This document shows positions 1-40,232 of a DNA stretch of 40,232 nucleotides, in pieces. The first letter of the stretch is position 1, and every line of letters starts with the position of its first letter. Made by a program: the position numbers and the translations under genes. This stretch comes from a virus. The notes under the pieces were generated by a model, which was given only the letters and a program-made list of their open reading frames with translations, was not told the origin of the DNA and did not search any database. The stretch lies in IMG/VR virus record IMGVR_UViG_3300044729_001318, positions 1 to 40,232 of that record; one strand, 5' to 3'.

Positions 1-1
1 T

Positions 2-208
2 CGCAAGGCTTTCAGGCCCACGCCCAAGCACAATTGGTGTTCGCATCCGGCGGATGCCATGCGGATGATGGCGATTTCTTGGGATAAAGGGCAGTTTCGG
101 GACAAAAAATCGGCAAATCCACATACTTTGTTGGTGGGTGAGGAAAATTCGGCTACACTGAATGACATGTGGGCCTCTACACCTCGGCCACGGAGACAAC
201 GGATATGA
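2..208 (+). CDS. terL: Terminase large subunit, C-terminal fragment (5' cut by window edge)
   Basis: This is the last 68 codons of a large terminase subunit, the ATPase/nuclease that packages DNA into the prohead. It is read from base 2 and ends at TGA 206-208. It matches the end of the complete gene at 38092-39435, including the HPADAMRMM segment that in this family lies in the C-terminal RNase H-like nuclease domain. About three base differences separate the two copies, so it is a variant of the same locus and not a perfect terminal repeat. The stop overlaps the next start as ATGA. Confidence 0.9.
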   Translation, partial: RKAFRPTPKHNWCSHPADAMRMMAISWDKGQFRDKKSANPHTLLVGEENSATLNDMWASTPRPRRQRI

Positions 209-519
209 GCGGCGTCAACTTCCCGTATCGCTATCAATACGAGCATGTGGCTGCCAGCCAAACCAATCATGTGCTTGGCGGCACGGGTGCTGCGGGTGAT
301 TACGTTCACCGTCTTGTCTGCACGGTGGCGACGGCGGCGACCGCTCAGGTGCAAATCAAAGACGGATCGGGCTCTACGCACACGGTTTTGCCGAACAGCC
401 CTGGCGGTGGCATCGGCGTCTACAACATTGAGATGAATGTCGTGTCCCGAAACGGGGCGTGGCAAGTGACGACCGGCGCGGGCGTTGAAGTGCTTGCCAT
501 TGGCGTGTTTTCTGCCTGA
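205..519 (+). CDS. Small virion-type protein between terminase and portal, variant 1
   Basis: This gene encodes 104 residues of unknown function. I chose ATG 205 because it forms an ATGA overlap with the terminase stop; an in-frame GTG at 169 would add 12 residues read inside terL. The product is rich in Gly, Ala, Thr and Val, has no charged helices, and contains a PNSPGGGIG turn, consistent with a beta-sandwich. Its place between terminase and portal and its resemblance in composition to the 118-residue protein at 11039 suggest a virion accessory protein, such as a head fibre or decoration protein; this is inference. A diverged copy lies at 39432-39749, with most differences in the middle third. 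Confidence 0.7.
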   Translation: MSGVNFPYRYQYEHVAASQTNHVLGGTGAAGDYVHRLVCTVATAATAQVQIKDGSGSTHTVLPNSPGGGIGVYNIEMNVVSRNGAWQVTTGAGVEVLAIGVFSA

Positions 520-531
520 TAGGGGCTAATC

Positions 532-2814
532 GTGGCTGAATTGCCTGTTACTCCCGCCCTGCAAAAATACCTGAACGTAATCGGGCAATATAACCGCGAG
601 TTTACCAAGTGGGAGGCTCGCGCCACCAAGATCATCCGCCGCTATCGTGATGATGTGCGGACAAGCGGCGCGACGGGCTCAGAATCGGCCCGTTTCAACG
701 TGCTTTGGTCAAATGTGCAGACGCTTGTGCCCGCCGTGTTCTCGCGGCTGCCCAAGGCGGACGTTTCACGGCGTTTTGCGGACAATGATCCCGTAGGCCG
801 GGTGGCGAGCCTGCTTCTTGAGCGGGCGCTTGACTACGAAATCGAGCATTACCCCGACTTCCGCGCTGCGATGAAGAACGCCGTTGAGGATCGCTTCCTT
901 GGCGGTCGCGGCGTGGCCTGGGTGCGCTATGACCCGCATATCGTGCAGGTTGGCGAGCCCGAGGACGGCTATCAGGTCACTGAGGACGTTGATCCCGAAG
1001 GCGACAATCAGGGCCAGGAGCCCCAAGAGGCTATCGAATACGAGTGCGCGCCGACCGATTACGTCCACTGGAAGGACTTTGGTCACAACGTGGCGCGGAC
1101 CTGGGAGGAAGTCACCCAGGTTTGGCGTTGGGTCTATATGTCAAAGCCTGCTTTACAGGAGCGCTTTGGCGAGGAACTGGCCCGGCGGATTCCGACCAAT
1201 GACTCGCCCGAGGGCCTGACCAAATACGGGCAATCCAGCAAGCAGAACGATCAAGCCAAGATTTGCGAACTGTGGGACCGCGAGACGCAAAAGGTCTATT
1301 GGTTCAGCGAATCCTATCCCGAACTGCTGGACGAGCGCGACGACCCGTTGGGCGTTGAGGGCTTCTTCCCGTGCGCCAAACCGCTGTATGCGACCACGAC
1401 GACGGATTCGCTGGTCCCGATCCCCGATTTTGTGCTGTATCAGGATCAGGCGAACGAACTGGACATCCTGACCGACCGCATCGACGGTCTGGTCAAGGCG
1501 CTTCGCGTTCGCGGTATCTATGACGCCTCGCAGCCCGCGCTTCAGCGTTTGCTGACTGAGGGAGATAACAATACCCTTATACCTACCGACAAATGGGCCG
1601 CGTTTAGCGAGAAAGGTGGCCTTAAGGGGACAATTGACCTTCTGCCCATCGACGCCATCGCGGCGACCCTGATCCAGTGCTATCAGGCGCAACAGCAGAT
1701 CAAGAGCCAGATTTACGAGATCACGGGTATCTCGGACATCATTCGCGGCCAGACGGCGGCGAGCGAGACGGCCACCGCGCAGCAGATCAAGGGCCAGTAT
1801 GCGGGGCTGCGTCTGCGGTCCATGCAGGAGGCCGTGGCTCTGTTTGCGACGGACCTGATCCGCCTGAAGGCGCAGATCATCAGTTCCAAGTTCCAGCCCG
1901 AAACCATCCTGAAATACGCGGCTGCGGACCAGATGACGCCAGAGGATCAGCAAATGATCCCGCAGGCCCTGGAGCTTATTTCCGCCAACCCGCTACGGAA
2001 TTTCCGTATCGAAGTGGCGGCGGATAGCCTTGTCCAGCTTGACGAACAGCAGGTCAAGCAGGAGCGCATTGAGTTCATCGGCGCGTTTGGCAACTTCCTG
2101 CGTGAGGCCGTGACGGCGGGCCAGCAAGTGCCTGAACTGACGCCCATGCTCATGCAGATCATGCGGTTTGCCGTGTCGTCCTTCAAGCAGGCCCGGCCTA
2201 TTGAGGGCACGATTGACGCGGCGCTGCAAAAGCTTGAGCAAAAGCAGGCTCAAGCGGCTCAAAACCCGCAACCTGATCCCGAAATGATGAAGGTGCAGGC
2301 AGAGCAGCAGGCCGCGCAAATGAAGATGCAGGCCGACCAACAAGCCGCGCAGATGAAGATTCAGAGCGATTCTCAACTGCAACAGGCGCGTATGCAGGCT
2401 GACCTACAGGTTGAGCAGATGAAGGCGCAGATGAGCGCCGAACTGGAACGCCGCAAGCAAGAGTTTGAGGCGCAGATGCGCGTTCAGGAAATGGCCCAGC
2501 AAGAGCAATTTGACCGCTGGAAGGCCGAGCTGGACGCGGCCACGAAGATCATGGTGGCGCGGATTGGGGCCAATCCTGGGGCCGATGTGCCGTTCCTTGA
2601 GTCTCAACAGCAGTCGGCAAGCGATATGGCCGAAACCATGAAGGAAGTCATGGAAGGCATTTCGTCCACCTACAATGACATGATGAACATGCACGGACAG
2701 ACGATGGAGCGCCTTGATGGCGTTCTTAGCAGCCTGACCGCGCCCAAGCGGCTTGTGCGTGGCCCTGATGGACGCGCCGTTGGCGTCGAAATCGTGCGCC
2801 CCAGCATCCAATAG
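532..2814 (+). CDS. Portal protein
   Basis: This 760-residue protein is the probable portal, the dodecameric ring at the capsid vertex through which DNA enters and leaves. Evidence is its position directly after terminase, its length (portals of podoviruses are commonly 550-770 residues), and an N-terminal region with a polar, helical portal-type sequence. From about residue 570 to 680 there is a long Gln/Ala/Met-rich coiled coil, resembling the C-terminal helical barrel of P22-type portals. The start is GTG in this copy, but ATG in the second copy at 39763. It is followed 7 bases later by the next gene. Confidence 0.85.
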   Translation: MAELPVTPALQKYLNVIGQYNREFTKWEARATKIIRRYRDDVRTSGATGSESARFNVLWSNVQTLVPAVFSRLPKADVSRRFADNDPVGRVASLLLERALDYEIEHYPDFRAAMKNAVEDRFLGGRGVAWVRYDPHIVQVGEPEDGYQVTEDVDPEGDNQGQEPQEAIEYECAPTDYVHWKDFGHNVARTWEEVTQVWRWVYMSKPALQERFGEELARRIPTNDSPEGLTKYGQSSKQNDQAKICELWDRETQKVYWFSESYPELLDERDDPLGVEGFFPCAKPLYATTTTDSLVPIPDFVLYQDQANELDILTDRIDGLVKALRVRGIYDASQPALQRLLTEGDNNTLIPTDKWAAFSEKGGLKGTIDLLPIDAIAATLIQCYQAQQQIKSQIYEITGISDIIRGQTAASETATAQQIKGQYAGLRLRSMQEAVALFATDLIRLKAQIISSKFQPETILKYAAADQMTPEDQQMIPQALELISANPLRNFRIEVAADSLVQLDEQQVKQERIEFIGAFGNFLREAVTAGQQVPELTPMLMQIMRFAVSSFKQARPIEGTIDAALQKLEQKQAQAAQNPQPDPEMMKVQAEQQAAQMKMQADQQAAQMKIQSDSQLQQARMQADLQVEQMKAQMSAELERRKQEFEAQMRVQEMAQQEQFDRWKAELDAATKIMVARIGANPGADVPFLESQQQSASDMAETMKEVMEGISSTYNDMMNMHGQTMERLDGVLSSLTAPKRLVRGPDGRAVGVEIVRPSIQ

Positions 2815-2821
2815 GTGAAGA

Positions 2822-3220
2822 ATGGCGACCTACAACAAGTTCAACGCATGGGCCGAGACAATGGTGGAAGGGGCCAATCTTGGCTCCGACCAATTTGTCA
2901 TTGCGTTGACCGATAGCGCACCCTCCGCGACCAATAGCGTCCTGGCCGACATCACGCAGATTTCCTACACCAACCTGTCCTCGCGCAACGTCACGACCAC
3001 GAGCGCGTCTCAGACGGGCGGAACCTTTACCCTTGTGCTTGCCGATTTGGTCATGACGGCCTCGGGAAGCGTGGGTCCGTTTCGCTATGTCGTTCTTTAC
3101 GACGACACCGTTGCAGGCGACCCGCTTGTTGGGTGGTGGGATTATGGCTCCAGCATCACGATGGCGAACACGGAGACTTTCACCGTGGACTTCACGGGCG
3201 CTGCGATAACGCTGTCGTAA
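2822..3220 (+). CDS. Virion-type protein, unknown function
   Basis: It encodes 132 residues, unrecognised by name. The start ATG 2822 is 7 bases after the portal stop. The sequence is Thr/Ser/Ala-rich with alternating hydrophobic residues (for example FTLVLADLVM) and lacks signal peptide or membrane segments, which suggests a compact beta protein. It opens the block of structural-type genes between portal and scaffold, so a minor head or neck component is plausible. No catalytic motif is visible. Confidence 0.75.
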   Translation: MATYNKFNAWAETMVEGANLGSDQFVIALTDSAPSATNSVLADITQISYTNLSSRNVTTTSASQTGGTFTLVLADLVMTASGSVGPFRYVVLYDDTVAGDPLVGWWDYGSSITMANTETFTVDFTGAAITLS

Positions 3221-3230
3221 GGGGGGAATT

Positions 3231-3725
3231 GTGGCTGACAACGTAGGCTATACACCTGGGGTTGGCGCAACGGTTGCTGCTGACGACATCGGCGGTGTCC
3301 TGTTTCAGCGCCTAAAGCTTTCGCTTGGCGGCGACGGTGTAAACCAGGGCGATGTGCAAGGCTCGGCGTCCAATCCTGTCGGCAACGAACTCGCCCTTCT
3401 GGTCCGGTCGGTGGTGGAGGAAAACGCCTACACCCAAGAACTGCTGAACACCATCGCGCAAATCCTGCGTTCGGTGTGGCAAATGGGCTCTGCGGCAGGT
3501 GCGCCGTCGCTCACGGTTCGGAACTCTACACAGGCGGATTTCCAAGTCACTATCCAGAACAATGCGCCAGTCAACGTCAACCAGATCGCCGGTGGCACGC
3601 CGCAAACGACTGGTGGCGGTTCCTCCCCGGCCCTTTCGACCAGCAATCATTTGGTCGTGGCGCAGTCTCAGCAATATCACCCGGCGTCTTTGCCGCAGCA
3701 CATCTACGCTAACATTCAGGTCTGA
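3231..3725 (+). CDS. Virion-type protein, unknown function
   Basis: It encodes 164 residues starting at GTG 3231, preceded by the G-rich ribosome binding site GGGGGGAATT. The middle is a predicted helix (around residues 50-85) and the end is Gln/Asn/Pro-rich. A segment near residue 105 (TIQNNAPVNVNQI) has the low-complexity look of fibre or baseplate linkers. It sits in the head gene block, 2 bases before the Kelch-like gene. The function is not known; a minor virion protein is the most likely role. Confidence 0.7.
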   Translation: MADNVGYTPGVGATVAADDIGGVLFQRLKLSLGGDGVNQGDVQGSASNPVGNELALLVRSVVEENAYTQELLNTIAQILRSVWQMGSAAGAPSLTVRNSTQADFQVTIQNNAPVNVNQIAGGTPQTTGGGSSPALSTSNHLVVAQSQQYHPASLPQHIYANIQV

Positions 3726-3727
3726 AA

Positions 3728-5422
3728 ATGTCGCTGACACTCAATCTCCGCAAGAAGGTTCACCGCAAGATTTGGGAGCCCGTCTTTACTCCCGCCCCGG
3801 TTACGTCGGCTGCGGGCACGATCTTTGTGGGCGACAACCTGAACCTCGGGCAGACGCAGGGGCTTGTGCCCAACCTTCCCACTGACGTTGGCCGTCAAGC
3901 CTACTATGTGACGGGCGTGTCGTCGATCTACTGGTATAACAAGCAGGAAGAAGCCTTCGCGCAACTGCCGAACTCGGGCTCGGCGGGCACTTATGGTGCG
4001 GGCGCTGCGGGCTTTGTGCATCCGGTCGGCCCGTCCTTCACCGCATCGGCGGGCACGACCAACAGCTTCACCTCGACCCTGACGATGGCCCGCAACGTGG
4101 GCGGCTACCGCTTCCGCGTGACGGCGGGGACCAACCGGGGCCTTGAAGGCTTCATCCGCGCCAACGCCGTTGGGGCAAATGCCGTGTTCAGCACGGTGGA
4201 CACCTATGCCGCCGCCTTTGACAATACCAGCGTCATCCAACTGTTGACGGGCCGCTTCTGGCTTTACGTCCCCGGCGCGACCAGCGGCTTCAACTACTAC
4301 GACTACGCCACGAACGCCTGGACCTCGCGCTCTGTAGCTTCCGGCCCCGCCATCACGGCCAACGAGGGCTGCCTGATCGGCACCCCGGCGAAGGAAACCG
4401 TGGTCGAACTCGGGACGGCTTCGGCGGGCGCGGCCTCGACCCTCACCGACGCCACGCGCTCTTGGGAAGTGAACGGCTTTGCCAGGCGCATGGTAGCCAT
4501 CATCAGCGGAACCGGCGCGGGCCAGTATCGCTATGTCGTCTCCAACACCGCCACCATCCTGACGGTTGACGCGGCGTGGGGCACGGTACCCGACGCGACC
4601 AGCGAATACGAGATCAGCGGGCTCTGGTCGGACGTGGCCTCTGCAGGCTCCACGACCACCATCACGGCGGGTTCTGGCACACCCTGGACGGCTTCTCAGT
4701 GGATTGGTCAACAGGTCCGTGCCGTGGCCGGAACCGGAGCAGGCCAGACCTCCGTCATCACGGCGAACACGACCTCTGCGTTGACCTTCGGTGCCGTCAC
4801 AACGGCCTTCGACTCCACGACGCGGTATGTGATCGAGCCCGACGACAACGCCTTCTGGTTCCTCGGTGGCGCGGCGGTCACGCTGTTCAAATACAGCATC
4901 AGCGGCAACACCTGGGCGACCATCAGCCCCGGCGCGGCTCGCGGTGGCGCTGCGGGCGCGGGAACGTCTGGTAGCTGGATCGCCAACGTCCCTGACATCG
5001 CGTGGAACGGTGTAGGCTCTGCGGGTGGCCCCGGTGGCGCTTTGCGGCAGAACGGGCGCTTTATCTACTCGTTCCGGGCTGCGGGCGCCAGCACCCTCGA
5101 CGTTTACGACATCGCGGCGAACACTTGGTATTCGGGCATCACCTATGTGGGTTCGGATACCTTCACGACCGGCTCAACCTGGGCTGACTGGAACGGCACA
5201 ATCTACGGGCAGAAGGACGCCACAGGCCGGTTCTTCATGTTCAACGTGGCCAAAAACGAACTGGTCCCGCTTACGACCAACAACATCACTCAATCCACGG
5301 CCATTTCCGGCGCTCGCCTGCTGTTCGACCAGTATTACGACCCGACCAACGGCAAGGCGCTCCGTTTCATCACCTACCTGTCCAACACCTCGGCGCAACT
5401 TCAGCGGATGGTTTTGATCTAA
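3728..5422 (+). CDS. Virion protein with Kelch-like and GTGAGQ beta repeats
   Basis: This 564-residue protein has two kinds of repeats. At least four blades have the Kelch-like pattern of a hydrophobic strand followed by a Y-D-x-A-T/A-N-x-W turn (YDYATNAW, YSISGNTW, YDIAANTW and a weaker FNVAKNEL), pointing to a beta propeller. Between blades lie units of about 45 residues built on GTGAGQ followed by a ValSerAsnThr-type strand and an aromatic DATSEYEI-type end, at roughly residues 255-370, with a weaker one near 135-180. No enzyme motif is seen. Such propellers in phages are usually surface-exposed head or tail proteins; that assignment is inference from architecture and location between portal and scaffold. 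Confidence 0.75.
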   Translation: MSLTLNLRKKVHRKIWEPVFTPAPVTSAAGTIFVGDNLNLGQTQGLVPNLPTDVGRQAYYVTGVSSIYWYNKQEEAFAQLPNSGSAGTYGAGAAGFVHPVGPSFTASAGTTNSFTSTLTMARNVGGYRFRVTAGTNRGLEGFIRANAVGANAVFSTVDTYAAAFDNTSVIQLLTGRFWLYVPGATSGFNYYDYATNAWTSRSVASGPAITANEGCLIGTPAKETVVELGTASAGAASTLTDATRSWEVNGFARRMVAIISGTGAGQYRYVVSNTATILTVDAAWGTVPDATSEYEISGLWSDVASAGSTTTITAGSGTPWTASQWIGQQVRAVAGTGAGQTSVITANTTSALTFGAVTTAFDSTTRYVIEPDDNAFWFLGGAAVTLFKYSISGNTWATISPGAARGGAAGAGTSGSWIANVPDIAWNGVGSAGGPGGALRQNGRFIYSFRAAGASTLDVYDIAANTWYSGITYVGSDTFTTGSTWADWNGTIYGQKDATGRFFMFNVAKNELVPLTTNNITQSTAISGARLLFDQYYDPTNGKALRFITYLSNTSAQLQRMVLI

Positions 5423-5844
5423 TGTTTACGCCCGAAGTCTATCAGGTCGGCACCCGGTGGGCTTACGCCATCCTTGAGAACGGCTGGCCTATTATCCGGC
5501 AAGAATATCACCCGAATAAACCCGGCGACGAGCCTATGACTCAAGAAGAGGCGGAGGCGTGCGTTGCCGTTGTGCTGGCTCGGGTTTCTGATTCATCCGA
5601 TCAATCCAGCGTGGAACTAAACAAAATCGACTTTTTGCGACTGTTTACGGACGAGGAAATTGCAGATTTGCTTGAAGAAGCTAAAACCAATCCAATAGTC
5701 GCCGTTTATCAATATAAACTGAGCCATGCGCCGGTTGTCCGGCTAGATGATCCAGACATCCTTAATGGACTCCCGGCGCTAGAAGCAATGGGAATTCTTG
5801 CCCCTGGACGCGCCGCCAAAATCCTTCGGAACCAAGCGCCATGA
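5422..5844 (+). CDS. Conserved-looking small phage protein, unknown function
   Basis: It encodes 140 residues and starts at ATG 5422, sharing a TAATG junction with the preceding stop. The N-terminal 50 residues contain several aromatics (YQVGTRWAYAILENGWPIIRQEYH), the middle is acidic and helical, and the end contains LEAMGILAPGRAAKIL. There are no membrane segments. Base composition is slightly lower in G+C than the neighbours. It overlaps the next gene by 4 bases, so it is translated as part of the head operon. I cannot name its function. Confidence 0.75.
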   Translation: MFTPEVYQVGTRWAYAILENGWPIIRQEYHPNKPGDEPMTQEEAEACVAVVLARVSDSSDQSSVELNKIDFLRLFTDEEIADLLEEAKTNPIVAVYQYKLSHAPVVRLDDPDILNGLPALEAMGILAPGRAAKILRNQAP

Positions 5845-6125
5845 AAGAGTTTGAGACTCCCAAGACGTTTATCCCTGGTAGGCCCATCCTGACTTATTTC
5901 AGGCGTCTGTTCGTGGCCGTCGATCAACTTCTGAACGTCATTTTTGGCGGGGATGAGGACGAAACGATTAGCAGTCGGATTGCCAAGGACAAACGGCGCG
6001 GTCGGTTTGTGGGCTGCGTTCTGTGCGCCATGCTGGATTGGATTGACCCGCATCATTGCGAAAAGTCGCTTGAGCGTGATGAGGGCAAGCGTCCGGGCCA
6101 ATACGACCGCCCCGACTGGAGCTAA
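5841..6125 (+). CDS. Conserved phage protein with DQLLN...DETISSR...DPHHC signature
   Basis: It encodes 94 residues and overlaps the previous gene by ATGA. The arrangement of a hydrophobic VDQLLNVIFGG segment, then DETISSR, then a Trp-Ile-Asp-Pro-His-His-Cys segment is familiar from small proteins of unknown function in many tailed phages. In those relatives the middle is an amphipathic helix and the His-Cys part is conserved. No signal peptide is present. The role is unknown; the name rests on remembered family resemblance and should be tested by a profile search. Confidence 0.7.
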   Translation: MKEFETPKTFIPGRPILTYFRRLFVAVDQLLNVIFGGDEDETISSRIAKDKRRGRFVGCVLCAMLDWIDPHHCEKSLERDEGKRPGQYDRPDWS

Positions 6126-6128
6126 TCC

Positions 6129-6773
6129 ATGACCCTTCTGACGCTGCTTCAAAGTAGTAGCAGCGGCAACTATGTCTTGTCCGCTGACGGCGGCGTTTAT
6201 AGCTACAGCGGCAACAATGCTACGCTGACTTATACAACCGCTGGGGCCTTTACGCTCGTAGCGGATGGCGGAATTTATAGCTACAGCGGCAACAATGCCA
6301 ATTTGCTGGCTGGTCGGGCCTTAGCGGCTAACGGCGGCACCTACTCATACAACGGCAACAATGCCAACCTGACTTATACGACCGCTGGCGCGTTTGTGCT
6401 GCTGGCGGACGGCGGCGTTTATTCGTATGCCGGAAACAACGCAAATCTGGCGTTCTCAGGCACGCCCATCATCGTGGACGACACCCACGATGGCGACTAC
6501 CTACCGCGCAAGTTCAAGCGTGAACGAGACGAACGCAAGAAGCGCAAGCGCGACATCATTAATGCGTATGAGGTTCTGGTCGAAGGCCGTTCGCCGGTCA
6601 TTGAGGAACTGATCGCGCAATATGCCGACCCGGAGCCTCAACAAACAAAGGCCGCAAAGCCTGTAGCCCCGCGCCTGGATATCGACAAGATCATGCAAAG
6701 CGCCGACGCTATTGAGCGTCTGTGGAACGCCTACATTGACATGGACGACGAGGAAATCCTGTTGCTGCTATGA
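6129..6773 (+). CDS. Protein with four ADGGxYSYxGNNA repeats and a charged C-terminal tail
   Basis: This 214-residue protein has four near-repeats of about 22-28 residues, each with the core DGG-x-YSY-x-GNNA, at roughly residues 15-115. They are visible at DNA level too, as repeated GGCGGC...TATAGC...GGCAACAA blocks. The second half changes abruptly to a basic stretch (RKFKRERDERKKRKRD, about residues 127-142) and then an acidic helix. Similar beta repeats occur in phage virion proteins that I remember only as hypothetical. The design suggests a beta-solenoid or fibre-like part joined to a helical anchor; function unknown. Confidence 0.7.
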   Translation: MTLLTLLQSSSSGNYVLSADGGVYSYSGNNATLTYTTAGAFTLVADGGIYSYSGNNANLLAGRALAANGGTYSYNGNNANLTYTTAGAFVLLADGGVYSYAGNNANLAFSGTPIIVDDTHDGDYLPRKFKRERDERKKRKRDIINAYEVLVEGRSPVIEELIAQYADPEPQQTKAAKPVAPRLDIDKIMQSADAIERLWNAYIDMDDEEILLLL

Positions 6774-7126
6774 GATACCGTGCTGTTTTCGACAAAAAGG
6801 GCCTGCTTGCCGAATACGAGGGCGAGGAACTGGTTTATTTGCGTGACGACTATCAGGCCCCTAAAGAGTCCGACCTTGGGCGTCCAATGGTCATCCGCGA
6901 CATCGACCCATATCAGAACATGATCGACGGGCGCATGATTAGCAGTCGGTCGGAACACCGTGAATTGCTCAGGCGGCACAACTGCGTCGAAGTCGGAAAC
7001 GAGAAGATGGAGACGAAAATAGTTGCGCCAAAGACAAATCGGCGCGAAATAATCGCCAAGCAGCTTGGCGACATGTCTGACAATCAGGCAAACAAGATTC
7101 TCAAGCAGCTAAAGAAAGGCATTTGA
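6770..7126 (+). CDS. Conserved phage protein upstream of scaffold
   Basis: It encodes 118 residues and overlaps the previous gene by ATGA. The centre holds a segment of the type YQNMIDGRMISSRSEHRE followed by RRHNCVEVGNE, a signature I associate with a small protein family placed just before scaffold and capsid genes in podophages. The C-terminal end is basic and helical (ANKILKQLKKGI). No membrane segment is present. A role in head assembly is suggested by position only. Confidence 0.75.
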   Translation: MRYRAVFDKKGLLAEYEGEELVYLRDDYQAPKESDLGRPMVIRDIDPYQNMIDGRMISSRSEHRELLRRHNCVEVGNEKMETKIVAPKTNRREIIAKQLGDMSDNQANKILKQLKKGI

Positions 7127-7134
7127 GATTGCGA

Positions 7135-8082
7135 ATGGACACCCAAGAGCAAGCTACCGAAGAAGCCACCGACCGCCGGGAACTCCTGGCACAGCAATTT
7201 TCGGAAGTGGAGACCGCGCCTGAAGCGCCGCAGCCCGTAGAATCTCAAGTCCCCGACGATCCCGAACCAGAGCCCGAAGAGCCCAAGATTTGGGCCAAGC
7301 CGCCCTCCAGTTGGAAAAAGGACTACCACGACGCGTGGGAATCCGTTGATCCAAAGGTGCGGGAATACATTTGGCAGCGCGAGGACGAAACCCGCGCTGG
7401 CATTGAGCCTCTCAAGACCAAGGCTCAATTTGCCGAACAGATGCAGAAGGCCGCAGAGCCTTACATGCAGACCATCCAGCAACTCGGCGTGGACCTTCCC
7501 ACGGCCATAAGCGGGCTGATGGATGCAGACCACAATCTCAGGTATGGCAACCCGCAACAGAAGCGGGCATACCTTAACCAATTGGCGCAACAATACGGCG
7601 TCAACCTGGGCGATGCAGAGGGATTCCAACAAGAATACCCGGCTGATCCCTACGTCTCGCAACTTCAATCTGAGCTTTATAGCATCAAGAATGAACTTGT
7701 GGGGTGGAAACAGCAGCAAGAAGCGGCTAAGAATGAGTCGCTTCAAGCTGAGATCGAAGAATTCTCGTCCAAAGCGGAATTCTTTGAGGACGCAAAGCCC
7801 ACGATGATTACGCTCCTACAGAGCGGCGTGGCAAGCACTCTCCAGGACGCCTATGAAAAGGCGCTCCGTCTTGACAATGACCTCTTTGAACGGGTCCAGC
7901 AGAGCCAACAAGCCGCTGCGGAAGCCGCAAAGCGAAAGGCAGCCGATCAGGCTGCAAAGTCTGCCAAGGCAGCAGCGGTGAGCGTTAGGACTTCTACACC
8001 CAGGGTTCCAACGGCTACCAACGCGCAAGACAGGCGGTCCATGCTGTTGTCGCAATTCAACGACTTCGCAGACCGTCTTTGA
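7135..8082 (+). CDS. Scaffolding protein
   Basis: This 315-residue protein is the probable scaffold that guides capsid assembly and leaves the prohead before or during packaging. ATG 7135 is preferred to an in-frame TTG at 7123, though no strong ribosome binding site is seen. The N-terminal 50 residues are acidic and Pro/Glu-rich. Then comes a Trp/Pro-rich segment (WAKPPSSWKKDYHDAW) typical of scaffolds of this type, followed by a long Gln/Glu/Ala coiled-coil region and a basic Ala/Lys-rich end. Such a highly charged helical protein immediately before the capsid gene fits the family well. Confidence 0.85.
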   Translation: MDTQEQATEEATDRRELLAQQFSEVETAPEAPQPVESQVPDDPEPEPEEPKIWAKPPSSWKKDYHDAWESVDPKVREYIWQREDETRAGIEPLKTKAQFAEQMQKAAEPYMQTIQQLGVDLPTAISGLMDADHNLRYGNPQQKRAYLNQLAQQYGVNLGDAEGFQQEYPADPYVSQLQSELYSIKNELVGWKQQQEAAKNESLQAEIEEFSSKAEFFEDAKPTMITLLQSGVASTLQDAYEKALRLDNDLFERVQQSQQAAAEAAKRKAADQAAKSAKAAAVSVRTSTPRVPTATNAQDRRSMLLSQFNDFADRL

Positions 8083-8108
8083 TGAAACCCTGATAAGGAG
8101 GCAAGCCA

Positions 8109-9110
8109 ATGGCTTTCGCCAATTCCGCAGTCAGCGACATCATTGCGACGAATATTCAAAGCCGCAGCGGTGAGCTCGCTGATAACGTGACCAACAACAA
8201 CGCCCTTCTGCGTCGTCTGAAGGAGCGGGGGAACGTCAAGACGTTCTCCGGTGGTAACGTGATCCTTCAAGAGATCATGTATAACGACGCCACCTCGAAC
8301 AACACGAACAGCTACTCCGGATACGAAGTGCTGAACGTGTCCCAGAACTCGCCCATTTCGGCGGCTCAGTTCGGCATTACCCAATACGCTTCGGCTGTGA
8401 CCATTTCGGGCCTCGAAATGATCCAGAACAGCGGCAAGGAAGCCATCATTGACCTGCTGGATGGCCGTATGGCTGTCGCTGAAGCCCAGCTTCAGAACCG
8501 CATGAGCGGTGACATCTATCTCGACGGCACGGGCAACAGCGGCAAGAACATCACCGGCCTCGGCGCGGCTGTTCCTGACGTTCCGACCTCGGGCACCTAC
8601 GGCGGCATCAACCGGGCCACTTGGTCGTTCTGGCAGCCCAAGGTGTTTGCTGGCGTGACCAACGGCGGCGCGGCTGTGACGGCTTCCAACATCCAGGCTT
8701 ACATGGATGCTCTGGCGGTCCAACTGATCCGTGGCACCGACAAGCCTGACCTGATCGTGGCGGACAACAACTACTACCGCCTGTATCTCCAGTCGCTTCA
8801 GGCCATCCAGCGTATCTCGGACTCCGGTTCGGGCATGGCTGGCGCTGGCTTCGCCTCCCTCAAGTATTACGGCGCGGGCATGGCCTCCGACGTTGTCCTT
8901 GATGGTGGTATCGGTGCTTCCGCCACGGCGAACCACATGTGGTTCCTGAACACGAAGTATCTCCACTTCCGTCCGCACGTTGACCGGAACTTCGTTCCGA
9001 TTGGCGGCGAGCGGCAGGCCGTCAACCAAGACGCCATTGTGAAACTGATTGGCTGGGCGGGCAACATGACCTGCTCGGGCTCTCAGTTCCAAGGCGTCCT
9101 CATCGCTTAA
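8109..9110 (+). CDS. Major capsid protein
   Basis: This 333-residue protein is the major head subunit. It follows the scaffold, has a strong ribosome binding site (AAGGAGG about 7 bases upstream of ATG), and its sequence resembles podophage coat proteins: an N-terminal helical arm containing IQSRSGELADNVTNNNALL, a glycine-rich loop with GGNVILQE, and a beta-rich C-terminal half. An HK97-type fold is expected but not provable here. Codon use is strongly biased to G/C-ending codons, as expected for the most highly expressed gene. Confidence 0.9.
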   Translation: MAFANSAVSDIIATNIQSRSGELADNVTNNNALLRRLKERGNVKTFSGGNVILQEIMYNDATSNNTNSYSGYEVLNVSQNSPISAAQFGITQYASAVTISGLEMIQNSGKEAIIDLLDGRMAVAEAQLQNRMSGDIYLDGTGNSGKNITGLGAAVPDVPTSGTYGGINRATWSFWQPKVFAGVTNGGAAVTASNIQAYMDALAVQLIRGTDKPDLIVADNNYYRLYLQSLQAIQRISDSGSGMAGAGFASLKYYGAGMASDVVLDGGIGASATANHMWFLNTKYLHFRPHVDRNFVPIGGERQAVNQDAIVKLIGWAGNMTCSGSQFQGVLIA

Positions 9111-9122
9111 AGGAGGCTAATC

Positions 9123-9674
9123 ATGGCTTACACTTTCGATGAACCCAAGCTCGGCCTTCAACAAGTCGATCAGATTGACGATGGTGTGCTTTCGCCCGCC
9201 AGCGTCTCCAATGGCTCTACCAGCGTCATTCCGACCCCGCCTTATGTGCTGGGCCAGATTGTTCGCGGTTTTGACCCCGTCTATGGTGAGGGTGAATTCA
9301 TCCTCCTCAAGGGCGTTGCCAGCACCGCCGTGGGCTCTGTCGTTACCTACAACGGCACGACCTACGAAACGGCCCTGGCTCCGGTCACTGCCAACCAAGC
9401 GCGCCCCGTGGCTATTGCTATGGCTGCCAACACTTCTGCGACCAAGTTCTCTTGGTATCAGATTGCGGGCACCGCCATTGCGGCTCGGACCACCGGCGTT
9501 GCTCTTGCTCCGACTGTCGCCATCGGCGTCACCTCGGCTGGCAAGGTCGCGGCTTCTTCGTCCGGCAAGGAAATCCTTGGCGCACGTTCGGCCAATGCGG
9601 CTACCGTGGCTGCTGCTACGGCTACCGTTGCCATCGTGATCAACCGGCCTCATATGCAAGGCCGGATCACCTAA
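9123..9674 (+). CDS. Probable head decoration protein
   Basis: It encodes 183 residues starting at ATG 9123, with the ribosome binding site AAAGGAGG. The sequence is almost entirely small and beta-prone residues (Ala, Thr, Val, Gly, Ser), without membrane segments. Position directly after the capsid gene, strong translation signals and the hairpin terminator right after it suggest a high-copy head protein such as a capsid cement or decoration protein. Family membership is inferred from context and composition. Confidence 0.75.
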   Translation: MAYTFDEPKLGLQQVDQIDDGVLSPASVSNGSTSVIPTPPYVLGQIVRGFDPVYGEGEFILLKGVASTAVGSVVTYNGTTYETALAPVTANQARPVAIAMAANTSATKFSWYQIAGTAIAARTTGVALAPTVAIGVTSAGKVAASSSGKEILGARSANAATVAAATATVAIVINRPHMQGRIT

Positions 9675-9681
9675 GACGGGT

Positions 9682-9703
9682 GGGGGAGGGGCAACTCTCC
9701 CCC
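9682..9703 (+). terminator. Hairpin terminator after capsid and decoration genes
   Basis: The inverted repeat GGGGGAG / CTCCCCC (9682-9688 and 9697-9703, loop of 8) is followed by ATTTCAT. The stem is strong but the T-tract is poor, so it may be a partial terminator that lowers expression of the genes after the highly expressed capsid pair. Confidence 0.6.
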
Positions 9704-9710
9704 ATTTCAT

Positions 9711-11036
9711 ATGGACATACAAATCCTCTGCAATACGAACGACGAAACCCTTTTCGCCAACATTGGTGAAAACTCGCGCAAGCATCGGTCCTGGATCAAG
9801 ATGCTCGAAGCGCATGACGGACACGCGGTCATTGTCGGCGGCGGTCCATCGCTCCAGGAACACCTACCCACAATCAAGAAGCGCAAGGACCTAGGGCAGA
9901 CAATCTTCGCCCTGAACGGCGCGACCAAGTTCCTGAACGAGAATGGCATCATTCCCGAGTATCAGGTCATTCTCGACGCTCGCCCTGACAACATCGCCCT
10001 GATTGGCAGCGCAAAGAAGTATCTGATCGCCTCACAGTGCGATCCGGCCATTTTCAAGGCCCTAGGCGACCCCTTCGTGTGGCATCCGGCAATCGAGGAC
10101 ATTGAGGAGCATTTGCCCGCCCACGACGACGAATATGCCCTTATTGGCGGCGGCACGACGGTCGGGCTGTCGTCCATGTGCCTTGCCTACACGCTCGGCT
10201 ATCGCAAGCTGCACCTGTTCGGCTACGATTCCTCGCACCGTGCCACTTTGGGACACGCCTACAAGCAGTCGATCAACGCCACCGAACCGCTGTGCAAGGT
10301 CACGCTTGGCGGCAAGACGTTCACGGCCAGCCTGACTATGGCGCGGCAAGCCGAACTGTTCCCGGAAGTCTGCAACAACCTGATCGACCTTGGCTGCATC
10401 GTCACGGTGGATTCGGACGGGCTTATCATGGAAGTGATGCACCAGATGCGCCTTGCTTCCCAGCCGATCACTGAGGAAGAGAAATACCGCAAGATGTGGG
10501 AGTTTGACTCCTACCGCACGATGTCCCCTGGAGAGGGCTTTGCGGAGGAATTCGTCAAGGTCGCCAAGCCGCACTTCCTCGACATCATCGCGGACTTCGG
10601 GTGCGGCACCGGGCGCGGCGGGCTCGCAATCAACCGGCTGACTAACTGCGATGTGGTTTTCGTGGACTTTGCGGACAACTGCCTTGATCTTCGTGGGCAG
10701 TTTCCATTCGTTTACGCGGACCTCACGCAGTCCATGTCAATGAAGGTGAGTGCCGATATCGGATACTGCACCGACGTAATGGAGCATATCGAACCTGAAA
10801 AAGTTCCAGACGCGATCCGAAACATTATGGATTGCGTTGACAAGTGCTTCTTTAAGATTGCGATGTTTCATGACAATATGGGCTCGCTGATAGGGCATCC
10901 CCTGCATCTGTCGGTTTTTCCTGTCGAATGGTGGGAAGAACAATTTGCAGGATATGATGTGCTATACAGGAACCATGACGGGGACACCCCCTTTCCGTAT
11001 GCTACCTTCTACGTCAAAGCCAAAGAAAGGGCTTAA
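9711..11036 (+). CDS. DUF115-like domain fused to SAM-dependent methyltransferase
   Basis: This 441-residue protein has two parts. Residues about 35-240 resemble DUF115 (MptE-like, Rossmann-type) proteins: VIVGGGPSL at residues 41-48, a FALNGATKFLNE segment, then VILDARPDN and a GGGTTVGL turn. Residues about 285-420 form a class I methyltransferase, with motif I DFGCGTGRGG (about residue 295) and later CTDVMEHIEPEKV. DUF115 members include a pterin diphosphokinase and glycan-modifying proteins, so the substrate cannot be told; modification of virion or host surface is possible. ATG 9711 lies 7 bases after the terminator hairpin and has no clear ribosome binding site. Its place inside the head/tail operon is unusual for an enzyme. 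Confidence 0.8.
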   Translation: MDIQILCNTNDETLFANIGENSRKHRSWIKMLEAHDGHAVIVGGGPSLQEHLPTIKKRKDLGQTIFALNGATKFLNENGIIPEYQVILDARPDNIALIGSAKKYLIASQCDPAIFKALGDPFVWHPAIEDIEEHLPAHDDEYALIGGGTTVGLSSMCLAYTLGYRKLHLFGYDSSHRATLGHAYKQSINATEPLCKVTLGGKTFTASLTMARQAELFPEVCNNLIDLGCIVTVDSDGLIMEVMHQMRLASQPITEEEKYRKMWEFDSYRTMSPGEGFAEEFVKVAKPHFLDIIADFGCGTGRGGLAINRLTNCDVVFVDFADNCLDLRGQFPFVYADLTQSMSMKVSADIGYCTDVMEHIEPEKVPDAIRNIMDCVDKCFFKIAMFHDNMGSLIGHPLHLSVFPVEWWEEQFAGYDVLYRNHDGDTPFPYATFYVKAKERA

Positions 11037-11038
11037 CA

Positions 11039-11395
11039 ATGGCGATTCCCTCACGAGTCCTGGCGGCTGGTAACGCGCCGCTTTCTACCGAAGTCATTTG
11101 CGGCGATGTGGCGAACAACCTGACCGCGACCGGCACCAACCTTGCCACCGCTCTGCAACTGAGCGCCGTGGTAAACAACGTGACGACCACCGCCGCCTCG
11201 ACCGGCGTTGCCCTGCCTCCCGCTGAGGCTGGCGCTATGGTCACGGTGTTCAACAACGGCGCGAGTTCGCTGACCGTCTATGCCCTGACCGGCACGACTG
11301 TTGATGCTGGCGCTTCCGTTGCCATTGCCGCTGGCAAGGAGCGGATTTTCTTTGGCATCTCCCCGACCGTTTGGCTTTCCCATCTCGGAGCGTAA
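11039..11395 (+). CDS. Small beta-rich virion-type protein
   Basis: It encodes 118 residues and begins 2 bases after the preceding stop. The sequence is Ala/Thr/Val/Gly-rich and contains a segment of the form GAMVTVFNNGASSLTVY followed by AAGKERIFFGI, a pattern seen in small phage fibre or decoration proteins. No membrane or signal segments are seen. It resembles the 104-residue protein at 205 in composition, but I see no clear alignment. The virion role is inferred. Confidence 0.7.
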   Translation: MAIPSRVLAAGNAPLSTEVICGDVANNLTATGTNLATALQLSAVVNNVTTTAASTGVALPPAEAGAMVTVFNNGASSLTVYALTGTTVDAGASVAIAAGKERIFFGISPTVWLSHLGA

Positions 11396-11398
11396 TAC

Positions 11399-11977
11399 AT
11401 GCTGGATAGCGACGACCTGAACGCGGACGCGCATCTTTACGTCGAATTTTACGAATACGAAAAGGACCCCTACAAGGGCCGCGATTTCGTCAGGATCATG
11501 ACCCCTGGTGACAAGACCAACGTCATTGAGACTTTCGTTAACGACGACCACAAGAGACGCTTTTCCCGTCAGTGGCTCGCTTACCAGATGAGGAACAGCA
11601 CCGAGACGGCCATGCTCATTGGCACCCCGCTTTCGCGGTGGAAGAGTGAGCGGGACGCCGACCTTAGTGACGTTCAGCTTGCCGAACTGCAAATCCTGAA
11701 GTTCCAGACGACCGAACAGGTCGCCACGGCTACGGACGCGCAGTTGCAAAAGATTGGCATGGGTGCAGCGGGCCTTCGGGAACGCGCCCGCGCCTATCTC
11801 ACCGGCAAGAACAACGCAGAGGCTCAACAGAAGATTGACGCCCAGCAGGCCGAGATTGATGAACTCAAGAAGCAGATGCAGGCTCTCTTGGGCGAACGTC
11901 GCGGCCCTGGCCGACCGAAAAAGGAAGAGGCTGTAAATGTCCTCGACAATGCTGGAGTTGGTGACACAGGTCACTAA
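11399..11977 (+). CDS. Coiled-coil protein with AT-hook-like GRPKK motif
   Basis: This 192-residue protein of unknown function has an N-terminal globular region (about 1-95, with RIMTPGDKTNVIET), a helical coiled coil at about 115-165 (AEIDELKKQMQALL) and then RRGPGRPKK at about 166-174, which has the R/P-GRP-K/R core of an AT-hook DNA minor-groove binding motif. The final part overlaps the next gene by 41 bases in another frame. It may touch DNA at the head-tail vertex or be a structural accessory protein; both are guesses. Confidence 0.75.
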   Translation: MLDSDDLNADAHLYVEFYEYEKDPYKGRDFVRIMTPGDKTNVIETFVNDDHKRRFSRQWLAYQMRNSTETAMLIGTPLSRWKSERDADLSDVQLAELQILKFQTTEQVATATDAQLQKIGMGAAGLRERARAYLTGKNNAEAQQKIDAQQAEIDELKKQMQALLGERRGPGRPKKEEAVNVLDNAGVGDTGH

Positions 11978-12842
11978 CGAACTAGGCATTTCTACGCCTA
12001 CGTCCGTTGCCGGAAACACCAATCAGGACGTTGTTCAAATCCTGGCGCTCATGAACGCCTCTGGATATGAACTGCTCCGAAAGGCTGACTGGCGCGAACT
12101 GACGAAGCCGTATTCCTTCTTCACCGAATACACTACGACTACGGGCACCTACACGACGGCGGCAAGGACGGTCACGAGCATCCCGTCCACCGCCGGGCTC
12201 GACACGACCTACATGGCCGTTGGCACGGGCATCCCGAATGGCACGTTCATTGAGAGCGTGGATTCGCTGACCCAAGTGACGCTGACCTCGTTCCCGCAGG
12301 ACGCGGCCACAAGCGGGACGATCTATTTTCAGAAGGTCAAATACGACCTGCCGTCCGACTACGACGCCATTGTTCCGCGCACTCAGTGGGACAGGAGCAA
12401 GCGTTGGGAGATGCTTGGCCCTGAGGACGCGCAACAGTGGGAATGGCTGATAAGCGGCTATATCAGCACGGGACCGCGCATCCGTTGGCGTCTCCTGGGC
12501 GACTATTTCCAGATTTGGCCGGGCATCTCGACGGCTGAGAACCTTAGCTTTGAATACCGCAGCAAGGGCTGGGCAAGGTCGGCGGCGGGGGTCGCCAAAA
12601 ACAGCTTCACGGTGGACACGGATACCTGCATTTACCCCGACCGGGTAATGGTCCTGAACACCAAGCTGAAGTATTTTCAGGCCAAGGGCTTCGACACCAC
12701 GGCCTTGTTCCGCGACTTCTACACCGAACTTGAGACGGCGGTCGCGCAGAACACTTCGGCGGCAAACCTGTCGTTTGCGCCTCGCCCTGGCAACATTCTC
12801 ATCGGTTACGACAACATTCCTGACAGTGGGTATGGGCGGTAA
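11937..12842 (+). CDS. Head-tail adaptor (tail tubular A / P22 gp4-like)
   Basis: This 301-residue protein likely forms the adaptor ring between portal and tail. The start ATG 11937 lies inside the previous gene with AAGGAAGAGG upstream. The N-terminal 60 residues are helical with ALMNASGYELLRKADWRELT, the type of sequence found in podophage adaptors; then comes a beta insertion of about residues 60-115, and then LPSDYDAIVPRTQWDRS, a recurring feature of the same family. It is followed with TAATG overlap by the large tail protein, the usual gene order (gp11-gp12 in T7, gp4-gp10 in P22). Confidence 0.75.
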   Translation: MSSTMLELVTQVTNELGISTPTSVAGNTNQDVVQILALMNASGYELLRKADWRELTKPYSFFTEYTTTTGTYTTAARTVTSIPSTAGLDTTYMAVGTGIPNGTFIESVDSLTQVTLTSFPQDAATSGTIYFQKVKYDLPSDYDAIVPRTQWDRSKRWEMLGPEDAQQWEWLISGYISTGPRIRWRLLGDYFQIWPGISTAENLSFEYRSKGWARSAAGVAKNSFTVDTDTCIYPDRVMVLNTKLKYFQAKGFDTTALFRDFYTELETAVAQNTSAANLSFAPRPGNILIGYDNIPDSGYGR

Positions 12843-14413
12843 TGGCTCTGGCTCCGCGCACACTGGTTCAACGGGCGACGGCTAACGTCGATTCGCTGCC
12901 CGCGCCTGTGGGTGGTTGGAACGCTCGTGACTCGTTGGCGAACATGGAACCCGTTGACGCTGTGTCTCTGGTCAACCTGTTTCCGACCGTCTCCAGCGTC
13001 GTGCTTCGCGGCGGCTATACCAAGCACGCCACCGGCCTTGACGGCGAAGTGCAGACGCTCATGACCTATTCGGCGGGTGCGACCACGGAACTGTTCGCCG
13101 TCACCGAGACGGGCAAGATTTACGATGTAACGTCAAGCGGCGCTGTGGGGGCTCCTGTAGTGACGGGGCTGTCGTCGGGCACATGGGAGCATGTGAACAT
13201 CACGACCTCGGGCGGTAGCTTCCTTGTGGCCGTCAACGGCATTGATGAGCCTCGCCTGTATGACGGGACGACTTGGACAAGCATTTCGACGGGCGGCGGT
13301 GGAACTCAGATTTCCGGCGTGACGACAAACGATCTTGTCAATGTGGTGCTGTTCAAGAACCGGCTGTGGTTCATCGAAAAGGACACGCTAAACGCTTGGT
13401 ATCTGCCGACTGACTCCATTTACGGCACGGCGCAAGTTGTGCCCATGACCGCGATTGCGCGGCATGGCGGGCATCTGATTGACCTCGACACCTGGACTAT
13501 CGACGCGGGCTACGGTGTGGACGACAACCTCGCGTTTATCACGAGCGAGGGCGAAGTCATTCTGTGGAGCGGGACGGACCCCTCGTCGTCTACGTCATGG
13601 TCGCTGATTGGCGTGTGGAAACTTGGCTCGCCCATTGGCGACCGTTGTATGCTCAAGTGGGGCGGCGATCTTCTGATCCTTACCTATGACGGCCTGATCC
13701 CGATGGCGTCCAGCCTGCAAAGCAGCCGCCTTGATCCTAGGGTGGCGCTATCGGACAAGATTCAGGGCGCGATCACGGCGGCGACGACGCAATACGGTGG
13801 CAATCATGCGTCGGTGGGTTGGCAGATTGTCTATACCGCCAAGCATAACGCCGTGTGGATCAACGTGCCTGTCTCGCTCGGCTACCAAGAGCAGTATGTG
13901 ATGAACACCATCACGAAGTCGTGGAGCCAGTTTCAAGGCTGGGCCGCGAACTGCTGGGAAATCTATGAGGATGATCCCTACTTCGGCGGCAATGGCTACG
14001 TCGGGATGGCGTGGGACGACACCTATGCCGACGATGGCGCGGATATCCCTACGGCGGCGGTGCAGGCGTTCAATTATTTCGGCTCGCGGGGCGTGAAAAA
14101 GTATTTCACGCGGGCGCGATACAGCCTGTTTACCAATGGTTCCCCGGCGATCTTCGTTGGCATGAACACCGACTTTGACACTACGACCAACGCCGCGCCG
14201 CTGTCGTTCTCGGTAGTGACTGCGGCCACTTGGGACGTATCACTTTGGGACGTTGGCTCCTGGGGGGCCGGGCTTGTCATGACGAACCAATGGCAGGGCA
14301 TTACCGGCATTGGGTATTGCGGTGGCCTGCAATTCAAGTCGTCCAGCCAAGGCGTTCAGATCGAATGGGCTTCAACAGATGTGGTGTATCAGACCGGATG
14401 GGCTGGCATATGA
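12842..14413 (+). CDS. Tail tubular B-like tail protein
   Basis: This 523-residue protein has the features of podophage tail hub proteins: an N-terminal segment LPAPVGGWNARDSLANMEP, where the protein senses its own genome's fixed set, then MVNLFP-like text (VSLVNLFPTVSSVVLRGG), and a long series of beta strands rich in Trp, Tyr and Gly consistent with a propeller. Position directly after the adaptor supports a role as the tail nozzle, comparable in place to T7 gp12. It overlaps the adaptor by TAATG and the next gene by ATGA. Confidence 0.8.
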   Translation: MALAPRTLVQRATANVDSLPAPVGGWNARDSLANMEPVDAVSLVNLFPTVSSVVLRGGYTKHATGLDGEVQTLMTYSAGATTELFAVTETGKIYDVTSSGAVGAPVVTGLSSGTWEHVNITTSGGSFLVAVNGIDEPRLYDGTTWTSISTGGGGTQISGVTTNDLVNVVLFKNRLWFIEKDTLNAWYLPTDSIYGTAQVVPMTAIARHGGHLIDLDTWTIDAGYGVDDNLAFITSEGEVILWSGTDPSSSTSWSLIGVWKLGSPIGDRCMLKWGGDLLILTYDGLIPMASSLQSSRLDPRVALSDKIQGAITAATTQYGGNHASVGWQIVYTAKHNAVWINVPVSLGYQEQYVMNTITKSWSQFQGWAANCWEIYEDDPYFGGNGYVGMAWDDTYADDGADIPTAAVQAFNYFGSRGVKKYFTRARYSLFTNGSPAIFVGMNTDFDTTTNAAPLSFSVVTAATWDVSLWDVGSWGAGLVMTNQWQGITGIGYCGGLQFKSSSQGVQIEWASTDVVYQTGWAGI

Positions 14414-14853
14414 TCTTTGCCCGTGAAAAAGTTGCCGACTGCATGGACGAATGGCGCGTCCTTGGTAATGACCATTGGAATGAGTATTACCAAGACTCCG
14501 ACTTTCACCCGGATGAAAACGGCCTGAAAGAGCAAGAGCGTAACGGCCAGTTTGTCTATTTCTCAATGCGGGATGAACACGGCAAGCTTTGCGGGCAGGC
14601 GGGCTTTACCGTCACCTACAACCCGATTTTCTCGTCTTATGTGGCCTACGACAGTTTCTTCTACATTGCCCCTGAACACAGAAACAAAAACAACATGAAG
14701 AAGCTTCTGTATTTTGCGGGCAAAAATCTAAACGAATCCGGCGTCAATCAGGTTCTTGCTGGTCATCACCTTGAACAAGATTTATCCTCTCTCCTGAAGG
14801 GCGCAAGCTTCAATCCGGCAAGTATGCTGTATCTATTCACAGGGAATGAGTGA
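14410..14853 (+). CDS. GNAT-like protein in the position of T7 gp13
   Basis: It encodes 147 residues; ATG 14410 forms an ATGA overlap with the tail gene stop, so longer upstream starts are rejected. The sequence has a GNAT-acetyltransferase-like layout: FVYFSMRDEHGKLCGQAGF strands, then YDSFFYIAPEHRNKNNMKKL, where the R-N-K-N-N-M stretch corresponds to the CoA-binding loop, and a C-terminal strand. In T7-like phages the protein at this place (gp13; DUF2833 in relatives) has a GNAT-like fold and helps virion morphogenesis. I think this is the equivalent, but an active acetyltransferase cannot be excluded. Confidence 0.75.
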   Translation: MIFAREKVADCMDEWRVLGNDHWNEYYQDSDFHPDENGLKEQERNGQFVYFSMRDEHGKLCGQAGFTVTYNPIFSSYVAYDSFFYIAPEHRNKNNMKKLLYFAGKNLNESGVNQVLAGHHLEQDLSSLLKGASFNPASMLYLFTGNE

Positions 14854-16991
14854 TGGGTAGTCTGTGCAAAAGTCCTAAAGCGCCTCCCGCGCCTGATTAC
14901 GCGGCGGCTGCACAGGCTCAGGGTCAAGCCAACCTTCAGGCGGGCTTGCAAACGGCTGGCATCAGCAACCCCAACATCGTCAGCCCGTATGGGAACCAGA
15001 CGGTCACTTGGGACATGACTGATCCCAACATGCCGAAGCCCACGATCACGCAAACGCTGACGCCCGACGCCCAAGCGGCCCTGAACGCACAGCAGCGCGT
15101 GGACAGGGAACTTGCCGAACTCGGCAGTCAGGGCATCGGCACGGCCAAAGAGATTCTCGGCACGCCGTTCAAATATACCGGCCCCGAAATTCAAACCTCG
15201 TTTGAACAAGGCCCGGCCCTTAATTATGGCCCGACTATGGGTCAATACGGCACCGCGCAGGGCGTGGACATAAGCCAGTTTGGACAGAATGAAGGCCTGA
15301 ACGAAAATCAGTATGGCAGCGCGGGAGGCATTAACGCCGGGGCTTATGGGCAAGCCGGGGGCGTCAATCCTAATGCTTACGGCCAAGCGGGCGCGGTCAA
15401 TGCAAACGCTTATGGGCAAGCTGGCGGTGTCAATGTTGACGCCTACGGACAGGCTCGCGGAATCAACTACGGCGACTTTGAGCAAGCCCGCAGCCTTGGC
15501 GCTGGAGATTTTGGCCTAGCAAACGCCATCAACGCGAATGAGTTTGGCTTGGCCTCTGGCTTTAACGCCGGGCAATACGGCCAAGCCCAACGCAATCTTG
15601 ACCTGTCTGGCGTTTCAAGGATGCCCGTCAACGCGGGCATGACGGGCCAGCAGGCCATTCTTCAGCGCCTGTCTCCGCAATTGCAGCGCCAGCGCGAAGG
15701 GCTGAGGACCCAACTTATCAACCAGGGCCTTCGCCCCGGCACGGAAGCCTATGCGCGGGCCATGGAACAGCAGGGCCAGCAAGAGAACGACCTGCTGACC
15801 CAAGCCGCCCTGCAAGGCATTAACGTCGATATGGCGGCTAACCAGCAGGGCTTTGGGCAGGCCGCGACGGCTGCCGGGCTCTACAATCAGGGCCTTGGGC
15901 AAGACTTTGGTCAGGGTCTTCAGGCGCTTCAAGCGACCAATCAGGCGATTGCTCAAAACTTTGGTCAAGGCATGTCGTCCCAGCAGCTTAAGAACGCTGC
16001 TGTTTCGCAAAACTTTGGACAAGGACTTGCCGCGCAGCAACTGCGAAATCAAGCGATTGACCAAAACATTCGCAATGCGGCAATGGCGCAAGATACGCAA
16101 AATCAAGCCATTGCTCAGAATTTTGGACGCGGTGTAACTGCTCAGCAGCTTCAAAACCAAGCGATTGCCCAAAATTTCGGCCAGGGCATGTCGGCTCAGG
16201 AAATGCAAAACGCGGCTATTGCTCAGAATTTTGGGCAAGGCGTCACGGCTCAACAACTTCAGAACCAAGCCATTGGTCAGAACTTTGGACAAGGCCTGTC
16301 CGCCCAGCAGTTGCAAAATTCCGCGATTGCTCAAAACCTGCAAAGCGGACTGGCTGGCTTGCAAACGCGCAACGACGCTCGCAACGCCAACATCTCCAAC
16401 GCCATGCAAGCGCAAGCCATGCAAAATGCTGCAATGCAGCAGAACTACGGGCAGGCGGCAAATCTTGCCGGGTTGTATAACTCAGCGGCGGCTCAGAACT
16501 ACAATCAGAACATGCAGCGTGCTCAGTTTGGCAACACGGCCTCCGATCAGGCCCTTGCCCGCGCCCTGCAACTCCGCAATCAGCCGCTCAACGAGATCAC
16601 GGCGCTCATGGGCGCTTCGCAAATCCAGAACCCGCAATTCCAGGGTTACACGGGTGCGAACGTGAGCGCCGCGCCGGTCTATCAGGCGGTGGGTGATCAG
16701 GGTAATTATGCCATGGGCATCTATGGTCAAAAAATGGCGGCTCGCAATGCTAATATGCAGGCTTTGGGTAATGCCGCTGGCACCGCCGCAAGCATCTTCC
16801 TTAGCGACATGCGCCTGAAGTCCAACATTGAGCGTGTGGGCACGCATCCGCTTGGCGTCGGTGTCTATGAGTATGACATTGACGGCCACCGTGAGCGCGG
16901 CGTGATGGCTCAAGAAGTGTTGCAGGTTAAGCCTGAAGCCGTCACTATGCGCGACGACGGCTTCTACATGGTCGATTACGGGGCTCTCTAA
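14853..16991 (+). CDS. Probable ejection protein with 18-residue repeats and S74-type C-terminus
   Basis: This 712-residue protein starts at ATG 14853 in a TGATG overlap; a GTG 3 bases earlier is possible. The N-terminus is Cys/Lys/Pro-rich and polar like podophage internal virion proteins. Residues about 130-250 contain repeats of about 10-11 residues of the form NxxAYGQAGGV. Residues about 350-511 carry nine tandem 18-residue units with the core QNFGQGxSAQQLQNQAIA. The last 63 residues resemble an S74 intramolecular chaperone: LSDMRLKSNI gives the Ser-x4-Lys dyad (about Ser651 and Lys656), followed by GVMAQEV. In known S74 proteins cleavage occurs just before this Ser; here it would release a short tail. 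Confidence 0.8.
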   Translation: MGSLCKSPKAPPAPDYAAAAQAQGQANLQAGLQTAGISNPNIVSPYGNQTVTWDMTDPNMPKPTITQTLTPDAQAALNAQQRVDRELAELGSQGIGTAKEILGTPFKYTGPEIQTSFEQGPALNYGPTMGQYGTAQGVDISQFGQNEGLNENQYGSAGGINAGAYGQAGGVNPNAYGQAGAVNANAYGQAGGVNVDAYGQARGINYGDFEQARSLGAGDFGLANAINANEFGLASGFNAGQYGQAQRNLDLSGVSRMPVNAGMTGQQAILQRLSPQLQRQREGLRTQLINQGLRPGTEAYARAMEQQGQQENDLLTQAALQGINVDMAANQQGFGQAATAAGLYNQGLGQDFGQGLQALQATNQAIAQNFGQGMSSQQLKNAAVSQNFGQGLAAQQLRNQAIDQNIRNAAMAQDTQNQAIAQNFGRGVTAQQLQNQAIAQNFGQGMSAQEMQNAAIAQNFGQGVTAQQLQNQAIGQNFGQGLSAQQLQNSAIAQNLQSGLAGLQTRNDARNANISNAMQAQAMQNAAMQQNYGQAANLAGLYNSAAAQNYNQNMQRAQFGNTASDQALARALQLRNQPLNEITALMGASQIQNPQFQGYTGANVSAAPVYQAVGDQGNYAMGIYGQKMAARNANMQALGNAAGTAASIFLSDMRLKSNIERVGTHPLGVGVYEYDIDGHRERGVMAQEVLQVKPEAVTMRDDGFYMVDYGAL
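15900..16385 (+). repeat. Nine tandem 54-bp repeats inside the ejection protein gene
   Basis: Each unit encodes 18 residues around the core QNFGQG-x-x-A-Q-Q-L-Q-N-x-A-I. Units two to nine follow without gaps and differ mostly at synonymous or conservative positions; the third (QNIRNAAMAQDTQNQAIA) and the last are most diverged. Confidence 0.85.
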
Positions 16992-18022
16992 TGCCAACTA
17001 TCAGCCTCACAGACTTCAAAGCCACTCAAGAAGCCGCAGAACGGCAAAGGCGTCTTGCCGCCGCGCTGCGTGAGCAATCTCTCGCGCCCATTCAAGTCCA
17101 ATCCTACAACGGGATTCAGGCCCCCATTCCCGTTACGGAAGTGCTTGCCAAGGCGCTCGCGGCCTATGCTGCTAATCGCAAGGAAAAGAAGGCCGAAGAA
17201 GCCCTTGCCACGGGTCGCGCCAAGGCTCGCACTGAGGCTATGGACTTCGTGCGCGGGCTCAAGCAAGAGACGCCCCAGGATCGTTTCATTGCGCCGCCAA
17301 ACTTCCAGCCTGAACAGCCGGGCTTCATTGACCGACTGAAGCAGGCCGGGCAATCGTTCATGCCGCAACAGGCCCCGCAACCGGCCCCGCCGCCTCAGCC
17401 TATGGTCGCCCCGCCTCAAGGTGCGCCTATGGCCCCGGCGCAGCCCATGCCTATGCCGCAAGGCCCTGAGGCCCTGCCTCAAATGTCGGACATGCGGCAA
17501 ATCCCGGCTGAACTCCAGAACCGCGCTCGCTCGCCCGAAGAACAACAGCAGATGCTCATGGACGCCGCGATGAGCGGTAATCCGTATCTGGAGAGCATCG
17601 CGCCGAGAATGTATGAGGACATTCAGGACCAGCAGGCCGCAATCGCGGATCGTGAGCGCAAGATGGGCGCTATCATGGGCCTGGACCTCCCCGACGATCA
17701 AAAGGCCGCGTTGATGGCGGAACTTGATTTGGGGGATAGCAAGCTTCTGTCCCAATTCAACAAGCCTCCTGTTCCAATCCAGTCCCCCGAGGGCGTCATT
17801 GGCCTTGTGGCTCAAAAGGTCGCGCAGGGTCAGCCTTTGACCAAGGGTGAGCAAGACATTTGGAACATCTACACGGCGCGTGAGCGTAAGCGGGCTTACA
17901 TTGCCCCGCGTGGTGGCGGCGGCTCTGGCGGTGGATCAGGTGGCGGCGCTGGCGGTGGTGGTGGCAATGCCACCATGAACGCCCTTGAGACCGAACTTCG
18001 CAGAAGGGGCATCTTGAAGTGA
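16991..18022 (+). CDS. Probable ejection/internal virion protein, Pro/Gln-rich
   Basis: This 343-residue protein begins with a TAATG overlap. The N-terminal 100 residues are helical and basic/acidic mixed (KATQEAAERQRRLAAALREQ), residues about 120-165 are a Pro/Gln/Met linker, residues 180-310 are helical, and the C-terminus has a poly-glycine/serine stretch of about 20 residues before a final helix ETELRRRGILK. No enzymatic motif is visible. Position among ejection-type genes and the disordered linkers suggest a protein that leaves the virion with the DNA; this is inference. Confidence 0.7.
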   Translation: MPTISLTDFKATQEAAERQRRLAAALREQSLAPIQVQSYNGIQAPIPVTEVLAKALAAYAANRKEKKAEEALATGRAKARTEAMDFVRGLKQETPQDRFIAPPNFQPEQPGFIDRLKQAGQSFMPQQAPQPAPPPQPMVAPPQGAPMAPAQPMPMPQGPEALPQMSDMRQIPAELQNRARSPEEQQQMLMDAAMSGNPYLESIAPRMYEDIQDQQAAIADRERKMGAIMGLDLPDDQKAALMAELDLGDSKLLSQFNKPPVPIQSPEGVIGLVAQKVAQGQPLTKGEQDIWNIYTARERKRAYIAPRGGGGSGGGSGGGAGGGGGNATMNALETELRRRGILK

Positions 18023-18756
18023 CCGACTTCAGCAAAATGTCCGATGATGAGTTGCTGGCTATGTATCAGCAACTCAAAGGCTCGTCTGGTGGCAAACCTG
18101 CGGTTCCTCGTGTCGAGGAGCGCCAGACTGCCTATAACACCGGGCGTATTCTTGCAAGCGCGCAAGAAATGGAAAGGGCTATCCAGAAAGACCCCGGAGC
18201 AGTGAAGCCTAACGCTGCGGAGGCTTTTTTTGCTGCAATGCCTCGCGGTGAAGGAGTGGCAAACGCCCTGCGTTCGCCGCAAAGACAGGTTGTGTCTCAG
18301 GCGCAAGATGATGTGATCGACGCGCTCCTGTATCTCGCCACGGGTGCGGCATACAACAAAGAGCAGCTTGAGCAGCAGCGGTCGTCCTACAAGGTCAACT
18401 TTACCGACAAGCCCGAGGCTATTTCGGCCAAGCAGCGCAGGCTTCGCAATCTGGTTCAAGCCGCCAAAGAGCGTTCAGGCTCGGCCTGGAGTCCGCAACT
18501 TGAGCAGCAATTCAATGCCGCGTTTGGTTCTCAGATGGGACCGACGCAGGCGCAACCTAAGCCCGGCCTTCCCGCTGTCCCCGCCGCTGCATCTGGCGCT
18601 TATAATCAGAGCTTGAAGCAGGGCCGGATTGATAAGAGCAAGCCCTTTGGGACTAGGGCCAATCCGTATGTGGCGCGGTCGCTGGAAGTCGCCAACCGGC
18701 TTCCCAAGGGCTCTTACGTCTATCTGCCTGACGGCAAATTGGGTGTGGTGGAATAA
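18019..18756 (+). CDS. Probable ejection/internal virion protein
   Basis: It encodes 245 residues starting at GTG 18019, overlapping the previous stop by 4 bases. The N-terminus (FSKMSDDELLAMYQQLK) is a short amphipathic motif common at the start of phage DNA transfer and internal virion proteins. The middle is Gln/Ala-rich and helical, and the end (NPYVARSLEVANRLPKGSYV) has the form of a small compact domain. It ends in TAATG with the next gene. The role is inferred from position and from this start motif. Confidence 0.7.
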   Translation: MTDFSKMSDDELLAMYQQLKGSSGGKPAVPRVEERQTAYNTGRILASAQEMERAIQKDPGAVKPNAAEAFFAAMPRGEGVANALRSPQRQVVSQAQDDVIDALLYLATGAAYNKEQLEQQRSSYKVNFTDKPEAISAKQRRLRNLVQAAKERSGSAWSPQLEQQFNAAFGSQMGPTQAQPKPGLPAVPAAASGAYNQSLKQGRIDKSKPFGTRANPYVARSLEVANRLPKGSYVYLPDGKLGVVE

Positions 18757-20135
18757 TGCCTATCAGGATTGTTGAGGATAAGCCCAAGACCGTAGGCAAC
18801 GTCCGCATCGTTCAGGATGGTCCGCCCAAGATTTCGCAAAGCCTTGGCGCGTTCCAGGGGCTTGCTAACGTGGTCGGCAACTACGGCAAGTCCATTCCAC
18901 GCAACTTCGGCGTCCTGCCCAACTTGCCTGAACTGGCGGGCATTGCAGGCCGCGTGGTTGTATCCGAAGCCGAGAAGCGCGGATATAAGCCGGGTAAAAT
19001 TGGTCGGTTCATTGGTGAGACGGTTGCCACGGCTCCGACCTTGGCTGCCGGTCCTGTCGTCGGGGGCGCGGCTCAAGGACTGCTGACTCGTGAAGGCGGG
19101 CGCGGCGACCTTGCCAATGCGCTCATGAGCGCGGGCACGGGTGCGGTTCTCGGCAAGGTGGGCGATGTTGGCAGCAAGGCGGTCGCCAAGGCCCTGACCC
19201 CGGCAGTCAAGAAGGTCGCCGTCAAGCCGCTTGAGGAATTGGCTCAGGTCAAGGACGCCGCCTATGACGCCGTTGAAAGAACTGGCGTCAAGTATGCGCC
19301 TCAATCGCTTCAAGGCGTGGCTCAGTCGATTACGCAAACGGTTGCCAAAGACCTTGATCCCGGCCTGCATCCTCGCGTCGTGTCCGTCCTGAACAACCTG
19401 AATGACAGGTTCTCGCAAGGGCCGCTGTCCATCAAAGAAGTGGACAACGCACGGCGCTTTGTCCGCGCTAATATCTTCGACAAGGCCAGCACGGACGAAG
19501 AAAAGCGTTTCGGGCAAATGATCGTTGATGGCCTGGACGATTTTGTAAACTCGGCTGGCCCTGCCGATGTTGTCGGTGGCCGCGCTGATGATGCGGCGAA
19601 CGCCATCAATACCGCCCGTGACATGAACACGCGGTTTAAGAAAACGGAAACGGTCCTCGACGCGCTGGAAATGGCGGCGAACAGGGCCGGGGCGAGTGGT
19701 AGCGGCGGCAACATCGACAACGCCACGCGCCAGCAGATGCGCCGCGTGCTTGAAACGTCCAAGAACCTGACCGATCAAGAGAAGGAAATCCTGACTGCCA
19801 TCGTTCGCGGGGAAAAGCTTTCCAACGTCCTGCGAATGGTTGGCAAGTTCTCGCCTTCTGCTGGCGGGCTTCCGGCTTGGCTGAATTTGTTTGCTACAAG
19901 CGTGACGGGTCCGCTTGGTCTGGCTACGGCGGTTGTGGGCGCGGGGGCCAAGACGGCGGCGGATCGAATGACCCAGGGCCGCACTCAAGACTTGCTTCGC
20001 GTTATGCAGGCAGGCGGCAAGATCAATCCCAATCAACTCACGCCTGAGCAACTGCGTCGTATTGGCAGGGCCGGGGCGTTCACGGCTGCAACGCCTTCGG
20101 CTGATATTGCCGAGGCCCTGAGAGGTAATCAGTAA
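18756..20135 (+). CDS. Probable ejection/internal virion protein, large helical
   Basis: This 459-residue protein is mostly helical. It contains a glycine/alanine-rich hydrophobic segment at about residues 85-125 (TAPTLAAGPVVGGAAQGLL and SAGTGAVLGKVG) and a second near residues 380-410 (SVTGPLGLATAVVGAGAKTA). Such membrane-active stretches occur in ejection proteins that form a channel through the cell envelope. Between them lies a soluble helical region with many Asp/Asn/Arg residues. No catalytic motif is seen. The assignment is by context and composition. Confidence 0.7.
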   Translation: MPIRIVEDKPKTVGNVRIVQDGPPKISQSLGAFQGLANVVGNYGKSIPRNFGVLPNLPELAGIAGRVVVSEAEKRGYKPGKIGRFIGETVATAPTLAAGPVVGGAAQGLLTREGGRGDLANALMSAGTGAVLGKVGDVGSKAVAKALTPAVKKVAVKPLEELAQVKDAAYDAVERTGVKYAPQSLQGVAQSITQTVAKDLDPGLHPRVVSVLNNLNDRFSQGPLSIKEVDNARRFVRANIFDKASTDEEKRFGQMIVDGLDDFVNSAGPADVVGGRADDAANAINTARDMNTRFKKTETVLDALEMAANRAGASGSGGNIDNATRQQMRRVLETSKNLTDQEKEILTAIVRGEKLSNVLRMVGKFSPSAGGLPAWLNLFATSVTGPLGLATAVVGAGAKTAADRMTQGRTQDLLRVMQAGGKINPNQLTPEQLRRIGRAGAFTAATPSADIAEALRGNQ

Positions 20136-20977
20136 TGTCGTTCAACGGCTCTGGAACATTCCTCATTAACAGCGCGGGGCAGCCCGTCGTCACGAACACG
20201 ATCATCAGTTCGACGGCGTTCAATGCGCTCACGGCTGACCTTGCGACGGGGCTTAGCACCTGTCTGACCAAGGACGGGCAGACCACGCCCACGGCCAATA
20301 TCAAGCTTGGCGGGTTCAAGCTGATCAACGTAGGTGCGCCTACGCTGTCGGGTGATGCGTTGTCATTTGGCAATGCGGCTACAATCTCCACGCTGACCTT
20401 GACCAATGCCCTGACCGTCGCCAATGGCGGCACTGGCGCGGCCACGCTGACCGGCGTCCTGAAGGGCAATGGAACGTCTGCATTTACCGCCGCCACGGCG
20501 GGCACGGATTACGTCTCTCCGTCTGTCTCGACTAGCTTTACAGCAATTCAAATCTTTTCGGGCTCGGCCAGCACGCTTGCGGCCAAACTCATCAATGCCG
20601 TTGAAAAGGTCACGATCAGCGCCACGGCGGCGACGGGCACGATTGCCTACAACGTCACGGATCAATCGGTCCTGTATTACACCACGAACGCTTCTGGCAA
20701 CTGGACGCTGAACGTGCGTGGCAATGGCACGACTTCGCTCAATTCGCTCATGGTGACGGGCGAGAGCATTACGATTGTGTTCCTGGTGACGAATGGCGCT
20801 ACGCCTTACTACCAGTCTGCCTTTCAGATTGATGGGTCGTCAGTGACGCCCAAGTGGCAAGGCGGCACGGCCCCGACTACGGGTAATGCGTCCTCAATTG
20901 ACGCCTATACCGTGACCATCGTTAAGACGGGCGCTGCGACGTTCACGGCCTTTGCGGCTCAAGTGAAGTTTGCCTGA
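20135..20977 (+). CDS. Tail fibre protein
   Basis: This 280-residue protein has fibre-type sequence: an N-terminal FNGSGTFLINSAGQPVV segment, then TANIKLGGFKLINVGAPTLSGDA, then LTVANGGTGAATLTGVLKGNG, which is a widespread phage fibre repeat motif, and a beta-rich C-terminal half. The N-terminal region probably attaches to the tail and the C-terminal part faces outwards. It is joined by TAATG and TGATG overlaps to its neighbours, so it is co-translated with the ejection genes and the adhesin that follows. Confidence 0.8.
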   Translation: MSFNGSGTFLINSAGQPVVTNTIISSTAFNALTADLATGLSTCLTKDGQTTPTANIKLGGFKLINVGAPTLSGDALSFGNAATISTLTLTNALTVANGGTGAATLTGVLKGNGTSAFTAATAGTDYVSPSVSTSFTAIQIFSGSASTLAAKLINAVEKVTISATAATGTIAYNVTDQSVLYYTTNASGNWTLNVRGNGTTSLNSLMVTGESITIVFLVTNGATPYYQSAFQIDGSSVTPKWQGGTAPTTGNASSIDAYTVTIVKTGAATFTAFAAQVKFA

Positions 20978-21810
20978 TGCCGGTCCTGTCCACATACGGC
21001 GCTGCGGCGGCTCGCTCTTATGGCATGTTTGCCGGGCGTAATGTCACGCCTACGGTTGAATATCTTGTCATTGGCGGCGCAGGTGGTGGCGGCAGTGGTA
21101 CCTCTGGGGGTGGCGGCGGCGCAGGTGCGTTCAGGACGGCTACCGGATTTTCTGTTTCGGCTGGTTCTGCCATAACCGTTACCGTTGGTGGGGGTGGCCC
21201 TGGCGGCGGCGTCGGGGGATCAGGCACAAAGGGGACAGATAGCGCATTTTCCAGCATTACCGCCGAGGGTGGAGGCTATGGTGGTGGGGGGTTTTTCCCC
21301 GTGGGGGGCGATGGAGGCTCGGGTGGCGGTGGCGGCGGCGCAAGTGTTGGTGGCTCTGCGACAAATGCTTCATACGGAAACAATGGCGGAAATACTCGCG
21401 GGGGTGGGGGTGGTAAAGGAAGCGCGGGGGGGGCTGCTGGTGCTTTTGGCGACGGCGGCGCAGGCGGCGCAGCGTCCGCAAGCTCTATTTCCGGTGCATC
21501 CGTAAGCTATTCCGGCGGCGGCGGCGGCGGCAATTCTGGAAGTGGATCGGGAGGCACTGGCGGAACCAACGCGGGAAGTGGCGGAACGTCTGCCGCAGGT
21601 GGCGATGGAACTGCCAATCGCGGCGGCGGCGGTGGCGGTGGTGGCAGCAGCACTACATACGTCGGAGGCAATGGCGGTTCTGGCACCGTGATTATCCGCT
21701 ATGCTGACTCTTTCCCCGCCGCCACGGCGACCACGGGCTCTCCGACCGTCACTGTGTCGGGCGGTTATCGCATCTACGAATGGACTAACTCAGGCTCAAT
21801 CACGTTCTGA
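20977..21810 (+). CDS. Glycine-rich tail adhesin
   Basis: This 277-residue protein is dominated by polyglycine runs from about residue 30 to 225, preceded by VEYLVIGGAGGGGSG and ended by GGSGTVIIRYAD, the start and end pattern of glycine-rich phage tail domains. The composition suggests packed polyglycine-II helices as in the receptor-binding tip protein gp38 of T-even-like phages; this is an analogy and not shown here. The last 40 residues (TVTVSGGYRIYEWTNSGSITF) form a final beta hairpin. It is probably the receptor-binding tip and a site of fast evolution. Confidence 0.8.
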   Translation: MPVLSTYGAAAARSYGMFAGRNVTPTVEYLVIGGAGGGGSGTSGGGGGAGAFRTATGFSVSAGSAITVTVGGGGPGGGVGGSGTKGTDSAFSSITAEGGGYGGGGFFPVGGDGGSGGGGGGASVGGSATNASYGNNGGNTRGGGGGKGSAGGAAGAFGDGGAGGAASASSISGASVSYSGGGGGGNSGSGSGGTGGTNAGSGGTSAAGGDGTANRGGGGGGGGSSTTYVGGNGGSGTVIIRYADSFPAATATTGSPTVTVSGGYRIYEWTNSGSITF

Positions 21811-21812
21811 TC

Positions 21813-22196
21813 ATGGCTCATTTCGCTCAACTTGACCCCAACAACATCGTGCTTCGCGTGATCGTGGTCGCCAATAGCGACATCACGGTCAACGGCCAGG
21901 AGAGCGAGGCCAAGGGCATTGCCTTCTGCCAGTCGCTATTCGGCCCCAATACGCGGTGGGCGCAGACTAGCTACAGCGGCTCAAAGCGTAAGAGGTATGC
22001 AGGCGTGGGCTATTCATTCGATGAGCAACGTGACGCCTTTATCCCGCCGCAGCCGTATCCGAGTTGGACGCTTGATCCAGAAACTTGCGATTGGGTTGCA
22101 CCTATCCCTATGCCGAATGACGGTCATTGGTATACATGGGATGAATCAACTCAATCCTGGGTGAAGAAAGCCATGACCGATGTCCAGCCTCTCTGA
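21813..22196 (+). CDS. Conserved tail-associated protein, AHFAQLDPNN family
   Basis: It encodes 127 residues. The start MAHFAQLDPNNIVLRVIVV followed by QSLFGPNTRWAQTSY, YAGVGYSFDEQRDAFIPPQPYPSW and a WYTWDESTQSWV end is a pattern I recognise from small proteins that follow fibre genes in many marine and freshwater phages. Their function is unknown; a chaperone or structural cap for the fibre is often guessed. The aromatic-rich C-terminus suggests a compact fold. It overlaps the next small gene by 17 bases. Confidence 0.8.
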   Translation: MAHFAQLDPNNIVLRVIVVANSDITVNGQESEAKGIAFCQSLFGPNTRWAQTSYSGSKRKRYAGVGYSFDEQRDAFIPPQPYPSWTLDPETCDWVAPIPMPNDGHWYTWDESTQSWVKKAMTDVQPL

Positions 22197-22359
22197 CGCA
22201 GAGATTGAACACATTGCCGACAAGGCCGCTGAGAAGGCCATCGTCAAGGTATATGAGCAGATTGGCCGGTCCGTCGCCCAACGGGTGTTCTGGTTCATTG
22301 GCGTCATCTTCGTCTCAGGGTGCGCGCTTCTCGTTGGCACTAACGTCTTGAGGAACTAG
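22180..22359 (+). CDS. Small membrane protein with one transmembrane segment
   Basis: This 59-residue gene starts inside the preceding gene at ATG 22180. Residues 1-33 are polar and helical (SLSDAEIEHIADKAAEKAIVKVYEQIGRSV in parts) and residues about 37-54 form a hydrophobic segment (WFIGVIFVSG, then CALLVGTNVL). The layout of a cytoplasmic helix with one membrane span, at the head of the lysis region, fits a small holin or antiholin, but it could also be another membrane accessory protein. Confidence 0.7.
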   Translation: MSSLSDAEIEHIADKAAEKAIVKVYEQIGRSVAQRVFWFIGVIFVSGCALLVGTNVLRN

Positions 22360-22362
22360 GGC

Positions 22363-23307
22363 ATGATTTCAGACGAAGAGTTCATCGCCGTCTGGCAGCA
22401 ATGCAAATGTTCCCCCTCAGTCGTAGCCCGAAAACTTAACGTCCAAATCCGCGAGGTCTATCGCCGTCGTCAAAAGATGGCGGATCGTGGCATTGTCCTT
22501 GAGACGCATCCCGTCAACAGTTCGGGTGCAGCGCAGACCACCTACACGCAATCCTGGTCCTATACCCGCGAGCGCACCGCCGAGGTGATCGACGGCAACG
22601 TCATCATCTTCTCCGACGCGCACTTCTGGCCCGGTGGCCGCACGGTCGCCAATGAGGCGCTGCTGAAGCTTATCAAGCGGCTCAAGCCCGCCCGCATCAT
22701 TGCCAATGGCGATATCTTTGACGGCGCGAGGATCAGCCGTCATGACCCGCATGGATGGGGGCAGCCGCCTTCCGTCAAGGAAGAACTGGACGCCTGTCTT
22801 GAGCGGATGCACGAAATCGCCCTCGCCGCACAGCGTGGGACGCCTCTGGATTGGAATATCGGTAACCATGACGCACGTTTCGACAGGGCGATGGTCGTCA
22901 ACGCAGCCGAATATGAAGGCGTCGTGGAACGCTTGGCGGATAGGTTCCCAGAGTGGGAAATGGCGTGGTCAATCCGCCTTAACGGGTCGGTCATGGTCAA
23001 GCATCGCCAAGCCAATGGCGTTCACGCAGCCTACAACAATACACTGAAGGGCGGGCTGTCGATGGTGACGGGGCACTTGCACCGCCTCGCCATCACGCCT
23101 TGGGCCGACTACACGGGCAGGCGTTGGGGCGTCGATACGGGCACACTATCTGATCCCCTGGGGCCTCAATTCGAGTATCTTGAGAACAACGCAACGCCTT
23201 GGTGTAGCGGCTTTGCCGTCCTAACATTCAAGGACGGGATGCTCCTGCCGCCGGAACTGTGTGAAGTCATAGACGGCGTGGCCTACTTTCGCGGGGACGC
23301 GGTATGA
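22363..23307 (+). CDS. Calcineurin-like metallophosphoesterase with N-terminal HTH
   Basis: This 314-residue protein has a complete set of metallophosphoesterase motifs: SDAH (residues 84-87), NGD with a following D (115-120), GNHD (167-170), a later KHR, and GHLHR near residue 250. These residues bind two metal ions and hydrolyse phosphoesters. Residues about 4-40 resemble a helix-turn-helix (EEFIAVWQQCKCSPSVVARK, then NVQIREVYRRR), which would place the enzyme on DNA. Substrate is unknown. It lies between two small membrane-protein genes of the lysis region, and it overlaps the next gene by 4 bases. Confidence 0.85.
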   Translation: MISDEEFIAVWQQCKCSPSVVARKLNVQIREVYRRRQKMADRGIVLETHPVNSSGAAQTTYTQSWSYTRERTAEVIDGNVIIFSDAHFWPGGRTVANEALLKLIKRLKPARIIANGDIFDGARISRHDPHGWGQPPSVKEELDACLERMHEIALAAQRGTPLDWNIGNHDARFDRAMVVNAAEYEGVVERLADRFPEWEMAWSIRLNGSVMVKHRQANGVHAAYNNTLKGGLSMVTGHLHRLAITPWADYTGRRWGVDTGTLSDPLGPQFEYLENNATPWCSGFAVLTFKDGMLLPPELCEVIDGVAYFRGDAV

Positions 23308-23558
23308 CCAAAGAGGTCCAGTGGTTCTGGCGGCGCTTGTTCACGTTCCTGTTTACAAGCGTCAACAGCATCGCCATTGCCGCCGTGGTCTGGAAGATGG
23401 ACGATCCCCACGCCCTGAAATGGATTGGCCTGGGGCTCATCTTTGCGAACATCATGTTGGCCTTCGTCTACATGGCGGGCGCTACGCTGGTGGACCTTAC
23501 GCGGCTTAAGGGCGAGGCCATACAGACGGCGCAAGAGGTCAAGGACATCGTGTCATGA
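23304..23558 (+). CDS. Holin candidate, two membrane segments
   Basis: This 84-residue protein has two hydrophobic stretches, at about residues 8-29 (WRRLFTFLFTSVNSIAIAAV) and 39-61 (KWIGLGLIFANIMLAFVYMA), and a charged C-terminal helix. It lies directly before the spanin genes and the endolysin. Size, two spans and place match class II holins, which open the inner membrane at the time of lysis. It overlaps the metallophosphoesterase gene by ATGA and the next gene by ATGATGA. Confidence 0.75.
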   Translation: MTKEVQWFWRRLFTFLFTSVNSIAIAAVVWKMDDPHALKWIGLGLIFANIMLAFVYMAGATLVDLTRLKGEAIQTAQEVKDIVS

Positions 23559-23899
23559 TGAAGCTGAACCGCTACGTCCTGATTTTGTGCTTCGTGGTCG
23601 TAGCCTTCGGGCTGATCGTGGCCGGGTATTACAAGGTCATGTTTGATATCCAGCGCAAGCGGGCGGAAGCGTCGATTGCCGAGGCCAAGGACGCACGCCG
23701 CGCCCTGGAGGCTGCTGAGACATACAACCGGCAAACCATCATCATCCGAGAGAAGGGCAATGCCGCCACACAACGTATCCAACAAGCGCCCAATGCGATT
23801 ACGCCTGTCCCTGACGACGTTCTGTCTGCTTGGCGCGATGGCATTAACCGGGTGCGCGGGCTCGACGCCGCCCCTGACAATCCCGCAAGCGTTCCGTGA
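23555..23899 (+). CDS. Inner-membrane spanin (Rz-like)
   Basis: This 114-residue protein has a single N-terminal membrane segment (about residues 7-27, VLILCFVVVAFGLIVAGYY) and then a periplasmic coiled coil (residues 33-75, rich in Ala, Glu, Arg). This is the layout of an i-spanin, which spans the periplasm and joins the outer-membrane lipoprotein to fuse the two membranes. The gene for the o-spanin is nested in the +1 frame in its 3' half, the classic Rz/Rz1 arrangement. The start may be either of two adjacent ATG codons. Confidence 0.85.
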   Translation: MMKLNRYVLILCFVVVAFGLIVAGYYKVMFDIQRKRAEASIAEAKDARRALEAAETYNRQTIIIREKGNAATQRIQQAPNAITPVPDDVLSAWRDGINRVRGLDAAPDNPASVP

Positions 23900-24056
23900 G
23901 CCCTGTATCGGTCCTGATACACCTGTCAAGACGATAGGCGACCTTGCTGTGTTCTCCGTGCAACAGGAGGTCGCGCTACAGGACTGCGAGGCCAAACGCG
24001 CCGGATTGGTTGGATTGATGGACAAGCCCAAAAAGCCTTGGTGGAAACTATGGTAG
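23793..24056 (+). CDS. Outer-membrane spanin lipoprotein (Rz1-like)
   Basis: This 87-residue protein starts at ATG 23793 inside the i-spanin gene. Residues 1-20 are a lipoprotein signal (MRLRLSLTTFCLLGAMALTG) ending in a lipobox with Leu-Thr-Gly-Cys; Cys21 is the likely lipidated residue. The mature part begins Ala-Gly-Ser-Thr-Pro-Pro-Leu and contains the Pro-rich start common in o-spanins. The second half (VQQEVALQDCEAKRAG) is helical and the end KKPWWKLW is amphipathic. Longer in-frame starts are rejected because they would bury the signal sequence. Confidence 0.85.
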   Translation: MRLRLSLTTFCLLGAMALTGCAGSTPPLTIPQAFREPCIGPDTPVKTIGDLAVFSVQQEVALQDCEAKRAGLVGLMDKPKKPWWKLW

Positions 24057-24640
24057 CGACGAACTTCCCTAACTCTTTGCGACTCGTTCTCAAACACGAG
24101 GGCGGATTCTCGAAGCATCCCGCTGATCCCGGCGGGGCCACCATGCTTGGCGTGACCAAGAAGGTATGGGAAGCCTATACGGGCGATGTCGTGACCGAGG
24201 CGGATATGAAGCGCCTCACGCCGGATGATGTTGGCCCGCTTTATCGGCGCAACTACTGGGACAAGTGCAACTGCGACAACCTGCCCGGTGGCCTGGATTA
24301 CGCGGTGTTCGACTATGCCGTGAATAGTGGCGTCATGCGGGCCTGTAAGGTGCTTCAGGCGGCTTTGGGCGTAAAGACGGACGGAGTGATAGGCCCGGCC
24401 ACGATTGCCGCTGCACGGGCTTCTGAGGGGCTTATTCAGCGGTATTGCGGCGAGCGGTTGCGGTTCCTCAAGGCGCTCCCGCATTGGCCGTCATTTGGCA
24501 AGGGCTGGGAGCGCCGGGTCAGGGAAGTTCAGGCGAAGGCGGTTGCGATGGCAACTCTGCCAGATGCTCCCGCAGCAGGGGGAGAAAGTGTTCGAGCCGC
24601 AATACAACGCGCCATTTCTCCCCGTTCTGGCGGTAGATAA
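24050..24640 (+). CDS. Endolysin, GH108-type N-acetylmuramidase
   Basis: This 196-residue enzyme degrades peptidoglycan at lysis. ATG 24050 overlaps the o-spanin stop; upstream TTG 24038 and GTG 24041 are possible starts. Residues 16-36 contain HEGGFSKHPADPGGATMLGV, the glycoside hydrolase 108 signature with the catalytic Glu (Glu17). The C-terminal part (about residues 100-165, VLQAALGVKTDGVIGPATIA) resembles the PG_binding_3 peptidoglycan-binding domain. There is no signal peptide, so it needs the holin. The final 40 codons overlap the oppositely oriented nuclease gene by 122 bases. Confidence 0.9.
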   Translation: MVATNFPNSLRLVLKHEGGFSKHPADPGGATMLGVTKKVWEAYTGDVVTEADMKRLTPDDVGPLYRRNYWDKCNCDNLPGGLDYAVFDYAVNSGVMRACKVLQAALGVKTDGVIGPATIAAARASEGLIQRYCGERLRFLKALPHWPSFGKGWERRVREVQAKAVAMATLPDAPAAGGESVRAAIQRAISPRSGGR

Positions 24641-24875
24641 CGGTCGGGATTTCGCCCGGCTTTGAGCAAGCCTCCACCTGACGACACCACTTCATGATAG
24701 CAAGTGTCTCCTGGCGCTTGCACTCAATCCGATACGGGCCAACCGTGATGTCGTCCGCACCGTCGCGGGCTTGCCCGAGGTTGCGCTTCACGACGAAGCC
24801 GAGTTCATCCGATAGCAGCTTGGCGAGTTCGTTTTCGCCGCGAGCGCCTTTGTTCCTGCTCATGCGTCCGGTCAT
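24519..24875 (-). CDS. PD-(D/E)XK nuclease, Holliday junction resolvase-like
   Basis: This 118-residue protein carries the core of small PD-(D/E)XK nucleases: Glu14 in GENELAKLL, Asp41/Asp42 in GADDITV, then IECKR (Glu51, Lys53) and a conserved Gln helix. In such enzymes these residues bind a metal and cut DNA; the compact form is typical of Hjc-like and phage resolvases. It is the last gene of the leftward recombination operon. Start ATG 24875 is favoured by AGGGGA 7 bases upstream; ATG 24863 is an alternative. Its 3' end overlaps the endolysin gene in antisense. Confidence 0.8.
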   Translation of the reverse strand: MTGRMSRNKGARGENELAKLLSDELGFVVKRNLGQARDGADDITVGPYRIECKRQETLAIMKWCRQVEACSKPGEIPTVIYRQNGEKWRVVLRLEHFLPLLREHLAELPSQPPSPELP

Positions 24876-24914
24876 TTCATTCCCCTGCGTGTTGTTGAAG
24901 CAGCCACGCTCTGC

Positions 24915-25940
24915 TCATTCAAAAGGGATCGGGTCGTCAAACGGAACGCCGCCATTGTCGCCAATTTTCTTGCGCTTGGGCGTAGCGGCCTTGGCGGACT
25001 TCAGCAGCATTTCGCTAGGCTCGAATCCAGGGCCATTCTTGAACGTGGTCCCGTCCTTGGCCTGATACTCGACGTAATTCTCGCCGCCATCAATCGGGTT
25101 GGCCGGGACAAGCGGCGGGATGAAGATATGGCTATCGCAGCCCTTGCGCTGCTCCGCGCCAGTCAGCCACTTGTTATGCAGGCCACACTTCCACATGCCC
25201 TTATCAACAGGCGTGGAATGTGAACAGGTGCGACAATTCACCGCAGGCAGGCCGTCGTGATGGCAGAACTTGTAGAAGTCGCACATCTTGCACTGCCAGT
25301 TAGCCGGGTCGTCGCTGATCCGCCCCGGAGGCGCGGTCATGTTGATCGTGCGCTTGGCGCGGTCCATCAGGGACTCGAACACCTTGCGGTCAAAGTGGAC
25401 CCATTCCGCATAGATTTCGTCGGTGTCCTTGTTGACCGCCATATACATAGCCCGGTCCAGTTTCATCAGGCCCATATAGGTTTGCATCTGGGCGTAATGC
25501 TGGGGCTTGGCTTCCTTGACGGTCTTGGTCCGCACTTCGTGGTATGACTTTGATGAGTGCGTCTTGATTTCCAGCACGGCCCAGGTCTTAGGGGCTTCTG
25601 GAAAGCCTTGACCGATGCCATCAACGGAACCGCCAAAATGACCAGACTCATCCCGACATTCAATCTGCTTGCCTGCATCTTCGGTATGCAGTTCAACGCC
25701 GATCCCGCGCAACTCTTCGTAAATGCGCGGCTCTTCGCGCTTGCCGGTCGAGAAGATGCGTAGGAGACGCCCGTTGAATTGAGGCAACTCAACCCAACGG
25801 AACGTCAGCCACAGATAACGGTCGCAGTGATGCCCGATCAGGGACGCGCCGAGATGATCCCGGAAGTCCTCCTTTCTCCTCTCATACCAAGCGTAAATCT
25901 CGCTCGCGGTCGTCCGCGTGGGGGCAGGCACTGCGACCAT
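24915..25940 (-). CDS. Cas4/RecB-like exonuclease with iron-sulfur and extra zinc-type cysteines
   Basis: This 341-residue nuclease starts at ATG 25940, after the DUF669 stop and 10 bases downstream of GGGAG; a longer form would overlap that gene. The PD-(D/E)XK core is Asp107 in GGSVDGI and Glu124/Lys126 in AVLEIKTHS, followed by the helix QHYAQMQTYMG. Cys39 with Cys217, Cys220 and Cys226 matches the four-cysteine iron-sulfur pattern of Cas4/AddB nucleases. Then follows a second group (Cys236, Cys239, Cys252, Cys268) that could bind zinc. With a Sak4-like ATPase and DUF669 next door, it probably makes single-stranded ends for recombination. Confidence 0.8.
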   Translation of the reverse strand: MVAVPAPTRTTASEIYAWYERRKEDFRDHLGASLIGHHCDRYLWLTFRWVELPQFNGRLLRIFSTGKREEPRIYEELRGIGVELHTEDAGKQIECRDESGHFGGSVDGIGQGFPEAPKTWAVLEIKTHSSKSYHEVRTKTVKEAKPQHYAQMQTYMGLMKLDRAMYMAVNKDTDEIYAEWVHFDRKVFESLMDRAKRTINMTAPPGRISDDPANWQCKMCDFYKFCHHDGLPAVNCRTCSHSTPVDKGMWKCGLHNKWLTGAEQRKGCDSHIFIPPLVPANPIDGGENYVEYQAKDGTTFKNGPGFEPSEMLLKSAKAATPKRKKIGDNGGVPFDDPIPFE

Positions 25941-25944
25941 CGTC

Positions 25945-26409
25945 TTAGCGCTCCCAGGGCTTCTTGGTAGTGGGTTCAGCCTTGGCAGCGACCGGCTTTG
26001 CAAGCACGGGCTTGGAACCGCCCGATGCCGAATAGCCCATCACGCGGTTGCGGGTCTGGTCCTTGCGGTCGATATCCAGATGCAGCGTGAACGGGATTTC
26101 AAGCAACTGGTCGGTGTCGGACAGGGGCAGTTGGCTGACCGCCGTGGCAAGCTGGTTAAGCTGGCTACGGGCAATCTGCATCGTCTGCTCGGACGGATTG
26201 TTGACGTTCAGGCGCTCCCAAATCTTGCGACCGGAATGTTCGCCGTCGATGATGTCGATGGTGAGTTCGATATACTCGCCATTGCCCGCCTTGGTAGGCT
26301 TCAGGTCCGTGCGCGTCACCACGGCGGTATATTCGCCGGGAGGCAGGGGCGCGAAGTCCGAACGCGGGGCGGCTTCGTATTGGGTAACGTCAAAGTCGAT
26401 AGAGGGCAT
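25945..26409 (-). CDS. DUF669 protein, probable ssDNA-binding partner
   Basis: This 154-residue protein matches the pattern of DUF669: LPPGEYTAVVTRTDLKPTKAG, then GEYIELTIDIIDGEHSGRKIW and an ERLNVNNPSEQTMQIARSQL segment. In phages this family regularly sits beside AAA_24 (Sak4-like) ATPases, and an ssDNA-binding role has been proposed for it. The last 35 residues are Pro/Lys/Ala-rich and disordered, like SSB tails. It lies between the ATPase and the nuclease in the same leftward operon. Confidence 0.8.
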   Translation of the reverse strand: MPSIDFDVTQYEAAPRSDFAPLPPGEYTAVVTRTDLKPTKAGNGEYIELTIDIIDGEHSGRKIWERLNVNNPSEQTMQIARSQLNQLATAVSQLPLSDTDQLLEIPFTLHLDIDRKDQTRNRVMGYSASGGSKPVLAKPVAAKAEPTTKKPWER

Positions 26410-26421
26410 TGGTTTAGGCTC

Positions 26422-27147
26422 CTAGTTGATTGCGGCTTCGAATTCATCCCAGGCCATAGGGATATGGTCGGGAAGGCTATAGCGGTTTTTCGCCATGTAG
26501 GCCGGGCGCTCGTTGGTATAGAGAAGCCTCTCGCCGGTCGAAATTCCGCGATTGCTGGTTTTGTTGAACCCAACGTCGTCCTTCTTCACGAGGGTCTTGT
26601 AGTTGCCGAACAGCACCGCATCAGCCCATTCCCGCAGGATGGCGCTAGAGCGGTCCTGTAGCTTGGGCTGGTATCGGTCGTAAGGCTCGACTTCGGGACT
26701 GTCGAAACGCTTGATCGTGCAATGCGCGATCAGGATGACGGCCATCTTGCGGTCGTTACGCAGGGCGTCCAGGCCGTCAAGGATTTCCCGCCAGCGGTTC
26801 GCCACCAACACCGCGCCCTTGCCATAGGCGAGGTCTTTGGCGTCATACTTGGCTTCCACTTCCTGCCAGATCATATTCTCCAGCCAGTCGGCGGAGTCCA
26901 GCACCACGGTCTTGAAGTCGTGGGACTCGCTGTAGAGCGTTCCGATAGCCTCCAGAACGTCGCTGGTGGAGCGGGCAAGCGGGAAGTGATCCACCTTTAG
27001 CGAGCCCAGGCCGTCCTCTGTCAAGATGAACACGGGGTTAGGCGCCCCGGCGGCGAAGGTGGTCTTGCCGATCCCCTCCACGCCATAGAGCATGACGCGA
27101 GGGGCCGAGATGGCTTCGGATTTGCGGATTGATTTCAGGTCAAACAT
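26422..27147 (-). CDS. AAA_24 family ATPase, Sak4-like recombinase
   Basis: This 241-residue protein is a RecA-like P-loop ATPase. The Walker A motif GVEGIGKTT is at residues 22-30, the Walker B is VVLDSAD (about residues 81-87), and VILIAHC follows as a sensor strand. AAA_24 proteins such as Sak4 anneal single-stranded DNA together with a partner SSB. It overlaps the upstream gene by 8 bases, and DUF669, the nuclease and the resolvase-like gene follow on the same strand. This set looks like a full phage recombination system. Confidence 0.85.
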   Translation of the reverse strand: MFDLKSIRKSEAISAPRVMLYGVEGIGKTTFAAGAPNPVFILTEDGLGSLKVDHFPLARSTSDVLEAIGTLYSESHDFKTVVLDSADWLENMIWQEVEAKYDAKDLAYGKGAVLVANRWREILDGLDALRNDRKMAVILIAHCTIKRFDSPEVEPYDRYQPKLQDRSSAILREWADAVLFGNYKTLVKKDDVGFNKTSNRGISTGERLLYTNERPAYMAKNRYSLPDHIPMAWDEFEAAIN

Positions 27148-27538
27148 TGTCGCGGCTTTCGATTTGGATTCCGGTCTTGGCGGGCTTGACGGTGAGGGCT
27201 GGGCTCAGGCGCTTGTAGAGGTCGGGGCGATATTCACGCAGCTTCTTAAGCTTGGGCTCATCGATTGCGATTGTGGTTTTCAGCACCTTCAGGTTCTCGG
27301 GGAAGTTGCGGCTCAGGGTTTCGATTTCGGTGATGTCGGCTTTGTAGGTCAGCTTTCCGATGACAACGATCTTGTAGGGTCCGGCTGTGTGCGTTTCGCG
27401 GCCTTCGTCTTTGGCTCCGGTTATGGCGATGATTTCCTCTTCGATTGCGACGCGATGGGCGTTGGCTTGGGTTTCGGCGTGCTTGGCTTGAACCCAGGCG
27501 TCAGCAAGCTGCGCCAGGGCGGTTTCTGAGTTTTGCAT
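27140..27538 (-). CDS. Conserved helical protein, first gene of the recombination operon
   Basis: This 132-residue protein of unknown function begins with a helix (AQLADAWVQAKHAETQANAH) then a small beta region (PYKIVVIGKLTYKADI) and a basic end. Similar proteins are often encoded next to phage recombinase or exonuclease genes. It has the ribosome binding site GAAGGAG and is the first gene after the leftward promoter. It overlaps the ATPase gene by 8 bases. Function is not known. Confidence 0.75.
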   Translation of the reverse strand: MQNSETALAQLADAWVQAKHAETQANAHRVAIEEEIIAITGAKDEGRETHTAGPYKIVVIGKLTYKADITEIETLSRNFPENLKVLKTTIAIDEPKLKKLREYRPDLYKRLSPALTVKPAKTGIQIESRDNV

Positions 27539-27562
27539 TGGTTTCTCCTTCCAATGAGGCTG

Positions 27563-27607
27563 ACCCTAAACCCGAACCGAAATGCGATGCAAGAGGTTTT
27601 TTTGCAC
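27563..27607 (-). promoter_or_regulatory. Leftward promoter of the recombination operon with shared upstream motif
   Basis: On the minus strand TTGCAT (27592-27587) is followed after 18 bases by TAGGGT (27568-27563). Immediately upstream of -35 lies GTGCAAAAAAACCTC, which resembles the stretch at three other leftward promoters (34.05, 35.64 and 36.52 kb). Confidence 0.6.
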
Positions 27608-27616
27608 AAAATGCAC

Positions 27617-27646
27617 TTGCGGAAAACGGAACGCCGGGGCTAGGGT
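27617..27646 (+). promoter_or_regulatory. Rightward promoter of the HTH/primase-helicase operon
   Basis: TTGCGG (27617-27622) and TAGGGT (27641-27646) are separated by 18 bases; transcription would begin about 15 bases before the HTH gene. The -10 sequence is the same as in the divergent promoter, and the two -35 elements lie only about 25 bases apart, so one operator could control both. Confidence 0.5.
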
Positions 27647-27668
27647 AGGGAGAGAAGGAGATTTCCCT

Positions 27669-27905
27669 ATGAATTCGATCCGAGGGCGTGAACAGCCCGC
27701 TTATGACATTGTGACCATGCTTGGCGGCGTCACCAAGGCCGCTGAAATCTGCGGAACCTATCCGTCCACGGTGTCCCGGTGGCTGCATACCACAAGTAAA
27801 AAGGGAACCGGCGGAAAGATTCCGCTTAAGTATTGGCAGCCGATCCTAGATCACGCTGCAAAATATGGAAAGAAGATCACGCTTGAAACGCTCTATAAGG
27901 GTTGA
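27669..27905 (+). CDS. Small HTH regulator (Cro-like)
   Basis: This 78-residue protein has a helix-turn-helix at about residues 11-40 (IVTMLGGVTKAAEICGTYPS, then TVSRWLH), followed by a basic stretch and a helix. Size and layout match Cro-type repressors. ATG 27669 has AGAAGGAG 6-13 bases upstream; an earlier in-frame start at 27582 would run through the promoter. It sits between divergent promoters with a common motif, so it likely regulates both, and possibly the other leftward promoters too. The last base pairs overlap the next gene's upstream region. Confidence 0.8.
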   Translation: MNSIRGREQPAYDIVTMLGGVTKAAEICGTYPSTVSRWLHTTSKKGTGGKIPLKYWQPILDHAAKYGKKITLETLYKG

Positions 27906-27907
27906 CC

Positions 27908-29800
27908 GTGCAGAACAGCGAATTCCTCGCTCATGTGTATGGCGACCTGGGCCAAGCGTTCGGGTGGACAACTTCATTCCGCGCTGACCCCAATGCCGCC
28001 GATCCTACTATGTGGGAAGGCAAGGCTTGGCGGGCGACGGACGCACAGAAGCGCCTGATTGACGCCCGCGAGGCGGACAACAATTTCTATTGTGTCGCCG
28101 CTATGGCTGGCCGCGAGATCAAGCGGCGCAAGGCTCACTTTGAGCGCCTCTGCGTGCTTGTAGCGGACGACGCTACGTTGGACGGCCTTGCCGCGCATCC
28201 GACCTACATCATCGAAACGTCGCCGGGGAAATACCAGATTGGTTGCATCATTGATGCGACAGACCCGGACGCACGAAACGCCGCGCTGATTGATAAGGTC
28301 ATGCAGGTCATGGCCTCCGAGGGGCTCGTGGGCGCGGATGCGTCGGGCAACAACCTGATTCGGTATGTCAGGCTCCCCCAAGGCGCGAACACGAAGAAGC
28401 GGCCTAGCGGCGCGTTCTCTGCCCGGCTGCTGCAATTCGACGCGGAGCGGGTCTATAGCCTTGAGGACGCCTGTATGGTGTTCGGCATTGACCTTGACCG
28501 CCTGCGCTCGGAAACCGTGGTCCCGCTACGGCGCGAACTGAAGCCGCGCACCAATGCGGCGCAACTGATTGAGGCCCTGGTTACGCCAGACCTGAGCGAG
28601 CGAAGCTATCATGACCCGCTGCTGAAGCTTACGGCCAAGCTGGCGAGCGAGGGTGTAAAGCCTGACACGACAGTTGAGGTCGTCACGGGGATTATGCAGG
28701 CAGGCAGGCCCGCTGATGGTCCTGAATTGCGCCGCTGGGAAGCCCGCGTCCAAGAAATCCCGCGTCTGGTTAAGGGTGCGGTCGAGAAGTTCGCCCCTGA
28801 GCCCGTCAAGCCATTTGAGCCTAGCGGGCTGATCCGCACGGCCAATGACGTTGGCAGGGAATTTGAGGATATCGACTGGATCGTTGATGAACTGATCCCC
28901 GAACAAGCGGTCGGCATGATCTTTGGTGCCAGTGGCACGTTCAAATCCTTCATCGCCATTGACCTGTGCTGCCATATCGCCAACGGGATGGAATTCATCG
29001 CCAAGGAGACGCGCAAGGCTCCGGTCCTGTATCTCGCGTCCGAAGGTGGCGCGGGTATCTATCGGCGTATCCAGGCGTGGCACAAGCACCACGGCTTGCC
29101 GATCTCCGATGATGTCTGGCTTGTCACGACGCCCCTAATCCTGACCGTCAAGGAGCAGCTAGAAGCCCTGATTACGGCTATGGAGGCCATGACGGTCAAG
29201 CCCGCTTTCGTGGTTATTGACACGCTTTCGCAGACGTTCGCCGGGGACGAAAATTCGTCCAACGACATCGCGTCCTATATCCGCGCGATCAACACGGACA
29301 TTCGCGCGCGGTTTGGGTGTTCGGTGGCGGTCATCCACCACACCGGCCACAATGCGTCAGACAGGCCGCGAGGGTCGTCCGCGATGATGGCGAACCTGGA
29401 TTACCTGCTAGGCGTATTCAAGCCCGATCCAGAAGCCAGCACGGCGCGTATGATGGTTGTGAAGCAGAAGGACGGGGACCGTCTGGACGACATGTATTTC
29501 ACGATGGAACGCGAGGATTTGGGCGTCACCAAAAAGGGCAAGCCTGCCTCGTCGCTTGTGTCCGTCTATAACGATGCGCTACGAGCGGCGGGTGGCAAGA
29601 CGAGCAAATACGATCTCGTCATCATGAACCTGCTTGAGAGCGGCAAGATCGTCTCCGAGGAAGAGATGAGGAACGCGATCAAGGATGAGGCTGGGTGCAG
29701 CGCGGACACCGCCCGTCAGGGGGTCAGGCGTTCCCTCATCAAGCTGGTCAACAGCGGCTATGTCCGTCGCGCTGGTTCGGACGCCTGGAAAAAGGCGTGA
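27908..29800 (+). CDS. Fused RepB-type primase and RepA-like (AAA_25) helicase
   Basis: This 630-residue protein starts the phage's DNA replication. GTG 27908 has AAGGG 6 bases upstream; TTG 27902 overlaps the HTH stop but has no spacing. Residues about 80-165 resemble a RepB-type archaeo-eukaryotic primase: VLVADD (metal-binding Asp pair at 87-88), SPGKYQ (105-110) and RLPQGANTK (155-163). Residues about 325-510 are a RepA-like hexameric helicase, with Walker A GASGTFKS (340-347), Walker B VVIDTLS (435-441) and VAVIHHTGH. The C-terminal 90 residues look like a winged helix. No DNA polymerase is found in the window, so host polymerase is probably recruited. Confidence 0.85.
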   Translation: MQNSEFLAHVYGDLGQAFGWTTSFRADPNAADPTMWEGKAWRATDAQKRLIDAREADNNFYCVAAMAGREIKRRKAHFERLCVLVADDATLDGLAAHPTYIIETSPGKYQIGCIIDATDPDARNAALIDKVMQVMASEGLVGADASGNNLIRYVRLPQGANTKKRPSGAFSARLLQFDAERVYSLEDACMVFGIDLDRLRSETVVPLRRELKPRTNAAQLIEALVTPDLSERSYHDPLLKLTAKLASEGVKPDTTVEVVTGIMQAGRPADGPELRRWEARVQEIPRLVKGAVEKFAPEPVKPFEPSGLIRTANDVGREFEDIDWIVDELIPEQAVGMIFGASGTFKSFIAIDLCCHIANGMEFIAKETRKAPVLYLASEGGAGIYRRIQAWHKHHGLPISDDVWLVTTPLILTVKEQLEALITAMEAMTVKPAFVVIDTLSQTFAGDENSSNDIASYIRAINTDIRARFGCSVAVIHHTGHNASDRPRGSSAMMANLDYLLGVFKPDPEASTARMMVVKQKDGDRLDDMYFTMEREDLGVTKKGKPASSLVSVYNDALRAAGGKTSKYDLVIMNLLESGKIVSEEEMRNAIKDEAGCSADTARQGVRRSLIKLVNSGYVRRAGSDAWKKA

Positions 29801-29911
29801 AGCCTCTTCCATAGTGGGCTCTGCCTTGGGGCCTGGAAGGTCTAGCATCCAACGCCAATGAGCGCGGGATTGGCTGTATGCGGTTTGCTTGTCCATTTGT
29901 AACTCACGCAT
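29579..29911 (-). CDS. Doubtful small gene or gene remnant
   Basis: An open frame of 110 residues begins at ATG 29911 with a plausible protein-like start (MRELQMDKQTAYSQSRAHWR, then WMLDLPGP and PTMEEASRLF). The last two thirds lie antisense to the helicase gene, and it is downstream of the leftward terminator at 29967-29990, with no promoter or clear ribosome binding site. Only the first 40 residues look real, so this may be the remains of a gene cut by rearrangement. Confidence 0.25.
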   Translation of the reverse strand: MRELQMDKQTAYSQSRAHWRWMLDLPGPKAEPTMEEASRLFPGVRTSATDIAAVDQLDEGTPDPLTGGVRAAPSLILDRVPHLFLGDDLAALKQVHDDEIVFARLATRRS

Positions 29912-29966
29912 GAGGCTCAAGACGGCTTGTGTCTCATGATTGCGGTTTGATGATCCACAAAAAGCA

Positions 29967-29990
29967 AGGGCCGAGGTTTCCCCCGGCCCT
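29967..29990 (-). terminator. Leftward terminator of the accessory operon
   Basis: Inverted repeat AGGGCCG / CGGCCCT (stem 29967-29973 and 29984-29990, loop of 10). On the minus strand the hairpin is followed by TGCTTTTTG, a T-rich tract. It lies after the last gene of the 30.0-35.6 kb leftward operon. Confidence 0.65.
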
Positions 29991-30019
29991 GCGACTCACG
30001 CCCGAAGCCGTGAGGGTGG

Positions 30020-30448
30020 TCAATTTTCAGAAGGGTTGCCCCCCTCGCGTGGAGGAGAGACACGCGAAGGGGGCGGCGAGGAATTCTTTTTCTTCAACTC
30101 AACTCGCGGAGGTCTTTTATACGCTTTCGAGTCGCCGCGCAATTGAATTGCACGATTGATCTTGCGGGTGGCCCAGGATTTATGGATCGCCGTTTTCATG
30201 GCGGCGGAAACCCGGCGGCTGAATTCCTCCGGGTTGTCTTTTCTCCATTGGTGGGCGGCTTCAACGCCATTGGTCGAATAAGTGCGCCTGAGCGCCCGCA
30301 AGGCACGGTAATAAGCCGCATCGCCGCGTAGCTTGCCCTTACTAGACTTCCGGCCCTTAATCCGGCCTTCCTCCATTTGTTCAGGCGTCAAACGATGCTG
30401 GTTAGGCCGCTGGTCCTTGCGCGGCGGGAGATAGCCCCATTCAAACAT
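30020..30448 (-). CDS. Basic protein of unknown function
   Basis: This 142-residue protein begins at ATG 30448 and overlaps the GcrA-like gene by 8 bases. It is strongly basic; residues about 20-45 (RLTPEQMEEGRIKGRKSSKG) and 50-80 (helical, RALRALRRTYST) resemble nucleic-acid-contacting regions, and the last 30 residues are a Lys/Pro/Ser tail. A longer start at 30514 would run through the GcrA-like gene. No known motif is recognised. It is the last gene before the leftward terminator. Confidence 0.65.
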   Translation of the reverse strand: MFEWGYLPPRKDQRPNQHRLTPEQMEEGRIKGRKSSKGKLRGDAAYYRALRALRRTYSTNGVEAAHQWRKDNPEEFSRRVSAAMKTAIHKSWATRKINRAIQLRGDSKAYKRPPRVELKKKNSSPPPSRVSPPREGGNPSEN

Positions 30449-30605
30449 GCTGCTTCTTGAATCCCAGTCGATACATTCGCCCCAGGACCGCGCTACGGGA
30501 CTTGCCCAATTCAAGCGCGATCAGGCGGGCAGTATAGCCGTCGCGCCACATGGCATAAAGCGTGGCGTCCTCCTCTTTAGTCCATTCAACCGGACGCCCG
30601 GCCAT
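30441..30605 (-). CDS. 54-residue GcrA-like helix-turn-helix protein
   Basis: It starts in a TAATG overlap with the methyltransferase stop. The sequence VEWTKEEDATLYAMWRDGYT followed by ARLIALELGKSRSAVLGRMY and RLGF matches the N-terminal DNA-binding domain of GcrA (W-T-x-E plus AxxLG-x-S/T-R-x-A-V-I/L-G-R-x-x-R-L-G). It lacks the cysteine/histidine C-terminal domain present in the full-length protein encoded at 33244-33774. A bare DNA-binding domain could compete with host or phage GcrA for sites. Confidence 0.8.
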   Translation of the reverse strand: MAGRPVEWTKEEDATLYAMWRDGYTARLIALELGKSRSAVLGRMYRLGFKKQHV

Positions 30606-30622
30606 TAGCCAAACTCCGTTTG
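30605..30622. repeat. Direct repeat A flanking the methyltransferase gene
   Basis: TTAGCCAAACTCCGTTTG is repeated as TCAGCCAAACTCCGGTTG at 31354-31371 (16 of 18 identical). On the coding strand both copies encode the end of a protein in the form Q-x-E-F-G-stop. The repeats lie at the 3' end of the methyltransferase gene and at the end of the preceding gene. Confidence 0.75.
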
Positions 30623-31339
30623 TTTAGTCGTTGATTCCCATTTCATGATTAGTTTTCCGATTTCTTTTGCGATCTGCGGGACGACGGCATTTCGGATGGT
30701 GTCAAATCGGTCCACCCGATTGGTAGTCCCATTATCCACTCCTCGAAACTCGGCAATCTTAGCTTGCCAAGGGGCGTTCCACGGAAAGGATTGCTGCTGC
30801 CGCCCCATTCGTCCAATCTTCCAGCAACGTGGTTCCTGCCGTGATTTGATGTCCCCGATGGGGTAGGCAATAATCCAAGTCCGCGCACGTTGGTGCGGGG
30901 CTCCGAAATCGCAAGCTCGGAGACGATACCATTCCGCATCATACCCGAAGCCGGCAAGCCCTTGGAGGACCGTTCCCAGGCCTCTAGTTCGCAGGGCTCC
31001 TGAATTTTCGATGATGACATATTTGGGCCTTATTTCGCCAATCAAGCGTAGATATTCAAACCAAAGGGAACTTTCAGTCCCAAGCAAACCGGCACCCTTG
31101 CCTGCCGGGGAAATATCCTGGCATGGAAACCCGCCGCAAATTACGTCAATTTCAGATTTGATGTCTGATGCTTTAAGCGTCTTGATGTCTGCATGACACG
31201 TTACGCCTGGCCAATGCTTTTTAAGCACTTGCCTAGGCCATTCCTCAATCTCGCAAAAAGCTACAGTTTCAAATCCTCCAGCTTGCTCAAGTCCTAGATC
31301 AAGAGCGCCAATACCGGAAAACAGCGAAAGAACCTTCAT
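30605..31339 (-). CDS. C5 cytosine DNA methyltransferase
   Basis: This 244-residue enzyme transfers a methyl group from SAM to cytosine in DNA. ATG 31339 has GAGGAGCC upstream; an open frame further upstream would run through the preceding gene. Motif I is LFSGIGALDLG (residues 6-16), motif IV GGFPCQ with catalytic Cys73, motif VI ENS (111-113, usually ENV), motif VIII QRARTW (150-155) and motif X NAVVPQ (217-222, preceded by IR where LG is usual). It is shorter than typical members (300-400) with a small target recognition region. Its C-terminal half is also read as methylase-like sequence in another frame. No restriction gene is near. Confidence 0.85.
   Translation of the reverse strand: MKVLSLFSGIGALDLGLEQAGGFETVAFCEIEEWPRQVLKKHWPGVTCHADIKTLKASDIKSEIDVICGGFPCQDISPAGKGAGLLGTESSLWFEYLRLIGEIRPKYVIIENSGALRTRGLGTVLQGLAGFGYDAEWYRLRACDFGAPHQRARTWIIAYPIGDIKSRQEPRCWKIGRMGRQQQSFPWNAPWQAKIAEFRGVDNGTTNRVDRFDTIRNAVVPQIAKEIGKLIMKWESTTKQTEFG
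30649..31020 (-). other. Alternative reading frame with methylase-like C-terminal sequence
   Basis: A 123-codon open frame lies wholly inside the methyltransferase gene. It contains LPASGMMRNGIVSEL, LGLLPTPSG and EEWIMGLPIGWTDL, followed by PSEMPSSRRSQ. I remember these as signatures of the C-terminal region of another group of phage DNA cytosine methylases. There is no ribosome binding site of note. It may be a product of overprinting or of an old frameshift within this gene family; translation is not shown. Confidence 0.45.
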
Positions 31340-31353
31340 TTCCAAGGCTCCTC

Positions 31354-31371
31354 TCAGCCAAACTCCGGTTG
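31354..31371. repeat. Direct repeat B flanking the methyltransferase gene
   Basis: This copy matches the repeat at 30605-30622 at 16 of 18 bases and includes the stop codon of the 57-residue gene just upstream of the methyltransferase. Confidence 0.75.
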
Positions 31372-31527
31372 CTCGGGCAATAGCCAGCGACGGACGGCGG
31401 CGTATCGGGCGACCTTGTAGAGGCCGTAAAGGCGCGGCCAATGGTGACGCAGAGAATCCCATCGCTCCGCGTCCATCATCGCGTCGTGGGCGTCATAATA
31501 GGCTTGCAGTTCCTGCGGATAAGTCAT
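31354..31527 (-). CDS. Small protein of unknown function, 57 residues
   Basis: The product begins MTYPQELQAYYDAHDAMMDA and is rich in Tyr, Trp, Arg and His, with a basic amphipathic end (RYAAVRRWLL) and a PEQPEFG tail. Its start overlaps the preceding gene by ATGA, typical for this operon. It ends in the repeat that flanks the methyltransferase. No family is recognised. Confidence 0.65.
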   Translation of the reverse strand: MTYPQELQAYYDAHDAMMDAERWDSLRHHWPRLYGLYKVARYAAVRRWLLPEQPEFG

Positions 31528-31694
31528 GCTGGCTTGTCCTCATGTTGTGTCGAAAGTAAATCTTCCAATTGCTCACGGATGCGACAGACATAAGCCGCCG
31601 CTTGCATGTATTGCAGATGCACTCTGGCTTCATGCTCCTGGGCCTCAGATAGCCGCAAGCGAAGCTGGTTTATGCGGTCGTTGGTCTGCATCAT
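31524..31694 (-). CDS. Small coiled-coil protein, 56 residues
   Basis: The start is at ATGATG 31694/31691, overlapping the preceding stop. The sequence is one long helix (NDRINQLRLRLSEAQEHEAR and onwards) with a single Cys, so it is probably a coiled coil or small adaptor. It overlaps the next gene by ATGA. Function unknown. Confidence 0.65.
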   Translation of the reverse strand: MMQTNDRINQLRLRLSEAQEHEARVHLQYMQAAAYVCRIREQLEDLLSTQHEDKPA

Positions 31695-31873
31695 TCGTCC
31701 CATTCGGTCTTGATAACCGCCTTAATCCGGTGGGTGATGGTGGCGATGAAGAATTCCTTGCCGGGGTCCGCTTTGGCGTAGGTTTCGGCCAGTTCGCGGA
31801 TTTCGTGCAGATTGTCTTTGTGGCCTACCGGCTCGCATTGACCGTCCAGAATAACGTATTCAGTCTTATTCAT
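31691..31873 (-). CDS. Small protein of unknown function, 60 residues
   Basis: The product (MNKTEYVILDGQCEPVGHKD, then NLHEIRELAETYAKADPGKE) ends in FFIATITHRIKAVIKTEWDE, with two beta strands around a helix. It has the look of a small phage takeover protein, but I do not recognise a family. The start is a single ATG with GAGGAATCC upstream. Confidence 0.65.
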   Translation of the reverse strand: MNKTEYVILDGQCEPVGHKDNLHEIRELAETYAKADPGKEFFIATITHRIKAVIKTEWDE

Positions 31874-31888
31874 CGGTGGGATTCCTCG

Positions 31889-32053
31889 TTAAGAAATGAT
31901 GGCCCAAGCCAGGATGGCAAGGAACGCACCGACAGCCGCCACGCCTAGCCCGAACGCCAGAGCGTCGGAGCAGTAGCCGTCAGCGGGATGCGGCGGGCTC
32001 GACGGGACGCGCAGGGCGTCGATGATGTGGAGGATGAGCCAGCTAGGGTTCAC
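31889..32053 (-). CDS. Small membrane protein, 54 residues
   Basis: GTG 32053 is supported by AAGGAGG 6 bases upstream and by an 11-base overlap with the preceding gene. The first 30 residues are polar with Pro/Ser; residues about 34-53 form a membrane segment (ALAFGLGVAAVGAFLAILAW). An earlier in-frame start would be inside the preceding gene. Orientation and role are unknown. Confidence 0.65.
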   Translation of the reverse strand: MNPSWLILHIIDALRVPSSPPHPADGYCSDALAFGLGVAAVGAFLAILAWAIIS

Positions 32054-32351
32054 GGCTGGCCTCCTTTGCGATGGTGGCGGGGTCGAGCAGGCGGATGGCG
32101 TCGTCAAAGTTGGCGGGCATGACAGCCCAATTGACGGCCTCCCGCGCAGCAGCCTCCAGCCCTAGCCGGATGCCCTCTAGGCGGGCGGCGTTGATCAGGT
32201 GTTGGTTGAGGACGAGGAAGTGTTTTACGTTGGGCCAATCGGCGTCGCTGGCTTCGCTTGGGTAATTGCTGTTGAAGGAGCCCGAGACATACACCCACAC
32301 ATCATCCGCGACCGGCTGGGGTCCGCCGTCGTGTTGTTTCCAGTCAGTCAT
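32043..32351 (-). CDS. 102-residue protein with duplicated C-terminal module
   Basis: The N-terminal half begins MTDWKQHDGGPQPVADDVWV, a layout common in small phage proteins (WxxHDGGPxPV). From about residue 49 to the end (NQHLINAARLEGIRLGLEAA onwards, with WAVMPANFDDAIR) it is nearly identical to the C-terminus of the protein encoded immediately upstream (32344-32865). The shared module is helical. Its function is unknown. Confidence 0.7.
   Translation of the reverse strand: MTDWKQHDGGPQPVADDVWVYVSGSFNSNYPSEASDADWPNVKHFLVLNQHLINAARLEGIRLGLEAAAREAVNWAVMPANFDDAIRLLDPATIAKEASREP
32061..32209. repeat. Direct repeat copy 1, C-terminal module
   Basis: This stretch matches 32359-32507 (offset 298). 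Bases 32091-32209 and 32389-32507 are identical over 119 bases; the first 30 bases differ at a few positions. It encodes the shared C-terminal module of the two neighbouring genes. Confidence 0.9.
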
Positions 32352-32865
32352 GGTCAGCCTTCTTTGCGATGGTGGCGGGGTCTAGGGCGCGGATGGCGTC
32401 GTCAAAGTTGGCGGGCATGACAGCCCAATTGACGGCCTCCCGCGCAGCAGCCTCCAGCCCTAGCCGGATGCCCTCTAGGCGGGCGGCGTTGATCAGGTGT
32501 TGGTTGATGATGGGGCTGTTGTGCAGCGCGATTTGCTTCCGCAAAGCCTCCTCCAGCGCCTTGATCCTCTCGTAGGCGTCAAGAAGTTGCTCGCCATGAT
32601 CGTTCGCCCGCTGTTGAGCGGCCCCGGCGATATGCTCCAGCGCCTTGACCGTCTCAGCGGATGCGGCCTGTCCGGCGCGGTAGCCCTCCAGCCAATTTCG
32701 ACGGCCTTCTGCTTCCTGCTCAAGCTGCGAGTCATATCCCCCGGATCGCGCAAGAGCGACATGGGCGGCTACGGTTTCCGGCGGCAAGCCTTTGGCAATG
32801 AGGCTTTCCCAAAATTGCACGCTTTGTTCCCTCGCCCACAGCAAAGCCTCGTCGGGTTCACTCAC
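32344..32865 (-). CDS. 173-residue helical protein with duplicated C-terminal module
   Basis: The start GTG 32865 overlaps the preceding stop as GTGA and has AAGGAGG upstream. Residues 1-115 are mostly helical with Glu/Ala/Gln (SLIAKGLPPETVAAHVALAR and EAEGRRNWLEGYRAG). The end from about residue 120 is the same module as in the following gene. The N-terminal parts of the two proteins are unrelated, so the module has been shuffled onto different partners. Function unknown. Confidence 0.7.
   Translation of the reverse strand: MSEPDEALLWAREQSVQFWESLIAKGLPPETVAAHVALARSGGYDSQLEQEAEGRRNWLEGYRAGQAASAETVKALEHIAGAAQQRANDHGEQLLDAYERIKALEEALRKQIALHNSPIINQHLINAARLEGIRLGLEAAAREAVNWAVMPANFDDAIRALDPATIAKKADHD
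32359..32507. repeat. Direct repeat copy 2, C-terminal module
   Basis: The second copy of the 32061-32209 repeat; 119 bases are identical. Because so few synonymous changes have accumulated, the duplication or a conversion event must be recent. Confidence 0.9.
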
Positions 32866-33068
32866 TGGTCAGCCTCCTTGAGCCGGTCATACTCGGCCAG
32901 TTCTTCGGCCAACTCGTCACGCACACTGACCATGCCGTCATACACGGCCCGATGCCCGCGCTCGCTAACTCCCGGCGGCGCTTTGGCCGGATCAAATCCA
33001 ACGAGCGCGGATTCAAACTCCGCCAGCCTTTGCCGGGTGACCTCGTATTGCCTGCGCGACTTAATCAC
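32862..33068 (-). CDS. Small protein resembling the N-terminus of HigA-type antitoxins
   Basis: It encodes 68 residues starting at GTG 33068 with the GGGAGG ribosome binding site. The start MIKSRRQYEVTRQRLAEFES resembles the N-terminal helix of some antitoxin-like or XRE proteins (Q-Y-x-x-T/R-x-x-x-x-x-x-F-E), but no helix-turn-helix follows. The end is EYDRLKEADQ. The gene may be a stand-alone helical protein; no toxin gene is next to it. The function is uncertain. Confidence 0.6.
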   Translation of the reverse strand: MIKSRRQYEVTRQRLAEFESALVGFDPAKAPPGVSERGHRAVYDGMVSVRDELAEELAEYDRLKEADQ

Positions 33069-33247
33069 TGGTCAGCCTCCCTTTTGACGGTCCATAGCTG
33101 GCGGGCCAGCGATACCAGCAGGGTATCCGGCATGGCATCAAAGGCGGTGTGGTGGCGTTCAACGTCCTGGCGGCTCATGCCGTCGAACATCTCGGCCTCT
33201 TCGAGCGCGTAGCCGACTGCTTTGCGGGCTTGTTCGGTGGGGGTCAT
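33065..33247 (-). CDS. Small protein of unknown function, 60 residues
   Basis: The product (TPTEQARKAVGYALEEAEMF, then DGMSRQDVERHHTAFDAMPD) ends in LARQLWTVKREADQ. It is helical and acidic. It overlaps the gcrA stop by ATGA. Its end (KREADQ, then stop) is coded by the same junction sequence that recurs at the following gene boundaries. Confidence 0.65.
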   Translation of the reverse strand: MTPTEQARKAVGYALEEAEMFDGMSRQDVERHHTAFDAMPDTLLVSLARQLWTVKREADQ

Positions 33248-33774
33248 TTCATCCTCATGTAACGTTTAACGTCTAGCGGCTTTGCCTGAACATAGGCAAT
33301 CCGCCGGTGATGGTCGCAATAGACATGCCCGGTTGTGGGCATGGCGCAACTTAGCAGCCCCTCGCCGTCACCACCTACAGGCCACGCGCAAGCCATGGGG
33401 GCGCGGTCCATCAGGCGCGTCGGGCGTGATCCTGGCAGGGGCGAAAAGGCTTCGTCCATGACTTCCCGCCAAGGGCGTTTAACTATGTGTGCCTTGGGCG
33501 GGGGCGTGCCGATGTTGGCGGCGGTGGATAGCGTGATTGGCTTTTCCCTGGGATAGCGTAGCACGGGCTCGGGCTTGGGCTCTTTGGGGGCCGTGGCGCG
33601 TTTGCCAGCCTTGCGGACGGGTAGGCCCAGGCCAACCTGCCTAAGACGCCACAAGCGGCCTATAATGGCGTTGCGGGTCTTGTGCATGGTTCGGCCAATT
33701 TCGGTGGCGCTATGACCGCCAGCTTGCAGGTCTAGAAGCTGGCGGTCTTGTTCGGCGGTCCAGGGGGCGATCAT
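33244..33774 (-). CDS. gcrA: GcrA-family cell-cycle regulator
   Basis: This 176-residue protein is a full GcrA homologue. ATG 33774 begins MIAPWTAEQDRQLLDLQAGG, followed by HSATEIGRTMHKTRNAIIGR and LWRLR, the HTH domain of GcrA, which in Caulobacter binds GANTC sites methylated by CcrM and helps sigma-70 promoters. A Pro/Lys linker (about 60-100) leads to the C-terminal domain with ACAWP (Cys129), SCAMP (Cys143) and YCDHHRRIAY (Cys153, His155, His156), the part that contacts RNA polymerase sigma factor. It overlaps its neighbour by ATGA. Phage-encoded copies could redirect host cell-cycle transcription. Confidence 0.85.
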   Translation of the reverse strand: MIAPWTAEQDRQLLDLQAGGHSATEIGRTMHKTRNAIIGRLWRLRQVGLGLPVRKAGKRATAPKEPKPEPVLRYPREKPITLSTAANIGTPPPKAHIVKRPWREVMDEAFSPLPGSRPTRLMDRAPMACAWPVGGDGEGLLSCAMPTTGHVYCDHHRRIAYVQAKPLDVKRYMRMK

Positions 33775-33776
33775 GG

Positions 33777-34001
33777 CTAGTCGAGAATCCCGCGCATAGC
33801 CTCGCGGATGCAGGTAAGGTTGTAGCGGGCTCCGTCGGGCGTGCGGCATCCGGCAAGATTTCTCGCCATGTAGCGGGCGGCGCGATCAATGCCGCAATGT
33901 TGGGCCAGCCCCCTTGCTTGCGAATACAGACCCTCGTCATTGTTGAGCCAGAGCGACACGTTCCAAGCGTTCCAGCTACGGTGGCCTTGATGTGCAGACA
34001 T
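33777..34001 (-). CDS. Conserved phage protein with WNAWNVSLWLNNDEGLY signature
   Basis: This 74-residue protein starts at ATG 34001 with GAGGAG upstream and is the first gene after a leftward promoter. The stretch SWNAWNVSLWLNNDEGLY is a signature of a small family found in many phages (DUF7249-like by memory), always of unknown function. The rest is helical and ends in LTCIREAMRGILD. It is followed 2 bases later by gcrA. Confidence 0.75.
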   Translation of the reverse strand: MSAHQGHRSWNAWNVSLWLNNDEGLYSQARGLAQHCGIDRAARYMARNLAGCRTPDGARYNLTCIREAMRGILD

Positions 34002-34028
34002 CGCGTTTTCTCCTCTAAGCGATGATTG

Positions 34029-34069
34029 ATCCTAAACCGGGTGATTTGAAATAGCAATAGCCTTTTGCG
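34029..34069 (-). promoter_or_regulatory. Leftward promoter before the gcrA operon
   Basis: On the minus strand TTGCTA (34057-34052) and TAGGAT (34034-34029) are 17 bases apart, with ACGCAAAAGGCTA just upstream of -35. The spacer begins TTTCAAATC, shared with the promoter at 36.5 kb. Confidence 0.6.
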
Positions 34070-34076
34070 TTTTTTC

Positions 34077-34397
34077 TCACTTAGGCCATATCATAGGCAG
34101 GGTGATACCGAACGCGCCGCGCTTGTCGCCGTTGTCGCTGAACGCGCAAAAGCCGCCGTGGCGCATGATGATCCGGGCGTGTCGCTCGCATTGCGTCTTG
34201 AAGTCACCAGGGTCAATCGTGGCGATGGGCGGGCGGTCTTGCGTCTTGGCGATTTGTCCATAGCGGCCGCGAAGGCTAGCTGGCGTGCGACCAGGGAAGG
34301 CGTGGGCCATATCTGCCCATGCCTCGCCGTCGTTACGCAAGCGGAGCAATAGCAGGTCCTCCGCTTGCGTGTATGCGGGCGTCTTGGAGCGGGTCAT
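34077..34397 (-). CDS. SANT/Myb-like DNA-binding protein
   Basis: This 106-residue protein begins with a Myb/SANT-like helix-turn-helix (residues about 8-50): YTQAEDLLLLRLRNDGEAWA, then DMAHAFPGRTPASLRGRYGQ. The C-terminal half contains Cys/His residues (TQCERHARIIMRHGGFCAF) and a GAFGI segment, and may be a small extra domain. It overlaps the next gene by ATGA. Together with gcrA and the short GcrA-like protein it makes three HTH proteins in one operon. A regulatory role is inferred. Confidence 0.75.
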   Translation of the reverse strand: MTRSKTPAYTQAEDLLLLRLRNDGEAWADMAHAFPGRTPASLRGRYGQIAKTQDRPPIATIDPGDFKTQCERHARIIMRHGGFCAFSDNGDKRGAFGITLPMIWPK

Positions 34398-34627
34398 GAT
34401 TGGGCCCCGGTTGCCTTGGCGATGGCGGCGAGGGCGGGAGGGAGGTCAAGTTTGACCCCTGATGCAGCAGCGTCTCTTCCCGCGTTCCACGCGGCCCTGT
34501 GTTTGGGATCGCTTGGTCGCTTAATGCCCAGAACCCCGGCCCGATAGTGCGGCCCTAAATCGGTTCGCAGGTGAAGGTGCGGATCATCAAGGAAGGCTTG
34601 ATAGATCGCCTTGTTCTGCGCGCTCAT
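34394..34627 (-). CDS. Small protein of unknown function, 77 residues
   Basis: ATG 34627 overlaps the end of the preceding micro-gene. The product begins MSAQNKAIYQAFLDDPHLHL, with several His and Pro residues, then RAAWNAGRDAAASGVKLDLP, ending in ALAAIAKATGAQS. It looks like a compact helical protein. It overlaps the SANT-like gene by ATGA. No family is recognised. Confidence 0.65.
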   Translation of the reverse strand: MSAQNKAIYQAFLDDPHLHLRTDLGPHYRAGVLGIKRPSDPKHRAAWNAGRDAAASGVKLDLPPALAAIAKATGAQS

Positions 34628-34734
34628 GCCGCACCCCCAAACACAACGAAAGCGGCGATGATGAGCCAGAGCAGCGCGCCGAATGTGAACGCGGTCAAAG
34701 CGAATTCCAGGGCTAGGGCTAGGAAGCGGGTCAT
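34624..34734 (-). CDS. 36-residue membrane microprotein
   Basis: A short open frame starts at ATG 34734 and shares an ATGA junction with the next gene. The product (MTRFLALALEFALTAFTFGA, then LLWLIIAAFVVFGGAA) is hydrophobic from one end to the other. Tight coupling on one side, with normal codon use for the region, favours a real gene; the lack of a clear ribosome binding site lowers confidence. Confidence 0.5.
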   Translation of the reverse strand: MTRFLALALEFALTAFTFGALLWLIIAAFVVFGGAA

Positions 34735-34756
34735 GGTGCAATTTTCCTATGAGGGT

Positions 34757-34936
34757 TCAGGACAGGCGGGCGGAAAGCCGTTCAAAGATCTTGGCGGACT
34801 CCAGGGCCAACTTATCGGCGCGTTCCAGATCCTTTCGGGCCTTGGCCGTGCCGGGATAGAGGCTAGCCGCGCCGATGGTGAGTTTCACGATATCGCGTTC
34901 AATGGCGATAAGGCGTTCAAGGTCACTGACAGACAT
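34757..34936 (-). CDS. Small helical protein, 59 residues
   Basis: ATG 34936 is preceded by CAGGAG. The product starts MSVSDLERLIAIERDIVKLT and continues as a charged amphipathic helix (KARKDLERADKLALESAKIF), probably dimeric. No family is recognised. It lies in the leftward operon after a 27-base gap from the preceding gene. Confidence 0.65.
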   Translation of the reverse strand: MSVSDLERLIAIERDIVKLTIGAASLYPGTAKARKDLERADKLALESAKIFERLSARLS

Positions 34937-34963
34937 TAGGCTTTCTCCTGAATTGAGGGCCTA

Positions 34964-35320
34964 TCAGGCGGCGCGAGGCCGCCTGAAGGTAACTTCACCG
35001 AATGCGCGGTTGGCAATCTTGGCTTCATCGCCGCGTTCGTGAAACTTGACGTAACACACATGATCGCCGCCGGAATGATCCTTACCGGGCTTGGCGGTCA
35101 CTTGGGCATAGGCCACGCCTAGCCGCGTGTCCGCGTTCTCATAGGCGAGCAAGTCCTGGAGGCGGGAAAGGATGGCGTCGATGAATTCCGGCGAGCCTTC
35201 AATCCTGATACCGTCATGGCCGTAGGTAGAGCCCTTGTGCCGGTTGCGGATAGCTTGCGGCTTGAGGGGGAGGCCGGGTTTCAGGCCCGCCCAATGATCG
35301 AGCAATTCAGATTTACGCAT
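34964..35320 (-). CDS. Phage protein of unknown function, 118 residues
   Basis: ATG 35320 has AGGAG upstream. The protein contains the segment STYGHDGIRIEGSPEFIDAI followed by LSRLQDLLAYENADTRLGVA and YAQVT, with a beta-alpha-beta look, then GGDHVCYVKFHERGD and a basic end (FRRPRAA). The pattern HDGIRIEGSPEFID recurs in phage accessory proteins I remember only as hypothetical. Function unknown. Confidence 0.7.
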   Translation of the reverse strand: MRKSELLDHWAGLKPGLPLKPQAIRNRHKGSTYGHDGIRIEGSPEFIDAILSRLQDLLAYENADTRLGVAYAQVTAKPGKDHSGGDHVCYVKFHERGDEAKIANRAFGEVTFRRPRAA

Positions 35321-35347
35321 GGTGCAATCTCCTATGTTGCATGCCTT

Positions 35348-35378
35348 AAGGCGGGCCAGGGTTTCCCCATCCCGCCTT
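35348..35378. other. Hairpin between two leftward genes
   Basis: Inverted repeat AAGGCGGG / CCCGCCTT (35348-35355 and 35371-35378, loop of 15). There is no T-tract on either strand, so a processing site or attenuator is more likely than a terminator. Confidence 0.45.
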
Positions 35379-35406
35379 GGGCCGGTTGTCGGCTATGTGA
35401 TGGGGG

Positions 35407-35577
35407 TTAGCTAAATGTGACGCGCCAATTGTCGGGCTTGTCGCACTCAATCCAGGCGTCTCGCGCATCCATGAACGGGCCATGCGTGATAATTTCTTTT
35501 TCGCCGTCCATGTTATGAAAGTCGAATTCGCGGACCCAAAAGACGCCTAGCGATTTGTAAAGCTCAAAAACCTGCAT
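35407..35577 (-). CDS. Small protein of unknown function, 56 residues
   Basis: ATG 35577 is the first start after a leftward promoter. The product (MQVFELYKSLGVFWVREFDF, HNMDGEKEIITHGPFMDARD, then AWIECDKPDNWRVTFS) is aromatic and acidic, with one Cys, and looks like a small beta-rich fold. No family is recognised. It begins the long leftward accessory operon. Confidence 0.65.
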   Translation of the reverse strand: MQVFELYKSLGVFWVREFDFHNMDGEKEIITHGPFMDARDAWIECDKPDNWRVTFS

Positions 35578-35615
35578 CTGTCTCTCCGTCCTGGCCGTGA
35601 TTGGCCTATGTCCAG

Positions 35616-35657
35616 ACCATGCCCTAGGCGATTCGTAATTGCAATGGGGTTTTGTGC
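35616..35657 (-). promoter_or_regulatory. Leftward promoter of the accessory operon
   Basis: On the minus strand TTGCAA (35644-35639) is preceded by GCACAAAACCCCA, the shared upstream motif. At 17 bases the -10 would be CATGGT (35621-35616); TAGGGC, 12 bases away, looks more like the other -10 boxes but is too close. The -10 is therefore uncertain. Confidence 0.5.
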
Positions 35658-35677
35658 GATTTTTGCAAATTATGTGA

Positions 35678-35705
35678 TTGACGGGGTGTAGGGGGGTGAT
35701 AGGGT
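35678..35705 (+). promoter_or_regulatory. Rightward promoter of the Cys-rich gene
   Basis: TTGACG (35678-35683) and TAGGGT (35700-35705) are 16 bases apart. This promoter diverges from the leftward promoter at 35.64 kb with the shared operator-like motif between them. Confidence 0.6.
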
Positions 35706-35732
35706 TGCAGTGTCGATAGAGGAGAAAGCGAC

Positions 35733-36038
35733 ATGGCCGACATTCGATATTTTGCGGGCGACAAGCGGCTTACCCGCGTTCGTCATGACGGAAGCAACTC
35801 AACTCGCCCGTCTGCATTTTCCGGCCTCCCGGAAGGTGTAGAGCCTGAATATATCCCTGGCGAAGGGTGGGTTGGCGGACTTGTGCAAGCGGACCGCGCC
35901 GTTCGTTACAAGTCCAATCCCTCGCGTCATGAATGCGACGCACGCTGCATGAACGCCACGGGGCGGACTATGAATTGCGAGTGTTCATGCGGCGGCAAAA
36001 ATCACGGACGCGGCGGGCTTGTGTGTGAAGCTGCTTAA
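35733..36038 (+). CDS. Small cysteine-rich protein, 101 residues
   Basis: ATG 35733 has AGAGGAGA upstream, behind its own promoter and before its own terminator, so it is a one-gene unit. The N-terminal 60 residues are polar; the end holds HECDARCMNATGRTMNCECS followed by CGGKNHGRGG, with five Cys and two His that could bind zinc. I recall the same segment in other phage proteins of unknown function. It stands alone among leftward genes, so it may be made at a different time. Confidence 0.7.
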   Translation: MADIRYFAGDKRLTRVRHDGSNSTRPSAFSGLPEGVEPEYIPGEGWVGGLVQADRAVRYKSNPSRHECDARCMNATGRTMNCECSCGGKNHGRGGLVCEAA

Positions 36039-36060
36039 CCAGCCCCAATCCTAACGCATT

Positions 36061-36088
36061 AAGCCCGGCCATTGTGTCGGGCTTTTTG
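36061..36088 (+). terminator. Rightward terminator after the Cys-rich gene
   Basis: Inverted repeat AAGCCCG / CGGGCTT (36061-36067 and 36078-36084) followed by a run of T. This is a typical rho-independent terminator. Confidence 0.85.
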
Positions 36089-36131
36089 TTGCGCGTAATT
36101 CCTAGCGGATAGGGGTGGATTGTGGGCAAAG

Positions 36132-36155
36132 AAAAACCCCGCGCTAGGCGGGGTT
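36132..36155 (-). terminator. Leftward terminator of the two-gene unit
   Basis: Inverted repeat AACCCCGC / GCGGGGTT (36135-36142 and 36148-36155, loop of 5), followed on the minus strand by five T. It stops transcription from the two small genes at 36171-36473. Confidence 0.85.
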
Positions 36156-36170
36156 AGTGGGGAGAGCTGT

Positions 36171-36329
36171 TTAAGGTTTTTGAGGTTTAATTACGCTTTC
36201 TTTTTCAGGATTAGCAAATCTCCCCAAAACGTCCCGATATCGGACCACCTCGCAAAGCGGACAGGGACCGCCTTCAAAGCACCTGTCATGGGCGTTTACG
36301 CATTTCACCTCAATTCTAAGATTTTCCAT
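36171..36329 (-). CDS. Small protein with four cysteines, 52 residues
   Basis: ATG 36329 follows the preceding stop by 9 bases. Cysteines at 10, 17, 23 and 26 (CVNAHDRCFEGGPCPLC) could form a zinc-binding site, and the end is Lys/Pro/Gln-rich (NPEKESVIKPQKP). Base composition is distinctly more A/T-rich than the window. Function is unknown. Confidence 0.65.
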   Translation of the reverse strand: MENLRIEVKCVNAHDRCFEGGPCPLCEVVRYRDVLGRFANPEKESVIKPQKP

Positions 36330-36338
36330 ATATAAACC

Positions 36339-36473
36339 TTAAAATCCCTTGGCAAGGTGAACAATCTTGTCGGCGTATCGCTCGCCGCGTTCATAGTCCA
36401 GGGCAATCTCCCAAGCCTTGAAGGCGGAAAACCCGTAGGCGATAAGGATGCGAGCTGTTTCAGCGCGTGTCAT
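36339..36473 (-). CDS. Small protein, 44 residues
   Basis: ATG 36473 is preceded by GAGGAGACATG and is the first gene after a leftward promoter. The product (MTRAETARILIAYGFSAFKA, WEIALDYERGERYADKIVHL, then AKGF) is helical, and its first half has the spacing of a helix-turn-helix, though I cannot assert it. A second ATG five bases upstream is out of frame. Confidence 0.65.
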   Translation of the reverse strand: MTRAETARILIAYGFSAFKAWEIALDYERGERYADKIVHLAKGF

Positions 36474-36499
36474 GTCATGTCTCCTCTAATGACGTTCAA

Positions 36500-36540
36500 A
36501 CCCTACATTCGCTTGATTTGAAATGCAAGCGGGTTTTGTG
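36500..36540 (-). promoter_or_regulatory. Leftward promoter with shared motif
   Basis: On the minus strand TTGCAT (36528-36523) and TAGGGT (36505-36500) are exactly 17 bases apart. CACAAAACCCGC lies just upstream of -35. The spacer begins TTCAAATC, as at 34.05 kb. It is the clearest example of the set. Confidence 0.7.
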
Positions 36541-36572
36541 GCGTCAAAAGCGGACGTAGCGATCCGGGATAA

Positions 36573-36590
36573 CATAAAGATATCTTTATG
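36573..36590. repeat. Perfect 18-base palindrome
   Basis: CATAAAGATATCTTTATG is its own reverse complement. It lies in the A/T-rich part at the start of the control region, about 45 bases upstream of the -35 of the leftward promoter, so it could be an operator. Confidence 0.75.
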
Positions 36591-36726
36591 CGTTTATGTC
36601 CGATTGGGGATGATAGGCGGGGGATGAGGGATGCGCCCGCCCCCCAAAAATCATCCCCCCAAAATCCTATTTTGGACGGTTTTGCCCAATCCGTCTGGAC
36701 AACGGTTTTGTCCGGCAAATTCGTCG

Positions 36727-36746
36727 TTTTGTCCGGTTGGACAAAA
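36727..36746. repeat. Inverted repeat TTTTGTCC-GGTT-GGACAAAA, copy 1
   Basis: A 20-base element with arms of 8 bases and a 4-base centre. The same 20 bases occur again at 36780-36799, 53 bases away, about five helical turns. A half copy (TTTTGTCCGG) lies at 36706-36715. Confidence 0.9.
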
Positions 36747-36779
36747 AAAACCTTAATGAATTCAGTGAGCAATTCGGCG

Positions 36780-36799
36780 TTTTGTCCGGTTGGACAAAA
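36780..36799. repeat. Inverted repeat TTTTGTCC-GGTT-GGACAAAA, copy 2
   Basis: Identical to copy 1 over all 20 bases. Both lie on the same face of the helix if spaced by five turns, as expected for cooperative binding of a dimeric protein. Confidence 0.9.
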
Positions 36800-36810
36800 T
36801 TGGGACAACT

Positions 36811-36835
36811 GGACAGGGGTATATATACCCTGTCC
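36811..36835. repeat. Inverted repeat GGACAGGG-GTATATATA-CCCTGTCC
   Basis: Arms of 8 bases (36811-36818 and 36828-36835) enclose a pure alternating AT core. It lies 11 bases after inverted-repeat copy 2 and could be an easily melted site. Confidence 0.75.
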
Positions 36836-37010
36836 TGTCCGGGTTTGTCCGGCATCTGTCCAAGCTATGAAGAGGGGCCAGGATCACGCCTTGGACTGGG
36901 CCACCGGCGCTCATCTTGTGGCCCGCCCCTTTTGCGCGTTACGCAATAATATGTGTTGCGGCGGCCGACGCGTTCGGGCATTGTCCGAATGTCATCTAGA
37001 GGAGATAGAC

Positions 37011-37175
37011 ATGATTGATCCCAACAACCCCGTAAGCGTCGCTCAAAACATGTTCGCCCTTCGCGGCCGTGAGGCGGCCCTGGAGCGGTTGGCGCGATAC
37101 ATCAGCAAAGACATTCGCAGCGAAACGCCTGTCGAGTTCTGGAAAGCCGTGAGAGACGAAGTCCTTAAGATGTAA
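37011..37175 (+). CDS. Small protein of unknown function, 54 residues
   Basis: ATG 37011 has AGAGGAGA upstream. The product (MIDPNNPVSVAQNMFALRGR, EAALERLARYISKDIRSETP, then VEFWKAVRDEVLKM) is mostly helical. It lies alone between two non-coding repeat regions, followed by its own terminator. Location suggests a role in replication or regulation, but no motif shows this. A longer open frame that starts at 36588 would run through the inverted repeats and is rejected. Confidence 0.7.
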   Translation: MIDPNNPVSVAQNMFALRGREAALERLARYISKDIRSETPVEFWKAVRDEVLKM

Positions 37176-37199
37176 CCCGCCCCACAATCCACCCTATCC

Positions 37200-37226
37200 A
37201 GCCCCGCCCTAACCGGCGGGGCTTTT
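37200..37226 (+). terminator. Rightward terminator after the 54-residue gene
   Basis: Inverted repeat GCCCCGCC / GGCGGGGC (37201-37208 and 37215-37222, loop of 6) followed by TTTTC. This is a typical rho-independent terminator. Confidence 0.8.
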
Positions 37227-37569
37227 CATTGCGCCCCATTACCCGCCGGGGGGTATGCCCATGCCTGCCATTGTGTAGGCCATGCCATGCGCGCCCCAGG
37301 CGTGGCGTTACAGTGGCCTTGCGTGGGGTCATGGGGTCATGGGGGTGTGTGGCCTTGCGTGGGCTTGTGCGGGCTTGCTCGCGTCCAGGCATGAATTCAT
37401 GCTTGATTGAGGGTGTGTGCCATTGTGGGACAAGACCCCCCCCGGGGGTCGGACCCGGTTGGGGGGGTCGGCTGTAGCTATCCGCCCCTCCCCACAAATT
37501 TTTTGCCATTTCGCAATGTTGCACATAACGCAACGACCACGCGGGCTTTGCCCACCACCACCACCCTAT

Positions 37570-37589
37570 CCCCCTAGTAAACTAGGGGG
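37570..37589. repeat. Palindrome CCCCCTAGT-AA-ACTAGGGGG
   Basis: A 20-base inverted repeat with arms of 9 bases around AA. It would form a stable hairpin in single-stranded DNA or RNA. Confidence 0.8.
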
Positions 37590-37644
37590 GGGTGGTTGGA
37601 CTGGAATGGGCCTGTTTTCACATCCACCACCACCTCATTCACAT

Positions 37645-37759
37645 CATCGGCAGATCGGCGGCACATCATCCGCCATGCTCCGCGCACATCAGCGGCAGAT
37701 CAGCGCACATCGGCGGCAGATCATCCATACATCGGCGGCAGATCAGCGGCAGATGTGCC
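37645..37759. repeat. Iteron array, core CATCRGCGGCAGATC
   Basis: Five copies of a CATCRGCGGCAGATC core are visible: a shorter one at 37645, then 37687, 37708 and 37730 (21-22 bases apart), and a partial overlapping one at 37742. The last three full units are about two helical turns apart, which is typical for iterons bound by a protein on one face of the DNA. Confidence 0.75.
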
Positions 37760-37800
37760 AAAAATGCGCTGGCCTATTTACGGCCTATTTGACGGCACAT

Positions 37801-37828
37801 TTGCCAATTTCGCTTTTCGTGCTATCTA
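37801..37828 (+). promoter_or_regulatory. Terminase promoter, giving a leaderless start
   Basis: TTGCCA (37801-37806) and TATCTA (37823-37828) are 16 bases apart. Transcription would begin about 7 bases after the -10 box, which is at the start codon ATG 37835. No ribosome binding site lies between, so the mRNA may be leaderless. Confidence 0.5.
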
Positions 37829-37834
37829 GTCCCT

Positions 37835-38113
37835 ATGACAAAGTTCAAGGTCAATCACGGCAAGGGCGGCAGGCCCCCGAAGGCGGAACTGCAAAAGGTT
37901 CGCCAGAACATTGCCGACTTCGTTGGACGCAATTCCTACAAGCTTGAGGAATGGCTGGACGAGATTTACGTCCGCGACGGCCCCAAGGTCGCGTATAGCT
38001 GTTTCACGGACCTTCTGGAATTCTATGTGCCCAAGCTGGCCCGGCAGGAGCATACGGGCGCGGATGAGGGCCCGGTGGAGTTGTCAATCAAGTGGTCAAC
38101 CGACGCGAAGTAG
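37835..38113 (+). CDS. Terminase small subunit
   Basis: This 92-residue protein probably recognises phage DNA for packaging. The start MTKFKVNHGKGGRPPKAELQ has a basic GGRPPK stretch, then helices (KVRQNIADFVGRNSYKLEEW, LDEIYVRDGPKVAYSCFTDL) ending in a strand. A small helical protein directly before the large terminase with a 22-base overlap is the typical arrangement. The repeat array just upstream could be its binding site. ATG 37835 is supported by the promoter position, although no ribosome binding site is seen. Confidence 0.8.
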   Translation: MTKFKVNHGKGGRPPKAELQKVRQNIADFVGRNSYKLEEWLDEIYVRDGPKVAYSCFTDLLEFYVPKLARQEHTGADEGPVELSIKWSTDAK

Positions 38114-39435
38114 TCCTGGAATACGCCCCGAGAAAGGCGTTCCTCCCGTTCCACAATCGCAAGCAACGCTGGTCCTGCCTTGTAGCGCATCGGCGGGCGG
38201 GCAAGACTGTCGCGGCGGTCAATGAGATCATCAAGCAGGCGGCGCTGAATACGTCGGGCACAGGCCTGTATGGCTATGTGGCCCCGTATCGCAGTCAGGC
38301 CAAGTCCATTTCATGGGACTACATGAAGCGGTATGCGAGGCCGCTTATCAAGCAGGCCAACGAAGCCGAACTTCAGGTGGACTTGATTAATGGCAGCCGG
38401 ATTCGGCTGTTCGGGGCGGACAACGCCGACGCCATGCGCGGTTTGGGCTTCGATGGCGTTTATATGGACGAGTATGGCGACTTCAAACCGAGTGTTTGGG
38501 GTAACGTCATTCGTCCTGCCTTGTCGGACAAGCAGGGCTGGGCGGTGTTTGGGGGCACGCCCAAGGGTAAGAACCAGTTTTGGGAGGTGCTTCAGACCGC
38601 CAGGATGAACCCGAAGGAGTGGTTTCACCTGATCCTGAAGGCGTCGGAGAGCAATATCCTGCCCGCCACCGAACTTGACGACAACAGGAGGCAGTTGTCG
38701 CAGGACCAGTATGAGCAGGAATACGAGTGCAGCTTCGAGGCGGCGATTCTTGGCGCGTTTTATGGCGTTGAGATGCGTGTCGCGGCGGAAGAAAAGCGAA
38801 TTGGCAAGGTGGACTATGATCCTAGCCTGCCGACGTTTACGGCTTGGGACTTGGGATACCGCGATGATACCGCAATTTGGTGGTATCAGGTGCTAAGGAA
38901 CGAGATTCATGTGATCGACTACCATGCCGTGAGCGGCAAGGGGGTCAAGGAACTGTCCAAGATCGTCACGGACAAGCCGTATCACTATGAGAAGCACTTT
39001 TTGCCGCATGACGCCAAGGCCAAGACCCTCGCGGCGGAAGGCAAGAGCATCATTGAGCAGCTTGGGGAATACCTCGGGATGCAGAATATGGCGATTGTGC
39101 CCGATTTGAGCCTTCAGGACGGCATCCAGGCGGTCAGAAAGACGCTGCCTTATTGCTGGTTTGACGAAAAGAAGTGCTACGAAGGCATTGAGGCGCTCAG
39201 GCAGTATGAGCGTGAATATGACGAGGATCGCAAGGCTTTCAGGCCTACGCCCAAGCACAATTGGTGTTCGCATCCGGCAGATGCCATGCGGATGATGGCG
39301 ATTTCTTGGGATAAAGGGCAGTTTCGGGACAAAAAATCGGCAAATCCACATACTTTGTTGGTGGGTGAGGAAAATTCGGCTACACTGAACGACATGTGGG
39401 CCTCTACACCTCGGCCACGGAGACAACGGATATGA
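38092..39435 (+). CDS. terL: Terminase large subunit
   Basis: This 447-residue protein is the ATP-driven packaging motor and nuclease. GTG 38092 overlaps the small subunit by 22 bases. The Walker A-like motif is AHRRAGKT (residues 32-39), Walker B VYMDE (123-127) with catalytic Glu127, and the coupling motif GGTPKGKN (154-161). The nuclease domain has Asp253 in TAWDLGYRDD and the Asp in HPADAMRMM near residue 400. Length and motif order match the large terminases of podophages. The stop overlaps the next start as ATGA. Confidence 0.95.
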   Translation: MVNRREVVLEYAPRKAFLPFHNRKQRWSCLVAHRRAGKTVAAVNEIIKQAALNTSGTGLYGYVAPYRSQAKSISWDYMKRYARPLIKQANEAELQVDLINGSRIRLFGADNADAMRGLGFDGVYMDEYGDFKPSVWGNVIRPALSDKQGWAVFGGTPKGKNQFWEVLQTARMNPKEWFHLILKASESNILPATELDDNRRQLSQDQYEQEYECSFEAAILGAFYGVEMRVAAEEKRIGKVDYDPSLPTFTAWDLGYRDDTAIWWYQVLRNEIHVIDYHAVSGKGVKELSKIVTDKPYHYEKHFLPHDAKAKTLAAEGKSIIEQLGEYLGMQNMAIVPDLSLQDGIQAVRKTLPYCWFDEKKCYEGIEALRQYEREYDEDRKAFRPTPKHNWCSHPADAMRMMAISWDKGQFRDKKSANPHTLLVGEENSATLNDMWASTPRPRRQRI

Positions 39436-39749
39436 GCGGCGTCAACTTCCCGTATCGCTATCAATACGAGCATGTGGCTGCCAGCCAGACGCTCCAGACG
39501 CTTGGCGGCACGGGTGCTGCGGGTGACTACATTCACCGGCTTGTCTGCACGGTCAGCACGGCGGCCACGGCTTTGGTGCAGATCAAGGACGGCGCGACGG
39601 GTTTTGTGCATACCGTGCTGCCGAACAGCCCTGGCGGCGGTATTGGCAACTACAATATCGAACTGAACATCGTGTCTCGGGTCGGGGCTTGGCAGGTTAC
39701 GACCGGCGCGGGCGTTGAAGTGGTCGCTGTTGGTGTGTTTTCCGCCTGA
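39432..39749 (+). CDS. Small virion-type protein between terminase and portal, variant 2
   Basis: The second copy of the gene at 205-519, 105 residues. The first 30 residues and the last part are nearly the same, but the middle differs at many positions and is one codon longer (GATGFVH in place of GSGSTH). ATG 39432 overlaps the terminase stop as ATGA. It shows that the two genome variants differ most in this gene, as expected for a protein on the virion surface. Confidence 0.7.
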   Translation: MSGVNFPYRYQYEHVAASQTLQTLGGTGAAGDYIHRLVCTVSTAATALVQIKDGATGFVHTVLPNSPGGGIGNYNIELNIVSRVGAWQVTTGAGVEVVAVGVFSA

Positions 39750-39762
39750 TAGGGGCTAGGTA

Positions 39763-40232
39763 ATGGCTGAATTGCCCGTTTCCCCGTCGCTTCAGAAATA
39801 CCTGAACGTAATCGGGCAATACAACCGCGAGTTCACCAAGTGGGAGGCTCGCGCCACCAAGATCATCCGTCGCTATCGTGATGATGTGCGGACAAGCGGC
39901 GCGACGGGCTCTGAATCGGCGCGTTTCAACGTGCTGTGGTCAAATGTGCAGACCCTGGTGCCTGCCGTGTTCTCTCGGCTGCCCAAGGCGGACGTTTCGC
40001 GGCGTTTTGCGGACAATGATCCCGTAGGCCGGGTGGCGAGCCTGCTTCTTGAGCGGGCGCTTGACTACGAAATCGAGCATTATCCCGACTTCCGCGCTGC
40101 GATGAAGAACGCCGTCGAGGATCGCTTCCTTGGCGGTCGCGGCGTGGCCTGGGTGCGCTATGACCCGCATATCGTGCAGGTTGGCGAGCCCGAGGACGGC
40201 TATCAGGTCACTGAGGACGTTGATCCCGAAGG
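39763..40232 (+). CDS. Portal protein, N-terminal fragment (3' cut by window edge)
   Basis: The second copy of the portal gene start, 156 codons. It begins with ATG where the first copy has GTG, with one more base in the spacer between the genes. The protein is the same as in copy 1 except near residues 6-12 (VSPSLQK in place of VTPALQK); nearly all other changes are synonymous, so both variants are under selection. The gene runs off the window. Confidence 0.9.
   Translation, partial: MAELPVSPSLQKYLNVIGQYNREFTKWEARATKIIRRYRDDVRTSGATGSESARFNVLWSNVQTLVPAVFSRLPKADVSRRFADNDPVGRVASLLLERALDYEIEHYPDFRAAMKNAVEDRFLGGRGVAWVRYDPHIVQVGEPEDGYQVTEDVDPE

Follow-up and report, generated by a model that had tools for sequence, protein, structure and literature searches.

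What does it mean when a single stretch of phage DNA reads as methylase-like protein in two frames of the same strand: is the second frame an accident, another protein, an alternative end of the first protein or a further part of the same enzyme? This question was addressed at a locus in a 40,232-nt stretch of the IMG/VR virus record IMGVR_UViG_3300044729_001318 (positions 1 to 40,232 of that record, all of which we call the window) and in relatives of that locus from phages and bacterial genomes.

A methylase gene with a second open frame

The initial annotation had reported intact C5-cytosine methyltransferase (C5-MTase) motifs in the main frame and methylase-like text in a second, overlapping one, and both descriptions hold. 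The main frame, here called alpha (frame 0), is 244 aa long, contains GGFPCQ, ENS, QRART and RNAVVPQ, and matches Pfam PF00145 (E=1e-44) and PHROG 363 (E=2e-74) in profile searches. The second frame, here called beta, is a 123-aa open frame in the +1 phase, correctly placed at 31020-30649 (−), and contains LPASGMMRNGIVSEL, GLLPTPSG, EEWIMGLPIGWTDL and PSSRRSQ. The locus has the following features (window coordinates):

30605..31339 (−): alpha, C5-cytosine methyltransferase large-domain subunit with motifs I-VIII and X (PF00145, PHROG 363 and HhaI/HaeIII sequence matches)
30861..31339 (−): alpha motifs I-VIII, with the catalytic PCQ near 31122, ENS and QRART; codons from about 107 onwards are dual-coding with beta
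31021..31034 (−): possible ribosome-binding site TAAGG, 7-8 nt before the beta ATG, proposed from the sequence
30649..31020 (−): beta, +1-frame ORF of 123 aa with an ATG start, carrying a putative target-recognition region and motif IX (PHROG 1008, tblastn, identity higher than in the alpha frame)
30740..30880 (−): putative target-recognition region, LLPTPSG..GRLDEWGGSSNPFRGT in beta, with the alpha frame as spacer (close-pair substitutions and synonymous/nonsynonymous counts in relatives)
30703..30750 (−): motif IX-like segment FEEWIMGLPIGWT in the beta frame (+1 frame in about 90% of alpha-ascertained relatives)
30660..30695 (−): motif X, RNAVVPQ, in the alpha frame (alpha alignment; selection is back on the alpha frame here)

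The large domain of C5-MTases comprises motifs I-VIII and X; the small one holds the recognition region and motif IX. Alpha holds motifs I, IV (PCQ), VI (EN) and VIII (QxRxR) in the correct order, and its residues 1-171 match the large domain of M.HhaI and M.HaeIII (sequence search, E about 1e-15); these enzymes share that domain with alpha but, unlike the window, are single chains with all motifs in one frame. The IX-like text of the window lies in beta and its motif X in alpha, rather than both in one chain as in single-chain PF00145 C5-MTases, and on its sequence alpha is a split member of the C5-cytosine methyltransferases, of predicted activity and unlike their standard form.

For the second frame, the initial annotation had staked its case on a profile match and on constraint across relatives, and both were found. 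Beta matches PHROG 1008, ‘DNA methyltransferase’ (profile search, E=2e-12), and tblastn with beta returned phage loci (lowest E 5e-23) whose records and positions coincide with those of the alpha matches; the constraint, seen as stop depletion and beta-wobble substitutions, is described below. Recognition-region-like text in window beta reads LLPTPSGTSNHGRNHVAGRLDEWGGSSNPFRGT and precedes the IX-like segment listed above. Database searches with beta gave no Pfam, NCBIfam or PDB sequence match, and a PDB profile search gave none either. An AF2 model of window beta alone (86-row alignment) was of low confidence (pLDDT 61) and had no PDB fold match, and a model of the natural alpha-beta fusion L209 (alignment A7) gave a C5-MTase large domain with HaeIII and HhaI as best matches, in which only the large domain, and not the recognition region, was resolved.

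PHROG 363 and PHROG 1008, matched by alpha and beta respectively, both bear the label DNA methyltransferase but are kept as separate families, whereas the beta proteins tested lie in the +1 frame of genes that match 363. The initial annotation had likewise taken the second frame for the text of another group of phage methylases. That view is not supported: in bacterial genomes (mostly MAGs, probable prophages, many phyla), beta overlaps alpha in the +1 phase at 71 of 77 loci, so that the database beta family is largely the other frame of alpha genes.

Several neighbouring features were noted. A gene for a 54-aa GcrA-like protein (window 30605-30441 (−); PF07750, E=2e-8) has an ATG that overlaps the alpha stop, which suggests a small methylation-linked regulator adjoining the methylase and an alphaproteobacterial host. 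A primase/helicase-like gene (RepB_primase and AAA_25) occupies window 27902-29800 (+), and a 168-bp direct repeat (window 32050-32217 and 32348-32515; 93% identical, 298 bp apart) has its copies in two small genes with near-identical C-termini.

Conservation and selection in the two frames

An open second frame is by itself weak evidence here, because the window is GC-rich, long chance ORFs are frequent in it and the openness of beta has P = 0.04 under synonymous shuffling of the window gene. Comparison with relatives is more telling. Over the same DNA columns, +1-frame identity exceeded main-frame identity in every listed relative whose beta identity was 50% or more (64 vs 32% for L001; 69 vs 41% for L038), the +2 frame was usually the lowest, and differences between window and relatives at beta codon positions 1/2/3 numbered 1495/1692/2467, that is, mostly beta wobble; most of the loci used in these identity and wobble comparisons had been retrieved through the beta frame. 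Pseudomonas phage phPA-G and three Vibrio phages have a +1 frame that stays open across almost the entire alpha gene.

Beta patterns had been used to gather the first relatives (L007-L086), which might carry an ascertainment bias; tests were therefore repeated on 240 further loci (L088-L327) obtained with alpha N-terminal queries only, which represent the W (window-like), P (MNELALFAG) and K (MTAYYNE) types of methylase. Loci ascertained by the main-frame N-terminus alone also show +1-frame conservation. Over all three types, 13 beta-frame stops were seen against about 684 expected, with no depletion in the +2 frame; relative to synonymous shuffles, the +1 stops were 12 against about 298 in the W type (PCQ to motif IX), 0 against about 301 in the P type (counted from the gene start) and 1 against about 85 in the K type. 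Of roughly 225 loci scored, about 90% had their motif IX text (NPxWVEWLMGFPxGWTDL or LNPAHSRWLMGLPPEWD) in the +1 frame; motif X, where the pattern recognised it (in most loci of types W and P and in about half of type K), lay just downstream in frame 0. Conservation of beta and its depletion of stops rule out a chance ORF, and the original observation of methylase text in the second frame was right, the match being far beyond chance.

Selection switches between the frames along the gene. Codon-position entropy has its normal order in the N-terminal part, where position 3 is the most variable; further along, position 3 falls, the motif IX block peaks at position 1, which is beta wobble, and the normal order is restored at motif X. 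Close pairs of W-type loci, which are few and phylogenetically non-independent, showed differences at alpha positions 1/2/3 that numbered 20/16/118 over the N-terminal part, 44/7/6 over the recognition region (beta wobble) and 11/4/32 from motif X to the end. Synonymous/nonsynonymous counts in the W-type recognition region were 63/199 in alpha and 152/110 in beta, and from motif X onwards 125/19 in alpha and 19/125 in beta; the pattern was concordant in the W, P and K types. These entropy, close-pair and synonymous/nonsynonymous patterns argue for beta as the main reading frame of the recognition region and motif IX, for alpha as that of motifs I-VI and X, and for dual coding over VI-VIII; beta appears to encode the recognition region, and the alpha text there to serve as spacer.

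Start of beta and competing readings

Start codons for beta are under selection in relatives. In the P type, a beta ATG lies 4 nt after the alpha start (ATGAATG) and is present in 77 of 80 genes; AAT encodes the Asn at alpha codon 2 in 75 of 75 genes, compared with 300 of 759 Asn codons elsewhere (40%), and it is this AAT that creates the beta ATG. In the K type, an internal ATG often follows an AGGAG-like (SD-like) stretch encoded by the Arg-Ser of RSIEDV, the Arg being AGG in 23 of 77, compared with an overall share of about 6%. The W-type beta start varies, no single ATG being conserved across relatives, and many family members have a beta that reaches further 5′ than that of the window. 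The natural start of window beta would be ATG 31020, behind the possible ribosome-binding site TAAGG and a beta-frame stop, a TAA that sits at the position of TAAGG directly upstream. Both beta starts and beta constraint lie upstream of motif VIII, whereas a gene expressed by frameshifting would be coding only from the shift site; internal initiation is therefore favoured over programmed frameshifting and is probably, judging from these patterns, how beta is made.

A programmed +1 frameshift after motif VIII would yield an alternative C-terminus (motifs I-VIII followed by the beta recognition region and IX), and hence two isoforms. It would account for the rare natural loci in which the alpha N-terminus is joined in frame to the beta C-terminus (L037, L173, L209 and L240), although these lack motif X, some have the join at G-runs, and they may be indels or errors; it would also suit phage Peaches and L394, in which alpha ends soon after motif VIII and the remainder is in beta. 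We nevertheless consider it improbable, because a tail made by frameshifting has no need of the constraint that beta shows before motif VIII, because P-type beta is open from its ATG near the alpha start, with codon 2 fixed so as to preserve that ATG, and because the joined product would be without motif X. The upstream constraint, together with the selected internal starts in relatives, points instead to a separate subunit. The initial annotation had proposed that the second family arose from this one by frameshift (overprinting) or else that the phage can make both C-termini; what survives is overlapping coding with methylase text in both frames (PHROG 363 and 1008, constraint in both), whereas alternative ends are improbable, motif IX (+1) and motif X (frame 0) being complementary parts of one enzyme.

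It is very improbable that beta is an independent overprinted protein of other function, such as a regulator or an anti-restriction protein, and no methylase subunit. The missing Pfam and fold matches would fit such a protein, but beta carries a motif IX-like segment that is absent from alpha, at the expected place before motif X; the betas of Peaches and Firecracker also hold motif X; and beta is almost never found without an overlapping alpha. We give virtually no credence to the reading that the main frame alone codes and that codon usage, constraint at the DNA level or a recent swap of recognition cassettes gives rise to the +1 similarity. The abundance of long chance ORFs in the window and the marginal P value of beta are in keeping with it; the stop depletion, however, is specific to the +1 frame, substitutions fall at beta wobble positions, beta identity is above alpha identity in the same columns, and AAT is invariant at P-type codon 2.

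A probable split enzyme in two overlapping frames

On these comparisons, we consider it very probable that the locus encodes a single split C5-MTase whose two subunits are read from overlapping frames of the same strand. Alpha would provide the catalytic, SAM-binding large domain, comprising motifs I-VIII, the spacer and motif X, and beta, begun at internal ATG 31020 and overlapping motifs VI-VIII, would provide the small domain with target recognition and motif IX. The two chains probably associate into an active, sequence-specific enzyme that would mark, and may thereby protect, phage DNA. The DNA order of motifs I-VIII, recognition region, IX and X is the same as in an ordinary methylase, and the simplest origin would be compensating indels in a normal gene that shifted its middle domain into the +1 frame; this domain would then have been retained as a separately translated chain, with its 5′ extension overprinted on motifs VI-VIII.

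The small chain of M.EcoHK31I is reportedly coded in an alternative frame inside the large-chain gene, and the window, with its small chain in a +1 overlapping frame, would resemble it in this. According to PMC3404938, M.EcoHK31I (YGGCCR; Lee, Kam and Shaw 1995) is a two-polypeptide C5-MTase with motifs I-VIII and X on the large and IX on the small chain, and by that described motif layout alpha (I-VIII and X) and beta (IX) are divided alike. The same source places the predicted recognition domain in the large subunit of M.EcoHK31I and not in the small one, whereas here selection places it in the +1 small chain; moreover, M.EcoHK31I is one restriction-modification enzyme, whereas the present loci form a large phage/prophage family with several layouts. 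M.AquI (CYCGRG), also described there as a naturally split C5-MTase, has part of the variable region on its large chain and the rest with IX-X on its small chain, a split that Peaches, Firecracker and L394 resemble (alpha with I-VIII; beta with recognition region, IX and X) and from which the window differs by having motif X in alpha.

Layouts vary among the relatives. The annotation of mycobacteriophages Peaches (gp77/gp76) and Firecracker (gp6/gp5) has a pair of overlapping DNA methylases, one in frame 0 and one in +1, and in both phages, as in L394, motifs IX and X lie in beta. Motifs IX and X lie in frame 0 in L150, ShiLan gp70 (L329), Darolandstone gp38 and L331; in L329, L150 and L331, beta-like text persists in the +1 frame, and these three are possible intermediates or re-fused forms. 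G-run tracts occur at the alpha/beta join or shift point in L209, L225 and L037, as phase variation or sequencing indels. We lean, by a little, towards a broader view in which these loci belong to a large and so far mostly overlooked class of C5-methylases, of phages and prophages, that carry their two structural domains as separate overlapping-frame proteins. In this view, compensating indels shifted the ancestral middle domain into another frame, where it was kept, and the family became a frame mosaic whose motifs IX and X change frame and in which single-chain forms arise anew.

Annotation tends to hold one frame or the other: the six GenBank phage records checked divide into three with alpha only and three with beta only, the annotated gene of L001 is alpha, and in sister Vibrio phages either alpha or beta is annotated, never both. 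An open-access literature search of incomplete coverage found no description of overlapping phage methylases, and an earlier report is possible. To our knowledge, long same-strand overlaps with demonstrable selection on both frames are rarely documented in tailed phages; here the natural replicates number many hundreds, the frames clearly share out the work between them and biochemistry supplies a precedent, and the overlap is a tractable case of a gene splitting into two overlapping genes. The annotation pattern suggests that many phage methylases are annotated with half the enzyme missing. Prediction of methylation specificity is affected, as the recognition domain would be taken from the wrong frame, and so is cloning, as recoding alpha would destroy beta. 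If the class is indeed a frame mosaic, the alpha text of the recognition region would be a by-product, and separate recognition chains might let these enzymes exchange specificity.
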